Positions 1-64,000 of a stretch of 64,000 nucleotides of DNA are shown here, one piece after another. The stretch covers positions 1 through 64,000 of the forward strand of contig VEPM01000019.1 of the NCBI GenBank assembly GCA_012026795.1, read 5' to 3'. The first letter of the stretch is position 1. Each line of letters starts with the position of its first letter. Origin of the DNA: Candidatus Methanoperedens sp. (GTDB taxonomy: Archaea > Halobacteriota > Methanosarcinia > Methanosarcinales > Methanoperedenaceae). A program made the translations under genes and the position numbers. The notes under the pieces were generated by a model. It saw only the letters and a list, made by a program, of their open reading frames with translations. It was not told the DNA's origin and did not search any database.

Positions 1-2030
1 ACATTGGTCTTGAAAACGCTGTCAAGATACACTTCAACATGATCAAAGTCTGAATCCGACGGATTTGTCCATGACCAGGTTATGCTTGTTTCACCCGTGG
101 CTGTTTCACCAAGAGCAGTAACACTTACTGGAGGTGTTACATCGGCGGAGGTTATTGCAGAATCAGTGATTGTTGTGCCATTCATGTTACCTGTTGTATC
201 CACTGTCTTTGTGCCGATGGTATACGTTGTGCTTGCATTCAATCCTATAGCAGTGTATGTTCCCGATGTTACGTTGGTCTTGAAAACACTATCAAGATAC
301 ACTTCAACATGATCGAAGTCTGAATCCGATGGATTTGTCCATGACCAGGTGATGCTTGTTTCACCGGTTGCTGTTTCACCAAGAGCAGTAACACTTGCCG
401 GGGGTGTGGTATCCGCTGATGTTGTTGCCGAATCAGTGATCGTAGTAGCATTTATATTCCCAACTGTATCCACGGTCTTTGTACCAATTATGTAAGTCGT
501 ATTTGCATTCAATCCCGTAGCCGTATATGTTCCTGAGGTTATGTTGGTCTTGAAAACACTGTCAAGATATACTTCAACATGATCGAAGTCCGAATCTGAG
601 GGATTTGTCCATGACCAGGTAATGCTTGTTTCACCGGTTGCAGTTTCACCAAGAGCAGTAACACCTGATGGAGGAGTAGCATCTGATGCTGTGGTTGCTG
701 AATCAGTGACTGTAGTGCTGTTCACGTTACCTGTTGTATCTACGGTCTTTATACCAATGATATATGTTGTACTTGCATTCAGCCCGGTTGGTGTATATGT
801 TCCTGATGTCACGTTTACCTTGAAAACACTGTCAAGATACACTTCAACATGATCAAAATCTGGATCTGAGGGATTTGTCCATGACCAGGTGATGCTTGTT
901 TCATCGGTTGCAGTTTCTCCAAGAACTGTCACGCTTGCTGGGGGTGTGACGTCCGCAGAAGTTATTGCAGAATCACTGACTACCGTGGCATTTATGTTAC
1001 CAGTTGTATCTACGGTCTTTGTACCAATTGTGTAAGTGGTGCTTGCATTCAATCCCGTAGCTGTATATGTTCCTGAGGTTACATTGGTCTTGAAAACACT
1101 GTCAAGATACACTTCAACATGATCAAAGTCGGGATCTGATGGATTTGTCCATGACCAGGTGATGCTTGTTTCACCGGTTGCAGTTTCACCAAGAGCAGTA
1201 ACGCTTGCTGGAGGGGTAGCATCTGATGCTGTGGTTGCTGGATCAGTGACCATGCTTGCATTCACATTTCCAACTGTATCTACGGTCTTTGTACCGATTG
1301 TGTAAGTAGTGCTTGCATTTAATCCCGTAGCAGTGTAAGTACCTGAGGTCACATTGGTCTTGAAAACACTGTCGAGATACACTTCAACATGATCGAAGTC
1401 GGAATCGGACGGGTTTGTCCACGTCCAGGTTATGCTTGTTTCACCCGTGGCTGTTTCACCGAGACCGGTAACACTTACTGGAGGTGTTGCATCGGCGGAG
1501 GTTATTGCAGAATCAGTGATTGTTGTGCCATTCACGTTACCTGTAGTATCCACAGTCTTTGTACCAATTGTGTAAGCAGTGCTCGCATTCAATCCCGTAG
1601 CCGTATATGTTCCTGATGTCACATTGGTCTTGAAAACACTGTCAAGATACACTTCAACATGATCGAAGTCAGGATCTGAGGGATTTGTCCATGACCAGGT
1701 AATGCTTGTTTCGCCGGTTGCAGTTTCACCAAGACCGGTCACGCTTGAAGGGGGGGTAGCATCTGATGCTGTAGTTGCTGAATCACTAACTATGGTTGTG
1801 TTGATATTCCCAACCGTATCCACAGTCTTTGTACCAATTATGTAAGTCGTGCTTGCATTCAATCCTGTTACTGTGTAAGTACCTGAGGTTATGTTTGTCT
1901 TGAAAACACTGTCAAGATACACTTCAACATGATCGAAGTCCGGATCCGACGGATTTGTCCATGTCCAGGTGATGCTTGTTTCACCCGTGGCTGTTTCACC
2001 AAGAGCAGTAACACTTGCCGGTGGTGTGGT
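1..2030 (-). repeat. Tandem 270-bp repeats encoding FN3-like domains
   Basis: About seven and a half copies of an in-frame unit with an exact 270-bp period. The conserved block containing 'cttcaacatgatc' recurs with matching phase points at 41, 311, 581, 851, 1121, 1391, 1661 and 1931. Copies are nearly identical in DNA, not only in protein, which indicates recent amplification or gene conversion. Each unit encodes one 90-residue Ig/FN3-like domain of the cytochrome. The array continues beyond the left edge, and its copy number is prone to assembly collapse. Confidence 0.95.
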
Positions 2031-5000
2031 ATCAGTACCATTTGTGCTCTCCTGTACATTATGAATGAACTGGGTCATTGTAGTATCTCCAGCCGCACCA
2101 TGACATGAGAAGCATGCGGCATCATCCATATCAAGACCAGTGTGGTCATAGTATGCAGTTCCATCCCTTGCACCTCCAAGCGGGGCATAAGTGGCATTTC
2201 CCGTGATTTCAGGCGGTATGTTCTCAGTCGGATTCCTTGCAACACTGAATTCCTGTATCATGTTTGAATAATTTGCTGCACCCTCCCAGTGGCACTGCTG
2301 GCACCAGGTACTGCCGGATGAGATCGTCTGGTTTACACTATTGCCAGCATTGAATTTTTCTGGCGAACCCAAAGTTGGAGAAACATAGTGCTTATTTGGC
2401 GAGTGGCACTGTTCACATGGATACTGGAGTCCCCTATCTGTATAGATATACAGGTAGCGAATATGTAATTTATCAGGAACTGCATCTGTATCACCCTGGT
2501 CATTATCTATGAATTTGACACTCACATTACCGGTTACTCCATCTGACGAATCTATGTGATGTGTGCTGCTGATATTCTTCACATAATCAAAGAACACACC
2601 TGAATTAAGAGTGTCAAGAAGCTCATAAGTTCCTGATGTCTTATTCAATATCATAAAAGAGGCATTTTCGGTATGCACCTGATAAGACATCCCAAGCTTA
2701 CTGGCTCCAGATAACGGAATTCCCGTGGTATTGATGACTACTTCATATCTATTCCACACTTTCTCCTGGAATTTAAGGACAATATTGTCATAATTTACAG
2801 TATATGTCTTTGAAGTCCTTACTCCCTGGAACTCAGTATATAACTGGACCTTATATGACCCGGACTCGTCCAGGGCAGAGGCGAAACTGTTATTGCTCAA
2901 TTCCTGCCAGCCGGTATTGGTTGTACTGCTTGCGCTGGCAAGAGTAACAAAACTACCTGATGGTTTGACTAACCTGAGATAAACAGTCTGGTTCAGGGTA
3001 TTTCCTGAAGGCACTGTAATATTATAATCTGCACTGGCATTTGTATATTCGAAATCGCCGGTGTCAGGGGAATATTCAAATGAATAATTCCACCATACAT
3101 ATCCGCGATAAGTTCCACTGCTACCGCCTGATCTTAACATTGCCTTAAGAGAACCCACCGGATTACCTATTGTGGCGTCCTGCTGGGCATTAACAATTCC
3201 ATTTGTTGTCGTTCCACCTCTTGCTATAGAAGATGTCCAGTTAGAGACCGGGATTAAAGCGAACTCACGCTCGTTCTCATTATATGGGACCATAACAGGT
3301 TTGTTCGAACTTCCGGAACTTGTCTCGATAACTTCCATATAGTCGTTGCTCGGGACTTTGATATTCTCGAAGGGATAATCAGGATTAACTGTCCCGTTAC
3401 CTAATATCTCATATGATGCAAACTCATAGGTTGTATGATTATATCTCCAGTAATCTCCCCATTTTGTTCCGTTCATCGGGTCATTACTATGCGATTGTTC
3501 CAATATCTTCGGTGAAACTTTACCTGAAAGTGAATTGATCGTACCATCAACGCGCGTTGATTTATGGCAATCATAGCACGTTGCTGCCGTTAGCTTTGCT
3601 CCTGTGAAATTGCCATTGTACTGGATGAACTGTATCGGATGGATCCAGGTTGGATTGGTGTTGCTCACATTACCCATATGGCAATCCCAGCAGGTCAGGC
3701 TATTGTTATGGAAATTGTAGTCTGTTGAAGAGTGGCAGTTCAGACAGGTACTGTCGATATTTGCTTCCGTAAAGTTCGGGGTCACAAGACTGGTTTCATG
3801 CAATCTTCCTGGTTCATGACATTGCGAATCACCGCAGCCCGGTGTGGAGGATTGGGATGCATGGTCACTCCTTACTACATTCATTGGGTTTGCAAATGGC
3901 CCCATAACTGTAGACTCGTTCTGGTGACAATAACCACAATATTCACGCGTGCCAATTAGCGGACCAAAGAAAGAAGTCCTGTTCTTTCCATAGTGAGCGC
4001 TTGTTTCGTTCCTGCTCTTTGGCGGATATATCAATGGATTCCATGAGATGATCATTTCTTCCTGGTCATGGCAATCCGTACAGTATGTCACTGCCGGTGT
4101 GTTCATTTCTGATGAAAACCATGTGTGTTTCTCATTCTGCTCTGCGCCGTAATTCTGACTCTGATTTGCATTATTATGGCAGGATGTACAGTTCCGTGGA
4201 GTATCATAGCCTCCGGGATGAGTATCAACCGGTATATTTGTGGAATTCACACGTCCATTTTCAAGATATGAATCATTAGTGTGGCATGCCCAGCATATTC
4301 TTGAAGAATTTGCAGTATCAGAGTTTTTATTCAGGTCGTAATGGATATATTCCGGATTTGAAACATTGATGATGGCTGGGTCTACCTTCATAGTTATAGG
4401 TGCTTTTCCTGTCGTATTATGGCAATCAAGACACCACTTGCCGCCATAAGCCCCTGTGGGGATTTTATGGGAATCCATCTTATTGTTATCTATATGGCAG
4501 TTAGAACATTGTGTTATTGAATGGTTTTTAGCAAGCCCGCCATTTGATGTGACGTTTAGCCAACCGTCAGTAATATTATGGCAAAGCTGGCACTGGTCGT
4601 TTATATTGGTAAAATCACTTGTCCTGTTAGGAAGACCTGCGATCATGTGCAGCCCACCTGTCCCCGTACCCGGGGCGCCGCCTCCTGCATGACACAATTC
4701 GCAGGCAGTTCCATTAGTATTCGGGGAAGCGGAATGATTATGAGATTTACTTGCTCCGGGTTTTTGCGACCAGCCGGTCCAATCCGTTCCATTCAATGAT
4801 GACAGGACGATCTTGGTTGAACCGTCCACTCCCTGCTGCGGTCCATGACAAACGGGGTAGCCGCTGTTATTCCCCAAGGGACCCTGATACCATGAACAGG
4901 ATGGTCTTCCTCCATCATTTATTCCATCATCATTTAGATCCGTATCGCTTGTGCTGCCTCCCACACCAAGGTCAAGAATATTACGATTTAACAGGCTTCC

Positions 5001-5933
5001 GTGACACATTAAACAGTAGCTTGAGTTGCTGTTATCCCATGTAGTCACATAATTCGTGCCATTTCTTAATCCGGTCCTGTAATCCCAATTTGTTATAGTA
5101 GTCCATGCTGGCACCCCCAAAAATCTGGCCGTGTCGCTGTTCATTATGGAATTGTCCGGGCCATGTGTTCCCAGGGCATACTGGTAGCCCCAGTGACAGG
5201 TAGTGCACGTGACATCATTATGGGCAGTTTTGTCATGAGCGCTTGTGAATGTATTTCCAGGATGGTAGCAACCCGCAGTCCCAAAAATAACATAGACTTT
5301 CTTTGTGTAATTGACTCCAAGGTAATTAATTGTAACATTAATGGATATGTTCAGTTGATCCGTAGTCGGGGGCTTATTCCCTGTCAGATCATTGACATCT
5401 GTAACATCCCGGGTGGAATTGAAGATCCCATCATTATCGGTATCTGTAAAAGTTGGAAAGGTATTGGTAGAGCTTGGGTAATACATACCGCCGGTCGATA
5501 TCACTTGATAGAATGGATAGTTGTTGAGTGCAACGCCCGTATGGTTCCATCTCTCCACATCAGAGAGATTCCCGCTGAAATTGGCACTCGTAAGACCTCT
5601 AACGATATTACCGTCCGAGTCCATTAGCACTGCAAATACGTTTGGTCTCTGGTTAAAAGAGCCTTTTGTATTGTCATTACTACTGGATCTAACGCCTGAG
5701 GCAAGGTCATATCCATAATCCAGATATACCTGCTTATCCGTAAAGACCATCACTTGATAAGGCGGCGTATAAGCTTCGGCTGCGGGTGCAACAGCAAATA
5801 ATGAAGTTAATATTACAGAGATCAAAAAAATATTTTTGAATTCAGCGATTGAACTGGCTTTTTTTCCCCTCTGGTTTTTTGTTGATTTTTTAACATCTAT
5901 ACGTACGTATTTCCCTCTATTTTTCAATGACAT
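1..5933 (-). CDS. Giant secreted multiheme cytochrome c with FN3-like repeats (3' end outside window)
   Basis: Open frame from the ATG at 5933 to the left edge, 1977 codons with no stop, so the C-terminus is missing. The first 54 residues form a long signal peptide with a basic N-region, a hydrophobic core and an AEA-type cleavage site before YTPPYQ. Reading the minus strand gives 16 CXXCH motifs (first at residue about 243, last at about 1274), plus one CX4CH (3816-3836) and one CX15CH (4845-4898), so up to 18 haems. A beta-rich stretch without haems (about residues 830-1150) separates 15 of the motifs from the last three. From about residue 1300, 90-residue fibronectin-III-like repeats (motif GETSITW, then DFDHVEVYLDSVFKTN) continue to the edge. 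Inferred role: extracellular electron transfer across the cell surface or S-layer, as in ANME archaea. The cytochrome call is firm; the partner and the redox direction are unknown. Confidence 0.93.
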   Translation of the reverse strand, partial: MSLKNRGKYVRIDVKKSTKNQRGKKASSIAEFKNIFLISVILTSLFAVAPAAEAYTPPYQVMVFTDKQVYLDYGYDLASGVRSSSNDNTKGSFNQRPNVFAVLMDSDGNIVRGLTSANFSGNLSDVERWNHTGVALNNYPFYQVISTGGMYYPSSTNTFPTFTDTDNDGIFNSTRDVTDVNDLTGNKPPTTDQLNISINVTINYLGVNYTKKVYVIFGTAGCYHPGNTFTSAHDKTAHNDVTCTTCHWGYQYALGTHGPDNSIMNSDTARFLGVPAWTTITNWDYRTGLRNGTNYVTTWDNSNSSYCLMCHGSLLNRNILDLGVGGSTSDTDLNDDGINDGGRPSCSWYQGPLGNNSGYPVCHGPQQGVDGSTKIVLSSLNGTDWTGWSQKPGASKSHNHSASPNTNGTACELCHAGGGAPGTGTGGLHMIAGLPNRTSDFTNINDQCQLCHNITDGWLNVTSNGGLAKNHSITQCSNCHIDNNKMDSHKIPTGAYGGKWCLDCHNTTGKAPITMKVDPAIINVSNPEYIHYDLNKNSDTANSSRICWACHTNDSYLENGRVNSTNIPVDTHPGGYDTPRNCTSCHNNANQSQNYGAEQNEKHTWFSSEMNTPAVTYCTDCHDQEEMIISWNPLIYPPKSRNETSAHYGKNRTSFFGPLIGTREYCGYCHQNESTVMGPFANPMNVVRSDHASQSSTPGCGDSQCHEPGRLHETSLVTPNFTEANIDSTCLNCHSSTDYNFHNNSLTCWDCHMGNVSNTNPTWIHPIQFIQYNGNFTGAKLTAATCYDCHKSTRVDGTINSLSGKVSPKILEQSHSNDPMNGTKWGDYWRYNHTTYEFASYEILGNGTVNPDYPFENIKVPSNDYMEVIETSSGSSNKPVMVPYNENEREFALIPVSNWTSSIARGGTTTNGIVNAQQDATIGNPVGSLKAMLRSGGSSGTYRGYVWWNYSFEYSPDTGDFEYTNASADYNITVPSGNTLNQTVYLRLVKPSGSFVTLASASSTTNTGWQELSNNSFASALDESGSYKVQLYTEFQGVRTSKTYTVNYDNIVLKFQEKVWNRYEVVINTTGIPLSGASKLGMSYQVHTENASFMILNKTSGTYELLDTLNSGVFFDYVKNISSTHHIDSSDGVTGNVSVKFIDNDQGDTDAVPDKLHIRYLYIYTDRGLQYPCEQCHSPNKHYVSPTLGSPEKFNAGNSVNQTISSGSTWCQQCHWEGAANYSNMIQEFSVARNPTENIPPEITGNATYAPLGGARDGTAYYDHTGLDMDDAACFSCHGAAGDTTMTQFIHNVQESTNGTDTTPPASVTALGETATGETSITWTWTNPSDPDFDHVEVYLDSVFKTNITSGTYTVTGLNASTTYIIGTKTVDTVGNINTTIVSDSATTASDATPPSSVTGLGETATGETSITWSWTNPSDPDFDHVEVYLDSVFKTNVTSGTYTATGLNASTAYTIGTKTVDTTGNVNGTTITDSAITSADATPPVSVTGLGETATGETSITWTWTNPSDSDFDHVEVYLDSVFKTNVTSGTYTATGLNASTTYTIGTKTVDTVGNVNASMVTDPATTASDATPPASVTALGETATGETSITWSWTNPSDPDFDHVEVYLDSVFKTNVTSGTYTATGLNASTTYTIGTKTVDTTGNINATVVSDSAITSADVTPPASVTVLGETATDETSITWSWTNPSDPDFDHVEVYLDSVFKVNVTSGTYTPTGLNASTTYIIGIKTVDTTGNVNSTTVTDSATTASDATPPSGVTALGETATGETSITWSWTNPSDSDFDHVEVYLDSVFKTNITSGTYTATGLNANTTYIIGTKTVDTVGNINATTITDSATTSADTTPPASVTALGETATGETSITWSWTNPSDSDFDHVEVYLDSVFKTNVTSGTYTAIGLNASTTYTIGTKTVDTTGNMNGTTITDSAITSADVTPPVSVTALGETATGETSITWSWTNPSDSDFDHVEVYLDSVFKTN

Positions 5934-6330
5934 ATCCTATCCTATCCGGTATTTTATCTATCAGTTTTAATTATTTCAAACAATTTAAAGTCTGAAGCTA
6001 ACCGTTTTTTCCATTCCCGTTTTTAAAATTGTTCTGTTTTTCCCGTTTTTCCGTTTTCCCGTTGTTTTTGAATGTAATAAATAAAAAGTGAAGGGACATA
6101 TATAAATATATCGTTTTGATTTATGCTACTAATTATTAGTATCATATTATCAGGATGATATATACCTCCTATAATGTAAGCAGATATTAATCCTTAACTC
6201 TGCTCAATTTAAGTAATGTGCAATTCAATATGCTATGTTGAATGAATCCTGAGTTTCAGGACTTTATTGTAGCAAATAAACTATCCCATAGAAAGATTTT
6301 TTATAATGTTTTACCAATATAAGAAATGAA
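5934..6330. promoter_or_regulatory. Divergent intergenic region between cytochrome and FAD oxidoreductase
   Basis: 397 bp without a gene. On the cytochrome side, 5999-6063 holds four copies of a C(C)CGTTTT unit inside a pyrimidine-rich tract (G/A-rich on the cytochrome's coding strand). An AT-rich segment at 6105-6125 (atatataaatata) could be the cytochrome's TATA box; that would give a leader of roughly 150 nt. On the other side, 'ttttttataatg' at 6298-6309 lies about 25-30 nt before the ATG at 6331, which fits a TATA box for a nearly leaderless transcript. Binding-site assignments are inference. Confidence 0.5.
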
Positions 6331-7749
6331 ATGTCTGATTATGATGTAATTATCGTGGGAGGAGGAATAAGCGGGCTATTATCAGCCCTTACTCTTTCAA
6401 AGCACGGGAGGAAAGTGCTTGTACTTGAAAAGGATGAGGCCGTAGGAGGCAATTGTAACAGTTATACGGTGGATGGTTTCCAGGTAGATACCGGACCTCA
6501 TGCGATTACACATATGAGGGAAGGGCCGCTGCGGCGGTTGATGGACGAATATTTTACATATATGCCTTTTTTTGTGGATTACGGGCACTATTATGTGCGT
6601 ACTGAAAAAGGTCTGACGAAAATCCCTTCCAATATAAAAGATTTTGTAACTTTTGATGTACTCCCTGGGAAAGACAGGCTCATGCTTTCGCAGGCATTAA
6701 CGAAAGCGTTGACCCAGATGACCTTCGGGATGCTGGATGGGGATCAGCCTGTTTACGATTACATTCCTAAAGGACTCTCAGAAGAAACATATGATTTTGT
6801 CAATGCGATCGCATATTTCCTTTCAGGAAAATCCATGAAAGACACATCCGTAAACCGTGTATTATATGGGAGCAGTTTTGTAAGGGACAGTGTTTCCGAG
6901 GATATTTTTGAAGACGTTGAGGAGGCATCAGGTACGCCTGGTACGTCTTATACATCGATGATAACCGATAGATTGTCAAAATACCAGTTAAAAGGTCATC
7001 TTACATCCCTGAGCAGGCTTGCCACGAATAAGGTATCTTATGCACAGGCTTATCCCCGTGGAGGATTGAAATCACTGTTAAAAGCGGTATTATATTCGAT
7101 GCCTGAATCGGTGCAAATAAAAACCAGTTCAAGAGTAAATAAAATATTGACTGATAACGAAAAAGCGATTGGTGTCACTACTGATAGTGATTCATATACT
7201 TCGGATACGATCGTTTACACGGGTTTTGTAAAAAACCTGCCTTCACTTATAGAACTGCCACCGGATTATATAAAGAAACTTTCAACGATAGACCAGACGC
7301 TCAGCCTCACTCTCTGGCTGGGATTAAAGGAAAAAATGAAGGAATTCGATTATACTGGCTCCGAGGTGTGGTTCAAGGGCGGAGCATACTGGGCGATGCC
7401 AATCAGTAATTATGATGCAAGCATTGCGCCTAAAGGTAAGCAGCTTGTGGGATTTACATTTGTAATTGATGAGAAAAATAACATTGAAAGCGAGAAGAAA
7501 AAAGCGCTGGAATTGATCCAAAGAGCAGTACCTGGCATAGATAATAAGACTGAAATGATCCATTACCAGTTGACAATACCTGAAAAAGCCGCTGTGACCA
7601 TTAATGGATATTTTGCAGGAACGCGCTCGCCGGTCAGGAGCCTTTATCTGGCAGGGACTGACACGGACAGCCGCAGTATGGGAGTAACAAGGGCGGCATA
7701 TTCTGTTCTAGAGATGTTAAAAGCCATGAAAGAGGATAAGATCCTCTGA
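6331..7749 (+). CDS. Phytoene desaturase-like NAD(P)/FAD-dependent oxidoreductase
   Basis: 472-residue flavoprotein. The N-terminus has the dinucleotide-binding motif VIIVGGGISGLLSA followed by an acidic end of beta-2 (VLVLEKDEAVGGN). The C-terminus has the second FAD motif LYLAGTDTDSRSMGVTRAA. Length and both motifs match the CrtI / carotenoid isomerase / phytoene-dehydrogenase-like superfamily. In archaea such proteins act on isoprenoids (carotenoids, menaquinone or lipid side chains), but the substrate cannot be read from sequence. The ATG at 6331 lies about 25-30 nt after a TATA-like box. It is monocistronic; the downstream genes run on the other strand. Family call firm, substrate unknown. 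Confidence 0.85.
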   Translation: MSDYDVIIVGGGISGLLSALTLSKHGRKVLVLEKDEAVGGNCNSYTVDGFQVDTGPHAITHMREGPLRRLMDEYFTYMPFFVDYGHYYVRTEKGLTKIPSNIKDFVTFDVLPGKDRLMLSQALTKALTQMTFGMLDGDQPVYDYIPKGLSEETYDFVNAIAYFLSGKSMKDTSVNRVLYGSSFVRDSVSEDIFEDVEEASGTPGTSYTSMITDRLSKYQLKGHLTSLSRLATNKVSYAQAYPRGGLKSLLKAVLYSMPESVQIKTSSRVNKILTDNEKAIGVTTDSDSYTSDTIVYTGFVKNLPSLIELPPDYIKKLSTIDQTLSLTLWLGLKEKMKEFDYTGSEVWFKGGAYWAMPISNYDASIAPKGKQLVGFTFVIDEKNNIESEKKKALELIQRAVPGIDNKTEMIHYQLTIPEKAAVTINGYFAGTRSPVRSLYLAGTDTDSRSMGVTRAAYSVLEMLKAMKEDKIL

Positions 7750-7768
7750 TCTTTTTTAATTTTAATTT

Positions 7769-8092
7769 TTATTTTTCCTTTTTTCTGTTCTTCATATAAT
7801 CCGAAAAACCCGAATTCAGGACAAAAACAATTCCGATGGTAAAGATTATAAAACCCACAAATTTCGCATTCGATAAGTTCTCCTTTAATATAAGTAATAC
7901 TCCCGTATGCAGCACCAAAAGACCCAATATTATCGATGTAACCTCTTTGAATTTCGGAAAAAATGTGAAAAATATCAGGCCTGCGACCCAGGTACCCATA
8001 CCCAGGTACTGGAAAGTAATATTTCCGGAATGTAATCCCGGAAAGAAAAAAACAGAACCAAGTACTGTTAAGAGTGCAATTTTTTTATTCAT
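7769..8092 (-). CDS. Small membrane protein, unknown function
   Basis: 107 residues with four predicted hydrophobic helices (about 5-22, 27-45, 50-67 and 76-95) and a basic cytoplasmic tail (MKNRKKEK). I do not recognise the family. It lies 30 bp downstream of another small membrane protein on the same strand and converges with the FAD oxidoreductase across a T-rich 19-bp gap. The gene call rests on the long open frame, its fully hydrophobic pattern and the compact arrangement. Confidence 0.65.
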   Translation of the reverse strand: MNKKIALLTVLGSVFFFPGLHSGNITFQYLGMGTWVAGLIFFTFFPKFKEVTSIILGLLVLHTGVLLILKENLSNAKFVGFIIFTIGIVFVLNSGFSDYMKNRKKEK

Positions 8093-8122
8093 TAAATTGC
8101 TTTGATACCAGTAACCTGTATT

Positions 8123-8461
8123 TTAATCTTCGTTTTTGACCTCGATTTTTATATCGCGAACCAATTTTACGCCAAGCCCCCCGATTCTTCCGCCTGCTGA
8201 TGCTACAAATGTCATAAGCATAAACCATAGTCCCATGTTTGTCATAATGCTTGATTCTTTTCCGGATATAAGCTCTGTGTCCATAGGCGGGGTTCCGGGG
8301 CCTGTTGGAAGGGATATTTTGACGCTGTTCATTTGAATAACGGATGGCGCAGCTTCTGCTCCGGTAAATACATTGTACATCGAATATACTGAATAGAATA
8401 TGAATAAAAGACCCAATATGAGCAAACCGTATCCTGTGCCTTTAATATTTTTTAGTTCCAT
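8123..8461 (-). CDS. Small membrane protein with two helices, unknown function
   Basis: 112 residues. A hydrophobic helix at about 11-33 is followed by an extracytoplasmic loop of about 40 residues rich in Pro, Gly and Thr, then a second helix at about 72-92 and a charged C-terminus ending in KNED. The ATG at 8461 is preceded by AT-rich DNA. It is probably cotranscribed with the four-helix protein at 7769-8092. No recognisable family or motif. Confidence 0.65.
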   Translation of the reverse strand: MELKNIKGTGYGLLILGLLFIFYSVYSMYNVFTGAEAAPSVIQMNSVKISLPTGPGTPPMDTELISGKESSIMTNMGLWFMLMTFVASAGGRIGGLGVKLVRDIKIEVKNED

Positions 8462-8571
8462 TGTTTCACTTCGAGTTCGATCTTCAGTACCACTTATTTA
8501 TTAAATTTATCCATATATAAAGATATTCATGGATGAATATGGTGATGTTTATATGTTCCGAATTAAAATAA

Positions 8572-10458
8572 TCATATATCCAGGTATGTATACCTGTTCA
8601 TTACATTCTTATAATTGTTTATGATATCTTCTGCATCTGATTTTGATAATCCGCACTCTTTTACTGCCTGGTTTACTTCGGATTCAAATGCTGAGAGAAG
8701 ATAACTATTGTTATATTTTACATATCCAAGGACATCGCAATTCCTGTCGCCGTTGACTATTTGTTTGATGTGCCACTCACCGCTTTCATCAACAATGATA
8801 TGAGCTTCATTTGCCGAGCCGAACAAATTATGATAATCGCCAATCGTATCCTGGTATGCGCCAATCAGGAGTACTGCAAGATAATACGACCCGTTATTCA
8901 GTTCATGGAGTTCAAGAATTTCTTTTACATCCTTTAAATCTACAAATTTATCGATCTCACCATCTGAATCACATGTAATATCAACTATAGTACCATACTC
9001 TGTGGGTTTTTCATTGTTCCTGCTGACAGGGACGATCGGAAATAATTGTTTTATCGCCCAGAAATCCGGAACTGATTGGAAAACCGAAAAATTCCCTATA
9101 TATTTCCTCGATAGGAGTTTATTCAGGTCATCGAAATCATCGGATTTGTTCTCCGTTTCTTTTGCAAAGCCGATAGCTTTTTCGCATAGCCGCCAGAAAA
9201 GAATCTCACCCATTGATTTTTCCTCCAGTTCAATTTCACCCAGATTGAACAGGGAAAGAAGCTCTTCCCGATGAAGCAGGGCATCATGATAGAACTCTAC
9301 ATAGTTTTTTATATTAATTTCTTTAAGCGCATCGTATAATTCCGTTATTATATGGGGCTCATTTCCGTGAAGTTCAACAGGTTTATTTAAATCTCCGTTC
9401 TTATTTCCCTTTATATTAATAACAAGAACGGAATGATATGCGGAAATCGCACGGCCGCTTTCGGATAATATTATAGGGTGACTTACATTTTCTTCATCGC
9501 ATACATCTTTCAGTGAATAAACTACATTGTTTGCATATTCCTGTATCGTGTAATTGGCGCTTGCATCAGATGAAGTCTTGCTGCCGTCATAGTCAATCCC
9601 GAGACCTCCACCGATATTGAAATATTTGATGTTTATGTGCTTTAACTTTATTTTGGCATAAACCCTTGCCGCTTCTTTGACTGCTTTCTGTATCCTCCTT
9701 ATTTCCGTAATCTGGGAGCCAATGTGGAAATGAAGCACCTGGAGCTGGTCGATCATATTGTATTCACTGATGATCTTTACACATTCGAGTATCTCTGTGG
9801 TTGACAGGCCGAATTTTGAGGATTCTCCACCGGATTCAGCCCATTTGCCGCTTCCCCTTGAGTAAAGTTTTGCACGGATGCCAATTATCGGTTTCACATT
9901 CAATTGTTTTGCAATCTCAAGCAGGCGTTTTGTCTCGCTGAACTCATCGATGATTATGACAACTTTATTGCCCAATTTGATGGCATTCAAAGCCATATGA
10001 AGATATTCGTCATCCTTGAATCCATTGCAGATAAGAAGCGCATCGTTGCTAAGGTCGAAGGACAATGCAGCAAGAAGTTCAGCCTTCGTTCCCACCTCCA
10101 GCCCCATATTATATTTTTTGCCGGATTTAACGATTTCTTCTATCACTTCTTTTCGCTGGTTCACTTTCATGGGGAAAATCCCCTGGTAAGTGTTATTATA
10201 TTTATATTCTAATATTGAATTTGAAAACGCGCTATTCAATGTTTTTATTTGTGATTCAAGGATTTGAGGGAACCTGAATAATATTGGAAAATTTATTTTC
10301 TTTGATACAAGATTATCAACCACATTTTTGAGATCTATGACCTGTGCTTCATTTTTTGTTGGTTTGACAATCAGATTCCCATTTCTATTAACTGAAAAAT
10401 AACCGCTTCCCCATCGCTCTATCCCATAAAGTTCTATAGCATCCTCAATTTTCCACAT
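8572..10458 (-). CDS. speA: Biosynthetic arginine decarboxylase, PLP-dependent (SpeA type)
   Basis: 628 residues, the usual length for SpeA (about 630-660). It converts arginine to agmatine, the first step to putrescine/spermidine or agmatidine. Recognisable parts: the PLP-lysine region GIFPMKVNQRKEV, the barrel motifs HFHIGSQI and GGGLGIDYDG, the phosphate-binding SESGRAISAYHSVLV, and the C-terminal active-site ITCDSDGEID. The start MWKIEDAIELYGIERWGSGYF matches the family's conserved N-terminus. Many euryarchaea make agmatine with the unrelated pyruvoyl enzyme PdaD, so a bacterial-type PLP enzyme here suggests lateral acquisition or replacement. No polyamine genes adjoin it. Confidence 0.93.
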   Translation of the reverse strand: MWKIEDAIELYGIERWGSGYFSVNRNGNLIVKPTKNEAQVIDLKNVVDNLVSKKINFPILFRFPQILESQIKTLNSAFSNSILEYKYNNTYQGIFPMKVNQRKEVIEEIVKSGKKYNMGLEVGTKAELLAALSFDLSNDALLICNGFKDDEYLHMALNAIKLGNKVVIIIDEFSETKRLLEIAKQLNVKPIIGIRAKLYSRGSGKWAESGGESSKFGLSTTEILECVKIISEYNMIDQLQVLHFHIGSQITEIRRIQKAVKEAARVYAKIKLKHINIKYFNIGGGLGIDYDGSKTSSDASANYTIQEYANNVVYSLKDVCDEENVSHPIILSESGRAISAYHSVLVINIKGNKNGDLNKPVELHGNEPHIITELYDALKEINIKNYVEFYHDALLHREELLSLFNLGEIELEEKSMGEILFWRLCEKAIGFAKETENKSDDFDDLNKLLSRKYIGNFSVFQSVPDFWAIKQLFPIVPVSRNNEKPTEYGTIVDITCDSDGEIDKFVDLKDVKEILELHELNNGSYYLAVLLIGAYQDTIGDYHNLFGSANEAHIIVDESGEWHIKQIVNGDRNCDVLGYVKYNNSYLLSAFESEVNQAVKECGLSKSDAEDIINNYKNVMNRYTYLDI

Positions 10459-10551
10459 TTATTTAGAATTCACGTCCTCATTGTTGATAAATCCAGCGCA
10501 AGAATACTTGATCGGGTTTAAAGTTTTCCGTCGAATATCTTAAGATAGTAA

Positions 10552-10842
10552 TTAATATAATCTATCATCATTTAATTCCTTATGCAGGTAATAAGTTGCA
10601 ACAAAAATGCCGAGGAACCCGAGCATCCATTCAATATATTTTATGGACAATACAGGTTCGCCTGCGGAAAAATAAACATAACCTCCCAGGTTTGCAAATA
10701 TCCAGGTAAACAGGATTACTATCATGTAGCTTATCAATGCCATAAGACCAAGGATCCTCAGCATTTTAATTGGTGATCCTTTTGCAGTTACAGCACTTTC
10801 GTCCTTCTGTCCTTCAACCCGGTATTTGTTATACTGATTCAC
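10552..10842 (-). CDS. Small membrane protein, unknown function
   Basis: 96 residues from a GTG start. A charged N-terminus of about 25 residues is followed by two hydrophobic helices (about 28-52 and 66-84) joined by an extracytoplasmic loop, then a short charged tail. It lies upstream of speA on the same strand with a gap of about 90 bp, so cotranscription is possible but not shown. Family not recognised. Confidence 0.6.
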   Translation of the reverse strand: MNQYNKYRVEGQKDESAVTAKGSPIKMLRILGLMALISYMIVILFTWIFANLGGYVYFSAGEPVLSIKYIEWMLGFLGIFVATYYLHKELNDDRLY

Positions 10843-11048
10843 AGCAGTAATTTCTTTCAGACCATAATATAGTTAACTGATGATAGTGATGATGATGACG
10901 ACAATGCAGAACATTACATACATAGCATCCAGCGTTAAATAACCGATAGGAATTCAAGTTTTGCGGTTTATCGTATCGTTTCCTTTCAAGGGAAATATGT
11001 ATGATTCACTAATAATGAACGAAAAATGATAACGGCGACTAACCCACA

Positions 11049-11065
11049 ATATAAATTATAAATAG
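11049..11065 (+). promoter_or_regulatory. TATA-like box for aroA
   Basis: 'ataaattataaatag' lies about 30 nt before the aroA ATG at 11094. That spacing fits an archaeal BoxA that starts transcription at or just before the start codon. The rest of the 251-bp gap (10843-11093) shows only a short GAT/GAC-rich stretch near 10878-10903. Confidence 0.5.
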
Positions 11066-11093
11066 TTGCATCTTCAATTAGCATGTTCAACAC

Positions 11094-12374
11094 ATGAAAC
11101 TGACAATCAATAGATCCGAAATAAAAGGCATAGTTTTTGCACCGCCATCCAAAAGCTACACTCACAGGGCTATTGCCATCGCAGCCCTCTCCAGGAAAGC
11201 CACAGTCCATAACCCCCTGATCTCAGAGGATACAAAAGCTACTATAAGGGCTGCCATCGCTTTCGGAGCAACTGTTGAAACAAAAAACGATTCCCTCCTT
11301 ATTACAGGATTTGATGGAAAATTAAAAATTCCTGATAATGTGCTTGATGTTGCAAATTCAGGCACAACACTTAGAATAATGACTGCGGTATCCTCTCTTG
11401 TTGATGGAGCTACTGTACTTACCGGGGATGCAAGCATCAGGACAAGACCGAATGCACCGCTTTTGAATGCTCTCAATGATCTTGGAGCAATGGCATTTTC
11501 CACGCGCAATAATGGCCTGGCACCAATAGTCGTCAGGGGTAAAATGAAAGGAGGAAAAGTCCATATTGATGGTTCAATAAGCTCACAGTTCATTTCCGCA
11601 CTTCTGATCGCATGCCCGTTTGCACAAAACGAGACCACCATAATGATAAAAGGTGAATTGAAATCACGGCCGTATGTTAATATTACAATTGACATGTTAA
11701 AAGATGCAGGAGCCAGCATAATCGTTGATGAAAAAACGAATTCATTTACCATATCCCCGGATCAGAAGTATGATATGAGGTCATATAACGTTCCCGGAGA
11801 TTTTTCCTCAGCTTCCTATATGATGGCAGCAGGAGCGCTTTGCGGTGACGTCACTATTAAAAACCTGTTCCCTTCGCAACAGGGTGATTCTGCATTGATA
11901 GGGATACTTGAAAAAATGGGAGCACAAATCTCATGGGACCGGAAAAAAGGAGATGTCAGAGTATCCAGAAGCGAGCTTTGCGGCATCAAAGTGGATGTGG
12001 GCAAGACGCCAGACCTGGTTCCTACGCTTGCTGTGCTGGGGGCTGCTTCCAGCGGACAAATGATCATCGAGAACGCTGAACATGTAAGATACAAGGAAAC
12101 TGACCGGCTCCATGCAATGACAGTTGAACTTAAAAAAATGGGTGTGGACATTACAGAGGAAAAAGACAGGTTGATAATCAAAGGCGGCAAGTTAAAGGGA
12201 GCAACAGTGCATGGCTGGGATGACCACAGGATCGTCATGGCGCTTGCTATCGCAGGAATGGTGGCGGCAGGCGAAACCACCATCGATACAATAGAATCCG
12301 TCAGCATTTCATATCCCGGGTTCTTTGAGGATTTAAAAAAGAGCGGTGCGAATGTTGATTTTCCGGAAAAATAG
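11094..12374 (+). CDS. aroA: 3-phosphoshikimate 1-carboxyvinyltransferase (EPSP synthase)
   Basis: 426 residues, full length for AroA. It joins phosphoenolpyruvate to shikimate-3-phosphate in the shikimate pathway. Seen motifs: substrate-binding SKSYTHRA near residue 19, the PEP-site ANSGTTLRIM near residue 86, RPNAPLLNAL, and RYKETDRLHAM (usual form RxKESDR) near residue 332. A short or absent leader follows a TATA-like box. It is followed by a TATA-like stretch and tRNA-Met. No other aro gene is adjacent. Identification is secure. Confidence 0.96.
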   Translation: MKLTINRSEIKGIVFAPPSKSYTHRAIAIAALSRKATVHNPLISEDTKATIRAAIAFGATVETKNDSLLITGFDGKLKIPDNVLDVANSGTTLRIMTAVSSLVDGATVLTGDASIRTRPNAPLLNALNDLGAMAFSTRNNGLAPIVVRGKMKGGKVHIDGSISSQFISALLIACPFAQNETTIMIKGELKSRPYVNITIDMLKDAGASIIVDEKTNSFTISPDQKYDMRSYNVPGDFSSASYMMAAGALCGDVTIKNLFPSQQGDSALIGILEKMGAQISWDRKKGDVRVSRSELCGIKVDVGKTPDLVPTLAVLGAASSGQMIIENAEHVRYKETDRLHAMTVELKKMGVDITEEKDRLIIKGGKLKGATVHGWDDHRIVMALAIAGMVAAGETTIDTIESVSISYPGFFEDLKKSGANVDFPEK

Positions 12375-12447
12375 GTTATTATCTGATAGATGGTCCAGCC
12401 CAAAGACGATATATTTTAATACATCTTTGCATGTAGGGGAGGGATAT

Positions 12448-12558
12448 GCCCAGGTGGCCTAGTCGGTTAGGGCGCCAGACTCATAGGGTAAATTTGAAGA
12501 GGCGCTTAAAGTCTCCTGAGAAATCTGGAGGTCACGGGTTCGGATCCCGTCCTGGGCA
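12448..12558 (+). tRNA. tRNA-Met (CAU), interrupted by an intron
   Basis: Acceptor gcccagg pairs with cctgggc, with discriminator A at 12558 and CCA not encoded. The D-stem is gcct/gggc, the anticodon stem ccaga/tctgg, the variable loop is 5 nt (class I), and the T-arm is acggg-ttcggat-cccgt. The loop C-U-CAU-A gives anticodon CAU with U33. The gene is 111 nt with a 37-nt intron after position 37, leaving a 74-nt mature tRNA. CAU could also be the precursor of Ile2 (agmatidine-modified), but an intron at 37/38 is common in archaeal elongator tRNA-Met. A TATA-like stretch 'atatattttaata' lies near 12408-12421. Confidence 0.93.
12486..12522 (+). other. Archaeal tRNA intron with bulge-helix-bulge splice site
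   Basis: Exon bases CUCA (12480-12483) pair with UGAG (12517-12520) to form the 4-bp central helix. The flanking bulges are UAG (12484-12486) and AAA (12521-12523). Cleavage after the second base of each bulge (UA|G and AA|A) releases exactly 12486-12522. This is the canonical substrate for archaeal tRNA endonuclease. Exon ligation would need RtcB, encoded at 27827 in this window. Confidence 0.88.
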
Positions 12559-12579
12559 TAGAACTTTTTGTCCGATCTT

Positions 12580-12870
12580 GATGCCAGAACTGGCAAGCTC
12601 CTTTGACAATACTTCCTCTCCTGGACCATATCGGCGTGAACATAGGGGATGAAGTACACCGCGCCGTTCGGTCTGACAAGGGTGAGCGACGTGCTCTGAT
12701 TATCTCATGGAACATTGCCCTGATCTGTTTGCGATAGCAATACCTTACGTCTTCTGTGTCCTTGTCAAAGTAAACTCTGCCTATCTCCTCATCGGACTTT
12801 GTGGTGAGCCTGACCATGTATACTGCAGTCCTGTTCTGGTCGAGTTTTACCTCTATCTCTTCACTGAGTT
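12580..12870 (-). pseudogene. Eroded gene remnant, GAVYFIP-motif protein
   Basis: The minus strand carries coherent protein sequence spread over at least two frames. One frame reads LSEEIEVKLDQ, then VRLTTKSDEEIGRVYFDKDT and RKQIRAMFHEIIRA. After a -1/+2 shift near 12690 a second frame reads RPNGAVYFIPYVHADMVQE, and a third seems to continue with LSKELASSGIKIG. No single intact frame spans it. It recalls a hypothetical family with a GGVYFVP-like motif seen in archaeal and viral accessory regions, but that is from memory. It sits directly behind tRNA-Met, a common integration site. Confidence 0.55.
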
Positions 12871-13368
12871 TTGTGGTCGCCCTCTTATCAGTACGTCGCC
12901 CATTTCTCGCCGAAGCGGCGCAAGGTCATTGAATATTAGATTTGCAAATGCATCTTTGAGGTTCTTACATTCGCATTTTTCAAGCAGCCGATAGTAGTAG
13001 ATGGTACCGCCGAAAAGGAAGTAGAGGTTAAGCTTCTCATCCAGGGACTTTATCCCAAGTTCGTCAAGCACCTGAAATATCTGCGCCACCTTGAAAGGCT
13101 GGATGGTGACGATATTATCCTCTCTCCTGAAAAGCGGAGCGCCTCCTTCAATAAATATTTTCTTGATCATTCCGACAGAGGAACCGGAAGTTATCAGGAA
13201 CAGTTTTGACTCCTTTCCGCGCATATCCCAGTATTTCTGAAGCTGGGTTATAAAAGCCGGATAGAGCTTCTGGAACCTCTGGACCTCACCAAAAACTGCC
13301 ACAAGATCCTCATCGTGATAGTCTTCTTTTGTCGATAACCCATAATTGTGCCTGATGAGTGAGAACAA
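12853..13368 (-). pseudogene. Truncated archaeal AAA ATPase (COG1672-type) remnant
   Basis: 171 codons that start only at a TTG. The frame has the middle part of archaeal STAND-like ATPases: a degenerate Walker B region (VFGEVQRFQKLYPAFITQLQ, normally DEFQ), the sensor-like LFLITSGSSVGMIKKIF, PLFRRED, and FGGTIYYYRLLEK. The N-terminal P-loop domain is absent. The C-terminus ends at a stop just where the frame of the neighbouring remnant takes over. A full-length member is about 350-450 residues, so this is a decayed fragment, probably non-functional. Confidence 0.65.
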
Positions 13369-13389
13369 TTTGTATCATCTTATTCCTCT

Positions 13390-13815
13390 TCAATCGAAGC
13401 CGTTCCTTTCAAGAATCTTTCTGATAATCGCCGCAGAACTGTAAAGCTCGCCCTGCTCAAAAGACTGGATCCTTACCACCTTTGCTTCTATCCCCCTGGA
13501 AGCCAACTTTGCCTCAAGCTCTTTTTCATTGAAAAACTGATTTTTTCCAAGCGCGATAATATCCGGTTTTATTTGCCTGATGGGCAGAAACATATCAGTC
13601 TCGCTCCCCAGCATTGCCGCATCCACCATACGCAGCGCCTGGACCATAGCCAGCCTCTGTTTTTCAGGAACTATGGGTTTTGGTTTATGTTTTATCATCG
13701 AGTCCCGCGCCACAATGACATAAAGTTCATCTCCCAGCGCTCTTGATTTTGAAAGATAGAGCAGGTGGCCTGGGTGCAGCAAATCGAATGTACCCGTTGC
13801 CAGAACTCTGACCAT
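13390..13815 (-). CDS. ribL: FAD synthase, archaeal type (RibL)
   Basis: 141-residue cytidylyltransferase-fold enzyme that adenylates FMN to FAD. The nucleotidyltransferase signature GTFDLLHPGHLLYL with HxGH is at residues 7-20. The segment ALGDELYVIVARD and the C-terminal YSSAAIIRKIL (the counterpart of ISTTxIIxRI) are also visible. Archaeal RibL proteins are about 140-150 residues, so it is complete. A cysteine-bearing C-terminus typical of some RibLs is not present. It is the only apparently intact gene between the ATPase remnant and the methyltransferase-like gene. Confidence 0.85.
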   Translation of the reverse strand: MVRVLATGTFDLLHPGHLLYLSKSRALGDELYVIVARDSMIKHKPKPIVPEKQRLAMVQALRMVDAAMLGSETDMFLPIRQIKPDIIALGKNQFFNEKELEAKLASRGIEAKVVRIQSFEQGELYSSAAIIRKILERNGFD

Positions 13816-13855
13816 GGCATCTAAGATTATCCTTAATTGCTAAAAATGTTTGTAA

Positions 13856-14401
13856 TTAAATGTATATTGTACAGTCAATATCCAGGAACATTACACAGAC
13901 GTTTTTTTTTCTTCCCCAGTTCTTTGAGTAATCAACATCGATCGTAACAGCGGGAAGATTCTTAACAGCATTCACAAGATATTTGTTCATTTCAATATTG
14001 CATGAAGGAAGACATATTATGTGTTCGCTCACCTGCTTGCATTCAAGCAGCAACTCATAGAACGGATCGATCACCTGCCAGGCATAATCAATCTCGTTGC
14101 CCATAAATTCACAGAACTCATCATAATTGCTTTTCCGGAACGCATCGGAAAGGGCATCTTTTTCAAGAAGAGCGGTGAAGCACTGGATATATACATCCTG
14201 GAATGATTTCGGCTTGAAGGGCAGGTTGAATGCATCGCAGCATACCACCTCCAGCCCTTGCTTTTTTGCCTGCCTGCACAGGCTCATTTTTATATCTATG
14301 CCCACGAACATATCCCATTCCCTTCCTTTTGTTTTATACAGATTTGAATGACTTCCGCAGCTTATTTCAAGTATCGAGTTTTTCTTTATCATATTATTCA
14401 C
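13856..14401 (-). CDS. Class I SAM-dependent methyltransferase-like protein
   Basis: 181 residues from a GTG (an in-frame ATG lies at 14392, three codons in). The SAM-binding motif I is ILEISCGSHSNL, followed by an acidic post-motif-I region (FVGIDIKMSL) and a motif-III-like CCDAFNLPFKPKSFQDVYIQ. The C-terminal half (about residues 95-181) does not resemble a known substrate domain. The family assignment rests on the Rossmann motifs alone. The target is unknown. Confidence 0.6.
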   Translation of the reverse strand: MNNMIKKNSILEISCGSHSNLYKTKGREWDMFVGIDIKMSLCRQAKKQGLEVVCCDAFNLPFKPKSFQDVYIQCFTALLEKDALSDAFRKSNYDEFCEFMGNEIDYAWQVIDPFYELLLECKQVSEHIICLPSCNIEMNKYLVNAVKNLPAVTIDVDYSKNWGRKKNVCVMFLDIDCTIYI

Positions 14402-14610
14402 ACCTTTATCACATCAAACTAAATGATAATGTGAAAGTATTTATAAAGTGTTATGGCTTCATGATATGTGAATAATATAAAAACGTTAAAAAATAATCCT
14501 TCACTGCTAATATCCCTGAAACCTCACACGTTCTTCACAAATTGGTTTATATCCTGATTAATTGAAAATAAGAATAAGTTTGAAATTTATTAATTGAGGT
14601 CATTTAAGAA

Positions 14611-15084
14611 ATGATGGAAATATCATTAATGTTACTTGCGCCAGTACCTGTTCCAATCATAACTGAGTCAGCTATTGAAGGAACCATAAATGGAATAGAT
14701 ATGAGCGGCACAATTGTCCGCCTGATATCATTCCTGCTGGGAATATGCGGCGCAACTTATCTTGCGGCTGGATTGTGGTCAAGGTCTCTAAAAGGCTCCA
14801 ATAGCTGGAAATACCTCTCAATTTCAATGGTATTGTTTGTTTTCTGGAATATAATCGGAGCGTTCGGTATTTTGCTGGATGTTATAAAAGTCCAGAATTC
14901 CATAAACGATGTTTCAGTATCCCCGGAAGGATTGGATTTATTTTCATACATAGTCAAAGTTCTTGACCCCCTGTTAGAGGTCATTGTTTTCATCATATTA
15001 TTATTCGGACTTCGAAAAATAATTAGTGCAATGAGGACAAAGCCATGGACTGTGTTTAGCAAAGATGAAGAGGAGATTGAATAA
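14611..15084 (+). CDS. Membrane protein, first gene of a three-gene operon
   Basis: 157 residues with three to four hydrophobic segments (about 1-20 weak, 34-53, 67-90, 115-137) and a cytoplasmic tail ending in KDEEEIE. Its stop overlaps the next ATG by one base (TAATG at 15082-15086), which implies translational coupling. The gene is preceded by 209 bp of AT-rich DNA from 14402. Function not recognised; see the operon partner with zinc ribbons at 15406. Confidence 0.7.
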   Translation: MMEISLMLLAPVPVPIITESAIEGTINGIDMSGTIVRLISFLLGICGATYLAAGLWSRSLKGSNSWKYLSISMVLFVFWNIIGAFGILLDVIKVQNSINDVSVSPEGLDLFSYIVKVLDPLLEVIVFIILLFGLRKIISAMRTKPWTVFSKDEEEIE

Positions 15085-15404
15085 TGAACGAAGATTTCTT
15101 TATCGTCCTGAATTCAGTCGCATCAATGATAGTTATAATCTGCAGTGTCTTATCATTTCAGTTACTTGTGGGAATTTCAAGAGAATTGAAGGGCTTGAAA
15201 ACCATGGATGTTATGTGGAAAAATTTTATTATAATGATAAATCTTTTCATATTACTGGGTATCACAAGAGCCGTAGGTTCTATCGGGACTGTAATTTTCG
15301 AGGGATTTCATCCGGTATTTGAAGCCCTGTTATCTGTAACTCTAATATTGTTCTTCGTGTTTGCAATTCAATTATCCATATCCATAGAGGAGATCACCGA
15401 ATAA
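15084..15404 (+). CDS. Membrane protein, second gene of the operon
   Basis: 106 residues with three hydrophobic helices (about 7-31, 47-72, 78-99) and an acidic C-terminus (SIEEITE). It starts within the stop of the upstream membrane gene and ends one base before the next start. It has the same size class and topology as its upstream neighbour, so the two may form a membrane complex. Family unknown. Confidence 0.7.
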   Translation: MNEDFFIVLNSVASMIVIICSVLSFQLLVGISRELKGLKTMDVMWKNFIIMINLFILLGITRAVGSIGTVIFEGFHPVFEALLSVTLILFFVFAIQLSISIEEITE

Positions 15405-15405
15405 A

Positions 15406-15978
15406 ATGGGCAAGATATTATCTGAAGAAGAAAGAAGACATATGCTCGAAAAGCTGGAGAGCAAGATAGTTGCCACGCGATTCATGACTTTGAAATACAT
15501 TACTTCTTCGATAAACCAGGATAAAGTGGATTTTGCTAAAATGGATATGGAATTACCTGAATTCAGCAAGAGCCTGGTAAGAATAATTGAACAACTGGCT
15601 GAAAAAGACACTGAAGAAATGGTAAAACGCGAAGCTGCTGTTTGTCTTGAGAACCTGAAAAAGAAGCTGAATCCTGCTCTTATGCAGGACGTACCCATGT
15701 GTACTGCATGCGGTGAACGTGTGGTTGTATCGTATCGTTTCTGTACAAAATGCGGTGTCGAACTTAAAGGTCAAAAATGGGCATCTACTTACAAAACGTG
15801 TGAAAAATGCCAGAATGCTTATGACCCTAAATGGAATAATTGTTCATATTGCGGTAACCAGTTGATCAAAAAAGTTGAAGTAGCAAAAATCTGCGGGTTC
15901 TGTAAGAAAACCATTGAACCAAGCTGGTTGATGTGTCCGTACTGTGGTTCTAAGGTGAAACTTATCGCCGGTCAATAA
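15406..15978 (+). CDS. Triple zinc-ribbon protein, third gene of the operon
   Basis: 190 residues, soluble. The first 90 residues are helical and charged. They are followed by three CxxC...CxxC zinc ribbons: CTACG/CTKCG, CEKCQ/CSYCG and CGFCK/CPYCG. Double zinc ribbons of this kind usually mediate protein or nucleic-acid contacts. Being coupled to two membrane proteins, it may be their cytoplasmic subunit. No enzymatic motif is visible. Confidence 0.8.
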   Translation: MGKILSEEERRHMLEKLESKIVATRFMTLKYITSSINQDKVDFAKMDMELPEFSKSLVRIIEQLAEKDTEEMVKREAAVCLENLKKKLNPALMQDVPMCTACGERVVVSYRFCTKCGVELKGQKWASTYKTCEKCQNAYDPKWNNCSYCGNQLIKKVEVAKICGFCKKTIEPSWLMCPYCGSKVKLIAGQ

Positions 15979-16016
15979 CATTAATATATCTTATAATCGT
16001 TATTCGCCTGATTGAA

Positions 16017-17615
16017 ATGCCTGTTATTACATTATATTATGATGACCTGGAAGAACTATCGGGCCTTGATAAGGATACGGTTATTAAACGCATTCCCATG
16101 ATGGGATGCGATATTGAACGAATAGAGGACGACCATGTTGATATCGAGTTCTTCCCCAACAGGCCTGATCTTTATAGCACTGAAGGCGTAGCCAGGGCGA
16201 TCAAAGGATTCCTGGATATTGAAACGGGTCTTCGGGAATTCAATGTAAGTTCTTCGGGGATAACAATCACAAAAGACAATGAGATCAAAAATATCCGCCC
16301 GTATCTTGCCTGCGCCGTAGTCAGGGGGATGCGGTTCAATTCACGAAGCATAGAATCCCTTATGGCGCTCCAGGAATCATTGCACTGGGCTGTAGGCAGG
16401 AACAGGAAAAAAGTGTCCATTGGTGTACATGATATGGGAAAGTTGACGCCGCCTTTTAAGTACATCGCACAGGACCCGGAGTTCAAATTTACGCCGCTTG
16501 ATTTCACTGAAGCCTTATCGATGCGTGATATTCTTGAAAAACATCCCAAAGGCATCAAATTTGCAAATCTTCTTGAAAAATTCGAAAAATTTCCACTTAT
16601 TCTTGACTCGAACAATAATGTTCTCTCATTCCCGCCCATAATAAACGGAGAACTTACAAAAGTCACCCAGGGGACGACTGATCTTTTTATCGAGGTCACA
16701 GGTCTTGATCCTGCCGTATCAATTGCATTAAATATCGTTGTTGCTTCACTTGCAGAACGCGGCGGAATGATCGAATCAGTCCTGGTCGATGGGGAAATAG
16801 AGACGCCGGATATATCCCCGGGAATAATGGAACTTAAAAGTAATGAAGTAGCGGAACTTCTTGGATTTAAGCTTACTAATGAAGAAATTATCACCAGCCT
16901 GAAAAAGATACGGTACGGGGCGCAAATTTCAGGGAATTCAATTAGAGTATCAGTCCCGGCTTACCGCTCGGATATACTTCATAACTGCGATCTCATAGAA
17001 GATATCGCTATAGCATACGGTTTTGATAAGATAAAACCGGAGCTTCCATCAACTTCCACGACAGGCAGGTCACACCAGATATCAAAATCAAGAGATATGC
17101 TAAATGAAATAATGACCGGTCTTGGCTACCTGCAAGTAATGCCTTTCACCCTCACAAACGAAAGAATGCAATTCGATATGATGCGAAGGGAAAAAGCAAA
17201 GGGTATAACACATATTCTTTATCCCATAAGCGAAGACCATACGATCGTTCGCCCGGCGATATTGCCAAACCTTCTTGAGATACTTTCGATCAATAAGCAC
17301 AGGGAGCTGCCGCAGCGAATTTATGAAGCCGGGGAAGTTGTTCTTGATTGCAGGACTTACCAGCGTCTTGGATGCGTTGCGATACACCCGCAGGCTAACT
17401 TTACGGAGATCCAGGCGATCGTTGACGCCGTTTTGAGGGAAAGACGGATAGGATACACGGTCGCAGAGTCGCACGATCCCGCATTCATTGAGGGAAGGTG
17501 CGCTGATGTCCTGATTAATAATGAAAAGGCCGGGGTATTCGGTGAGATCCATCCTGAGGTTATCTCAAACTTTGGGCTTGAGCATCCGATTATCGGATTT
17601 GAATTGAAAATATGA
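16017..17615 (+). CDS. pheT: Phenylalanyl-tRNA synthetase beta subunit, archaeal type
   Basis: 532 residues, typical of the archaeal/eukaryotic short PheT that lacks the bacterial N-terminal EMAP domain. With PheS it charges tRNA-Phe. Visible parts: the B1 region with DIEFFPNRPDLYSTEGVARA, the B3/B4 editing region NSRSIESLMALQESLHWAVGRNRKKVSIGVHD, the B5 domain (about residues 270-350), and the C-terminal catalytic-like fold ending in EIHPEVISNFGLEHPIIGFEL. pheS is not in the window. The last 51 bases overlap the convergent P-type ATPase gene. Confidence 0.94.
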   Translation: MPVITLYYDDLEELSGLDKDTVIKRIPMMGCDIERIEDDHVDIEFFPNRPDLYSTEGVARAIKGFLDIETGLREFNVSSSGITITKDNEIKNIRPYLACAVVRGMRFNSRSIESLMALQESLHWAVGRNRKKVSIGVHDMGKLTPPFKYIAQDPEFKFTPLDFTEALSMRDILEKHPKGIKFANLLEKFEKFPLILDSNNNVLSFPPIINGELTKVTQGTTDLFIEVTGLDPAVSIALNIVVASLAERGGMIESVLVDGEIETPDISPGIMELKSNEVAELLGFKLTNEEIITSLKKIRYGAQISGNSIRVSVPAYRSDILHNCDLIEDIAIAYGFDKIKPELPSTSTTGRSHQISKSRDMLNEIMTGLGYLQVMPFTLTNERMQFDMMRREKAKGITHILYPISEDHTIVRPAILPNLLEILSINKHRELPQRIYEAGEVVLDCRTYQRLGCVAIHPQANFTEIQAIVDAVLRERRIGYTVAESHDPAFIEGRCADVLINNEKAGVFGEIHPEVISNFGLEHPIIGFELKI

Positions 17616-20228
17616 TTCAATGGACTTTGCTGCTTCCACAAAAATCAGCGTGGTGGATGCAAGAATAAGGATTATACCCCAATCAGTAATGCCAAGAGGT
17701 ATCGTGTTAAAAGGACCATTCAGGGACGGAGTATAAATAACCAGAAGCTGCAACAGGATCGTACTTGCAACAGCATAAATAAGCGTCCTGTTTGATAAAA
17801 GACCTATACTGAAAACACTGAGCCGCTCAGAGCGCCAGTTGAATGCATTGAACATCATTGAGATGACGATCAAAGTAAAAACCATTGTCTGTGCTTTCAC
17901 AATTCCGGAATTATCAAGAGTCCACTTGAAAATAAAGAGTGCTTGCATTGCTATCAAAGCTCCAACTCCAGAGCTGTAAAGGATCACTCTTTTTGTAATT
18001 ATCCCTTCATCCTGCTTCCTGGGAGGCTGCCTCATCAGCCCGATATCAGGATGTTCAACTGAAAGCGCCATGGGTGGAAGACCGTCGGTGATCAGGTTTA
18101 TCCAGAGTATCTGGATAGCAATAAGCGGCATTGTTTGCCATGAAAGCATCGCAGTAAGTACAATAAGCACTTCCCCGATATGACATCCAAGCCCGTACAG
18201 TACAAAATTCTTGATGTTTTTGTATATATTTCTTCCTTCCTCAACCGCAGCTACAATGGATGCAAAATTGTCATCCGTAAGGATCATATCTGATGCATCC
18301 CTGCTGACCGCAGTTCCGGTTATCCCCATAGATATCCCAATATCCGCAGCCTTAAGGGCCGGCGCATCGTTTACACCATCACCTGTCATTGCCACAACAT
18401 GCCCTTTCTTTTTTAATGCATCAATTATTCGCATTTTATGTGCGGGTGAAACTCTTGCATATACGGAAACTTTTTCAACAATATTATCAAGTTCTTTATC
18501 ATCCAGGTTATCAAGTTTCACACCTGTCAGCACCATTTCCCCTTCTTCGAGCAGTCCTAAGTCCTTTGCAATAGCAGAGCCTGTGATTTCATGATCACCT
18601 GTTATCATGACGGTCTTTATCCCGGCCTTTTTGCATGTTGCAATTGCCTCTTTTACCTCTTCCCTTGGCGGATCGATCATACCTGCAAGCCCTGCAAAAA
18701 TCATATCTTTCTCAGTGTCATTGTTAACCGGGTGGTTCTCTAAATGTTTGTATGAAAAAGCCATTACTCGAAGCGCCTTTTTCGCCATTATTTTGACGGT
18801 ATCGTAAATCTTTTCTTTCCCTGCACTGTCAAGATCAACAACAGAGCCGTTATGATAAATGCGGGTGCATGAATCCAGTATTATTTCAGGTGCGCCTTTT
18901 GAATATGCATACAGCCCATCAGGTGTTTCACATATCGTTGTCATCATTTTGCGCTCTGATGAAAATGGGATCTCATCTTTGCGCCGAAATGTTTTTTCAA
19001 TGTCCTGTTTGCGTATCCCGGCCTTTACAGCTGCAACAGCAAGTGCTCCTTCTGTGGGATCGCCTTTTATATGCCATACCGAATTTTCATTAATAAGCTC
19101 AGAATCGTTGCACAGGGCGCTTATCAGGAGCAATATTTTAAGATCATTGTATTTTTCCGGATCAATTTTCCGGTTACCTTCAAGAAAATATCCCTCTGGT
19201 TCATAACCCGCACCTGTGACTTCAAGCATTCTGCCATCAACAAAAATATTTGTGACCGTCATTTCATCATGGGTTAGCGTTCCTGTTTTATCGGAGCATA
19301 TAACCGTAGTCGCACCCAGTGTTTCCACTGATGGCAGTTTCCTGATCAGGGCATGGCGTTTTACCATTCTTCGCACCCCCAGTGCAAGGCACACTGTAAC
19401 AACAGCAGGAAGAGCCTCAGGAACAGCAGCGACTGCCAGCGCAACGCCCCAGATGAACATTTCTATAGTTCCAAATCCACTTAAGATCCCGAGAATTGAT
19501 ACCACTGCAACAACAACAATGGTAATTATCCCGATCCATGTACCTAACCTGTCAAGTGCTTCCTGCAAAGGCGTTCTTTCTATTTCGATCTTCTCCAGCA
19601 TCCCTGCGATCCTGCCAAGTTCAGTTTGCATCCCGGTGGCAGTAACAACAGCTTTTCCCCTTCCGATTGAAACCGATGTTCCCATGTAAGCCATATTATT
19701 CCTATCAGCTACCGGGAGTTCTTCTTCTAATTTGTCTGCTTTTTTCCGGACAGGAACCGATTCTCCTGTAAGTGGTGCTTCATCCATTTCCAGATTGATA
19801 GCTTCAATGAGGCGGGAATCGGCAGGTACCCCGTCGCCCGTATGCAAAAAAATAATATCCCCGGGCACGATCTTTGCTGCGGGTATTATTGATTCCCTGC
19901 CGTCCCTTATTACCCGTGCTGTCGGGGCTGCCATCTGCTTTAATGCATCAATCGCATTTTGTGCCCTGTATTCCTGGAAAAAACCAAGGATACCTGAGAG
20001 TATGACTATCAGCAAAATTATTACAGAATCTGCGAGTTCACCCAGCAAAGCAGATATGGCCGCTGCTGCCAGCAATATAATAATAAGAAAACTCTTGAAC
20101 TGGGATAGCAGCATTTCAAGGTATGATACTTTTTTTTCTTGGATAATTTCATTTTGTCCGTATTTATCCAGGCGCGTTGCAGCATCCTGTTCTGTGAGTC
20201 CTGCAGTTGAGGTACCCAGTGATCCCAT
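17565..20228 (-). CDS. Cation-transporting P-type ATPase, Ca2+-type (P2)
   Basis: 887 residues with full P2-type architecture. It has an N-terminal cation ATPase domain, the actuator motif TGES, helix M4 with PEALPAVVT, the phosphorylation motif DKTGTLT, an ATP-binding KGAPE, the hinge TGDGVNDAPALK, and C-terminal helices M5-M10. Length and PEALP fit the PacL/PMCA-like calcium pumps of bacteria and archaea; another divalent or monovalent cation is not excluded. The ATG at 20228 is the first good start, since the frame upstream lacks an ATG. Its 3' end overlaps pheT. It is divergent from larB. Confidence 0.92.
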   Translation of the reverse strand: MGSLGTSTAGLTEQDAATRLDKYGQNEIIQEKKVSYLEMLLSQFKSFLIIILLAAAAISALLGELADSVIILLIVILSGILGFFQEYRAQNAIDALKQMAAPTARVIRDGRESIIPAAKIVPGDIIFLHTGDGVPADSRLIEAINLEMDEAPLTGESVPVRKKADKLEEELPVADRNNMAYMGTSVSIGRGKAVVTATGMQTELGRIAGMLEKIEIERTPLQEALDRLGTWIGIITIVVVAVVSILGILSGFGTIEMFIWGVALAVAAVPEALPAVVTVCLALGVRRMVKRHALIRKLPSVETLGATTVICSDKTGTLTHDEMTVTNIFVDGRMLEVTGAGYEPEGYFLEGNRKIDPEKYNDLKILLLISALCNDSELINENSVWHIKGDPTEGALAVAAVKAGIRKQDIEKTFRRKDEIPFSSERKMMTTICETPDGLYAYSKGAPEIILDSCTRIYHNGSVVDLDSAGKEKIYDTVKIMAKKALRVMAFSYKHLENHPVNNDTEKDMIFAGLAGMIDPPREEVKEAIATCKKAGIKTVMITGDHEITGSAIAKDLGLLEEGEMVLTGVKLDNLDDKELDNIVEKVSVYARVSPAHKMRIIDALKKKGHVVAMTGDGVNDAPALKAADIGISMGITGTAVSRDASDMILTDDNFASIVAAVEEGRNIYKNIKNFVLYGLGCHIGEVLIVLTAMLSWQTMPLIAIQILWINLITDGLPPMALSVEHPDIGLMRQPPRKQDEGIITKRVILYSSGVGALIAMQALFIFKWTLDNSGIVKAQTMVFTLIVISMMFNAFNWRSERLSVFSIGLLSNRTLIYAVASTILLQLLVIYTPSLNGPFNTIPLGITDWGIILILASTTLIFVEAAKSIESYFQFKSDNRMLKPKV

Positions 20229-20379
20229 AACCGATTTGATATCCTGTGCATAATATTTATTTAGCGTTAGGTCGGTAGACGTAAAATCCCCCTGATTTCA
20301 TGACTAAATGAGCGCATCAGATAATAAATTTTGATGTATGCAAAAAAATAAAGGATATGTCAGCATTATCCAGTGCATG

Positions 20380-21153
20380 GATATATCTGATATATTAAAA
20401 AAAGTGAAAAATAACGATTTAAGTCTTGATGAAGCAGAAAAGCAGCTTCGCATCATAAACTTCGAATTATTATCAGATATTGCAAAGGTGGATATTCACC
20501 GCGCCAAGAGAGTGGGTATTCCAGAAGCCATAATCGCTGATTGTAAGACCAGCGAAGATGTAGTTTCAATTGCACGGGTCCATTTAAAAAATGAAGGCCG
20601 TGCCATAATAACCCGTGCATGTGAGGATAATTATAATTCATTAAAATCATTAGCAAATGAAACGAATTCCAGGATCAGGTGGGAAAAACGTGCAAGAATC
20701 GTGATCATAGGAGAATCAATACCCGGAACAGAGGGAAGAATTGGTGTTATTTCTGCCGGTACTGCTGATATCCCTGTTGCAGAAGAGGCTAAAGTAATAG
20801 CAGAAGAAATGGGTTGTTCCGTAACTGCAATATATGATGTAGGTGTTGCAGGGATACACAGGCTTTTTCCTGAACTGGCAAAACTCGCAAGAGCTGGAGT
20901 GGATGCAGTGGTTGTTGCTGCTGGCCGCGAAGGAACACTTCCTGCAATAGTATCGGGCCTGGTTGACGTTCCGGTGATCGGGGTTCCTGTATCAACCGGG
21001 TATGGCGCAGGCGGAAAGGGTGATGCTGCGCTATTATCCATGCTCCAGTCCTGTTCTGTTCTTGCTGTAGTTAATATCGATGCGGGTTTTGTGGCCGGGG
21101 CTTTTGCAGCCAGGATCGCAAATCTGGCCGCCAAAAACCGAAAACAGGTATAA
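20380..21153 (+). CDS. larB: LarB-like pyridinium-3,5-biscarboxylic acid mononucleotide synthase family protein
   Basis: Protein of the PurE-like LarB family (COG1691). LarB carboxylates and hydrolyses nicotinic acid adenine dinucleotide in the synthesis of the nickel-pincer cofactor. The C-terminal PurE-like domain shows ISAGTADIPVAEEA, DVGVAGIHRL, VVVAAGREGTLPAIV, and GVPVSTGYGAGGKGDAALLSML. The frame is open from an ATG at 20338, but MDISDILKKV at 20380 matches the usual N-terminus and better fits the TATA-like stretch at 20320-20331. larC and larE are not in the window, so the nickel-pincer pathway here is inferred. Confidence 0.85.
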   Translation, partial: DISDILKKVKNNDLSLDEAEKQLRIINFELLSDIAKVDIHRAKRVGIPEAIIADCKTSEDVVSIARVHLKNEGRAIITRACEDNYNSLKSLANETNSRIRWEKRARIVIIGESIPGTEGRIGVISAGTADIPVAEEAKVIAEEMGCSVTAIYDVGVAGIHRLFPELAKLARAGVDAVVVAAGREGTLPAIVSGLVDVPVIGVPVSTGYGAGGKGDAALLSMLQSCSVLAVVNIDAGFVAGAFAARIANLAAKNRKQV

Positions 21154-21188
21154 ACAAATATATAGTATAAAGAACTATCTTAAAGTCT

Positions 21189-21626
21189 ATGGAATTAGAC
21201 GTCGGCTGGCTGATGATAATTATCGGCCTGGGGCTTCTTATAGTTGAAGCAGCACAACCGGGTTTTTTTGTGGCTGTTCCGGGAACAACGCTAATAGTAC
21301 TCGGCGTAGTCACTCTTTTAATTCCAGAGGTAGCACAGGATTATGCTCCTGCCATAATAGTTATAACTGCGCTGGTTTCCAGTATCATAACGATCACCTT
21401 TTACAGAAAAATAGCGCCGGGACAGAAACCGCAGACAACAAGTATGGATATCCTGGCAGGAAAGAAGGGAGTAGTCGTGAAAACAGTCCATCCCGGATCA
21501 ATTTCAGGAAAAATCGAGATCGGAAACCAGATATGGAGCGCAACTTCAGATAGCGTAATTGAAACAGGAACGAAAGTAATTGTCATAAACTCAGAAGGAG
21601 TTCATGTAAGAGTAAAAGAAGAGTAG
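21189..21626 (+). CDS. NfeD-like membrane protein
   Basis: 145 residues with two to three hydrophobic helices in the first 75 residues (MIIIGLGLLIVEAAQPGFFVAVPG is the usual NfeD start) and a C-terminal OB-fold (about 80-145, ending VRVKEE). NfeD proteins pair with stomatin/prohibitin-like SPFH proteins in membrane microdomains. The SPFH gene follows 26 bp downstream, which confirms the pairing. A TATA-like 'aaatatatag' lies around 21155. Confidence 0.85.
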   Translation: MELDVGWLMIIIGLGLLIVEAAQPGFFVAVPGTTLIVLGVVTLLIPEVAQDYAPAIIVITALVSSIITITFYRKIAPGQKPQTTSMDILAGKKGVVVKTVHPGSISGKIEIGNQIWSATSDSVIETGTKVIVINSEGVHVRVKEE

Positions 21627-21652
21627 AGGAAAAGTAAAGGAGGAGATTAAAA

Positions 21653-22759
21653 GTGGCATATGAAATGTTTATCGCGATATTTATCGCAGTAGCAATATTG
21701 ATACTATTTATTTCAGGGGTTGCGATTATACAGCCTTATGAACAGGCGTTATGGGTAGTTCTGGGACAGTACAAGAAACGGTTAAATCCCGGTTTTAACT
21801 GGGTGTTTCCACTGATAAGCGATGTCATAAGGCTTGACCTGAGGACCCAGGTCCTTGATGTGCCGCGACAGGAAGTCATCACCAAGGATAACTCGCCCAC
21901 CAACGTTGACGCAATTGTTTATATAAGGGTAATAGATCCTGAAAAAGCATATTTTGAAGTAGTCAATTATCATGTTGCTGTAGTATCACTTGCGCAGACT
22001 ACTCTTCGAAGCGTAGTGGGTGACATGGAACTTGATGAGATCCTTTATAATCGTGATTTTATTAATACAAAACTCCGTGATATTCTTGACCATTCCACCG
22101 ATGCATGGGGTGTTAAAGTAGAAGCTGTAGAGATACGGGAAGTCGATCCTGTCGGCACGGTAAAAGGTGCTATGGAAGAACAGACATCTGCTGAAAGGAA
22201 GCGAAGAGCGGCCATTTTACTTGCAGACGGACAGAAGAAAGCCGCGATCCTCCAGGCAGAAGGCTCCAAGCAGGCAAATATCTTGAATGCCGAAGGTGTG
22301 AGGCAGTCAAAGATACTCGAAGCTGAAGGTGAAAGGGTTTCACAGATATTGAGGGCACAGGGAGAAGCACAGGGACTGAGGATACTTTCAGTTGGCGCAG
22401 TGCCTCTTGATAAGAAAGCCCTGACCGTTCTGACTATGGATATGATGAAAAATGTGGCAAACGGCCAGGCTACAAAGATAATCTTCCCGATGGAGGTCTC
22501 AAAGATGATTGACCAGGCTGCAAAATACCTTGGAGCTTCCGAGAAGATCCAGGAAATCGGATCACCGATGGATACGGAAAAGATCGTTGGTACGGCAGAT
22601 GAAGTGCTTGGAAGGATACCAAGGCCTGAGGAGCTCAGGCAAGAGCTACAGAGCATTGAGAAGGAGATGGCCCGCGAAACTGAAGAGAGTCTGAAACAGG
22701 CAGAGAAGATCAAAAGCTCTGATGTGCCTGAGGCTCCAAAGAAGAAAAAACAAGAATAA
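21653..22759 (+). CDS. SPFH/stomatin-like membrane protein
   Basis: 368 residues from a GTG at 21653 preceded by an aaaggagga Shine-Dalgarno. One N-terminal helix (about 4-26) precedes the SPFH domain (IIQPYEQALWVVLGQYKKRLNPGFNWV, RLDLRTQVLDVPRQEV, DNSPTNVDAIVYIRV). A long Ala/Glu-rich coiled coil (about 180-245) has repeated A-E-G units (LQAEGSKQANILNAEG). The C-terminal tail is charged and lysine-rich. Members oligomerise as membrane scaffolds and often associate with NfeD and proteases. It is in an operon with the NfeD-like gene. Confidence 0.92.
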   Translation: MAYEMFIAIFIAVAILILFISGVAIIQPYEQALWVVLGQYKKRLNPGFNWVFPLISDVIRLDLRTQVLDVPRQEVITKDNSPTNVDAIVYIRVIDPEKAYFEVVNYHVAVVSLAQTTLRSVVGDMELDEILYNRDFINTKLRDILDHSTDAWGVKVEAVEIREVDPVGTVKGAMEEQTSAERKRRAAILLADGQKKAAILQAEGSKQANILNAEGVRQSKILEAEGERVSQILRAQGEAQGLRILSVGAVPLDKKALTVLTMDMMKNVANGQATKIIFPMEVSKMIDQAAKYLGASEKIQEIGSPMDTEKIVGTADEVLGRIPRPEELRQELQSIEKEMARETEESLKQAEKIKSSDVPEAPKKKKQE

Positions 22760-22765
22760 AACCGA

Positions 22766-23197
22766 ATGGATTTCGACATCAGGAAGGCAATACAGGCAGA
22801 TTTGAAGGATATCAAAACCATCCTTTCTTTCTATTATCTTGATACGGAAAATGTAGAAAAAAACCTGCCTGAATTCATAGTTGCACAAACGAATGATAAG
22901 ATAATAGGCTGCGCATGTCTTGATCCGGGGGATATCGTGGAATTGCGCTCCATTGCGATACTTCCATCTTACCGAAACAAGGGTGTGGGTTCAAAACTTG
23001 TGGATACAATATTACAACGTGCGCAGGGTTTGACAGATACAATCTATCTTCGTACCACATCACCTGTTTTTTTTGAAAAGAAAGGATTTACAAAGCTTCA
23101 AAATAACGAGAAAAAAGTCATCTGGAAAGATTGCGCGCAGTGTGATAAGTATGATATTTGCAGGCAAACCGCCATGAAAAGCGAAAAGAAATATTAA
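22766..23197 (+). CDS. GNAT-family N-acetyltransferase
   Basis: 143 residues. The acetyl-CoA-binding motif A is AILPSYRNKGVGSKLVDTIL, preceded by VELRSI, and the C-terminal beta strand has VFFEKKGFTKL. It resembles the ArgA-like GNATs (N-acetylglutamate synthase group) in size and motif spacing. An unusual C-terminal cysteine cluster, CAQCDKYDIC, could bind a metal. The gene starts 6 bp after the stomatin-like gene, so it is likely cotranscribed. The substrate is not provable. Confidence 0.8.
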   Translation: MDFDIRKAIQADLKDIKTILSFYYLDTENVEKNLPEFIVAQTNDKIIGCACLDPGDIVELRSIAILPSYRNKGVGSKLVDTILQRAQGLTDTIYLRTTSPVFFEKKGFTKLQNNEKKVIWKDCAQCDKYDICRQTAMKSEKKY

Positions 23198-23256
23198 TGT
23201 AAAAGCCATTAAATACAAAGAGCCTAATGTAGGAACATCATTTTCGGAGGATTTCA

Positions 23257-24486
23257 TTGCAACCTGTTGTAAATATTGGCATCGTAGGACATGTTGACCA
23301 CGGCAAGACAACTCTTGTCAAGGCACTTTCAGGTGTCTGGACTGACCGGCATAGCGAAGAGATTAAACGAGGCATTTCAATCCGGCTTGGTTATGCGGAT
23401 ATCGTATTAAGGAAATGTCCTGAATGCCCTGAGCCTCAAAGTTTTACTGTCAAAGAAGTATGTGAGATATGCGGTGCAAAAACAAATGTACTTCGCTCAA
23501 TATCATTTGTGGATTCCCCCGGTCATGAAACATTGATGGCGACAATGTTATCAGGCGCAGCTCTTATGGACGGCGCGCTTCTTGTTATTGCGGCAAATGA
23601 AACTTGTCCCCAGCCGCAGACAAAAGAGCATCTAATGGCATTGAATATCCTCGGGATAAAAAACATTATTATTATCCAGAACAAGATCGACATTGTCCCG
23701 CGCGAGAAAGTGCTTGAAAATTACAACCAGATAAAGGCTTTCGTGAAAGGTACGGTTGCGGAAAATGCACCGATCATACCGGTTTCTGCCCAGCAGAATG
23801 CAAATATCGACCTGGTCATTGAAGCCATTGAAAAATATATTCCTACCCCGGAACATGACCTTAAAAAATCACCTTTAATGTTCGTTGCACGTTCATTCGA
23901 CATAAACAGGCCTGGGACCCATCCTGAAAATCTAAAAGGAGGCGCTATCGGCGGTTCTTTGAATAGCGGTATTTTCAGGCCAGGTGATGAAATAGAAATG
24001 AGACCAGGCAGGAAAGTTGAAACGGGCGGAACTGTCAAATGGGTTCCGATAAAAACTGTTATCACAACCATCCATGCAGGAAATGATGAGATGGAAGAAG
24101 CAAGGCCAGGAGGACTCATAGGGATTGGCACTAAACTTGATCCCTCGATAACAAAAAGCGATGCACTTGTGGGGCAGGTCGCAGGCATACCGGGAAAATT
24201 GCCTCCGACTATAGAAGGCTTTGTAATGGAAACAAAACTTCTTGAAAGGGTGGTCGGGGTAAGTGATGAATCCACAGTTGAACCAATACGTTCAAATGAA
24301 CCTTTAATGCTGAATATAGGAACAGCGACGACAATTGGCGTAGTCACAAGCGCAAGGTCTATGGATGCGGAAGTCAGGCTCAAAAGGCCAATTTGCGCAG
24401 ATAAAGGTTCCCATATCGCGATCAGCAGGCGTGTAGGCGCGCGCTGGAGGCTTATCGGTTCAGGTATTTTGAAAGAATATAAATGA
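23257..24486 (+). CDS. Translation initiation factor 2 subunit gamma (aIF2-gamma)
   Basis: 409-residue GTPase of the aIF2 complex, which delivers Met-tRNAi to the small ribosomal subunit. G1 [12 protein letters not shown]3 DSPGHE, G4 NKID, G5 SAQQ, and a zinc-knuckle insertion CPECPEP...CEICG are all present, followed by two beta-barrel domains ([14 protein letters not shown] onward). The start is a TTG at 23257 with a strong GGAGG six bases upstream. It is the first gene of a + strand information-processing operon. Confidence 0.96.
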
Positions 24487-24851
24487 GATCAAAAGTGATC
24501 ATAGATACAAATGGTTTGATGATCCCGGGACAATTCGGGATAGATATATTTTCCGAATTGCAGCAATTGGGTTTTTTTTCATATATTGTTCCAGGCGCTT
24601 CCGTAAAGGAGCTTGAAAAGATTGTGTTGACCGGCCGCGGCAGGGACAGGACTGCTGCCAAAATAGCATTATCTTTATTGGACAGGTGTACCATAATTGA
24701 CAGGAACGGATATGCAGATGATATTATAATAGACCTGGCAGTTGATATGGACGCGGCAGTTCTTACCAATGATACCGAATTAAAGAAAAGATTATGTAGT
24801 AAGGGAGTTACTAATGTGTATCTTCGAGATAGAACTCGTTTAAGTATATAA
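24483..24851 (+). CDS. PIN-domain nuclease-like protein (Fcf1-like)
   Basis: 122 residues. It overlaps aIF2g by an ATGA. PIN-domain acidic residues are visible in VIIDTNGLM near the N-terminus, [11 protein letters not shown], and [19 protein letters not shown] near the C-terminus. Archaeal proteins of this type next to aIF2g are thought to act in rRNA processing, like eukaryotic Fcf1/Utp24. The absence of an antitoxin partner argues against VapC. The catalytic role is inferred from family. Confidence 0.83.
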
Positions 24852-24872
24852 TACCTTTTTAAGAGGATTTAG

Positions 24873-25517
24873 ATGTATAAGAAAATGAGATTAGCAGATA
24901 CGGTGAGGATTGCACCAGAACTACTTGGCGAACCGGTTGAGCAGGCAGTAAAAATCGCTTTGCGGGAAAAACTTGAAGGACTTGTTGACAAGAGGATGGG
25001 TGCGATAGTTGCGGTCAAGGATATTATTGAAGTTGGAGAAGGACATATACTTGCAGGGGATGGAGGAGTATATTATGATGCGGTTTTTGACGCATTGACC
25101 TTCATGCCTGAACTCCAGGAGATCATTGAAGGCAGCGTAGTTGAAGTAGTCCAGTTCGGGGTATTTGTAGGAATCGGTCCTCTTGACGGCCTCGTGCATG
25201 TAAGCCAGCTGACTGATGAATTCGTTACTTATGATGAGAAAAATTCCCGCCTGATAACAAAGGAATCCGGCCGTTCTGTCACAGAGGGAGACCGCATACG
25301 AGCAAGGATAATCGCTGTTAGCCTGAATGAGCGTGAACCCAGGGACAGCAAGATCGGCCTCACCATGCGCCAGCATGCCCTTGGCAAAATGGACTGGATA
25401 GAAGAAGCCCGAAAACCAAGGGATGAAACCGAAGATAAAGGAAAGCCTAAGAAGAAGAAAAAAGAAGACTCGCCAAAGCCCGAAAAGCAGGATGAATCAA
25501 AACCCGAAGGAGCATAA
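24873..25517 (+). CDS. rpoE1: DNA-directed RNA polymerase subunit E' (Rpo7)
   Basis: 214 residues. The N-terminal RNP-like domain (MYKKMRLADTVRIAPELLG) and a central S1 domain (EGSVVEVVQFGVFVGIGPLDGLVHVSQ, residues about 85-170) match archaeal Rpo7, which forms the polymerase stalk with Rpo4. The C-terminus is extended by about 30 residues rich in Lys, Glu and Pro, longer than usual. It lies in an operon between the PIN gene and rpoE2. Confidence 0.95.
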   Translation: MYKKMRLADTVRIAPELLGEPVEQAVKIALREKLEGLVDKRMGAIVAVKDIIEVGEGHILAGDGGVYYDAVFDALTFMPELQEIIEGSVVEVVQFGVFVGIGPLDGLVHVSQLTDEFVTYDEKNSRLITKESGRSVTEGDRIRARIIAVSLNEREPRDSKIGLTMRQHALGKMDWIEEARKPRDETEDKGKPKKKKKEDSPKPEKQDESKPEGA

Positions 25518-25706
25518 ATGCCGGATAATGTTTGCAGGGAATGCCACAGGATAGTGAAAAAAAGCCAGGTCTGCTCATATTGCAATTCAACGGCTCTTAC
25601 CAGCGATTGGAGCGGTTATGTAGTAATAATTGACCCCGAAAAATCACAAATTGCAAAAAGACTCGGAGTCAAATTACCCGGTGAATATGCGTTGAAGGTC
25701 AGATAA
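25518..25706 (+). CDS. spt4: Transcription elongation factor Spt4 / RpoE''
   Basis: 62 residues, full length for archaeal Spt4. A four-cysteine zinc finger (CRECH, then CSYC) is followed by WSGYVVIIDPEKSQIAKRLG and the C-terminal PGEYALKVR. It partners Spt5/NusG on RNA polymerase. The ATG directly abuts the rpoE1 stop. The CRECH string is a zinc motif, not a haem site: the protein has no signal peptide. Confidence 0.93.
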   Translation: MPDNVCRECHRIVKKSQVCSYCNSTALTSDWSGYVVIIDPEKSQIAKRLGVKLPGEYALKVR

Positions 25707-25707
25707 C

Positions 25708-26268
25708 TTGAAAGGATACTGCCTGCCTGTGGAGTTAAGAGATGAACTAAGGCAACTCCATGGAGAGTTATATCCCGGAGACGGGATCGAGACTACAAAA
25801 AAAATCATCCATGATCTGAAAAATTGTACTAAAGTAATATCTGTCGGCGATATTGTGACATTCAATCTTCTAAACGCCGGTCTTATTCCCGATATATCAT
25901 TTGTTGATAATAAGACAAAACGCAGCCCTGTTTCCGATAAAATTACACAGGGAACAAAGCATGGCCACTTCAGTACCATAACTGTGGAAAGCCCGCCTGG
26001 AATAATAACGGAAGAACTGTTGCAGGAGATAGAAGCAGCTATGGGATCTGATAAACATATACAGATCGTTGTCAGGGGTGAGGAAGACCTGGCAGCTCTT
26101 CCTGCGATTGCCATGGCGCCCATATCATCAGTAATTATATATGGTTTGCCTGACAAAGGGGCGGTAGTTGTCCACGTTACCGAGGACAAGAAGAAAGAAA
26201 TACAATTATTACTTAATCGAATGAAATATAAGGAGAAAAATAATGGAAATCCAGATTATCAAAGATAA
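25708..26268 (+). CDS. GTP-dependent dephospho-CoA kinase (DUF359)
   Basis: 186 residues from a TTG one base after the spt4 stop. It matches the archaeal DUF359 family, which phosphorylates dephospho-CoA with GTP in the last step of CoA synthesis. Seen: SVGDIVTFNLLNAG, PDISFVDNKTKR, GTKHGHFSTITVESPPGIIT, VRGEEDLAALPAI, and YGLPDKGAVVVHVTEDKK. The 3' end overlaps rps24e by 26 bases. The conserved operon position between spt4 and S24e supports the call. Confidence 0.88.
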   Translation: MKGYCLPVELRDELRQLHGELYPGDGIETTKKIIHDLKNCTKVISVGDIVTFNLLNAGLIPDISFVDNKTKRSPVSDKITQGTKHGHFSTITVESPPGIITEELLQEIEAAMGSDKHIQIVVRGEEDLAALPAIAMAPISSVIIYGLPDKGAVVVHVTEDKKKEIQLLLNRMKYKEKNNGNPDYQR

Positions 26269-26587
26269 GACAAATCCCTTATTACAGAGACGAGAGATTT
26301 CGGTTGCTGTAAAAAATAAAACAACGGCTACGAGAATAGAATTAAAGAATAAACTTGCAGCTCTGCTCAATTCCAAACCGGAACTGATCGTGGTTGAGCA
26401 TCTCGATACAATATATGGGAAGCAGGAAATGGTAGGGACAGTATCCCTCTACCAGACAGAAGAACGCCTTAAGCAGCTTGCTCACCAGCACCTGATGGCA
26501 AGGGATGCGCCAAAGGCAGTTGAAGGACAGCCTGCGGAGGCGGCACCGGTTGCAGCCCCGTCAGAACCTAAACCTGAGGCTAAATAG
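26243..26587 (+). CDS. rps24e: Small ribosomal subunit protein eS24
   Basis: 114 residues. The S24e core is clear: MEIQIIKDKTNPLLQRREI, ATRIELKNKLAALLNSKPELIVVEHLDTIYGKQEMVGTVSLY and ERLKQLAHQHL, each matching the family. The C-terminus adds about 20 Ala/Pro/Glu residues. It has its own Shine-Dalgarno (aaggaga) inside the upstream kinase gene. Confidence 0.95.
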   Translation: MEIQIIKDKTNPLLQRREISVAVKNKTTATRIELKNKLAALLNSKPELIVVEHLDTIYGKQEMVGTVSLYQTEERLKQLAHQHLMARDAPKAVEGQPAEAAPVAAPSEPKPEAK

Positions 26588-26621
26588 AGAATAGAGAACA
26601 AAGAAACAGAAAGGGATTTCA

Positions 26622-26771
26622 ATGGCAGTAAATAAATTCTATAAAATCAGCGGAAATAAAGCAGAAAAGATAAAACCATCATGCCCAAGATGTGGACCAG
26701 GGGTATTTCTTGGTGAACACAAGAACCGCAATTCATGCGGTAAGTGTGGTTATACCGAATTCAAGAAATAA
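26622..26771 (+). CDS. rps27ae: Small ribosomal subunit protein eS31 (S27ae)
   Basis: 49-residue zinc-ribbon protein. Reading from ATG 26622: MAVNKFYKISGNKAEKI, then CPRCGPGVFLGEHKNR and CGKCGYTEFKK to TAA at 26769-26771. Size, C-x2-C...C-x2-C spacing and position after eS24 are those of archaeal S27ae. T-rich DNA follows (26772-26795), a probable transcription end for the operon. Confidence 0.93.
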   Translation: MAVNKFYKISGNKAEKIKPSCPRCGPGVFLGEHKNRNSCGKCGYTEFKK

Positions 26772-26887
26772 TCTTTTTCTTCATTTCTTTTAATTATATT
26801 CAATAGTATTTTCTATTGTATTTTCTATTGCATTATTTTTGGAGCTATATGCTAAATTAGATATGCCCATAGTTACAACTCTAAGGA

Positions 26888-27193
26888 TTGATTATGCTAA
26901 CCCTGAGAGTACAGCACGAACTTGAATTGTTAAAAAGGCACCTCATCATCCTGAAGAAAGTGATAGATAGCGGACCTATCGGAATATTAAAAATATCGAT
27001 TGAAACAAATATACCTGATCATCTTGTACGATATTCACTGCGTGTTCTTGAGCAGCAGGGTTTGATCACTCCTTCTACACAGGGCGCTGTTGCCACAAAA
27101 TCTGCTAAAGAGGCATATTCGGAATTCAGGACAGAACTTGAAAAGATCGAAGATACACTTGAGGATATCAAGAGGACCGGATTCGAAGAGTGA
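26888..27193 (+). CDS. Winged-helix DNA-binding protein
   Basis: 101 residues (a second ATG lies two codons in). Residues about 10-75 form a winged helix: LKRHLIILKKVIDSGPIGILKISIETNIPDHLVRYSLRVLEQQGLI, with a wing TPSTQGAVATKSA and a C-terminal coiled coil of about 25 residues. It overlaps archease by four bases, so it may regulate or simply accompany the archease-rtcB pair. Tandem 12-bp repeats 'tattttctattg' (26811-26834) lie upstream. Confidence 0.72.
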   Translation: MIMLTLRVQHELELLKRHLIILKKVIDSGPIGILKISIETNIPDHLVRYSLRVLEQQGLITPSTQGAVATKSAKEAYSEFRTELEKIEDTLEDIKRTGFEE

Positions 27194-27642
27194 TGACCGG
27201 GGAAAAAAGCGAGGGAAAATACGAATTCCTGGAACACATAGCAGATGCCAAGTTCATGGCTTTTGGTCTTACACTTGAAGAAGCTTTTGAGAATGCCGGG
27301 CTTGCCCTGTTCAATGTGATGATAGATACGTCAAGCTTAAAGGCCAGTGAGGAAAGGAGGGTCGAATTAATATCATCCGATATTAAAATGCTTCTTGTTG
27401 ACTGGCTATCCGAATTATTATACCTGTTCGAGGTGGATGAGATAATATTCTCTGAATTCAGGATTGAAAAAATAGAGAGAACGGGGGAGGGTTTTTCATT
27501 GAAGGGGATAGCATCGGGTGCACCGATTGACCTTTCGCACCATAAGTTCGATACAGAGGTGAAAGCTGTGACTTTACATGAACTTGAGGTGGAGCAGGAT
27601 GAGACCGGGAGATTCCGGGTTCAGGTTGTTGTAGATACCTGA
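27190..27642 (+). CDS. Archease
   Basis: 150 residues. The family signature is present: YEFLEHIADAKFMAFG with the metal-binding His/Asp, LEEAFENAGLALFNVM, LLVDWLSELLYLFEVDE and the C-terminal LSHHKFDTEVKAVTLHEL. Archease activates RtcB turnover (guanylylation) in tRNA and RNA ligation. rtcB follows 184 bp downstream on the same strand. Two adjacent ATGs (27190, 27193) both fit. Confidence 0.93.
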   Translation: MMTGEKSEGKYEFLEHIADAKFMAFGLTLEEAFENAGLALFNVMIDTSSLKASEERRVELISSDIKMLLVDWLSELLYLFEVDEIIFSEFRIEKIERTGEGFSLKGIASGAPIDLSHHKFDTEVKAVTLHELEVEQDETGRFRVQVVVDT

Positions 27643-27737
27643 AATACCTGAAATTGTACCCGGAATTGTATTTGAAATTGCATCAAACTTAATAACTTTG
27701 TGACGAATAAAGATACTAATAAACAATTTTATAATAT

Positions 27738-27796
27738 CTTTGCGTACTTTGTGTTATTCGTGGTGTCTGGATTTATTCACCGCAAAGTATGCAAAG
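27738..27796. repeat. Imperfect inverted repeat ahead of rtcB
   Basis: Arms CTTTGCGTACTTTG (27738-27751) and CAAAGTATGCAAAG (27783-27796) pair with one G-U/mismatch around a 31-base loop that contains further complementarity (gtggtg/ttcacc). The right side continues into 'gccgcaaagaacgaagc'. Caaag/gcaaagg-rich inverted repeats of this kind are dispersed in many prokaryotic genomes, including Methanosarcinales (from memory). Reading through it artificially extends the rtcB frame upstream. Confidence 0.65.
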
Positions 27797-27826
27797 GCCG
27801 CAAAGAACGAAGCAAGGAAGGGAAAC

Positions 27827-29287
27827 ATGTCTGAAGCAAATACAAAAGATGTTGCAAGCATCCTCAAGAAAGTTAATGATTACACATGGGACATACCCAT
27901 TGGCTACAAACCCGGTATGAGAGTTCCAGGGCGCATTTTTGTTTCACCGCAATTGCTTGACAGCCTTGAACTTGACACACTTACCCAGGTTTCCAATGTT
28001 GCAACCCTTCCGGGTATCCAGAAATTCGCCATGGCAATGCCTGATGCGCATTCAGGTTATGGTTTTCCCATCGGGGGAGTTGCGGCTTTTGACAGGGATA
28101 CAGGTATTATAAGCCCTGGTGGTGTTGGATACGATATCAATTGCGGGGTCAGGATAATCAAAACAAATCTTATGGTGGATGAAGTGCGCCCAAGGATGAA
28201 AGAACTCATTGAGCTTCTTTTCCATGAGATCCCATCCGGTGTAGGTTCAAAAAGCAAGCTTCGCGCCTCAGAGAGTGAACTGACAGATGCATTCCTTCAC
28301 GGCGCCAGATGGGCAGTGGAAAGCGGATATGGCGTGAAAGAAGATATCGAGCATTGTGAGGAGAATGGTTACATGAAAATAGCCGATCCTGCAAAGGTTA
28401 GTGAGAAGGCGCGAAAAAGGGGTAAACCACAGTTCGGCACACTTGGCAGCGGCAACCATTTCCTTGAAGTGCAATATGTGGATGAAGTATATGACCCTGA
28501 AGTTGCAAAGATTTTCGGGCTTCATAAAGGCCAGGTTACTGTCATGATACACTGCGGATCCAGGGGCGCGGGTCACCAGATATGCGATGATTATCTCAAG
28601 ATCCTTGATAAAGCCACACATAAATACGGGATCCAGCTACCGGACAGGCAGCTTGCCTGCGCGCCTGCCGAATCACAGGAAGGACAGGATTATTATAAAG
28701 CCATGGCTGTCGGCGCCAATTACGCCTGGGCGAACAGGCAGGTCATTACTCACTGGGTCAGGGAGGCATTCACGCGTTTTTTCAGGCGGGAAGACCTTGG
28801 AATGGATCTTATTTACGATGTGGCGCATAACGTAGCAAAACTGGAAGAGCATACCATTGGCGGTGAAAAAAAGATGGTTTATGTGCACCGGAAGGGCGCT
28901 ACACGGGCATTCCCGCCCGGACATAATGATGTCCCCCGGATTTACAGGAAAGTGGGACAGCCGGTATTGATCCCCGGCAGTATGGGCACCCCGTCATTTG
29001 TTCTGCACGGAACAGAAAAAGCAATGGAACTCACCTTCGGAAGCGCATGTCATGGATCTGGCAGGGTTTCAAGCCGCGGGGCTGCAAAGCACCAATTCCG
29101 CGGCGAGACAATACAAAAGGATCTGGCTGCAAAGGGAATATCAGTCATGGCCATGCACCCTTCGATAATTGCAGAAGAAGCCCCTGGCGTCTATAAATCA
29201 AGTGAAGCAGTTGTTGACGTGGTGCACCAGCTTGGCATTGCAAGAAAAGTCGTAAAACTTATGCCAATGGGAGTGGCAAAAGGATGA
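27827..29287 (+). CDS. rtcB: RNA-splicing ligase RtcB
   Basis: 486 residues from ATG 27827, chosen because a ggaaggga Shine-Dalgarno precedes it and because the frame upstream (from 27740) is only the inverted repeat. RtcB joins 2',3'-cyclic-phosphate and 5'-OH RNA ends, including tRNA exons. Seen: [29 protein letters not shown] with the Mn-binding Cys, [25 protein letters not shown], the GMP-histidine region [15 protein letters not shown], and [10 protein letters not shown]. All key residues are intact. Archease lies just upstream. Confidence 0.96.
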
Positions 29288-29371
29288 ATCAACTTTACTT
29301 GATTTAAGATCAATTTTTTTGATTGAACATATTTAAGTATCATTGCTACATTTCGAAAGCCGGTAATTTTT

Positions 29372-30652
29372 ATGAGTCTTATCACTGAAGCAAGAAATGG
29401 CAACATTACTGAAGAAATGAAAAAAGTGGCTGAGATTGAAGGCGTTGAACCTGAATTTGTTAGGCGCGGGGTAGAAAGCGGAAGGATAGTCATTCCGGTC
29501 AGCCCTTATCGCCATACAAGGCCCTGCGGGATCGGGAAGGGGCTTCGCACAAAGGTTAATGCCTCTATCGGGACGTCATCCGATATTATGGATGTTGATA
29601 TGGAAATCAAGAAAGCCAAGGTTGCAGAAGCAACAGGCGCCGATACCCTGATGGAGCTTTCAACAGGCGGGGATTTTTACGATATCAGGAAAAAGGTCAT
29701 TGATTCTACGACCCTGTCAGTAGGAAGTGTGCCTCTTTACCAGGCTTTTATCGAAGCGATCAGAAAATACGGTTCTGTTGTGGAGATGAAAGAAGATGAT
29801 CTCTTTAAGGTCACTGCAAAACAGGCAAAGCTTGGCACGAATTTCATGGCGATACATACGGGAATTAACCTTTTCACAGTGGAGCGGCTTAAAAAACAGG
29901 GACGGTTCGGAGGACTCTGTTCACGCGGCGGCGCTTTCATGACAGCATGGATGCTGCATAATGAGAAAGAAAATCCGCTTTACAGCGAATTCGATTATCT
30001 CCTTGAGATAATGAAAGAACATGAGGTCACACTCAGTATGGGCAATGGCATGCGCGCGGGCGCTGTTCATGATTCCACTGACAGGGCACAGATCCAGGAA
30101 CTTATTATGAACTCGGAGCTATCTGATCAGGCGCATGAAGCAGGTGTCCAGACAATTGTCGAAGGACCGGGTCATATCCCGCTTGACGAAATAGAAACGA
30201 ACGTAATACTTATGAAGCGTCTGAGCGGCGAGAAGCCTTTCTATATGCTCGGTCCGCTTGTTACGGATATCGCGCCTGGATTTGATCATATTGTGGCAGC
30301 AATAGGCGCATCTCTCTCCAGCGCTTATGGCGCGGATTTCATTTGTTATGTTACACCGGCTGAACATCTTGCCCTCCCAAATGTGGATGATGTAAGGCAG
30401 GGAGTAATTACTGCAAGGATCGCGGCGCATATAGGTGATATGGTCAAGAACAAAGACCGCCAGCGTGATATGGACATGGGAAGAGCAAGGCGTGATCTTC
30501 AATGGGAAAAGATGTATGAGCTTGCGATCAATCCCGAATATGCAAAATCAGTAAGAGACAGCCGCTCTCCGGATGATGAAGAAGCTTGCACTATGTGCGG
30601 GAACTATTGCGCTCTTAAGATCGTAAAACAGAACTTTAATTTCGAAAGATAA
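29372..30652 (+). CDS. thiC: Phosphomethylpyrimidine synthase (ThiC)
   Basis: 426 residues. This radical SAM-type enzyme converts aminoimidazole ribotide to HMP-phosphate for thiamine. Motifs: PYRHTRPCGIGKGLRTKVNASIGTS, DTLMELSTGGDFYDIR, GGLCSRGGAFM, NGMRAGAVHDSTD, EGPGHIPLDEI and YVTPAEHLALPNVDDV. A C-terminal iron-sulfur motif reads C-x2-C-x3-C (ACTMCGNYCALK). It is transcribed alone and ends in a bidirectional terminator. No TPP riboswitch consensus was seen in the 84-bp leader. Confidence 0.95.
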   Translation: MSLITEARNGNITEEMKKVAEIEGVEPEFVRRGVESGRIVIPVSPYRHTRPCGIGKGLRTKVNASIGTSSDIMDVDMEIKKAKVAEATGADTLMELSTGGDFYDIRKKVIDSTTLSVGSVPLYQAFIEAIRKYGSVVEMKEDDLFKVTAKQAKLGTNFMAIHTGINLFTVERLKKQGRFGGLCSRGGAFMTAWMLHNEKENPLYSEFDYLLEIMKEHEVTLSMGNGMRAGAVHDSTDRAQIQELIMNSELSDQAHEAGVQTIVEGPGHIPLDEIETNVILMKRLSGEKPFYMLGPLVTDIAPGFDHIVAAIGASLSSAYGADFICYVTPAEHLALPNVDDVRQGVITARIAAHIGDMVKNKDRQRDMDMGRARRDLQWEKMYELAINPEYAKSVRDSRSPDDEEACTMCGNYCALKIVKQNFNFER

Positions 30653-30660
30653 AATAATTA

Positions 30661-30692
30661 AAAAAGGAGAACAGTCAATATTCTCCTTTTTT
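30661..30692. terminator. Bidirectional hairpin terminator between thiC and hppA
   Basis: AAAAAGGAGAA (30661-30671) pairs with TTCTCCTTTTT (30681-30691) around a 9-base loop. It leaves a T-run on either strand. It lies exactly between the two convergent genes, and the hppA stop codon begins at its right edge. Confidence 0.75.
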
Positions 30693-32745
30693 ATCCGATC
30701 AAATTGTATTTCAATATCAGCGCCGCGAATAATATTGCCACGATATTCATTACTTTAATCAATGGGTTAATGGCCGGGCCCGCTGTATCTTTTGTGGGAT
30801 CACCAACTGTATCGCCTACAACTGCTGCCGCATGCGTTGGATTTTTGCTGCCGTCCGGCAGTCTCTTCCCGCCAAGGTTTCCTGATTCTATGTATTTCTT
30901 GGCATTATCCCATGCTGCTCCTCCTGTTGTCATCATAAGAGCAAGAAGCAGCCCTGAGATTATAACACCAATGAGGAGACCCCCCAGTGCAACCGGGCCA
31001 AGGATGAAACCTACTAAGAGAGGAGATAGCACTGCAAGAAGACCGGGTATGATCATTTCCTTCTGGGCTGCAATGGTAACGATATCCACACAGCGCCCGT
31101 AATCCGGTTTTGCCGTTCCTTCCATTATGCCTTTTATTTCCCTGAACTGGCGCCTGATTTCTGTAACTATGGTCGTTGCCGCCCTTCCAACAGCTCCCAT
31201 CAGGAAGCTTGCAAACAGGAATGGGATCATGCCGCCGATGAGTAATCCAACAAGTACCATCGGGTCTGAAAGCTTGAGTTCTAACGGGCTTCCACGTAGT
31301 TTTATTATCTCGCTGCTATAGGCTGCATAAAGCGCAAGTGCACCTAATGCTGCTGAACCTATGGCATAACCTTTGGTTACTGCTTTTGTTGTGTTGCCAA
31401 CCGCATCGAGAGGGTCTGTGATATCCCTTACTTCCTTTGGTAATTCCGCCATCTCAGCTATCCCGCCTGCGTTATCTGTGATCGGGCCGTAGGAGTCTAT
31501 AGCTATTATGATGCCTGTAACTGAAAGCATGGCCGCCGCTGCTATTGCGATACCATATAACCCGAGTGTTCCTCCACCCATGACCATATATGAAGAGAGT
31601 ATCCCTGCACATATTACGATCACAGGTAAAGCCGTGCTCTGAAGACCTACCGCCAGACCGGTAATAACATTTGTTCCCGGACCTGTTACTGATGCATTGG
31701 CTATCTGCTTGACAGGGCTATGCTCAGTTGCCGTATAATATTCAGTTATTATTATCATGGCTGCGGTTACGCCAAGACCAACAAGGGCGCTTATGAATAA
31801 ACCGGTATCGCCCATCATCAACTGCTGTGTTATAAAATAGAATAGTATCAAAGATATTATACCTGCGATGATCGCTCCGTTATACATGGCCCCCATAATA
31901 TTATTTGATTTCCCAAGCTTCACGAAGAGGACACCAATAATGGAAGCAATAATGGCTGCAGCGCCAATAACTAAAGGATAAATGACTGCGTTCGGATATT
32001 TATCGGTCACAGTTACACCGATTAGCATTGCACCAAGAGCGGTTACTGCGTAAGTTTCAAAAAGGTCTGCTGCCATTCCTGCGCAGTCACCTACATTATC
32101 CCCGACATTGTCTGCAATGACACCAGGATTGCGGGGGTCATCCTCAGGAATACCTGCTTCTACTTTTCCTACAAGGTCTGTCCCTACATCTGCTGCTTTT
32201 GTATAAATGCCGCCTCCTATCCTTGCAAAAAGGCTGATAAGTGAGGCGCCAAATCCGAATCCAACGATTTTATCTACGGCACCGGCGTTGCCTCCAAAGG
32301 CTATGAACAATCCGCTGACACCAAGAAGTGCAAAGCTTGCAACAGATATCCCTGTCACAGCGCCGCCCTTGAAAGCCACATCAAGGGCTTTTCTCATTCC
32401 CTCTTTAGCAGCATTGGCGCAGCGCACATTGGCCCGGACTGATATGTTCATGCCCAGGTATCCTGCTGCTGCCGACATTACTGCCCCAAGGACAAATGCT
32501 AAAGCAGTGGCTGTATTTATTGCAAAAGCGATCACGATAGTAAGTATGACCGCGATAACTGCGACGGTCTTATACTGCCTGTTCAGGTAGGCCATGGCGC
32601 CTTCCTGTACAGCTGCTGCAATTTGTTTCATTTTGTCTGACCCGGCGTCAAGTTTTAAAATATACAAAACAAGATACACGGCAAATATTAATCCTATAAT
32701 TCCCGCAAGCGGGGCCGAAAACAACATTAAATTCGTAATGTCCAT
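30691..32745 (-). CDS. hppA: Membrane-bound proton-translocating pyrophosphatase
   Basis: 684 residues, about 16 membrane helices. It couples PPi hydrolysis to ion pumping. Catalytic motifs include [44 protein letters not shown] and the C-terminal [21 protein letters not shown]. The sequence [19 protein letters not shown] has Lys where K+-dependent enzymes have Ala, the hallmark of the K+-independent H+-pumping class. A GGAGGA Shine-Dalgarno precedes ATG 32745. PPi from biosynthesis would be turned into ion-motive force. Confidence 0.96.
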
Positions 32746-32853
32746 AGTTCCTCCTATATTGCTCCGCCAAGTTGGTTCTAACTATATATATTATTTACCT
32801 TTGATGAGCTGGCTTCAGGAAGCTGTATATTTCAATTAATTGCCATTAATAAA

Positions 32854-32879
32854 AGCAGGGTCACTTAATCGACCCCGCT
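32854..32879 (-). terminator. Hairpin terminator overlapping the lipoprotein stop codon
   Basis: On the minus strand AGCGGGGTC (32879-32871) pairs with GACCCTGCT (32862-32854) with one mismatch, followed by TTTTATT. The TGA stop of the lipoprotein gene (32861-32863) lies inside the stem. Confidence 0.55.
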
Positions 32880-33907
32880 ACTTTGATCATTTCTTCTTTG
32901 CTTAACTGGCTGGAAAGGGCTAATTCAAGCCTGCCAATGTTCCATATCAGTATTCTGGTCTCGCCAAATCCTGATATTATTTTCCCCTGCGCACCATTAA
33001 TACTGACCTTCTCGACTTCGTCTATATCAGGCGAAGGATTTGATTCATCTTGCAGTGTCTCGGAAAGCGAAAGTATCTGAGAACCTTTCTTATATTCCAG
33101 TGACACAGATTCGATATTTTCATATTTGAACACTGTGCTGCTGTTAAATGTAAAACCCTCAGGCAGATAAGAAGGCACAAGAACTGTGAAATTGACTTCT
33201 TTCCTTGCTTCCTCAAGTGTCAGCTTTTTGGGCGGCGCAGGAAGCTCTCTTGTAACCACCTTTGCGCCCTCAGGTATCTTGAACTCGAATTCGCTGTCGG
33301 GTATTCCGGTATTGAATTTCATGTCGCGGTATTCTATTGAAGTCATAAGCTTATCATTCTTATCCAATATCTCTGTCTTGAGAGGAATCCAGTTTTCACT
33401 GTCCACCAGCATATTATAATGCATGCCCATCATACTGCCGTTTTTTGGCGATGCTTTGATATTATATACGCTTCTCCCTTCAAATTTTTCCGTGCCCTGG
33501 TAAGATATGTCTGTCTGGTTCAGGATTTCCTGAATAAATTTAGTGTAATCCGGCTCAGGAGGATTGGCAATTTCAGGCATATCCATCCTGGTTACCTCAT
33601 TTTTCTCCGGGTCATAACTCCATATAGTCTTGCCGTCATTGACCATGACCTGGCCAGCCATCTTTGAAGGTTCAAGATATTCTATCCGGCTTTTATCAGG
33701 CATCTTGTTCATCATTTTTGCTTTTGCTATCTCGCTTTTGCCCCCATAATCCGAAGTAATTACCATAGTGGCCGAATAGTCTTTTATACTATCCTGTTTC
33801 GCTTTCATCTGTTGTGCGATCTGCTCGGCAGACATATTTGCAGTACATCCCGATATAAGGGATATTATAATAACTGCGAACAGAACTACTCCTGTTCTTT
33901 TAATCAT
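32861..33907 (-). CDS. LolA-like lipoprotein with C-terminal DUF4367-like domain
   Basis: 348 residues. A signal peptide ends in the lipobox LISGC (Cys21), so the protein is probably anchored outside the cell by a lipid. Residues about 25-215 resemble LolA/LppX/outer-membrane-lipoprotein-sorting folds (IKDYSATMVITSD, MPDKSRIEYLEPSKMAGQVMVNDGKTIWSYDPEKNEVTRMDM). Residues about 225-345 resemble DUF4367 (VLVPSYLPEGF, VSLEYKKGSQILSLSE, WNIGRLELALSSQLSKEEMIKVAGSI). A strong GGAGGA precedes the ATG. Archaea have no outer membrane of the bacterial kind, so it may bind lipids or polymers at the cell surface. Confidence 0.85.
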   Translation of the reverse strand: MIKRTGVVLFAVIIISLISGCTANMSAEQIAQQMKAKQDSIKDYSATMVITSDYGGKSEIAKAKMMNKMPDKSRIEYLEPSKMAGQVMVNDGKTIWSYDPEKNEVTRMDMPEIANPPEPDYTKFIQEILNQTDISYQGTEKFEGRSVYNIKASPKNGSMMGMHYNMLVDSENWIPLKTEILDKNDKLMTSIEYRDMKFNTGIPDSEFEFKIPEGAKVVTRELPAPPKKLTLEEARKEVNFTVLVPSYLPEGFTFNSSTVFKYENIESVSLEYKKGSQILSLSETLQDESNPSPDIDEVEKVSINGAQGKIISGFGETRILIWNIGRLELALSSQLSKEEMIKVAGSIK

Positions 33908-34041
33908 ATATTTCCTCCTTTATTATTTTTGTCAGAAACGCGACCCACAAATCCCGTTTTTTATCACGTTAATAACCGCAAATTAGATAATTCCTGTTTG
34001 ATTGAGCCTGTTCTCAAAGATAAAACCACCTATATTTTTCA

Positions 34042-34446
34042 TTAAACTTCACCATTTTTAACAAAATAATAGGTTAATATTGCCCACGAATATATTCCGA
34101 TATGTGCGAGTATAAAAGGCATGAAGCGGTAATCTTTGGTTGCCAGCCAGATACTGTTGACCAGGCCCAATAGGAGCAGGCATACCACAAGGATCAAAAA
34201 TGCGTATAAACTCGCTTTTGAGCCAGCTCTTTTGGTTCGTTCATCGCCCACAGCTCCTGTTGTTGGTATTGACAGAACAAACAGGGAGAATATGATTATG
34301 TCAAAATTGAAAATAGTCTGGATAATTACGTCATTGCCAAAATAGTTCGGAGTTCTTCCTGAAATTTCTTGGATAATTGTAATTGCTAATGCCACAAGCG
34401 CGAGAATGAGAATCAAATATGCCCATTTTCTATTGAAGTTGTTCAC
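34042..34446 (-). CDS. DUF2178-like membrane protein
   Basis: 134 residues with four hydrophobic helices (about 9-26, 45-63, 83-103, 111-130). The loop GDERTKRAGSKASLYAFLILV matches the conserved DER(T/S) loop of DUF2178 proteins, archaeal/bacterial membrane proteins often next to small HTH regulators. It starts at a GTG that overlaps the stop of a 36-codon frame upstream (GAGTGAAC). Function unknown. Confidence 0.7.
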   Translation of the reverse strand: MNNFNRKWAYLILILALVALAITIIQEISGRTPNYFGNDVIIQTIFNFDIIIFSLFVLSIPTTGAVGDERTKRAGSKASLYAFLILVVCLLLLGLVNSIWLATKDYRFMPFILAHIGIYSWAILTYYFVKNGEV

Positions 34447-34553
34447 TCGATATCACCTTTTCTTACAAAGTAAGCATAGAATGACATAACTGCTCCAAGC
34501 AATACTGGTGGCCTGAAAATCAATAGTTGTTTATTTGTTCCTGTTATTTCCAT
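34443..34553 (-). CDS. 36-residue peptide resembling the C-terminus of the DUF2178-like protein
   Basis: ATG 34553 to TGA 34443: starts MEITGTNKQLLIF and ends MSFYAYFVRKGDIE. The tail resembles the end of the neighbouring protein (ILTYYFVKNGEV), with one hydrophobic helix before it. Its stop overlaps the GTG of the downstream gene. It is either a small coupled leader gene or the 3' remnant of a tandem copy. It is too short for firm gene status. Confidence 0.4.
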   Translation of the reverse strand: MEITGTNKQLLIFRPPVLLGAVMSFYAYFVRKGDIE

Positions 34554-34673
34554 TCTATCAAACCTCTAAATGTTAGTTATATGTAACATTATGTTAGGTA
34601 TATGCAACTATTTAAAACTTTCTTTTCATTAAAAATGTACAGAATTTGAATCTTATGACCAGGCCCCGCGGAA

Positions 34674-35033
34674 TCATCTGCTCTCATCCACAGTATAAAA
34701 TCCGGTTCTATCTGATATCAATATCTTCCTGTTTTTCCGCTCCCAGTAAGCCACTACAAGATACTGTGTCCAGGCAAACAAAAATAAACCTGAGAGAAAA
34801 GGATAATATTCTCTGATGCGTATCCCGGTTTTCACCAGCAAAAAGATAATTAAAAAAGTAACTAAAGCTATTAATCCAACTATTTTGAGGCAGTTAATTA
34901 CCTTATTTCTTCCGGTAACTTGCAGCCTCCTGTACTTTCCTTCGGCAACTTTATTGAGCCTGCGCCATTCGGCGATTCCAGCCCCTATACTTATGGAAGC
35001 CCCTGTGATTAAGCCTGAAAAGAAAAGATTCAT
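34674..35033 (-). CDS. Small membrane protein, last gene of the GWCPN operon
   Basis: 119 residues. A weak N-terminal helix with SGLITGASISIGAGIAEW is followed by a basic loop, two strong helices (about 48-68, 76-96) and a charged tail WERKNRKILISD. It overlaps the upstream gene by an ATGA at 35030-35033. No family recognised. It is the smallest of six membrane proteins behind the HTH regulator at 39151. Confidence 0.7.
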   Translation of the reverse strand: MNLFFSGLITGASISIGAGIAEWRRLNKVAEGKYRRLQVTGRNKVINCLKIVGLIALVTFLIIFLLVKTGIRIREYYPFLSGLFLFAWTQYLVVAYWERKNRKILISDRTGFYTVDESR

Positions 35034-35608
35034 GTTATCTTTTTCGCCGGAATAATATATTTCAATTTGAAAAAGTCATGCTCATTGCGAGGATAAAGCA
35101 AGATGTATCTTCCACCAGCGTTCATTCTAATCATATAAGGATAATTCGATATGCGGATAGTGGCATATAATGAATATGCAAAACCAATAACTGCTATAAG
35201 ATACCATATATTCATGACAGAGTCTGGCATGGAAACCACAAAATAAATCGACAGCAATATCATCATTAGTAATGATGCCAGGCTATTCCGCTTATGCCTG
35301 TTTCCATAGTTTTCAAATATTTCTATACTTTTGATGCTATTTTTAGGAATGATGATATCACCCAAAATCGGCGTAGTGATCTTCAATGTTTCACTGCCAA
35401 TAGATAATTTTGTATTAAAAAAAATGATAAGCAAAGCAACCAGGATAGAAGACAGAGTTATAAAATACCTATCTGTACCTGCCCATGCACTGCTGATTAT
35501 AACCGAACCCGCATAACCCAGAATAACAGCCCATATGCGCCAGTCGAACATTTGCAGCGGCACGTCCATATCCTTATGAATGGAATTATTTTCTGAAAAT
35601 GTTGTCAC
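35030..35608 (-). CDS. Membrane protein with PH-like domain, GWCPN operon
   Basis: 192 residues from a GTG that overlaps the upstream stop (GTGA). Order: MDVPLQMFDWRIW, two helices, a beta-rich PH-like segment (KLSIGSETLKITTPILGDIIIPKNSIKSIEIFE), two helices, then RISNYPYMIRMNAGGRYILLYPRNEHDF. Its layout and the (I/V)PLQMFDWR and YPRNE(H/Y)(D/E)F motifs are shared with the gene at 36222, but it lacks the N-terminal GWCPN segment. It looks like a diverged duplicate. Confidence 0.75.
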   Translation of the reverse strand: MTTFSENNSIHKDMDVPLQMFDWRIWAVILGYAGSVIISSAWAGTDRYFITLSSILVALLIIFFNTKLSIGSETLKITTPILGDIIIPKNSIKSIEIFENYGNRHKRNSLASLLMMILLSIYFVVSMPDSVMNIWYLIAVIGFAYSLYATIRISNYPYMIRMNAGGRYILLYPRNEHDFFKLKYIIPAKKIT

Positions 35609-36225
35609 TGAACTACCTCTAATTTACTTTCCAGTTCCTGCGGATTATTTGTATAGAATGTAATTTCACGATTTTTTGTCATTATTTTGAGAACAGCAGG
35701 ATGGTATGATCTAACCATGTAATTGTAGAATATCACAGCAACAAGAACAGTGGTCATAGGGATGGAATAAGCAGTAATGAATTTCACTATCACAGGAGCA
35801 GAACTTGCAGCATTGTGGTATAAACTGGTTATATTTTTTTCTATTGAAAATAATAATCCTACAAGCGCAAAGGAGTATAAAATCCATCTAAACCTGTAAC
35901 CGGGATTCTTTATGACATTGATTGATACAATGCTTTCTTTTTGTATCAAGACAGACTTTAGCAGGGGCCGGTGGATAATAATGTTGTGAGGTGTAAGCTC
36001 AACGGTTGTTTTATTCTGAAGAAGTAAAATCAAAAAGGCAAAATAGAATATTGAAATGGCGATTATATCGATTGCATTATAATTGATGTTAACGAGCAAT
36101 AATAGAAATGCTATTATAGAAGCGGGCAATATAATACTTATTATACCGGCATCACGGGAACTATCTACAAGAATTTTTATCCGGTCATGCTCTGGCACCT
36201 TATTTTGTGAATAAATGGCATTCAT
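35605..36225 (-). CDS. Membrane protein with PH-like domain, GWCPN operon
   Basis: 206 residues. Two N-terminal helices (about 27-47, 51-70), a beta-rich segment TVELTPHNIIIHRPLLKSVLIQKESIVSINVIKN, two further helices, then a C-terminal SYHPAVLKIMTKNREITFYTNNPQELESKL. It has the same 2TM-beta-2TM-beta order as its neighbours, with a diverged C-terminal motif. Start and stop overlap both neighbours by four bases, so the three genes are translationally coupled. Confidence 0.75.
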   Translation of the reverse strand: MNAIYSQNKVPEHDRIKILVDSSRDAGIISIILPASIIAFLLLLVNINYNAIDIIAISIFYFAFLILLLQNKTTVELTPHNIIIHRPLLKSVLIQKESIVSINVIKNPGYRFRWILYSFALVGLLFSIEKNITSLYHNAASSAPVIVKFITAYSIPMTTVLVAVIFYNYMVRSYHPAVLKIMTKNREITFYTNNPQELESKLEVVQ

Positions 36226-36923
36226 TTCTCCAATTCCCCCTTAAGAATATTAAACTCATATTCATTTCTGGGGTAGAGAGTGATGCTATTTATGGTTTCT
36301 ATCTTGATGGCTTTTGGATAATGTGATATGCGAATATTTCTTTGAAGGGACGATATAAGTAAAAAAATCAAAAAAACAGGCATAGCAATACTAAATATCA
36401 TCTCTTCCAGGGATGCTGATAATATTATCTTGCGGTACAAAATCAGTACTTGCAGAAAAACAAATAGCATGATAAAGATAATTAAGACAATATTTAACCA
36501 TCTATATTTATAAATAGAATTGTCGATAATTTTTATAGAATTGATATTATGTTTTGGGATATTGACAGGTTTGAGGAAAGGCGTACTTATCTGAATCTTT
36601 TCATGGTCAATCGAAATTTTGAACCTGTCAAAGGTGGAAAAAAATACAATAAATAAAATGTAAACAGGTATGTAACCAGGAAATCCATTAAATAAATCAA
36701 CGAATATTAAAATAAAACCTGAAATACCCAGAATTAATACAATTGAAAAAGTGCGCCAGTCAAACATCTGGATCGGTATATCCATATTCTCAACCGGGTA
36801 ATATCTGGATGATCTCTTATTGCTATGGGGGTTATCTGTAATAAAAACGTCTTTAACCGTGGAAAAATCTGTTTTCTGCGGGCACCATCCCATCAATTTC
36901 CTGACATATTCAAAAGAGACCAT
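36222..36923 (-). CDS. GWCP-motif membrane protein with PH-like domain
   Basis: 233 residues. The start at ATG 36923 is chosen because it lies one base after the upstream stop and has a GGGGTG about ten bases before it; the frame is open to 36950. The N-terminus is MVSFEYVRKLMGWCPQKTDF, then DIPIQMFDWRTF, two helices, the beta segment FKISIDHEKIQISTPFLKPVNIPKHNINSIKI, two helices, and RISHYPKAIKIETINSITLYPRNEYEF. The N-terminal GWCP element resembles the DUF1673-type proteins of Methanosarcina (recalled, not searched). Function unknown. Confidence 0.75.
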   Translation of the reverse strand: MVSFEYVRKLMGWCPQKTDFSTVKDVFITDNPHSNKRSSRYYPVENMDIPIQMFDWRTFSIVLILGISGFILIFVDLFNGFPGYIPVYILFIVFFSTFDRFKISIDHEKIQISTPFLKPVNIPKHNINSIKIIDNSIYKYRWLNIVLIIFIMLFVFLQVLILYRKIILSASLEEMIFSIAMPVFLIFLLISSLQRNIRISHYPKAIKIETINSITLYPRNEYEFNILKGELEK

Positions 36924-36924
36924 T

Positions 36925-37698
36925 TCAATTTGCACCCCTGTAATGTTCAATAGAAGCCTGTATTTCAGATGCTGTCGTCTCGTCTGTTATGATCGAATAA
37001 TAGGATGTGTTCGTTAGTTCATGCCATCTTTTACGTCGGTTCTTGTCTTCATACTGAATGTATAACTGTGTATCCAGATTATGATATTCCTTATCTTGCT
37101 TGTGTTTCACTAGCAAAAGCCAGGGCAGTAGTGAAGCAACTGATATGGTCAATTTCCAGTCTCCTGACTTCAATGAGTAAGTAAGCAACATAACAAGCAT
37201 TGCAGCAAGAAGCAGTAACCCTATTACAATTAGTCCGATTGGAAGTTTAACGCCTTTTCTTATAGTTATTGATTTAACGTTCCTATAATTTAGCAATACG
37301 TCCCTTAGCTCGAAATTTCTTAAATGCACACCGTTTTCATCAATTAAAATATGCGCCTTAAAAGTTATAGCCACAATGAGGTAAAGTAAGGATAATATTC
37401 CAACAAGAACTGGGATCAAGATTGCATAGTCCAGATTTCTGGCCACAGCCAATATCAAATTCAGACTGATAACAAGGCAAATAGTGAACAAGATATTGTT
37501 AGCAGAAAACATTACATTTTTGGATTGAAATTTTCCAGCATTTGGTTTACCAGGGGGTTCCTGCGGAAGGTGTGCAAAATCGACGGATGTGGTCTTTTCG
37601 TGTATCACCGGATTTGCATTCGGACACCAGCCCATAGTACGCTTAATTGCTTCGATATTCAATTTTACCACCTTTTCTTCATGAATATTTCCCGGCAT
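36925..37698 (-). CDS. GWCPN-motif membrane protein (DUF1673-like)
   Basis: 257 residues from ATG 37698, preceded by GGGAG; an upstream in-frame start at 37887 would lie inside the previous gene. The N-terminus reads LNIEAIKRTMGWCPNANPVI. Helix pairs lie at about 78-125 and 178-222, with a beta-rich segment (HILIDENGVHLRNFELRDVLLNYRNVKSITI) between them. A charged C-terminal domain contains NRRKRWHELTNTSYYSIITD. It has the same plan as the neighbouring genes. Function unknown. Confidence 0.75.
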   Translation of the reverse strand: MPGNIHEEKVVKLNIEAIKRTMGWCPNANPVIHEKTTSVDFAHLPQEPPGKPNAGKFQSKNVMFSANNILFTICLVISLNLILAVARNLDYAILIPVLVGILSLLYLIVAITFKAHILIDENGVHLRNFELRDVLLNYRNVKSITIRKGVKLPIGLIVIGLLLLAAMLVMLLTYSLKSGDWKLTISVASLLPWLLLVKHKQDKEYHNLDTQLYIQYEDKNRRKRWHELTNTSYYSIITDETTASEIQASIEHYRGAN

Positions 37699-37712
37699 AC
37701 ATTTTGCTCCCT

Positions 37713-38708
37713 CTACGAAAGCCAGCCAGCGAAAAATAGCCTGGCCAGTGTGTTGAAAGTCATAATTACTCCAAGAGCCGCAAACAGAAGATGGATTATC
37801 TTGCGTCCCATTGAATGACTGCTTTTTGCGGTTAGTCCTGCCATAGCGCCTGCTACAGCAGATATGGCGGCGAAGAAACCTATCCACTGCTGTGCTGTTT
37901 CAGGGATGTAGGAAGGATTAAGAAGAGTAAAAATGAGGGATCCGTCAATTAACGCAATAAAGGCGATAGGCAAATCCAGTATACCAAAAATCCTGCTTAG
38001 CCATAAAACAGTGACTTCTGCTGTAGGAGGGCGGATTCCAATAATATTTTCATTATCGATGCTTTCTAATTTTACTGTTTTTCTGGAGGCTACACTTGCG
38101 TTTGGACACCAGCCTATAGAATGCTTAATAAGTTCAACCAAGCCTGAACCTTCTGTAACTAACTTCTGTCCATATTTTTTATTGAACCGTATGCTCAAAA
38201 AGCTTGGAATCGAGGGAAGTAATGCAAAAATGAACGCCCAATAAATGCTCCATTCCATTTTATAATTATCATTCAATAAAGAAAGCTCAAGAATAATCAC
38301 AGCAAATAGCCCTGAAAGCAGGATTACATTAAAATAACAGAGTTTAGAATATAATTTTCTAAAGATGAGAATATTATAAATTAACACAATAGTTGTAACT
38401 GAGAACAGCATACTTGCTACTGATAAAGTAATATCTGCCAAAAAAGATCCGTAGTTTAGCGCAAGATATGATATATTGTGAAGGTCGAAAGCTTGATAAA
38501 CGCTCATCGGTAAAATAAACAAAGACGCAAACAGCAGAGTAAAAACATGCCCGATGATTAATAAATCTAATTTCCATTTTTTAACAGGTAAACCGGCATT
38601 TATTGACTCTATTTTATATTCTACGTACCCTATTTTTTGCTCTGTTATACTTGCATTCGGACACCAGCCCATCATTTTCTTAACATTTTCCATTAAATTT
38701 ATCATCAT
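37713..38708 (-). CDS. Double GWCPNAS-motif membrane protein (DUF1673-like)
   Basis: 331 residues. The first module is ENVKKMMGWCPNASITEQK followed by about four helices (residues 48-160). A second module is ELIKHSIGWCPNASVASRK (about residues 193-212) followed by four more helices. It therefore looks like a fusion or duplication of two units. Its ATG overlaps the HTH regulator's TGA (ATGA, 38705-38708). It is the first membrane gene of the operon. No enzymatic motif; the invariant Cys in GWCPN could bind metal or form a disulfide. Confidence 0.78.
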   Translation of the reverse strand: MMINLMENVKKMMGWCPNASITEQKIGYVEYKIESINAGLPVKKWKLDLLIIGHVFTLLFASLFILPMSVYQAFDLHNISYLALNYGSFLADITLSVASMLFSVTTIVLIYNILIFRKLYSKLCYFNVILLSGLFAVIILELSLLNDNYKMEWSIYWAFIFALLPSIPSFLSIRFNKKYGQKLVTEGSGLVELIKHSIGWCPNASVASRKTVKLESIDNENIIGIRPPTAEVTVLWLSRIFGILDLPIAFIALIDGSLIFTLLNPSYIPETAQQWIGFFAAISAVAGAMAGLTAKSSHSMGRKIIHLLFAALGVIMTFNTLARLFFAGWLS

Positions 38709-39151
38709 GCCAGCCCCCTCAACTTCTCAAAAAGTTCCTCAGCCAGCTTCGTTGGATCGTCAGTTTTTTCAAGCTGAAGCTTCATCTCATCAGCAAAATC
38801 CCACAGCAGTTCAATGCATTGTGCATATCTTGTACAGGTGCCGCAATTCCCTTCATGCTCGTACCATACCTGCATTCCATGCTTTGCAGATACGAAAATT
38901 ATGGCGCTGGCATTAAAGGGCACAGAATGCCCGAACAGGATGCCTCGATCCGTGTTTATCTTCTCTACCTCTATCTGGTTTGCGCGCGCCATCTCAACAA
39001 GGGTTTTTTCTATCCTTTCATCCATCGTGAGGAGCGCCTTTGAAACAGCCTGTTTGGAGATTTTGAACAGACGCGCTATGTCAATGCTGAGAATACCGCT
39101 GCGCCTCAGCCTCCAGAACTCAAACTGCTTGTCATTTAAAGGAAGGAACAT
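38705..39151 (-). CDS. HTH transcriptional regulator heading the GWCPN operon
   Basis: 148 residues. The N-terminal helix-turn-helix (LNDKQFEFWRLRRSGILSIDIARLFKISKQAVSKALLTMDERI) resembles Tfx/sigma-region-4-like archaeal regulators. A C-terminal sensor-like domain carries a cysteine cluster, CGTCTRYAQC, which could bind a metal or Fe-S centre. A perfect palindrome lies directly in front of the ATG, suggesting autorepression. It is coupled to the first membrane gene. The ligand is unknown. Confidence 0.8.
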   Translation of the reverse strand: MFLPLNDKQFEFWRLRRSGILSIDIARLFKISKQAVSKALLTMDERIEKTLVEMARANQIEVEKINTDRGILFGHSVPFNASAIIFVSAKHGMQVWYEHEGNCGTCTRYAQCIELLWDFADEMKLQLEKTDDPTKLAEELFEKLRGLA

Positions 39152-39152
39152 G

Positions 39153-39174
39153 TGTCAATATATGAGTATTGACA
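39153..39174. promoter_or_regulatory. Palindromic operator at the GWCPN operon promoter
   Basis: TGTCAATA (39153-39160) and TATTGACA (39167-39174) form a perfect 8-bp inverted repeat with a 6-bp centre. It sits between a TATA-like 'ctttatattg' (39173-39182 read on the minus strand) and the regulator ATG at 39151. A related half-site TGTGTCAT lies at 39186-39193. A protein bound here would block initiation. Confidence 0.65.
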
Positions 39175-39372
39175 ATATAAAGATTATGACACATTATCCT
39201 GGAAGGTATTAATTACCCCCTCTAAATTAAATGGTAAATAGAAAAAAATATTTTTAGTGAAGCCTCTACAATATTTGATATTTTTGAATAATGATATTCA
39301 TAATTGTATAATCAGCCATGTTAATGCTCAGTAATAAGCCTATATAAACTGTCAAAACAAAAAAGAGTTATT

Positions 39373-40716
39373 ATGGATGAACCAACTAACGATAAAACCT
39401 CGCCGGATAAAGCGGATGTAATAATCATAGGCGGGGGTGCATCCGGACTTGAAGCCGGAAAGGAAATAGCAAAAGCAGGGAAAAAAGTTTATGTGATCGA
39501 GGCCCGGAACAGGCTTGGTGGCAGGATACATACTTTAACCGTTCCAGGTTTTTCAAGACCTTTAGAAACAGGCGCAGAATTTGTCCACGGTGACATGCCT
39601 GCAACTCAATCGTTGTTAAGAGAGGGCGGTATCAGGTTCTACCCTATTGCGGGAAAATACTATATGATTAAAAACGGAAAATTCCAGGAACATGAAAATC
39701 TCTGGACCACTTTCCCGATACTTCTTTCAAAATCAGATTCACTTAAACAGGATATGCCTTTCAGTAAATTTTTGGATCAGTACCTGAACGAAGAGAAATA
39801 TAAAACCACACGGGAAATTGCCAGAAGTTTCGTAGAAGGTTATGATGCGGCCGATATTAAAAGAGCCAGCACATTTGCTCTGAGGGAAGAATGGAAAATT
39901 TTCGGCCAGTCGGACCAGTACCGTTTGAAGGGTGGTTACATTAAGCTTATAGACTTTCTTTCAAAGGAAATATTAAAGCATAACGGTGCAATCTTTTTGT
40001 CAACTGTTGCAAAAGAAATCCGGTGGAAGCCAGGCAGCGTTGAAGTTATTAGTGACAGAGGTAAAATTTATTCAGCGCGCAAAGCGTTGATTACTGTACC
40101 GCTTGGAGTTCTTCAATCAGAACCGGACGATGAAGCTTACCTTCATTTTTCCCCCGGATTGCCTGAAAAACTGGAGGCAGCAAAATCAATCGGGTACGGC
40201 ACTGCTATAAAAGTATTTCTCGAATTCAAGTATGCTTTCTGGGAATCATCTGAAAATCAAATACGTAAGACGCCTGAGCTTGGTCTTCTTATTTCCGATA
40301 CTTCTTTTACTGCCTGCTGGACCCAACTGCCTGATAAGACCCCCCTTCTTACAGGATGGCTTGCAGGTCCGCAGGCGGAGAAATATAAAAACACATCTGA
40401 TGAGAACATGATAACTATGGCACTCGATGCTCTGTGTTATATTTTTAATACAAACAGATCATTCCTCATAAAGAATCTGCGCGCAGGAAAGGCTGTAAAC
40501 TGGCAGACCGATCCTTTTTCGCTTGGGGCTTATTCTTATGCAACCGTAGGGTCAAATGAAGCAAAAAAGATATTAGCCCGGCCAGTTGAAGATACATTAT
40601 TTTTTGCCGGGGAAGCCCTGTCGGAAGGCACCGCTATGGGAACATTGGAAGAAGCACTTGCGAACGGAAAGAAAACAGCTAAGGAATTATGCGGAGGATG
40701 GGATTCGAACCCATGA
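39373..40716 (+). CDS. Flavin amine oxidase-like protein
   Basis: 447 residues. The FAD-binding N-terminus is VIIIGGGASGLEAGKEIAKAGKKVYVIEARNRLGGR. Substrate-side motifs include LETGAEFVHG and KALITVPLGVLQ. The C-terminal FAD motif is LFFAGEALSEGTAMGTLEEALANG. These match the monoamine/polyamine oxidase superfamily; the substrate is unknown. Oxygen may not be its acceptor in an anaerobe. The last nine codons (GGWDSNP at the end) and the stop lie inside the antisense of tRNA-Leu. Confidence 0.85.
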   Translation: MDEPTNDKTSPDKADVIIIGGGASGLEAGKEIAKAGKKVYVIEARNRLGGRIHTLTVPGFSRPLETGAEFVHGDMPATQSLLREGGIRFYPIAGKYYMIKNGKFQEHENLWTTFPILLSKSDSLKQDMPFSKFLDQYLNEEKYKTTREIARSFVEGYDAADIKRASTFALREEWKIFGQSDQYRLKGGYIKLIDFLSKEILKHNGAIFLSTVAKEIRWKPGSVEVISDRGKIYSARKALITVPLGVLQSEPDDEAYLHFSPGLPEKLEAAKSIGYGTAIKVFLEFKYAFWESSENQIRKTPELGLLISDTSFTACWTQLPDKTPLLTGWLAGPQAEKYKNTSDENMITMALDALCYIFNTNRSFLIKNLRAGKAVNWQTDPFSLGAYSYATVGSNEAKKILARPVEDTLFFAGEALSEGTAMGTLEEALANGKKTAKELCGGWDSNP

Positions 40717-40774
40717 ACTCCTGCGAGACAGGACCCTAAATCCTGCGCCTTTGACCTGGCTGGGCGACCTCCGC
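40690..40774 (-). tRNA. tRNA-Leu (UAG)
   Basis: On the minus strand, acceptor GCGGAGG pairs with CCTCCGC, with A73 at 40690. The anticodon stem CAGGA/TCCTG encloses loop TT-TAG-GG, anticodon UAG. The long variable arm (TCTCGCAGGAGTTC region) marks class II, as for Leu. The T-arm is ATGGG-TTCGAAT-CCCAT. No intron, CCA not encoded. It overlaps the 3' end of the amine-oxidase gene by 27 bp. Confidence 0.95.
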
Positions 40775-40932
40775 GCGAGCCTTCAGATGATTCTTATTAC
40801 ATAAAGCTTTGATGTCTGGAATAAGGAAAATTCTTAAAATAGAAATAGTTATGATGTGCGTGGGCAGGTAACCGATTTTACCCTTAACCTCACTCCCCCA
40901 ACCTGCCGCAGCACTACAATCATAATGTTGTA

Positions 40933-40970
40933 GTAGCACCCTGAAATAGTTAGTTATCATAAGGTGCTAC
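40933..40970. repeat. Inverted repeat in the tRNA-Leu/tatC intergenic region
   Basis: GTAGCACC (40933-40940) and GGTGCTAC (40963-40970) are perfect 8-bp arms around 22 bases. No gene is seen in the surrounding 278 bp (40775-41052). It may be a terminator or a short mobile-repeat remnant. Confidence 0.4.
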
Positions 40971-41052
40971 CAGAACACTAAAACCTTTTTTAGACTTTAG
41001 ATGCAAGTGACCTATTGTTTACATGCTTGAATATTTCTTAAAATTATGAAAC

Positions 41053-41955
41053 TCATTTTCCTGTTAATATCATTACTACCAGGCTTGCTTCATACAGTAT
41101 TATAAACGGCAGCGCGACCATTATCTGCGTGAACATGGTGGGGTCGGGTGTTACCCAGGCTGCGATTATCAGAAGTATGACGTATGCATGCCTTCTGTAA
41201 TGAGCAAGCGTTTTCCTGGATGTAACCCCGATATGGACAAGAAAAGTCAATATCACGGGTAATTCAAAAGCTATTCCAAGGATCACCGTTGTCATTACAA
41301 TAAAAGAGATGAATTCATAAATTGAAAAAGTCGCATTTATCCCCAGGTTCATGGCGTCCTGATAAAGGAAACTCAGGAAAAAAGGAAGCATATACAAATA
41401 TGCATATCCTGCACCAATCAAGAACAGAGCTATTGAAGTAGTTATCGCTATAACAATAAGCGATCTTTTTTCTCGTATAAATGGGAGGCTGGTTAGCCTG
41501 CCTCTTGCTCCCCTGTAAACGTAATATAGTATGAGAGGAGAGACTACCAGAAAACCGAATATAAGGGACATCTTGAATTCAAGCATAATTACTTCCATAG
41601 GGGTTAGATAAATAATATTCGGCTTATATAAATTTAGGTTCTGGGAAACATTTAAAATATCATTTGAGACCCTCGTCAGGTTCTGGGCAATTACGGAATT
41701 TATGGAATTTACGGAATTATTATCAGCAAGCCTTTTTGATATCAATACAATTTCATTGGAAATTTCAAGCAATTGTTTAGCCGAATCCGGTCTATCCTGT
41801 ATGTTCAAACGCCAGAACATATCAGTTTCTATTTTTTTAATTACCCCTCCCATATATGAAAAAGATATAAGCGCCCCTGCCCCGAAAACAGCGACAAGAT
41901 AAATTATATTTTTTTTAATCTGAGAAATTATTGAAAAGATCCCTTCAAAATTCAT
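41053..41955 (-). CDS. tatC: Twin-arginine translocase subunit TatC
   Basis: 300 residues with six membrane helices. Family motifs: TPMEVIMLEFKMSLIFGFLVVSPLILYYVYRG around residue 118, FELPVILTFLVHIGV, and AWVTPDPTMFTQIMVALPFIILYEASL near the C-terminus. The first periplasmic loop is longer than usual (about residues 40-110). TatC recognises twin-arginine signal peptides; the multicopper oxidase at 44044 carries one. It forms an operon with nadX, one base apart. No tatA is seen in the window. Confidence 0.9.
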   Translation of the reverse strand: MNFEGIFSIISQIKKNIIYLVAVFGAGALISFSYMGGVIKKIETDMFWRLNIQDRPDSAKQLLEISNEIVLISKRLADNNSVNSINSVIAQNLTRVSNDILNVSQNLNLYKPNIIYLTPMEVIMLEFKMSLIFGFLVVSPLILYYVYRGARGRLTSLPFIREKRSLIVIAITTSIALFLIGAGYAYLYMLPFFLSFLYQDAMNLGINATFSIYEFISFIVMTTVILGIAFELPVILTFLVHIGVTSRKTLAHYRRHAYVILLIIAAWVTPDPTMFTQIMVALPFIILYEASLVVMILTGK

Positions 41956-41956
41956 T

Positions 41957-42769
41957 TTAAGTCCCTATCTGTAATGGTTCCGTTATTTTTTTCAAAGTTG
42001 CGATTGCAGATAGTGCTGCAAGAAAACTTGTCCTTGGGTTGTCAGGTGACGGGATATTTTCTATGCGCGATGTGAACATCCCAAAATCCCCGATAACCGT
42101 AATTTCATGAATGTTCCTTGAAGCCTCAGGATCAACATAAACTTTCACATGTGTTTTTTCAGCCCCGATCCCTGCAAGGCTCAATGATGCGGCTACATTG
42201 ACATTTGCCGGGAATGACCTGACTGCTTCCTTTGCATTTCCTTCAAATATCAGGGTCTTTTCATGAAAAGAACCGGGATCAATATTGTTTTCAACGATAA
42301 AAGGAGCGCCACTTAATCCTTTCGGGTTTTTTGTGGTTGAAAGAATAACTTTATCTATTGTTGCTATCGATGCTGATTTTAAACCATCGATACCGGATAT
42401 GGCTCCTGAAGGTACATAAATCCTGCAATCATTTTTCCTGGCAGCCATTGTAAATCCATTCAACAAATCCGGGTCCATGAGAGCGCCTGCACTCATAACC
42501 ATGAGATCTTTTCCCTGTTCCAGAACCAAAAGCCCAAGTTCTCTCACTGCGGCCTGGGAAGCACACTCCACGACAATATCTGCTTTTGATATTAATTCTG
42601 CAGGCTGGGAGATCACAGGTTTATTTTCAAGTGACCCGAATAAATTCTCACAATGCTCACTACTCCTGTCATAAATTGCTACAAGCTGTGCGTTTATATT
42701 CCCGGTATCTATGGCCTTGCATATCCTGGCACCTATTGCACCGCAGCCGATAACTCCAATTTTAAGCAT
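41957..42769 (-). CDS. nadX: L-aspartate dehydrogenase (NadX)
   Basis: 270 residues. The NAD(P)-binding motif is IGVIGCGAIGARI. ADIVVECASQAAVRE, VMSAGALMD, VPSGAISGIDGLK and FPANVNVAASLSLAGIGAEKTHVKVYVDP are characteristic of aspartate dehydrogenases, which make iminoaspartate for NadA in place of L-aspartate oxidase. That suits an anaerobe. nadC lies divergently 79 bp away, so both may share a control region. Confidence 0.93.
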   Translation of the reverse strand: MLKIGVIGCGAIGARICKAIDTGNINAQLVAIYDRSSEHCENLFGSLENKPVISQPAELISKADIVVECASQAAVRELGLLVLEQGKDLMVMSAGALMDPDLLNGFTMAARKNDCRIYVPSGAISGIDGLKSASIATIDKVILSTTKNPKGLSGAPFIVENNIDPGSFHEKTLIFEGNAKEAVRSFPANVNVAASLSLAGIGAEKTHVKVYVDPEASRNIHEITVIGDFGMFTSRIENIPSPDNPRTSFLAALSAIATLKKITEPLQIGT

Positions 42770-42848
42770 ATATTTACTGATATGTTTCCTGATAATTTAA
42801 CAGTAGCCTATAAGTCATCTCTGGATAATTAATCAGAGGGATTTGATT

Positions 42849-43688
42849 ATGCTATTAACTGAACTGGAACGTTTTGTTGAAGAAGATATCGGCTACGATG
42901 ATATTTCATGCAATATAATTCCGGATTGCAGGGTCAGAGCAGAAGTTATCGCTAAGGAATTCGGAATTGTTGCAGGTTTAGCTGAAGCCACGCAGATCTT
43001 TGAATATTTTGAAGTTTTTCCTGCTACGGATTTCCAGGATGGGGACCTGGTAAAAGAAAACGAAGTCATTTTCAGCCTCGATGGCGGGGCAAGATCAATA
43101 CTTAAAGCAGAAAGGCTTGCATTGAATTTCCTGGGAAGAATGAGTGGTATCGCAACCCTTACGCGCGAGTATGTGGAAAGAGCCGGAGGGCCAAGGATCG
43201 CAGGTACCAGGAAAACGACGCCAGGATTCCGGAAATTTGAAAAAAAAGCAATCGTGGCGGGGGGTGGAGATCCTCACAGGTATAATCTTTCAGATGCTGT
43301 CATGATAAAAGATAACCATATTGCTGTGATCGGGCTTGAAAAAGCCATAACAGCAGCTAAAAAAGCAGCAAGTTTCACGAAGAAAATAGAAGTTGAAGTG
43401 GAAACAGCAGATGATGCAGTCATAGCTGCAAACATGGGCGCGGATATTATAATGTTCGATAACATGACAGTGAAGGAAATTCAAAAGGCGGTAAATATAC
43501 TTGAAGAAAAAGGGCTAAGGGACGGTATCACACTTGAAGCATCTGGCGGCATATCCATTGAAAACGTGGATAAATATGCAAGGACAACGGTTGATGTTAT
43601 TTCGATCGGAGCGCTAACACATTCATCGAACTGGCTTGATGTCAGCCTTCGGATTAATTCAGTTATACCGGAATCAGAAATTTTATAG
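42849..43688 (+). CDS. nadC: Quinolinate phosphoribosyltransferase (NadC)
   Basis: 279 residues from ATG 42849 with gaggga about eight bases upstream (the frame opens two codons earlier at a TTG). It converts quinolinate and PRPP to nicotinate mononucleotide. Motifs: ERLALNFLGRMSGIAT, GTRKTTPGFRKFEKKAIVAGGGDPHRYNLSDAVMIKDNH, EVEVET, DIIMFDNM and LEASGGISIENVDKYARTTVDVISIGALTHS. Full length. NadX next door supplies the pathway upstream. Confidence 0.95.
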   Translation: MLLTELERFVEEDIGYDDISCNIIPDCRVRAEVIAKEFGIVAGLAEATQIFEYFEVFPATDFQDGDLVKENEVIFSLDGGARSILKAERLALNFLGRMSGIATLTREYVERAGGPRIAGTRKTTPGFRKFEKKAIVAGGGDPHRYNLSDAVMIKDNHIAVIGLEKAITAAKKAASFTKKIEVEVETADDAVIAANMGADIIMFDNMTVKEIQKAVNILEEKGLRDGITLEASGGISIENVDKYARTTVDVISIGALTHSSNWLDVSLRINSVIPESEIL

Positions 43689-43733
43689 GAAAGAATAAAA
43701 TACTCTTGAGGATATCTAAGGCCACGCACCTGC

Positions 43734-43808
43734 GGGGTCGTAGGGTAGCTTGGTCCATCCTTCATGCTTGGGGTGCATGAGACCTGAGTTCAAATCTCAG
43801 CGACCCCA
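43734..43808 (+). tRNA. tRNA-Pro (GGG)
   Basis: Acceptor GGGGTCG pairs with CGACCCC, with A73 at 43808. The anticodon stem CATGC/GCATG encloses loop TT-GGG-GT, giving anticodon GGG. Short variable loop; T-arm CTGAG-TTCAAAT-CTCAG. No intron, CCA not encoded. It lies 45 bp after nadC. Confidence 0.93.
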
Positions 43809-44043
43809 TAAAATCTTTCATTTATTTTTAGGCAAAGCTACTTGGGTCACAATTTCAAATAGATAAGTAAAATATAAATACCATGATAACTGAATAAATT
43901 GTGATAGGATGTGGAATTAGATTTGACCAACAAATTATATCATTACAATAAAGGGATTTTGTAACAACGACTTCCAGTGCAAATTACATCTTTTTGCCAC
44001 ATTCCTAAAAGCTGGGAAATTAGTGAAAATTGGAGTGACAAAT

Positions 44044-46509
44044 ATGAAAGAAGACGAAATAATGGAGGGTGACCTCACGAATTCAGTTGAGGTAAAAAAG
44101 AATCATTTTGTAAGAATGGATAGGAGAACATTTTTAAAAATGGCAGGTGTGGCAGCAGCCGCTATAGCCCTGAATCCTAAGATGGTTGATACAGCTACAG
44201 CGTCTACCCTTGTTCCCCAGGTGCCATTTCCGGGAAAGAACATACTTCAATATGTAGACTCGTTGCCAGTATTTGGACCTGCGGGGGGTCTTAATCAAAT
44301 TCCGAGGGTGAATGGAAATAATCCGGTAACTGTTACATTGAAACCCTTCAGTCAGCAGGTTCTTTCTACAGGAACTATCCTAGCTCCCGGAGTGGTCGTC
44401 GGTCCGGCTGCTGGATTGACAAATGTATGGGCATATGATTTGAACGGGATAACAAATTATCCGACAGTTACCATAGAAGCTACAAAAGGTACACCTACCC
44501 ATGTGACCTACATAAATAACCTGACACCTGACCTCTACAAGTACCTGACAGTTGACCAGACCCTGCACTGGGCTGACCCGCTTATGAACATGCAAAATAT
44601 GCCAATGGCGCCATATCAGGGTCCTGTTCCCGTAGTTACGCACCTGCATGGCGGAGAGGTGCCACCACAGGTTGATGGCGGCCCGGACGCATGGTGGACT
44701 CCTGACGGGTTACAGGGACACGCATACTTCTCGGAACCTGGAGCAGCAATTAATGCCGCGAAATATACTTATCCTAATGTTCAGGAAAGCACCACGCTGT
44801 TTTTCCATGATCATGCCTTGGGCGTCACGCGGCTTAATGTCTTTGCAGGTCTTGTTGGTTTCTATTTCATAAGGGATGCTCTTGAGACCGCAGTAAGTCC
44901 TCCCCTTCCTGCTGGTCCCAATGAGATAGAGATGGCAATACAGGACAGGATGTTTGACACCACAGGTCAGTGGTTCTTCCCGGATCTTGGACTGAATCCT
45001 ACTGTGCATCCTTTCTGGATCCCGGAATTCTTCGGGGATGCAATTGTTGTAAATGGAAAGACCTGGCCATTCCTGGTTGTGCAGCCGCGCAGGTATCGTT
45101 TCAGGTTTGTGAATGGCTCAAACGCACGCTTCTATCGCCTTGACCTGGGCTCGAAGCTTGTATTCTGGCAGATAGGAACGGATGGCGGTCTTTTGGATTC
45201 TCCCGTGGCTGTCAATCAGCTGCTTCTTGCGCCTGGTGAGCGTGCAGATGTAATCATAGACTTTGCGCCATTCGCAGGGAAGAACATTACGATGACAAAC
45301 AGCGCCAAGGCACCATTCCCTGCAGGAAAGAACCCGGATCCAAAGACGACTGGCCAGATCATCCAGTTCAGGGTAAGTCCAACACTGGCGCCAGATAGCA
45401 GCTTCGATCCAGCAGCAGCAGGTGCGACCCTTCGTAGCCTCGCAAACCAGATTGTGAGGCTCGTGAATCCTCTTACTGGAACCCTGGCCATAAATGTGAC
45501 TCCCACCAAAAAGCGCCAGCTGACCCTGAACGAGGTCATGGGGCCGCTTGGACCTCTTGAGGTCATACTCAACAACACCAGGTGGACCGGTTTGTGGCCT
45601 GGAACAGCGCCAATGTCGCCGCCTCGCGTCAGGACGCTTCCGGGTGGAATAACGGACTTTACGCCGTTTACTGTTGGCGGTGTTACAACATATTACTCTG
45701 AAATAGTGCAGGAGGGTACTACAGAAGTGTGGGAAATAATCAACCTTACAAGGGATGCGCATCCGATACATCTCCACCTTGTGCAGTTCCAGATCTTGAA
45801 CAGGCAGCCTTTTAATAAGACACAGTATCTGGCAGCGTACAATGCATTGTTCCCAGGAGGAACATTCGATGGTGTGCTTTATGCGCCCGGAGCTTATATC
45901 CCGGCTTATGGTCCACCCTCAAATTATAACGTGGCGAATGCCGGAGGTTATGTTGGCGGCAACCCGGATATTCTGCCGGCTTTGCAGGGCACACCTATTC
46001 CGCCGAATCCCAATGAAGCAGGATGGAAAGATACTGTAGTTGCGTATCCAGGTGAGGTCACACGCATTGCTGTGCGTTTTGCGCCACTTGATAAGCCGAT
46101 CACAGATCCGAACCTGTATTATCCGTTCAATCCCAATGGGGGGCATGGTTTTGTCTGGCACTGCCACATCATCGACCATGAGGACAATGAGATGATGAGG
46201 CCGTATAGTGTAGCACCAGCAACCGTAGCTGCTCCAACAGTGGTTATTACGGCTCCAGCGACAGGAACTGTGAATACAGCTATCACTCTGACTGGCGCTC
46301 CAACCTATGCACCAGGATTAACAGGAAATATAGTATGGTCGGGTGTTGATCCGATAACAGGATTACCGATAAGTTTCGTACCGGATATAATAAATCCTAA
46401 TACTGTTGCATTTACACCCGTTAATACTGGAACATATACAATAACAGCTACGGTCAAAGATAGTCGTGGAAATACCGGCAGTGCGACCGCTACGATTATT
46501 GTTGCGTAG
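44044..46509 (+). CDS. Tat-exported multicopper oxidase (CotA/laccase-like) with C-terminal Ig-like domain
   Basis: 821 residues from ATG 44044, preceded by GGAGTGA (a GTG seven codons upstream is less likely). A twin-arginine signal (MDRRTFLKMAGVAAAAIAL) lies about 30 residues in. Copper motifs in order: HLHGG near residue 200, FFHDHALG near 254, HPIHLHLVQF near 573, and WHCHIIDHEDNEMM near 705, with an axial Met. All type 1, 2 and 3 ligands are present. A last domain of about 90 residues (PTVVITAPATGTVNTAITL) is Ig/PKD-like and may anchor it to the surface. Substrate (metal ion or organic) unknown. Confidence 0.92.
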   Translation: MKEDEIMEGDLTNSVEVKKNHFVRMDRRTFLKMAGVAAAAIALNPKMVDTATASTLVPQVPFPGKNILQYVDSLPVFGPAGGLNQIPRVNGNNPVTVTLKPFSQQVLSTGTILAPGVVVGPAAGLTNVWAYDLNGITNYPTVTIEATKGTPTHVTYINNLTPDLYKYLTVDQTLHWADPLMNMQNMPMAPYQGPVPVVTHLHGGEVPPQVDGGPDAWWTPDGLQGHAYFSEPGAAINAAKYTYPNVQESTTLFFHDHALGVTRLNVFAGLVGFYFIRDALETAVSPPLPAGPNEIEMAIQDRMFDTTGQWFFPDLGLNPTVHPFWIPEFFGDAIVVNGKTWPFLVVQPRRYRFRFVNGSNARFYRLDLGSKLVFWQIGTDGGLLDSPVAVNQLLLAPGERADVIIDFAPFAGKNITMTNSAKAPFPAGKNPDPKTTGQIIQFRVSPTLAPDSSFDPAAAGATLRSLANQIVRLVNPLTGTLAINVTPTKKRQLTLNEVMGPLGPLEVILNNTRWTGLWPGTAPMSPPRVRTLPGGITDFTPFTVGGVTTYYSEIVQEGTTEVWEIINLTRDAHPIHLHLVQFQILNRQPFNKTQYLAAYNALFPGGTFDGVLYAPGAYIPAYGPPSNYNVANAGGYVGGNPDILPALQGTPIPPNPNEAGWKDTVVAYPGEVTRIAVRFAPLDKPITDPNLYYPFNPNGGHGFVWHCHIIDHEDNEMMRPYSVAPATVAAPTVVITAPATGTVNTAITLTGAPTYAPGLTGNIVWSGVDPITGLPISFVPDIINPNTVAFTPVNTGTYTITATVKDSRGNTGSATATIIVA

Positions 46510-46530
46510 ATACTCCCTGGAAATCGGTAT

Positions 46531-46582
46531 TGACAGGTAAATGTGTGATACCTGTCAGGGCTGCTTTTGCAGCCCTTTTTTT
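46531..46582 (+). terminator. Tandem hairpins and T-run after the multicopper oxidase
   Basis: TGACAGGTA/TACCTGTCA (46531-46539 and 46549-46557) is a perfect 9-bp hairpin. Directly behind it GGGCTGC/GCAGCCC (46558-46564 and 46569-46575) is followed by seven T. The second half looks like an intrinsic terminator; the first hairpin may stabilise the mRNA end. Confidence 0.75.
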
Positions 46583-46643
46583 GAAATAATAGCAATTCTT
46601 GCCTCATGGGTAAATCATTTAAGAAGGAAAGAACAATAAAAGA

Positions 46644-46898
46644 ATGAAAATGACTACGGTTGAACTTTATTATTCAGACACCTGCTTAACCTGCCATCAA
46701 GTCAGGGCTCTTTTAATGGAAACGCTGCCAAAAACCGTGAAATTCAAAGAGATTAACACATCCTACCCTGAAGGAAAGCAAAAGGCATCCGAACTAAATA
46801 TTATGTCGGTGCCAACGGTGGCTATCGATAAGGATGTTGTTTTTGTTGGAAGAGTCTCAAAAGAAGAGCTCTTAAAAGAGTTATCTTTGAGAAAGTAA
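46644..46898 (+). CDS. Glutaredoxin/thioredoxin-like protein
   Basis: 84 residues. Thioredoxin-fold redox protein with active site CLTC (YYSDTCLTCHQVRALL), cis-Pro motif MSVPTVAID and a C-terminal helix SKEELLKELSL. Size and motifs fit the archaeal glutaredoxin-like family. CLTCH resembles a haem motif by chance: there is no signal peptide and the cis-Pro site is intact. Likely a cytoplasmic disulfide reductase; its partner is unknown. Confidence 0.85.
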   Translation: MKMTTVELYYSDTCLTCHQVRALLMETLPKTVKFKEINTSYPEGKQKASELNIMSVPTVAIDKDVVFVGRVSKEELLKELSLRK

Positions 46899-46956
46899 TA
46901 TTTTTTCCTGTATTGATTTTTTAATTAACCAAAAAAAACAGAAAGATATATTTACT

Positions 46957-46976
46957 ATGAGTATAATCATACTCAT
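46957..46976. promoter_or_regulatory. Palindromic operator before the wHTH regulator
   Basis: ATGAGTAT (46957-46964) and ATACTCAT (46969-46976) flank a 4-bp centre. It follows a TATA-like 'gatatattta' (46945-46954) and precedes the regulator ATG at 47020. This position suggests repression of transcription start, probably by the encoded regulator. Confidence 0.6.
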
Positions 46977-47019
46977 AACCAAAACGGTGAGGTATAAAAT
47001 CAAACAGGATGGTGAAAAA

Positions 47020-47346
47020 ATGAGGCGAAGCAGAATTGATATTGTTGTTAGAATATTGGATGTAGCGAAAAATGGGGTAAACAAAACAGCTATCGTTTAT
47101 AGGTCAAATATTAATTTCACACTGGCAGGGAAATATCTTAACCTGCTGGAAAAACAAGAACTCCTTGAGAACAAATCTGACAAATATATTACAACTGATA
47201 AAGGAAAGGTATTTTTACAAAAAGCTAAAGAATTAACTCTGCAACTGGAAGCTCCGATACAGGAGGCTAAAAAAATAATCCCGTGGTTAGAAGTACCCCA
47301 GAAAGTTAAAATGAAATCCCAGGCAAGTGAAGCTATATATTTGTAA
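47020..47346 (+). CDS. Archaeal winged-helix transcriptional regulator
   Basis: 108 residues from ATG 47020 with ggtg upstream; the frame opens at 46957 inside the operator and is not used. The fold is RIDIVVRILDVAKNGVNKTAIVYRSNINFTLAGKYLNLLEKQELLE, then the wing KYITTDKGKVFLQKAKEL. This is the HTH_45-type winged helix common in Methanosarcinales. It is alone between a glutaredoxin-like gene and the convergent dioxygenase gene. Confidence 0.82.
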   Translation: MRRSRIDIVVRILDVAKNGVNKTAIVYRSNINFTLAGKYLNLLEKQELLENKSDKYITTDKGKVFLQKAKELTLQLEAPIQEAKKIIPWLEVPQKVKMKSQASEAIYL

Positions 47347-47363
47347 AAGCCAGAGCTCATTTC

Positions 47364-48179
47364 TTATCCGACCTGGAAGCATCTCATTGAGATTGAACCG
47401 TATTGAAATCCTTCATAAATAAATTTTAACGGGTCATTTTCTTCCTGTAAACCTAATACATATATCATTGGTAAATAATGGTCAAGTGTTGGCACTGCCA
47501 GGTATGAACCATTTATATTTTGATATTCAATGAGTTTTTCATGGTTCATATTTATAAGAGCTGATTTTGCTTTTTCATCGAATTCTACAGCCCAATCAAA
47601 AGATGTTGAATCAATATTTCGAAAATCAAGAATTCCAAGGTTATGGACAATATTACCACTACCTATGATAAGAACTCCTTTTTCCCTTAAAAACGCAAGT
47701 TCTGATGCCAGATTATAATGATATCGTACCGGTTTTGGATGCCATTCATTAAATGTATAATCAAGGCTCATCTCAAAAACCGGAATATCCGCTCCCGGAT
47801 ATATATGCTTTAAAATTGCCCATGAGGCATGGTCTAATCCCCATTCATTGTTACATCTGATCCGGGTCTTTTGTACAGATCCTGTCAAATACCTTGCACC
47901 ATCTGCGAAACCCTGGCATGGATATTCTATTTTGTATAATTCTTCAGGAAACCCATAAAAATCATGAATAGTCTTTGGTTTTTCCATACACGTGACATAT
48001 GTTCCATTTGTCAGCCAGTGTGCTGAAATGACCAGTATCGCTCTTGGTTTTGGCAAATGTTGTCCCAATTTTATAAGACTGTCAGTAAAGTCGTTTTTCA
48101 AAATGGTGTTCATGGGTGAACCATGACCTATGAACAATACTGGCATTTTCCTGCCATCAGTTTTTTCTGAGATCGTCAT
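47364..48179 (-). CDS. ygiD: LigB/YgiD-family extradiol dioxygenase-like protein
   Basis: 271 residues from ATG 48179 with aagga before it; an in-frame GTG at 48215 overlaps the upstream stop and could also be used. Motifs: LFIGHGSPMNTI (metal His), VISAHWLTNGTYVT, DFYGFPEELYKIEYPCQG, WGLDHASWAILKHIYPGADIPVFEMSLD, GSGNIVHNLG and LDHYLPMIYVLG. This matches the 4,5-DOPA dioxygenase family. The physiological substrate in archaea is unknown, and its oxygen requirement is puzzling in an anaerobe. Confidence 0.87.
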   Translation of the reverse strand: MTISEKTDGRKMPVLFIGHGSPMNTILKNDFTDSLIKLGQHLPKPRAILVISAHWLTNGTYVTCMEKPKTIHDFYGFPEELYKIEYPCQGFADGARYLTGSVQKTRIRCNNEWGLDHASWAILKHIYPGADIPVFEMSLDYTFNEWHPKPVRYHYNLASELAFLREKGVLIIGSGNIVHNLGILDFRNIDSTSFDWAVEFDEKAKSALINMNHEKLIEYQNINGSYLAVPTLDHYLPMIYVLGLQEENDPLKFIYEGFQYGSISMRCFQVG

Positions 48180-48211
48180 CTTTCCTTGATTATTTAATAA
48201 GTTTATGGTAA

Positions 48212-48706
48212 TCACTTATAAGATTTCAATATTTCAATACCTTTTCCTGGAAGTTCAAGCAGGCTTTTTTTGAGATCGTCCCTATCATTTAATATTTGTT
48301 TTCCTGTTGATGCTGTCAAATGCTCTGTATGTACTTCCTGCACACTTCTTTTAAAATCGTTATGGTAGTAAGTATTTATGATCAGGTCGCTCAAATCGAG
48401 TTTCTCATCAAATGCAGGTTCCTTTTCAAATAATGCAGGAACCGTGATCAGTTTTTTCCCATCACAAGTTTTTGATAAAAAACAGAAAATCGTTCTTCCG
48501 ATATATTTCTTTGCAGTTGCAGCCAGAAGCCTCCCGGTTAAACCACTTCCTTTGATACTATTGACCAACAACCCGCAATACCCGATTTCCCCACCCTTCA
48601 TGAAATACCTGGCATGGAGAACCAATTCCACATGTCTTATGGGAACCTTGACCTGGGAATGCTCCATATCAACAGGAAGTTCCTCAAAACCATTTAATAT
48701 ATCCAT
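48212..48706 (-). CDS. Conserved hypothetical protein
   Basis: 164 residues, soluble. Beta-rich N-terminal half (VKVPIRHVELVLHARYFMKGGEIGYCGLLVNSI), then a helical C-terminus with a Leu/Glu-rich end. No known motif. It lies between a ferritin-like gene (17 bp upstream) and the YgiD-like gene on the same strand, so the three probably form one operon concerned with metal or oxygen stress. Confidence 0.65.
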   Translation of the reverse strand: MDILNGFEELPVDMEHSQVKVPIRHVELVLHARYFMKGGEIGYCGLLVNSIKGSGLTGRLLAATAKKYIGRTIFCFLSKTCDGKKLITVPALFEKEPAFDEKLDLSDLIINTYYHNDFKRSVQEVHTEHLTASTGKQILNDRDDLKKSLLELPGKGIEILKSYK

Positions 48707-48723
48707 AAACGTTGTATGGTGAA

Positions 48724-49134
48724 TTAATGGCTGATCTTTTCAAGTCTCATCCTGAACTCTTTCCTGTGCCTTTTTTCTTCATCCAGGATATGTTTTAACA
48801 CGCCAATAACTTCCTGATCATCAATACTTTCAATTTGATGTTTGTATATTTCTATGGTTTCAGTTTCAAGTGCCATCTGTTTTTTGAGTTGTCCGTAAAG
48901 GTCATCCCCGCCAAAATCAAGTTCTTTATGTTCCATACCGGGCTTCCCGCCTCGTTTTACGATCAGGTCGGCAAGCCAGTTCATATGCCTCATTTCATCA
49001 ATCGCTATCGCTTCGGTCACCCTGCCGGGGTCGCACTCTGGCATTATAAAAGCATTCCTGGTATAGATCAATGTGGCTTCAATTTCCCTTACGAAATTTT
49101 CATTCAATAAACGGATTATTTCATCGACTTCCAG
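48724..49134 (-). CDS. Ferritin-like diiron protein
   Basis: About 136 residues. The diiron ligands are spread over four helices: an E in REIEATLIYTRNAFI, then DEMRHMNWLADLI (E-x2-H), ETIEIYKHQIE, and DEEKRHRKEFRMRL. This fits the ferritin/bacterioferritin/rubrerythrin-like superfamily. The start is uncertain. An in-frame TTG lies at 49107, but the frame upstream encodes LEVDEIIRLLNENF, the usual helix-1 start, after a GGGAGG that precedes a CTG at 49134. No ATG is available. Likely role: iron storage or peroxide defence. Confidence 0.78.
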   Translation of the reverse strand: MEVDEIIRLLNENFVREIEATLIYTRNAFIMPECDPGRVTEAIAIDEMRHMNWLADLIVKRGGKPGMEHKELDFGGDDLYGQLKKQMALETETIEIYKHQIESIDDQEVIGVLKHILDEEKRHRKEFRMRLEKISH

Positions 49135-49234
49135 ATCAAATCCTCCCGAATTATAGAAGAGTGAACAACATAAGAGTATTTATCTTTAATTAAATACCAT
49201 TGTTTTTATATCAGGCAGGTATATTCCAGTATAT

Positions 49235-49687
49235 ATGTTTGAATCCCTTGAAAGCATTCTGCTTAATTATGGTTATCAGGGTCTTTTTCTGGCAAGTTTC
49301 CTGGCATCGACCATTCTTCCTTTCGGAAGCGAAGGTATCCTGGTTTATCTTGTCCAGAAAAAATTCAACATACCTGCGCTGGTACTGGTAGCAGCAGTTG
49401 GTAACTTTCTCGGGGCCTGTACAAGTTATTATATCGGTTTTAAAGGAAGAATACTTATTGAAAAATACCTGAGGTTTGATCCGAAAGAACTTGAAAAGGG
49501 AGAACAATTTTTCACTAAATACGGTTTATTTGTATTGTTATTTACATGGCTTCCTTTCATAGGAGATGTATTCACAGTGGTTGGCGGATTATTGCGGACG
49601 GATTTCAAGATTTTTTCTGTTCTTGTATTCACGGGCAAATTCCTTCGCTATCTGGCAGTGGCATATCTTGCTAATGCTATTCTTTAA
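49235..49687 (+). CDS. DedA/YqaA-family membrane protein
   Basis: 150 residues with four to five hydrophobic helices and the family's conserved regions: GLFLASFLASTILPFGSEGILVYLV, AAVGNFLGACTSYYIGFKGR, FFTKYGLFVLLFTWLPFIGDVFTVVGGLL. DedA/VTT-domain proteins act in lipid scrambling and membrane homeostasis. It is divergent from the ferritin-like gene. The exact function is not determinable. Confidence 0.87.
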   Translation: MFESLESILLNYGYQGLFLASFLASTILPFGSEGILVYLVQKKFNIPALVLVAAVGNFLGACTSYYIGFKGRILIEKYLRFDPKELEKGEQFFTKYGLFVLLFTWLPFIGDVFTVVGGLLRTDFKIFSVLVFTGKFLRYLAVAYLANAIL

Positions 49688-49757
49688 TTCCATTTTGATC
49701 GCAACAGGCCGACTAAATAAAAAGATATTAATGTAACATTACGCATAGGGGGGATGT

Positions 49758-50639
49758 ATGGGAAATACTGTTGAAGTTTCGCATATTACAAAATCGTATC
49801 ATGGGCAATTTGTAGTAAATGATATTTCTTTTAATATTGCACCAGGGGAAGTATTCGGTCTGATCGGGCCAAACGGGGCAGGAAAAACCACGATCATACG
49901 AATGCTTCTTGATATCATCAGGCCGGATTCCGGCGAATTACAGGTACTGGGCTCTGGAATTGATGATGGGATAAAAGACAGGATAGGTTACCTTCCTGAA
50001 GAACGTGGATTATATCGCAGTCTAACAGTCATGGACTCTCTTATGTATCTTGGAGCCCTGAAAAATAAACATAGCAAAAACAGGAGTATGGAACTTCTTG
50101 AGAAAATGAATCTGCTTCCTAATAAGGATATGAAAATTTCCGAACTTAGTAAAGGCATGCAGCAGAAGATACAGCTCATCGCAGCGATAAGTCATTATCC
50201 GCAGTTTATTATCCTGGATGAACCATTTTCAGGTCTTGATCCTGTGAATATGAAACTTGTAAAAGACATGATACTTGAACTCGGAAAGCAGGGTAAAACC
50301 ATACTCATCAGCACACACATGATGGATCAGGTAGAGCGTATGTGCGACCGGATATTGATGATACAGAAGGGAAAAATGGTATTATATGGAAGCGTAAATG
50401 AAATAAAATCCAGATTCGGTAAAAATGCAATCCAGCTTGAATTTGAGGGCGAACTGAAAAGTTTACCCGGAGTGAAGAGGATGAATCATTCCGGAAATTA
50501 TGCTGAATTAATTCTCGATCCTGGTGCAGATGCCCAGGAGGTATTAAGAAATATAATGAAGAGTGTCAGAGTCAACAGGTTTGAGATATCTTCGCCATCT
50601 CTTAACGAGATATTTATCCAGGTGGAGGCAAAAGCATGA
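49758..50639 (+). CDS. ABC transporter ATP-binding protein (NatA-like)
   Basis: 293 residues. Walker A GPNGAGKTT, Q-loop GYLPEERGLYRSLTVMD, signature LSKGMQQKI, Walker B FIILDEPFSGLDP, H-loop STHMMDQV, and a C-terminal extension of about 70 residues typical of ABC-2 exporters. It overlaps its permease gene by an ATGA. The pair resembles NatAB (Na+ export) or drug/peptide exporters; substrate unknown. Confidence 0.93.
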   Translation: MGNTVEVSHITKSYHGQFVVNDISFNIAPGEVFGLIGPNGAGKTTIIRMLLDIIRPDSGELQVLGSGIDDGIKDRIGYLPEERGLYRSLTVMDSLMYLGALKNKHSKNRSMELLEKMNLLPNKDMKISELSKGMQQKIQLIAAISHYPQFIILDEPFSGLDPVNMKLVKDMILELGKQGKTILISTHMMDQVERMCDRILMIQKGKMVLYGSVNEIKSRFGKNAIQLEFEGELKSLPGVKRMNHSGNYAELILDPGADAQEVLRNIMKSVRVNRFEISSPSLNEIFIQVEAKA

Positions 50640-51814
50640 CAAAATGGATAACCATCGCAAAACATGAATTTACATACAATATTCGCAGGAAAGAATTCCT
50701 TTTTGTGACTTTTGGTCTTCCGCTTCTCATGTTTGCAATAATGGGTCTTCCGATCCTTTTAGCCGGGAACAGCATGAACAACCAGGAATATAAGATCGGT
50801 TTTGTTGATAATACAGGTTTATTTGAGCCGCTCAACTTCACAGGTTTTTCTAATGAAGAACTCGCACAAAAAGACCTTTTTGATGGAAAGATTACACACT
50901 TATTTATAATTCCTTCAGATTATGTAACTACCGGAAAGATCATTATATACTCTTCAAAAAAGGATATTTCAGGCTCAATTACAGTTGAAACTCAAATTAA
51001 AAATTTCCTTCTGGATAATCTTTTAAAAGGCGAGAAAAAAGAGCTCCTTGAAAGAATAAAAAATCCTATCATTGGCGAGTATTTCACGCTCAATGAAAAA
51101 GGAGAAAGCAGGGACGATAGATTATTTGCACTTCTCATTCCGATTGCATTTGCCGCGTTTTTCATGCTTTCCATTTTCACCTCATCGAACTTTCTTTTGC
51201 AGGGTGTCGTCGAAGAAAAAGAGAACAGGGTCATGGAAATATTACTTTCATCGGTCTCGCATCGCGAACTTCTCACAGGTAAAATATTCGGACTTGGGGC
51301 AGTGGGTATGACGCAAATAATCATATGGCAAATAATCGGTATTGGAATATTAAAAACAGGACCGATGGCCGGACTTGTTTCAAAATTGAATGTTTCTCCC
51401 GCGCTCCTGTTTTTTGCATCAGGTTATTTTATTTTAGGTTACCTTGTTTTTGCATGTATAATGGCAGGCATCGGGGCAGTGGCAACAACTTCAAGGGAAG
51501 GCCAGCAGATGGCCGGGATATTTACATTAACGGGAGCGATGCCGTTAATTATCTCACGATTCATAATCGAAAGTCCCGGTTCAATTTTCAGCACATTTAT
51601 GAGTTATTTCCCCCTGACATCTCCAGTTACTATGATGATACGGCTTTCTGCAGGCGAAATACAGTTCTATGAATTGATGATCAGCCTGATCATCCTGACG
51701 GTTTCGATATTAATCATCATAGAACTATCGGTCAGGATATTCAGGGCAAGTCTCTTGATATATGGTAAGAAACCATCTATCAGAGAGATTGTTAAATATT
51801 TGCGCGAAGGGTAA
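50636..51814 (+). CDS. ABC-2 type transporter permease (NatB-like)
   Basis: 392 residues. One N-terminal helix (about 24-46) is followed by a large extracytoplasmic domain of about 120 residues and then five to six helices (from about 165). The signature VVEEKENRVMEILLSSVSHRELLTGKIFGLGAVGMTQ matches the ABC-2 NatB/YhaP group. Translational coupling with the ATPase indicates one exporter. Confidence 0.9.
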   Translation: MTKWITIAKHEFTYNIRRKEFLFVTFGLPLLMFAIMGLPILLAGNSMNNQEYKIGFVDNTGLFEPLNFTGFSNEELAQKDLFDGKITHLFIIPSDYVTTGKIIIYSSKKDISGSITVETQIKNFLLDNLLKGEKKELLERIKNPIIGEYFTLNEKGESRDDRLFALLIPIAFAAFFMLSIFTSSNFLLQGVVEEKENRVMEILLSSVSHRELLTGKIFGLGAVGMTQIIIWQIIGIGILKTGPMAGLVSKLNVSPALLFFASGYFILGYLVFACIMAGIGAVATTSREGQQMAGIFTLTGAMPLIISRFIIESPGSIFSTFMSYFPLTSPVTMMIRLSAGEIQFYELMISLIILTVSILIIIELSVRIFRASLLIYGKKPSIREIVKYLREG

Positions 51815-51825
51815 ATCAGACAAAA

Positions 51826-52914
51826 TCAAGGAATAATTTCACAGCCATTATTGAATTCCGGATAATCAAAATCCGATATTTCAATAACTCCGGCATAAAT
51901 AAGCTCTTGAATTTGCGGCATAGCCTTCTGTAATTCTTTTACCAGGTGCCGGACGGTGCTGCATATCATTTCATATCCGTTTTCTTTTAACAGCTGCTGC
52001 GACCTGTTAACAAACAGGCATCTGCCACCGCAAATCCGAAAAATATCGCATAAAGTGCAGGGTTCGCCAACGTTTGCTTTACCAGGAAGAGATGACGGGA
52101 CATCATCGTGTATTGATCCTATTACTGAAAAATCAAAATCAATTGAAACGGGACAGGCAGAAATCCTGCCGTCTGGCATTATTGTATAAAAATCTATTCC
52201 GGAACCGCATCGAAGATGAGAATCCGTATGATTGAGAAGAGAATTCATTATACCGATAAATGGTACGATACCTGCAACATGACCTGTTCGCCCCATCTTG
52301 AGAACCCACCATTTAATAAGTGAAGAGATCCCGGAATTATAAAAGTTGATCCAATCCGAAAGCCTGGGCACTGTGTTCTCCCATGCTTCCCAGAACATTT
52401 CAAAATCAAGCTGCCAGTGAACATGATCAAAACCCGGCTCTTTTAGTGTAAGAAGATGCATGACATTTTCATAAATATCAGTCCCCTGCGACACAGTCAT
52501 CCTGGCAACAAGGTCTCCTGCAAATCCCCTTTGCCTGATCAGCTTTATATTATCCATGGTCCTGTCATAGACTCCTGTCCCGCGCGCCCTGTCTGTCACA
52601 TCCCCTGTACCATCTATCGATACCAGGATCGAATGGAACTTTTTCAGATAATGTGATTCGAGTTTATTAAGGAGGAGACCGTTAGTCTGGATAACAAATC
52701 TTGCAGGCAATGAGTCCATGATCTGTTCAATAGTTCCAATCCGAAGGAGAGGCTCACCCCCATAGAATTCAAGTATTGGTTTTTCATCACGATAAATGAA
52801 CTTTTTAAGTTCATCTATTGAGTACTGGATCTCCCCGGGTGGTGAATCGCTTCCCCCTCCGCAATATTCGCATTTGAGGTTGCATTCTTTTGTCAGGATT
52901 ATATGGTAATGCAT
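51826..52914 (-). CDS. Radical SAM/SPASM enzyme, AF1577-type
   Basis: 362 residues. The [4Fe-4S]-SAM site CNLKCEYCGGG is at residues 12-22, followed by ILEFYGGEPLL and LVSIDGTGD. The SPASM region has MPDGRISACP, CTLCDIFRICGGRCLF and a Cys near SDFDYPEFNNGCEIIP at the end. I recall this architecture as the 'AF1577 family putative peptide-modifying radical SAM' group. No precursor peptide gene is evident beside it. The convergent ABC exporter could be related, but that is speculation. Confidence 0.85.
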   Translation of the reverse strand: MHYHIILTKECNLKCEYCGGGSDSPPGEIQYSIDELKKFIYRDEKPILEFYGGEPLLRIGTIEQIMDSLPARFVIQTNGLLLNKLESHYLKKFHSILVSIDGTGDVTDRARGTGVYDRTMDNIKLIRQRGFAGDLVARMTVSQGTDIYENVMHLLTLKEPGFDHVHWQLDFEMFWEAWENTVPRLSDWINFYNSGISSLIKWWVLKMGRTGHVAGIVPFIGIMNSLLNHTDSHLRCGSGIDFYTIMPDGRISACPVSIDFDFSVIGSIHDDVPSSLPGKANVGEPCTLCDIFRICGGRCLFVNRSQQLLKENGYEMICSTVRHLVKELQKAMPQIQELIYAGVIEISDFDYPEFNNGCEIIP

Positions 52915-53011
52915 GGATAATCTTGATTATCCACTCAAAAGATAGCTCTTGTGTCTTTCAAACTTAAAAAATGTTAAGGATGTAACTCTAAAATTATTAA
53001 AAAAGAAAAGA

Positions 53012-53034
53012 ATTCCCCCAAATGGGGATTTTTT
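53012..53034. terminator. Hairpin terminator after the regulator gene
   Basis: ATTCCCC/GGGGATT arms around 'caaat' with A/T runs on both sides. On the minus strand it directly follows the regulator's stop and is trailed by TTCTTTTCTTTTTT; on the plus strand it is followed by TTTTT. It can act in both directions. Confidence 0.65.
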
Positions 53035-53407
53035 ATTTTGTCAGTTCTTTTAAGCGCTTTATGCTTGCCATCATTGCCTGTGATTCTTTTTTCTTCTGTG
53101 TTTCAAGATGTTCGATGATGGCTTCAATATCTGTTTTTAATTGATATATCTTATATGGTCTGCCTTTTCCAGGTTTTTTCTCCTCTCTTTCTGCTATCCA
53201 GCCCAGTTCTTCAAGTTCGCGCATAGCTATGCTGACTTCTGGCTGTCTAAGATCAGAGCCCATTTCAAGATCCCTGGAAGTTACATCTTTAACATTTTTT
53301 AAATAAGTAAGAACTTTTGCAACATTTCGTTTTAATCCCAACTCGATAAGTGTATCGGCAAATTCTTCATCTGCTTTGTCAAGAACATTAACTGAAAGAC
53401 TTTTCAT
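53033..53407 (-). CDS. ArsR/TrmB-like winged-helix transcriptional regulator
   Basis: 124 residues. The winged helix is LIELGLKRNVAKVLTYLKNVKDVTSRDLEMGSDLRQPEVSIAMRELEELGWI, followed by a basic wing (EREEKKPGKGRPYKIYQL) and a C-terminal coiled coil. This is a common archaeal small-regulator plan (COG1378/ArsR-like). A 7-bp-arm palindrome lies just upstream of the ATG. Target genes unknown. Confidence 0.85.
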   Translation of the reverse strand: MKSLSVNVLDKADEEFADTLIELGLKRNVAKVLTYLKNVKDVTSRDLEMGSDLRQPEVSIAMRELEELGWIAEREEKKPGKGRPYKIYQLKTDIEAIIEHLETQKKKESQAMMASIKRLKELTK

Positions 53408-53416
53408 AATATTTTC

Positions 53417-53436
53417 ACCACATCTTTAAATGTGGT
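53417..53436. promoter_or_regulatory. Palindromic operator before the ArsR/TrmB-like regulator
   Basis: ACCACAT (53417-53423) and ATGTGGT (53430-53436) flank CTTTAA. It lies between the start codon (53407) and a TATA-like 'gatttatattt' (53438-53449 on the minus strand). Further upstream, ACTCA occurs three times (53516, 53531, 53551). The remaining 53437-53659 is AT-rich and shows no gene. Confidence 0.55.
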
Positions 53437-53659
53437 CATTAAATATAAATCTTCCGTTTTAATAAATTGTATATAAGAAAACTATTTATAATTAAAAGCC
53501 GCAAAAAAAAAATTGACTCACTATGGGTAGACTCATTATTATAAGTATAAACTCATCATAATTATATGTATCATATTTAAGTAGAGGCAATAAAAAGCCG
53601 ATTTAATATTATACTAAAATTTTTTATAGAAAACATATAATGTAAAAAAACAAAAATCC

Positions 53660-54742
53660 TTACACAACATTGACATGCCTGTAAAGAGTATCTCTCTGTT
53701 GTGGCAACCGGTTCATCTGTTTTATCAATCTCTCAAACTCAGAAGGCGCCATATACTCACCACTTGTAGACCCGGCGCTTTTTGATATCTTTTCTTCCAT
53801 CAATGTCCCGCCAAGGTCGTTCGCTCCGTATTTCAGGGCTTTTTGTGCAAGCTCTCTGCCAAGTTTCACCCAGCTTGCCTGGATATTCCTGATAGTTGGA
53901 TAAAGAATTACCCTGGCAAGGGCATGTAATTTCAAATCCTCAATACCCCGGGAAACGTTTTTGCCTATTCCAAGTATGTTATTTGAAGGCATGAAAGGAA
54001 GCGGTACAAATTCAGTGAAACCCCCTGTTTTTTTCTGGATATCTCGTATCAACATTATATGTTCGATCCGTTCTTTCAATGTCTCAATGTGTCCGTACAT
54101 TATTGTTGCAGTGGTGGGTATCCCTGAATTATGGGCCGCCTTTATGACATCTACCCATTCATGCGTTGTAAGTTTATCCGGGCAGATTTTTTCCCTTACA
54201 CGGTCAACAAGTATTTCGGCGGCTGTCCCGGGCATTGAGCCAAGACCCGATCTTTTTAGATTTGAGATTGTTTCCTTATAACTTATATTGCTATTATGCG
54301 AAGCATGATAAACTTCCATTGGAGAAAAAGCATGGATATGCATATCCGGGAATTCATTCTTAATATTCTCAAGTATATTGCAGTAATTAAAAACATCCCA
54401 GCCAGGAAGAAGTCCTCCCTGGATGCATACCTCAGTAGCATTGGTCTTTGCAGCTTCTCTTGTCTTTTCAAGAATTTCAGGAATCGACATAATATACCCT
54501 TCTTCTTTCTTGAATGCGCAGAATTTGCATGTGCCGATGCACATATTTGTAAAATTTATATTCCTGTTAATGACATAGGTAACCCTGTCTCCAGCAGCTT
54601 TTTTCCGAAGTTTGTCAGCAAGGGAAAATAAAATATTCGGATTGTTTAAAAGCGTAAATGCATCATCAATTGTACAGTTTCCTGCTTCGATGCGTTCTGT
54701 GCTGTCATCACAAATCATTCGTAATTCCTGTTTGGTCTGCAA
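53660..54742 (-). CDS. cofH: FO synthase subunit 2 (CofH)
   Basis: 360 residues. This radical SAM enzyme joins 5-amino-6-ribitylaminouracil and tyrosine in the deazaflavin FO pathway to coenzyme F420. The cluster motif is CIGTCKFCAF (C-x3-C-x2-C) near residue 67. CIQGGLLPGWDVFNYC, HAFSPMEVYHA, MPGTAAEILVDRVR and ANDLGGTLMEE are characteristic of CofH. cofG is 31 bp upstream on the same strand. Confidence 0.95.
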   Translation of the reverse strand: MQTKQELRMICDDSTERIEAGNCTIDDAFTLLNNPNILFSLADKLRKKAAGDRVTYVINRNINFTNMCIGTCKFCAFKKEEGYIMSIPEILEKTREAAKTNATEVCIQGGLLPGWDVFNYCNILENIKNEFPDMHIHAFSPMEVYHASHNSNISYKETISNLKRSGLGSMPGTAAEILVDRVREKICPDKLTTHEWVDVIKAAHNSGIPTTATIMYGHIETLKERIEHIMLIRDIQKKTGGFTEFVPLPFMPSNNILGIGKNVSRGIEDLKLHALARVILYPTIRNIQASWVKLGRELAQKALKYGANDLGGTLMEEKISKSAGSTSGEYMAPSEFERLIKQMNRLPQQRDTLYRHVNVV

Positions 54743-54773
54743 TTTTTGAATATTACCACCAGAATTTGCAGTT

Positions 54774-55778
54774 TTAATGAGATGCTTGCTTATAAGTTTT
54801 CCGAAATCCTTCTGCGTCAGAAAGACAGCTTAATAAATCCTTCATCTGAGCGCTGTACCATCCTTTTTTTATATACGCGGGATATATTGGCAGGCGTTCA
54901 CGAAGGGGAACATCCACCATTGCCTGTAATTCAAGATAATTCGGCCATGGCGCATCGGGATTAATAAAATCGATGGTTTCCGGCGATATTCCTCCAAGAT
55001 CGCCTGCACCGCATTTCACCAGGTCACGCGGAGGAATAAGATTAGGCGGCACCTGTATGGTTATTTCCGAAGGGAGTAGCTCGCGTGCCATCTTTACCGT
55101 CCGTATCATCTCATCCAATCCCGGAGCAGTACATGTTGCCATTTTAGTTCCTGGCTTGGGAATGAAGTTCTGGATTATGACTTCCTGGATATGCCCGAAT
55201 TTTTCATGTAAGTCTTTTATTTTACTGATCGAGCGCACCCGTTCTTCCCATGTTTCACCTATCCCCACGAGTATCCCCGTCGTGAATGGGATTTTGAGTT
55301 CTCCTGCATATTCAATGGTTCTTATACGGGATACGGGATTCTTTCCCGAACATCCTTCATGTCCTTTGATATCTGCAAGTGTCTCAAGCATCAGTCCCAT
55401 GCTGGCATTATATGGCCTTAGTTTTTCAAATTCTGACTTTCCGAGTATGCCGGGATTGCTGTGAGGTAAAAGGCCGAGTTCGATCGAAAGTTTGCACATG
55501 TCAAGAAGATAATCGATTATACTCTCATAACCGGATTCCAGAAGCCATTCCCTGAAACCCGGAACTTCCTCAGGATGCTCCCCAAATGTGAAAAGCGCCT
55601 CAGAGCAACCGGCGCGCGCGCCTTTTAATATTATATCCGTGACTTGCCCGGGTGAGAGAAGTTTTGCCTCAGGGTGCCCCATATAACGTCTGAATCCACA
55701 ATATCCGCAACTATTCCTGCAAATATTTGTGAGTGGTATGAATACATTTCTTGAGAACGTGACAAAAGGCAAAGACAT
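54774..55778 (-). CDS. cofG: FO synthase subunit 1 (CofG)
   Basis: 334 residues from ATG 55778; in-frame ATGs at 55805 and 55796 are possible, but MSLPFVTFSRNVF matches the family start. Radical SAM motif CRNSCGYCGF at about residue 22. SEALFTFGEHPEEVP, EYAGELKIPFTTGILVGIGE, IIQNFIPKPGTKM, IQVPPNLIPP and GAGDLGGISPETIDF are CofG hallmarks. It performs the second radical step closing the deazaflavin ring. Confidence 0.95.
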   Translation of the reverse strand: MSLPFVTFSRNVFIPLTNICRNSCGYCGFRRYMGHPEAKLLSPGQVTDIILKGARAGCSEALFTFGEHPEEVPGFREWLLESGYESIIDYLLDMCKLSIELGLLPHSNPGILGKSEFEKLRPYNASMGLMLETLADIKGHEGCSGKNPVSRIRTIEYAGELKIPFTTGILVGIGETWEERVRSISKIKDLHEKFGHIQEVIIQNFIPKPGTKMATCTAPGLDEMIRTVKMARELLPSEITIQVPPNLIPPRDLVKCGAGDLGGISPETIDFINPDAPWPNYLELQAMVDVPLRERLPIYPAYIKKGWYSAQMKDLLSCLSDAEGFRKTYKQASH

Positions 55779-55926
55779 AAACCTTAATCTAATCATATTA
55801 TACATAATTATGTCGAATAGAGGTTTTATGTCCTGTAGCCAAGTGCCAGGACATTCGTAAATACTGTTCTGAAGTTTTTAAAAAATATACATTGAACCCA
55901 TTGAATGAGTTCAATGCCTTTTGCGC

Positions 55927-57450
55927 CTAAGCCGTACTTGTGGAACCCGATATAGGTTTTATCCACATATCTGATACACTGCTAAACATATCCGTATATG
56001 CTCTGGCTGTTTTCTTTACAGGTTCCATCATAGGTTTTATCGGACTCATTACAGGTACATACTTAAAGAAATCATCAAAAGCCCTTTCATACATACTTAC
56101 CCAGGCATTAGAAAGCTCTTTATTTACCTCAGGTCGAGCCTGTTCTGATATATCTGTATTTTTCTGCGATATCTTCTCCAGGGCCGATACCCAGGAGTTA
56201 TAGGTATTCAGGTTAGCCTCCATGATCTTCGTAAAACTATCAGTTATCTCCTTTGAAACGGATCTGACAGATTCGATATTGAATAGCCTGCCATAGGTGT
56301 TCTTGTACGTATCGATCCACAGGTCATAAAATTCTTTGTATGCTTCCGGTTTCGCTTCTCCTCCGGGTAGCCCTGATATTTTTTCGGAAAACGATGGCAT
56401 TAAATCAACCCATGGACGGAATAAGTGCTGATAGGAATCATTCCAGAGTTTTGTTATCTGTGCAAAGTTCCTGAAGTAGATACTTGGAATGCCTCCATAG
56501 TTCTCAAAGATAACTGCCGTACTTCCTTTAGTTGGCATTTCGATAAAATCCTGGAATATTTTTTCGTATGTTCTTGTCCACGTATTATAGAGTTCTCTAT
56601 ATTTCCCTGGATCAGGTGTGCCCTGTAGCAATTCCTGGGTCTTCCTTGAATTCTCATCTAACAGGTCAATCCATGATTGGAAGAGATTTTTTGATTCCTC
56701 TGCGCTTTCTTTCATTTTCTCAAGTGTTTCCTTATCCAGCTGCTGTGTCATGCCCGGATAAAGTTTACCAAAGGTGTTCTGGTACATCCTGGTCCATTCA
56801 TCATAGAATGACTTATAATTTTCAGGTGTAGCATTTCTTGAGAGTTCGGCCGCCTTGCTGTACAGCTCTGCTGTGGATTCAATCCATGGCTTTTGCAGGT
56901 TAGTTGAGGAGTCCTCTATTATTCTTGAAATTGCGGCATAGCTGCCTGACATTACCTGAGAGATATCTCTCTTTTCTTTATCTTCTTTTTTCGCCTCTTT
57001 TTTCACCTCTTTTGCCTTCCTCTCCTGCTGCGCTGTTGAAATGATCTCTTCAATATCCTTTCCTTCTTTCAATAGCTCCTGTATCGGTTTATTATATAGG
57101 CTTTCTGTCTGTCTTTCTTGTTCATACCTTTCCTGCTCCTCTCTATAATGCCTCTCCTGGTCATCCGGATTTGGTCTTTCTGTTATTGTTCTTCTATCTT
57201 CCCACCACGAAGATGCAGGTGGTGAGATATCCCTGCGAGCCTCTGTCTTGAAAACTTCTTTTCCTTCTTCGCTTTCTACTCCCATCTGTTCCCCGGATTC
57301 GTATATCTCTTCTTCGGATATTTCAGGCTCTTGAGGTTCTTCTGCTATATATTCTCCTCCCTCCTCTTCCTGTTCTAATCTCTCCTGTTCTTCTCTGTAA
57401 TGCTTTTCTTGATCTTCCAATCTTGGTCTTTCAACTCTTCTTCGAGCCAT
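55927..57450 (-). CDS. PhaE/phasin-like protein with four internal repeats
   Basis: 507 residues from ATG 57450, which has GGGAGTG about nine bases upstream (the frame opens at 57501). The N-terminal 170 residues are very acidic and charged, with two copies of a DQE(K/R)HYREEQER element. From about residue 185, four helical units of 70-90 residues share W(I/V)-x-L...S and Y-(K/R)-E-(F/L)-Y-x2-W-x3-Y-x3-(F/Y)-x2-(L/F). This W/Y-rich amphipathic pattern recalls PhaE, the polyhydroxyalkanoate synthase subunit, or phasins, and related archaea are reported to make PHA. No phaC is in the window, so the function is a hypothesis. Confidence 0.75.
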   Translation of the reverse strand: MARRRVERPRLEDQEKHYREEQERLEQEEEGGEYIAEEPQEPEISEEEIYESGEQMGVESEEGKEVFKTEARRDISPPASSWWEDRRTITERPNPDDQERHYREEQERYEQERQTESLYNKPIQELLKEGKDIEEIISTAQQERKAKEVKKEAKKEDKEKRDISQVMSGSYAAISRIIEDSSTNLQKPWIESTAELYSKAAELSRNATPENYKSFYDEWTRMYQNTFGKLYPGMTQQLDKETLEKMKESAEESKNLFQSWIDLLDENSRKTQELLQGTPDPGKYRELYNTWTRTYEKIFQDFIEMPTKGSTAVIFENYGGIPSIYFRNFAQITKLWNDSYQHLFRPWVDLMPSFSEKISGLPGGEAKPEAYKEFYDLWIDTYKNTYGRLFNIESVRSVSKEITDSFTKIMEANLNTYNSWVSALEKISQKNTDISEQARPEVNKELSNAWVSMYERAFDDFFKYVPVMSPIKPMMEPVKKTARAYTDMFSSVSDMWIKPISGSTSTA

Positions 57451-57599
57451 GCTATTCACACTCCCTTTTATTACGTTATTGAGTTTAGTATTAAATAGCA
57501 ATATTAGATAAAGATTACGATTATGTTATGCCAAGAAGCGCTGTTAAGGAAGCGTTAGTTTAAAGTAACCCAAGAGATATTTAACGTCACTTCCCTTGT

Positions 57600-57682
57600 G
57601 CGGGGATAACCAAGCGGCCAAAGGTGCAGGACTTAAGATCCTGTCTCGCAGGAGTTCGTGGGTTCAAATCCCATTCCCCGCA
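57600..57682 (+). tRNA. tRNA-Leu (UAA)
   Basis: Acceptor GCGGGGA pairs with TCCCCGC, with A73 at 57682. The anticodon stem CAGGA/TCCTG encloses CT-TAA-GA, giving UAA. The long variable arm (tctcgcaggagttc) is the same as in tRNA-Leu(UAG) at 40690. No intron, CCA not encoded. A TATA-like 'gatatttaac' lies near 57574. Confidence 0.95.
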
Positions 57683-57859
57683 TGATTATTACTTTTTAGA
57701 GGATACCCTGAAAAAAAGTTGACCTTGTAATTATCGAAACTCTGAAGCCGCTGATCAAAGATGACAAAATGAATTAGGTAGAGGAATGAAAATGGCACTT
57801 ATATAGACGAAGATTTTGCGGATCTTATAAGTCAGGAAACTGAATACGAATGGGACGAT

Positions 57860-58129
57860 TTGAAAGAAAATCTTCCCGAATATCCGACAGCAACATTGAT
57901 AGAGATAATGACAGAACTCGGGCTTTATGTAAATAAACCGCTTGCGCAGGAGATCGCAAAAAGGGATGGTGCAGTTTTTTACCTAAGGAAATTATTACAG
58001 GACGGCAAAACTGGCGCGATAATTACTATGGGGGCGGTTGGTCCCCATTTCATTGAATATATATACTTGCACTTATTAAGAACAGAGAATCATTCGAACT
58101 TTTACTGGACAGAAGTTTACGATGGATAA
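57860..58129 (+). CDS. Small conserved-looking protein, uncertain 5' end
   Basis: At least 89 residues from a TTG: KENLPEYPTATLIEIMTELGLY, KRDGAVFYLRKLLQDGK and MGAVGPHFIEYIYLHLL. The frame continues upstream to a TAG near 57778 with plausible coding sequence (GTYIDEDFADLISQETEYEW) but no ATG. A good ATG after gagga (57787) is out of frame. Either a non-canonical start is used or one base is lost near the start. Function unknown. It overlaps the next gene by eight bases. Confidence 0.55.
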   Translation: MKENLPEYPTATLIEIMTELGLYVNKPLAQEIAKRDGAVFYLRKLLQDGKTGAIITMGAVGPHFIEYIYLHLLRTENHSNFYWTEVYDG

Positions 58130-58367
58130 AACCCTGAAGACTTTTGTAAGGTCAGCAGCAACATCGGCTCTTGTAGCACTGGCGAAAAAATTTCCAGAGC
58201 ATCAGGATGACATAAAGCTGCATTTGAAAACGCTGCTAAAAACAACTCAAGATGGTATATTCGCAGGTCTTGTGGCTGATGATCCTTTTATGAATGAAGA
58301 TGGTATCAAAGAAGTCATAAATGGCGTTTTTTCCGAGATGGATGAAGAAGATTTCCTTGAAGGTTGA
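58122..58367 (+). CDS. Small acidic helical protein, unknown function
   Basis: 81 residues from ATG 58122, all predicted helical: MDKTLKTFVRSAATSALVALAKKF, then LKTLLKTTQDGIFAGLVADDPFM and an acidic tail DEEDFLEG. It overlaps the gene upstream, so the pair is probably coexpressed. No motif recognised. Confidence 0.6.
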   Translation: MDKTLKTFVRSAATSALVALAKKFPEHQDDIKLHLKTLLKTTQDGIFAGLVADDPFMNEDGIKEVINGVFSEMDEEDFLEG

Positions 58368-58449
58368 TTTTTAACCAACAAAAAGTTTTTTATATAGATA
58401 TGTGTAACAGATACATGAAGTAAGACCCCGGAATAATTGTGGGAAAAGC

Positions 58450-59223
58450 ATGATCAAGGTAAAAGCCGAGGATATAAAAAAGGATTTTCCAAATAAAAGT
58501 GGCAGAGCAATGTCTGTTGCCCTTGGCGGCATAAATCTTGAGATCAGCGATGGTGAGTTCTTTGCAATTGTGGGCCCGAGCGGCTGTGGAAAATCAACAT
58601 TCCTTGAGATCGTGGCAGGTCTCATAAAACCAACGTCAGGCAGCATCTATATCGATGGTGTCCGTATCACAGGCCCGGACCACAACAGGGGGATCGTGTT
58701 CCAGGGATATGCATTGTTCCCATGGCGAACGGTAATGGGAAACGTAGCTTATGGCCTTGAAGAAAAAGGAGTGCAGGTATCGGAAATAAGGAAAATATGT
58801 ATGGATTATATCTGCCTTGTTGGTCTTTCAGGTTTTGAAAATCATTATCCCCATGAACTGAGCGGAGGAATGAAGCAACGTGTTGCGATTGCAAGGGCGC
58901 TGGCATACGATCCTGATATTTTATTGATGGATGAGCCGTTTGCAGCTCTTGATGCACAGACGCGGGAAAACATGCAGGGTGAAGTGCTTCGCATCTGGGA
59001 AAAAACAAAAAAGACAGTCCTGTTCGTGACTCATAATATCGAAGAAGCTGTTTTCCTCGCTGACAGGATAGCAATCATGTCAGGAAGACCAGGTGTTATA
59101 AAAAAGATAATTGATGTGCCACTTTCCCGCCCGCGGCGGGAAGAACACAGGCTCACGCAGGATTTCATTAGGGTGAGACAGGATGCAGGAATTCTTGTAA
59201 GGGAGGAGGCGCATGTCACCTAA
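58450..59223 (+). CDS. ABC transporter ATP-binding protein, NitT/TauT type
   Basis: 257 residues. Walker A GPSGCGKST, signature LSGGMKQRV, Walker B LLMDEPFAALD, and the H-loop in VTHNIEEAVFLADRIAIM. The SsuB/TauB/NrtD-like pattern (GYALFPWRTVMGNVAYGLE) marks the nitrate/sulfonate/taurine family. A TATA-like 'tttttatatag' (58387-58397) starts the operon, which continues with permease and binding-protein genes. The substrate is not predictable; in archaea it is often an organic anion or pyrimidine precursor. Confidence 0.92.
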   Translation: MIKVKAEDIKKDFPNKSGRAMSVALGGINLEISDGEFFAIVGPSGCGKSTFLEIVAGLIKPTSGSIYIDGVRITGPDHNRGIVFQGYALFPWRTVMGNVAYGLEEKGVQVSEIRKICMDYICLVGLSGFENHYPHELSGGMKQRVAIARALAYDPDILLMDEPFAALDAQTRENMQGEVLRIWEKTKKTVLFVTHNIEEAVFLADRIAIMSGRPGVIKKIIDVPLSRPRREEHRLTQDFIRVRQDAGILVREEAHVT

Positions 59224-59965
59224 ATATCTCAAAAAAAGTCTTGCCCTGATCACTTTTTTGATCATGTGGGAATTATTACCTGCAAGCGGGGTAATAAGTA
59301 AAACTTTCCTGTCGCCACCATCTGAAGTTTTCCAGGCATTGATGAAGCTTATCTTATCGGGAGAACTCTGGATTCATACAAGCATCAGCCTCCGGCGAGC
59401 TTTGATAGGCTTTGCGCTTGCTGTGGTCACCATGATCCCCCTCGGACTGTTGATGGGCTGGTACAGGGGTTTCGAAGAGATCTCGGATGGTCTTGTCCAG
59501 GCGATGCGCCAGGTATCGTCATTATCCCTGTTCCCGGTATTCCTGTTGTTCTTTGGAATAGGTGAATTTTCAAAGATCGCTGTGATATTCTGGGGCGCCC
59601 AGTGGCCTTTGCTACTGAATACCATAAATGGCGTGAAAACTGTTGACCCCCTGTTGATCAAATCAGCACGCTCAATGGGATCAAATGACCTGTCAATATT
59701 CAGGAAAGTGGTCCTCCCTTCATTGCTACCCTCATTATTTGTAGGTTTGAGATTATCGGCCACACATTCCCTGCTTGTGCTTGTGGCTGCCGAGATGATC
59801 GGTGCGACTTCAGGATTAGGATATTCAATCAAGAACTGGGAATTCAATTTCATGATACCTGAAATGTATGCTGCAATAGTGGTACTTGCGGTTCTGGGGC
59901 TGGTCACAAATTATTCTCTTGTGTGGATCGAAAAAAAAATAGTCAAATGGAAAGAAGAAATATAG
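59213..59965 (+). CDS. ABC transporter permease, NitT/TauT type
   Basis: 250 residues with six membrane helices and the EAA motif region with GATSGLGYSIKNWEFNF. Length and motifs match SsuC/TauC. It overlaps the ATPase gene by 11 bases, confirming a single transporter. Confidence 0.92.
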   Translation: MSPKYLKKSLALITFLIMWELLPASGVISKTFLSPPSEVFQALMKLILSGELWIHTSISLRRALIGFALAVVTMIPLGLLMGWYRGFEEISDGLVQAMRQVSSLSLFPVFLLFFGIGEFSKIAVIFWGAQWPLLLNTINGVKTVDPLLIKSARSMGSNDLSIFRKVVLPSLLPSLFVGLRLSATHSLLVLVAAEMIGATSGLGYSIKNWEFNFMIPEMYAAIVVLAVLGLVTNYSLVWIEKKIVKWKEEI

Positions 59966-59993
59966 GTTGTTAAAATGAAAACAGGTGTTTAAA

Positions 59994-61022
59994 ATGAAAA
60001 ATAAAATAAAGATTCTTGCAGCAGTTATTGTTATAGCCCTGATCGCTCTGGCAGGCTGTCTGACGGATGAAAAGGATGAAAAAAACTCGCAAAAAGACAA
60101 TTTGACAAAAGAAAACGTTGTTACAATACGTTATCTCTCATCATCGGCAGTTGTCGAACCATATGAGTTTGCAAGCGAACTTGGGTATCTAAATGGCATA
60201 AACATCAGCCGCCTGGGTACAAATACTGGAGGACCGGAGGATATAATGTCCGTAGCTACCGGAAGTACGGATGTGGGGCATTCAGCATGGATCTCGATAA
60301 TTAACGCAAAAGTACGGGGGGCGCAAATCCAGGCAGTCGCCGGGCCAATGGGTAACTCACCTGATAGCTGGTATGAGGGGACACCTTACTTATCCAAATG
60401 GATAGTGCTTGAGAACAGCACGATCAGGAGCGCAAAAGACCTTAAAGGAAAAAAGATCGCAGTCCATACACTTGGCGCCCATGCTGAATATGTGATGCGT
60501 GAATATCTTTCTAGAAATAACTTGTCAAAAGATGATGTGGAACTTCTTGTAATGTCCCGCCATGAGGAAGTCCTGAGGCAGGGACTTGTAGATGTGGTCG
60601 CTCCCGTAGGCCCTCAGATCGACAGGATGGAAGCAGGAGGCGGTGTCAGGGTGTTGTTTACGGATTATGATGTGATCGGGAACCAGACCCACTGCGGCAT
60701 GTTCATGTCCGAGAAATTCATAAAGGAGAATCCGCAGGCTGTGAAGCTGTTCGTAGAAGGAAGTGCAAAAGCTGCGGACTGGGCAAAAGATCATCCTGAA
60801 GAAGCCAGGGAACTTGCTGCCAAAATAATGAAAGACAAAGGCGGGAATCCTGACCTGGCAAAATACTGGAAGGGTTTTGGCGTGAGAGAACATGCGCTTC
60901 TTCAGGATAGCGATGTGCAATTCTGGATAGACTGGCTTGTGAAGGATGGGAGGATTAGCGAAGGGCAGTATAAGCCTTCGGATTTTTATACGAATGAGTA
61001 CAATCCCTATTTTAAGGGATGA
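59994..61022 (+). CDS. ABC transporter substrate-binding lipoprotein (NMT1/TauA-like)
   Basis: 342 residues from ATG 59994 (the frame opens three codons upstream at a GTG). A signal peptide ends in lipobox ALAGC, followed by an acidic linker. The type 2 periplasmic-binding fold shows SSAVVEPYEFASELGYL, ATGSTDVGHSAW, SAKDLKGKKIAVHTLGAHAEYVMREYL and VDVVAPVGPQIDRM. It belongs to the NMT1/TauA group and works with the two genes before it. Confidence 0.9.
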   Translation: MKNKIKILAAVIVIALIALAGCLTDEKDEKNSQKDNLTKENVVTIRYLSSSAVVEPYEFASELGYLNGINISRLGTNTGGPEDIMSVATGSTDVGHSAWISIINAKVRGAQIQAVAGPMGNSPDSWYEGTPYLSKWIVLENSTIRSAKDLKGKKIAVHTLGAHAEYVMREYLSRNNLSKDDVELLVMSRHEEVLRQGLVDVVAPVGPQIDRMEAGGGVRVLFTDYDVIGNQTHCGMFMSEKFIKENPQAVKLFVEGSAKAADWAKDHPEEARELAAKIMKDKGGNPDLAKYWKGFGVREHALLQDSDVQFWIDWLVKDGRISEGQYKPSDFYTNEYNPYFKG

Positions 61023-61026
61023 GATT

Positions 61027-61416
61027 TTGAGATTTAAAAATGATCGCGAATCCAGATCAAAACTTCGCGGTCATCATCTCATTTGTCTTAATTTCTTCAG
61101 GGGTGAAGGCTACTCTGAAGATTTTATCAGAAATATATATGAAGTCCTCACTAAAGAAAAAGTGGAAATAGTATCAGGGCCGGATGAAGTATGCGCAAAA
61201 TGCCCGTATCTTAAAGATGAAAAATGCAAAAGCTTTGAATATACGAATGAGATGATCTTGATCCAGGACAAAAAAGCGCTGGGATTGCTGGGATTCATGC
61301 CTGGTATGATTGTTGACTGGAATATGATCGCTGCAAGATTATCCGATATTCTGGAAGAATGGAAAGCGCAATTTTGTGCAGGGTGCGGATATAGAGAAGT
61401 GTGTTTCAATGAATAA
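61027..61416 (+). CDS. DUF1284-like cysteine-rich protein
   Basis: 129 residues from TTG 61027, four bases after the binding-protein stop; the frame stays open to 60946 but would overlap it by 77 bp. Seen: LRGHHLICLNFFRGEGYSEDFIRNI near the start, CAKCPYLKDEKC in the middle and CAGCGYREVC at the end. Eight cysteines in CxxC-type clusters suggest an iron-sulfur or zinc site. The pattern matches DUF1284. Function unknown. It is likely cotranscribed with the transporter. Confidence 0.75.
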   Translation: MRFKNDRESRSKLRGHHLICLNFFRGEGYSEDFIRNIYEVLTKEKVEIVSGPDEVCAKCPYLKDEKCKSFEYTNEMILIQDKKALGLLGFMPGMIVDWNMIAARLSDILEEWKAQFCAGCGYREVCFNE

Positions 61417-61436
61417 CTCTTCAATGAGTTAGTTCT

Positions 61437-62132
61437 TCAATGAATAAGTTCTATCGGTATTTTACCATTATGCACCGCAGTTGCCACAAGTGCGCCATCA
61501 ATGCCCGATTCCTGGAGTACAACGATATCATCCAGGTCCTTTATTCCACCGCCAACAATGATTTTGTGCGTTGATATTCCAGCCATTTCCTTTAAAAAAT
61601 CTGTGTTTATCCCGGTACTTGTTCCCACTTTACCTAAATCCAGTATGATAATATCCTTCAGGTCAAATTCATTCAATTTTCGTATAAGTTTTTCCGGCTG
61701 CACATCCATTTTCAGGTCTTTTGTCAACACAATCCCATTTTTCATATCCATACTAACATTGATACGTCCTGGAAATTGAGCGGCTGCTTTTTCTATAGTT
61801 TCCAGTGAAGCGGTTTCAGTGCCAATGATGACTGTATCTGTAACCTTCGCACATTTACGGACATCATCCATATTTTTTACGCCAATATCCACCATAGTGT
61901 TTGTTTTCCGGGATATCTGTTCGATCAATCCAAAATTATCACCAAATTCCTGGATATGGTCAAGATCGGCAATATACACTTGAGAAGGCATGATCGTGGA
62001 AATCATTTCAAGTGGATCAGATGAATCGCAAATCCGGCTATTTTCAACAGGCCTGTATTTTGCCCGTTCGCCCCTCACTGCGTGCACTACAATACCATTA
62101 AGTATGTCCATTACGAAGATAATCCGAAACAT
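61437..62132 (-). CDS. HisA-like beta/alpha-barrel protein (COG1411)
   Basis: 231 residues. TIM barrel related to ProFAR isomerase: IFVMDILNGIVVHAVRGER, VYIADLDHI, DIGVKNMDDV, IILDLGKVGTSTGIN, KIIVGGGIKDLDDI and GIDGALVATAVHNG. It is not HisA itself. The lone group (COG1411) occurs in methanogens and in methylotrophs beside methanopterin-pathway genes, from memory. It is divergent from cooS. The reaction is unproven. Confidence 0.8.
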   Translation of the reverse strand: MFRIIFVMDILNGIVVHAVRGERAKYRPVENSRICDSSDPLEMISTIMPSQVYIADLDHIQEFGDNFGLIEQISRKTNTMVDIGVKNMDDVRKCAKVTDTVIIGTETASLETIEKAAAQFPGRINVSMDMKNGIVLTKDLKMDVQPEKLIRKLNEFDLKDIIILDLGKVGTSTGINTDFLKEMAGISTHKIIVGGGIKDLDDIVVLQESGIDGALVATAVHNGKIPIELIH

Positions 62133-62315
62133 TTCTTATCAATTCCTGCATCCAATTTTCGACTATCTATTATAGATATTTTTCCTGTGTCTAATTTAAA
62201 ATTAATAAATGTACATCCAGTAAATAAAAATAATTTCACAATAATGATTATTTTGAGCATTAAAATATTATAGCACCTATATAACTTATTAAATACATTT
62301 TCGTGTTGTGGTACA

Positions 62316-64000
62316 ATGAAAAATGAAGAAATAACAGGATCGGATAATGCAACAAATGAAATGATCAGGCACGCACACGTGCTGGGAATAGAAACCATCT
62401 TTGACAGGAATGGAAATTATGGTGCCGGGGAATGCAAGAAAGCAAAATGTAATTTTGGTTCAAGGGGGATATGCTGCAAGCAATGTATGCTGGGGCCATG
62501 CAGGATTTCAGGCCGTTCCTTAAAAGGAACATGCGGTGCGAGTGCTGATACTATTGTGGCACGAAATCTTCTCATGATGATAGGAAGAGGTACTGCCGCA
62601 CATTCATCCCATGCCCTGCATGTGGCATCAACATTACTAAAGACAATCCGGAACAATACATCATTCAGGATAAAAGAACCGATAAAATTAGAATCGGTCG
62701 CAAGGAAAATCAATTGCAGCGAACATGGGGTCAAAGCCATGGGTACAACTGTCGCAGAACTGGCAATATCCGATATCATGGGCGATGAAAAATATATGAG
62801 GTTTGCCATGTCATATTATCCTCCCGATGTTATCAGGAATCTTTCAAATCTTGGAGTAATGCCAGGGTCGGTTGGAAGGGAATTGCTCGATTCCGGGCAT
62901 GAAACCTCTATGGGCACTATGGCTGATCCCACAGGGTTCGTACTCCATGCGGCAAGGCTGGGTATAGCTGATATTTCATCACTTATCATAAGTGCGGAAT
63001 TACAGGATGTGCTTTTTGGCACACCAAAAATAGTCTCTTCAAAGATCGGCTTTAATGTGCTTGAAAAAGATAAAGTGAATGTGGTAATCCAGGGTCATGT
63101 CCCGCTGCTTTCAGAGAAGATCATTGAATTTTCAGATGACCCCGGACTCGTTGAAAAAGCAAGATCCCTTGGTGCCAGCGGCATAAATGTAGTGGGCTGC
63201 TGCTGCACGGGGAATGATGCATTGATGAGACATGGAATTCCGATTGCAGGAAGCAATATTCACCAGGAACTTATAATCGCCACAGGAATTGCCGAAGCCT
63301 TAGTCGTTGATGTCCAGTGTATTTATCCCAATATTGAGAATGTTGCAAAGCATTTTCATACAAAGATCATATCAACTATGAAAGAAGCAAGATTCAAAAC
63401 CGCATACCATATACCTTTCGATGAAGAAAATGCAGATGACGCTGCAAAAAGCATCCTTAATGCAGCGATTGAGAATTTCCCGAAAAGGGGGCATAAAATC
63501 TTCCTGCCAGAAGAAAAGTCTCATGACCTGATGGCAGGTTTCTCGGTTGAGAATATTCTTGGTGTTCTTGCTACAATAAATCCGCAAGACCCGTTCAGAC
63601 CATTAATAGAACATATAAAGTCAGGAGATATAAACGGGATTGTTCTTATGGCAGGCTGCATAAGCCCGGAAATGACCGAATCCAGCCAGGTGATAATCGT
63701 AAAAGAATTACTAAAGCAGAACGTACTTGTTTTCTCAACAGGATGCGCTGCGCAGTCATGTGCAAGAGGAGGACTTCTTACACCTGATGCTACAATGGAA
63801 TTTGCAGGCGATAAATTAAAAGGAGTATTGAAATCGCTTGGTGATATAGCAGGGAAGCCGCTTCCTCCTGTATGGCATTTCGGGAGTTGCGTTGACAATT
63901 CAAGGGCCATCATTCTGGCAATTGCACTTGCACAGAAGATGGGTATATCATTAAAAGACCTGCCTATAGCTGCATCAGCTTCCGACTGGGTGGCTGAAAA
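62316..64000 (+). CDS. cooS: Ni-containing carbon monoxide dehydrogenase catalytic subunit CooS (3' end outside window)
   Basis: 561 codons from ATG 62316 run to the edge; a full CooS is about 620-640 residues. It oxidises CO to CO2 or the reverse. The D/B-cluster cysteines are seen in ECKKAKCNFGSRGICCKQCMLGPCR. C-cluster ligands seen: His in QGHVPLLSEK, Cys in NVVGCCCTGND, VDVQCIYPN, STGCAAQSC and HFGSCVDNSR. The last Cys and the catalytic Lys fall beyond the window. Monofunctional type, not the CdhA of the acetyl-CoA complex. Upstream 62133-62315 is AT-rich promoter DNA. Confidence 0.95.
   Translation, partial: MKNEEITGSDNATNEMIRHAHVLGIETIFDRNGNYGAGECKKAKCNFGSRGICCKQCMLGPCRISGRSLKGTCGASADTIVARNLLMMIGRGTAAHSSHALHVASTLLKTIRNNTSFRIKEPIKLESVARKINCSEHGVKAMGTTVAELAISDIMGDEKYMRFAMSYYPPDVIRNLSNLGVMPGSVGRELLDSGHETSMGTMADPTGFVLHAARLGIADISSLIISAELQDVLFGTPKIVSSKIGFNVLEKDKVNVVIQGHVPLLSEKIIEFSDDPGLVEKARSLGASGINVVGCCCTGNDALMRHGIPIAGSNIHQELIIATGIAEALVVDVQCIYPNIENVAKHFHTKIISTMKEARFKTAYHIPFDEENADDAAKSILNAAIENFPKRGHKIFLPEEKSHDLMAGFSVENILGVLATINPQDPFRPLIEHIKSGDINGIVLMAGCISPEMTESSQVIIVKELLKQNVLVFSTGCAAQSCARGGLLTPDATMEFAGDKLKGVLKSLGDIAGKPLPPVWHFGSCVDNSRAIILAIALAQKMGISLKDLPIAASASDWVAE

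Follow-up and report, generated by a model that had tools for sequence, protein, structure and literature searches.

A Tfx-like regulator, its operator and a GWCP tag as the constant unit of variable membrane-protein operons in Candidatus Methanoperedens and related archaea

The minus-strand operon at positions 34674-39151 of the window (the whole analysed stretch of 64,000 nucleotides from contig VEPM01000019.1 of a Candidatus Methanoperedens genome) couples a Tfx-like regulator with a set of membrane proteins, several of which carry a short N-terminal GWCP tag. The constant unit of this and of related loci is the regulator, its operator and the tag. The GWCP/DUF1673 family itself is not new: a "MGWCP motif, DUF1673" family (arCOG06827), expanded in Methanosarcina, was noted in 2014 (PMC4158269), and DUF1673 forms a large supercluster (PMC4390880). 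What is new is the comparison, which brings together the regulator, the operator and the modular tag. In the literature searched, DUF1673 was found in two papers and MGWCP in one, and nothing was found on the regulator, the operator or a modular tag. The operon had originally been predicted to be uncharacterised; the family is uncharacterised as well, but it is on record.

Organization of the operon

Of the seven tightly packed ORFs (Table 1), one encodes an HTH regulator and the others encode six coupled membrane proteins. Overlaps of 4 bp occur at the junctions between the regulator and gene 2 and between genes 4/5, 5/6 and 6/7, a gap of 14 bp separates genes 2 and 3, and genes 3 and 4 overlap by 8 bp if the start of gene 4 is taken as the ATG at 36932. 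The tight seven-gene arrangement of the original prediction is thereby borne out, as is the occurrence of GWCP(N/Q) on three of the membrane proteins, one of them doubly. The N-terminal MGWCP element reads GWCPN in gene 2 (twice) and gene 3 and GWCPQ in gene 4, and is absent from genes 5, 6 and 7. Gene 6 has lost a tag region that is kept by its 82%-identical relative in another locus (L068).

Table 1. Features of the operon and its promoter region (positions in the window)
Feature	Position	Strand	Length	Description
Putative TATA box, TTTATATT	39174..39181	-		Abuts operator; read from sequence
Operator palindrome, GTCAATACTCATATATTGAC	39154..39173	-		2 bp before regulator ATG; position and form conserved in aligned upstream regions
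Regulator	38705..39151	-	148 aa	N-terminal HTH, long stem helix, beta sheet, Cys cluster H99/C103/C106/C112, two helices; Tfx/EnfR-like
Gene 2	37713..38708	-	331 aa	Membrane protein; two GWCPN tags at 38640-38708 and 38094-38141 (fused pair); DUF1673-like
Gene 3	36925..37698	-	257 aa	Membrane protein; GWCPN tag at 37606-37659; DUF1673-like (7e-7); start at about 37698
Gene 4	36222..36932	-	236 aa	GWCPQ tag at 36870-36926; TM/beta plan; end YPRNEYEF
Gene 5	35605..36225	-	206 aa	Body type as gene 4; without tag
Gene 6	35030..35608	-	192 aa	Body type as gene 4; end YPRNEHDF; without tag region
Gene 7	34674..35033	-	119 aa	DUF1673 (9.6e-10, above cutoff) without the N-terminal tagged part

Other structural claims of the prediction were upheld in part. 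A common 2TM-beta-2TM-beta plan had been ascribed to four proteins; such a common TM/beta alignment was obtained for genes 4, 5 and 6 only. Likewise, the exact YPRNE(Y/H) ending occurs in genes 4 and 6 and not in four proteins. The likeness to membrane-tethered PH domains is weak: relatives of the related 2-TM type matched bPH families at 0.0045-0.06, and the alignment of the window's own type had no match in the PDB, so the PH-domain fold is kept as a lead. A single-sequence AlphaFold2 model of gene 4 was poor (pLDDT 51) and was left out of the results.

Two further minus-strand genes lie nearby. Downstream of the operon, across a 227-bp gap, is a gene for a DUF2178 membrane protein (34042-34446), and close to the operon a lipoprotein with LolA/MucB-RseB-like and DUF4367 domains is encoded (32861-33907). 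RseB-like proteins are envelope-stress sensors in bacteria.

The regulator

The H-x3-C-x2-C-x5-C cluster of the regulator (H99, C103, C106 and C112) is invariant in all 125 distinct regulator sequences, as are W96, Y97 and G101; the cysteine cluster noted in the original prediction is thus real, and its cysteines are conserved throughout. CX2CX5C is the ligand spacing of the FNR and WhiB Fe-S proteins, and a metal or Fe-S centre is probably bound by the H-C-C-C cluster, within or close to the docking surface proposed below. Speculatively, the fourth ligand would be either H99 or the cysteine of the tag.

Relatives of the regulator, with 53-97% identity, were detected in 97 of the 238 genomes of the class. 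The closest belong to Ca. Methanoperedens, among them a 96%-identical copy in strain BLZ2, which assigns the window to this genus, of which M. nitroreducens ANME-2d is also a member. Others occur in Methanoculleus, Methanoregula, Methanolinea, Methanospirillum and one Archaeoglobales MAG.

When an AlphaFold2 model of the regulator built with 63 aligned sequences (pLDDT 88) was compared with the PDB (Foldseek, 350,542 chains), ranks 1-3 were taken by EnfR, with a probability of 0.84-0.92, an E-value of ~0.1 and a TM-score of only 0.32-0.38. Weak as this match is, the elements of the "eighth note" fold (two helices, a long stem helix and a C-terminal alpha+beta domain) follow in the same order in the model. 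The NCBIfam tfx model (TIGR00721) was matched weakly by 8/8 regulators scanned (best 2.5e-4). At 17.4 bits, the regulator misses the curated cutoff of 60.25 bits; it is therefore Tfx-like and is not filed as a member of the Tfx family. It resembles Tfx/EnfR (Thermococcus TON_1525; PDB 8hno, 8hnp) in its length and its HTH, in the predicted stem helix with C-terminal alpha+beta domain, and also in being associated with a promoter palindrome. EnfR is known to act on its palindrome as a repressor (PMC10570040), an action that is presumed for the present regulator. The score below the cutoff, the invariant cysteine cluster and a different operator set the regulator apart from Tfx/EnfR.

Operator and regulon

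A 20-bp palindrome of the form GTMAAY-N8-RTTKAC was found just before the start codon in 119 of 122 distinct upstream regions (including two from stand-alone tagged genes), and in 115 of the 122 the distance is exactly 2 bp. Many of the aligned regions also contain an AT-rich, TATA-like element at about -30. By archaeal promoter logic, an operator that follows the TATA box and precedes the start codon implies repression, and this placement suggests that the regulator would act as a repressor.

In a search of 30 genomes for the operator with a start codon, 19 of the 20 regulator-bearing genomes were matched and none of the 10 regulator-less ones, while the reversed control gave only 2 matches. 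The genome of the window contains the operator with start-codon spacing exactly twice: in front of this operon, and in front of a stand-alone tagged gene on contig 6 (L228:8616-9881), the product of which carries an orphan AglB/STT3-type C-terminal domain. The first six residues of this product, MFLPLN, are those of the regulator, and the gene looks like a copy of the regulator's promoter and start fused to a tagged gene. The presence of the operator before a stand-alone tagged gene is the strongest evidence that the tagged genes constitute the regulon, and a regulon comprising the regulator and the GWCP-tagged proteins is well supported.

A second copy of this type of stand-alone tagged gene occurs in another Methanoperedens (L230). 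Extra operator-like sites in three genomes (G154, G157 and G150) were discarded, as they lead into decayed or non-coding frames; only the G154 site looks like a relic. At yet another locus (L244, contig 3 of G072), the regulator gene behind the operator carries an internal deletion and a frameshift; tagged genes follow it, and the locus appears to be a decaying copy.

Association of the regulator with the tag

At 79 of 82 regulator loci, a GWxP protein is encoded among the first two downstream genes; of the remaining three, one encodes an SWCP protein instead and another is interrupted by a gap in the assembly. The regulator adjoins GWCP genes across several families, and the members are thus not scattered singletons. 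Among the 238 genomes of the class, 85 contain both regulator and tag, 1 the tag only, 12 the regulator only and 140 neither. The corresponding numbers in a sample of 394 genomes from the phylum are 66, 1, 10 and 317, such that 66 of 67 tag bearers have the regulator. Fisher's test of the co-occurrence gave p <1e-49, with shared ancestry ignored. The tag without a regulator was seen in G013, a fragmented assembly. Within the genus of the window the distribution is patchy yet matched: both occur in 22 genomes and neither in 7, the regulator was found but no tag at the threshold in 2, and the tag never occurs alone. With a threshold of E<1e-3, the tag was matched in 20 whole genomes at regulator loci with few exceptions, and regulator-less genomes had no match. 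On contig 21 of the window's own genome (L231, ~14703-14768), the tag is well matched in an open frame of 53 aa that has no regulator nearby and is a probable gene relic.

The GWCP tag and DUF1673

The GWCP(N/Q) DNA pattern has exactly four matches in the 3.59-Mb genome, all of them inside the operon, and the reversed control had none; a chance motif was rejected on this ground. A lipoprotein signal was also dismissed on inspection, since no hydrophobic h-region precedes GWC and the residue at -1 is W rather than G/A. The N-terminal tag has the consensus E-x-I-[RK]-K-L-M-G-W-C-P-N and coincides with the start of the DUF1673 profile (PF07895; gathering cutoff 30.4 bits). Gene 7 exceeds this cutoff (39.2 bits), gene 3 comes near it (29.8), genes 2 and 4 score 21.8 and 14.8 bits, and genes 5 and 6 gave no match to the profile. 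The closest known family for genes 2, 3, 4 and 7, which match the profile, is PF07895 (arCOG06827, supercluster SC.00027). In the published entries DUF1673 is one lineage-specific membrane family, whereas here GWCP emerges as a tag that can be separated from the family, occurs on many bodies and is linked to a single regulator and operator.

From the distribution of charge, the tag is predicted to lie on the cytoplasmic side. Net charges before and after the first TM segment were +2.7 and -0.3 for the AglB-domain type and +1.9 and 0 for DUF1673; the signal is clearest in these two types and is not clear in several smaller clusters. With the tag inside and one or five TM segments, the AglB-like domain would be located outside, as it is in AglB. 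At one locus (L131) the tag reads GWRP, and its cysteine is thus not strictly required everywhere.

Bodies behind the tag

The 377 unique tagged segments were distributed among 17 clusters of bodies, 14 of which have at least two members; the clusters were defined by BLAST, so some may be distant relatives, but the named ones are clearly different families. Tags on different bodies at different loci are 31% identical, versus 7% for random stretches, counted outside GWC because the proteins had been selected on GWC. By this comparison, the GWCP tag appears to be a module common to otherwise unrelated membrane bodies. Tags on different bodies at the same locus are slightly more alike than those between loci (0.35 vs 0.31, p ~0.008), which hints only weakly at co-adaptation between the tags and the regulator of their locus.

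The tagged bodies include SdpI/DUF1648 in Methanoregula (6e-17) and a polysaccharide flippase, Polysacc_synt_3 (3e-21). As a control, 19 Polysacc_synt_3 genes were inspected in two Methanosarcina genomes, and the tag was confined to the two that adjoin the regulator. This flippase is the tagged protein adjoining a second regulator copy in two Methanosarcina genomes (L117 and L118). Other tagged proteins, with 1 or 5 TM segments, end in a WWDY-type domain related to the C-terminus of AglB (PDB 3vgp, 3e-8; 3vu0, 5e-8); they resemble the AglB/STT3 oligosaccharyltransferase in this domain but lack its catalytic multi-TM domain. Downstream of the regulator, a full-size STT3-type protein of ~575 aa adjoins tagged genes at four Methanoperedens loci (L073, L074, L087 and, as a partial sequence, L076). 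The tagged 2-TM, PH-like bodies gave only weak Pfam bPH matches. The envelope connection proposed for the operon is upheld.

The bodies turn over rapidly. The regulators of the window and of one locus (L070) share 92% identity, yet the window's bodies have at most short local matches there, and at another (L082; regulator 82% identical) only some of them have longer matches. A six-protein complex is not borne out by the comparison: the set of partners differs from genome to genome, and only the regulator, the operator and the tag persist.

Proposed mechanism and alternatives

The best explanation, to which we give an even chance, is a self-regulated membrane-to-promoter relay, in which an autorepressor docks on a common tag. 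A dimer of the regulator would bind the palindrome and repress its own operon, while the cytoplasmic tag would serve as a docking site for the C-terminal domain of the regulator, enabling the tagged proteins to hold the repressor at the membrane. Such a role is the simplest one for a tag that is common to unrelated membrane proteins of one regulon and lies on the regulator's side. A stimulus outside or in the membrane, such as a toxic peptide or a disturbed glycosylation or lipid state, would alter the hold of a tagged protein on the regulator, whereupon the operon would be turned on and more of the protective membrane proteins produced. The bodies would then be swappable sensors or effectors, and the regulator, operator and tag a fixed chassis. 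Since three of the six membrane proteins of the window (genes 5, 6 and 7) have lost the tag yet stay in the operon, some members would act without docking. Damage to the envelope, or an attack on it, is the stimulus suggested by those bodies that are related to glycosylation or resemble immunity proteins.

A precedent is provided by Bacillus subtilis, in which SdpI responds to its toxin, protects against it and keeps the autorepressor SdpR sequestered at the membrane (PMC1626106); a membrane-sequestration circuit thus works, and SdpI itself is among the tagged bodies. In both systems a gene for an autorepressor, putative in the present case, is followed by a gene for a membrane protein, which in Methanoregula is a tagged SdpI/DUF1648 body. 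Here, however, the regulator is Tfx-like with a cysteine cluster and is not SdpR, many unrelated bodies bear one added tag, and sequestration is a proposal. The window operon contains no SdpI-family partner, and it was not filed as SdpRI.

The SdpI-type body would also suit a locus for immunity or resistance to competitors' membrane-active peptides, with immunity proteins diversified in an arms race and regulated in the manner of sdpRI. A resemblance of the PH-like bodies to PH-domain proteins from bacteriocin loci (PMC8657885), albeit through weak Pfam bPH matches, would fit this reading, as would the fast turnover of the bodies behind a regulator that retains 82-96% identity within the genus. 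This reading is partly a special case of the relay; on its own it is possible though on the unlikely side, for no toxin gene was identified beside the loci, and both the orphan AglB domain and the flippase suggest a link with surface glycans and not with peptide immunity. It is also rather unlikely that the regulator alone senses redox state or metal through its H-C-C-C cluster, the tag being a handle for assembly, insertion or quality control. The invariance of the cluster, its FNR/WhiB-like spacing and the few genomes with a regulator but no detectable tag would fit such a sensor, but an assembly handle should also occur outside the regulon, and the matches in the 20 whole genomes argue against this.

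An anti-viral defence or toxin-antitoxin-like locus, in which the regulator would hold off tagged membrane effectors, is highly improbable. Small, fast-evolving membrane proteins together with an HTH autorepressor are features that such a locus might show, and DUF1673 is listed among the abundant "dark matter island" families (PMC4158269). A defence system was nevertheless rejected, since none of the eight proteins scanned had a PADLOC match and no relative of the regulator was found in 2.9 million viral contigs; moreover, the window operon lacks a nuclease, NTPase or other defence enzyme. That GWCP is a heme-regulatory CP motif, in an operon managing heme or cytochromes, is barely credible. 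It does place Cys-Pro beside basic residues in the cytochrome-bearing Methanosarcinales, but regulator and tag are commonly found together in Methanoculleus and other Methanomicrobiales, which lack cytochromes, and the invariant W of GWCP does not belong to the usual surroundings of a heme-regulatory motif.

A more specific form of the relay, which we regard as decidedly doubtful, is that the cysteine of the tag completes an Fe-S or zinc centre in which the three invariant cysteines of the regulator leave one coordination position open, thereby joining repressor and membrane protein. If so, any membrane protein could gain control over the promoter through a 20-residue tag, which would constitute a plug-in signalling chassis of a kind that, to our knowledge, has no described precedent.

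Biological significance

Through these findings a catalogued family of unknown function becomes a defined regulatory system, to which a named regulator, an operator and a regulon can be assigned and for which a proposed docking peptide can be tested. The system spans many genomes of Methanosarcinales, Methanomicrobiales and the methane-oxidising Methanoperedens, and its relatives in the genetically tractable Methanosarcina make direct testing possible. If the relay is correct, the linking of unrelated membrane proteins to a single transcription factor by one short peptide would be unusual in design. The presence of orphan oligosaccharyltransferase domains hints that the glycosylation of the cell surface may be monitored by the archaea themselves.
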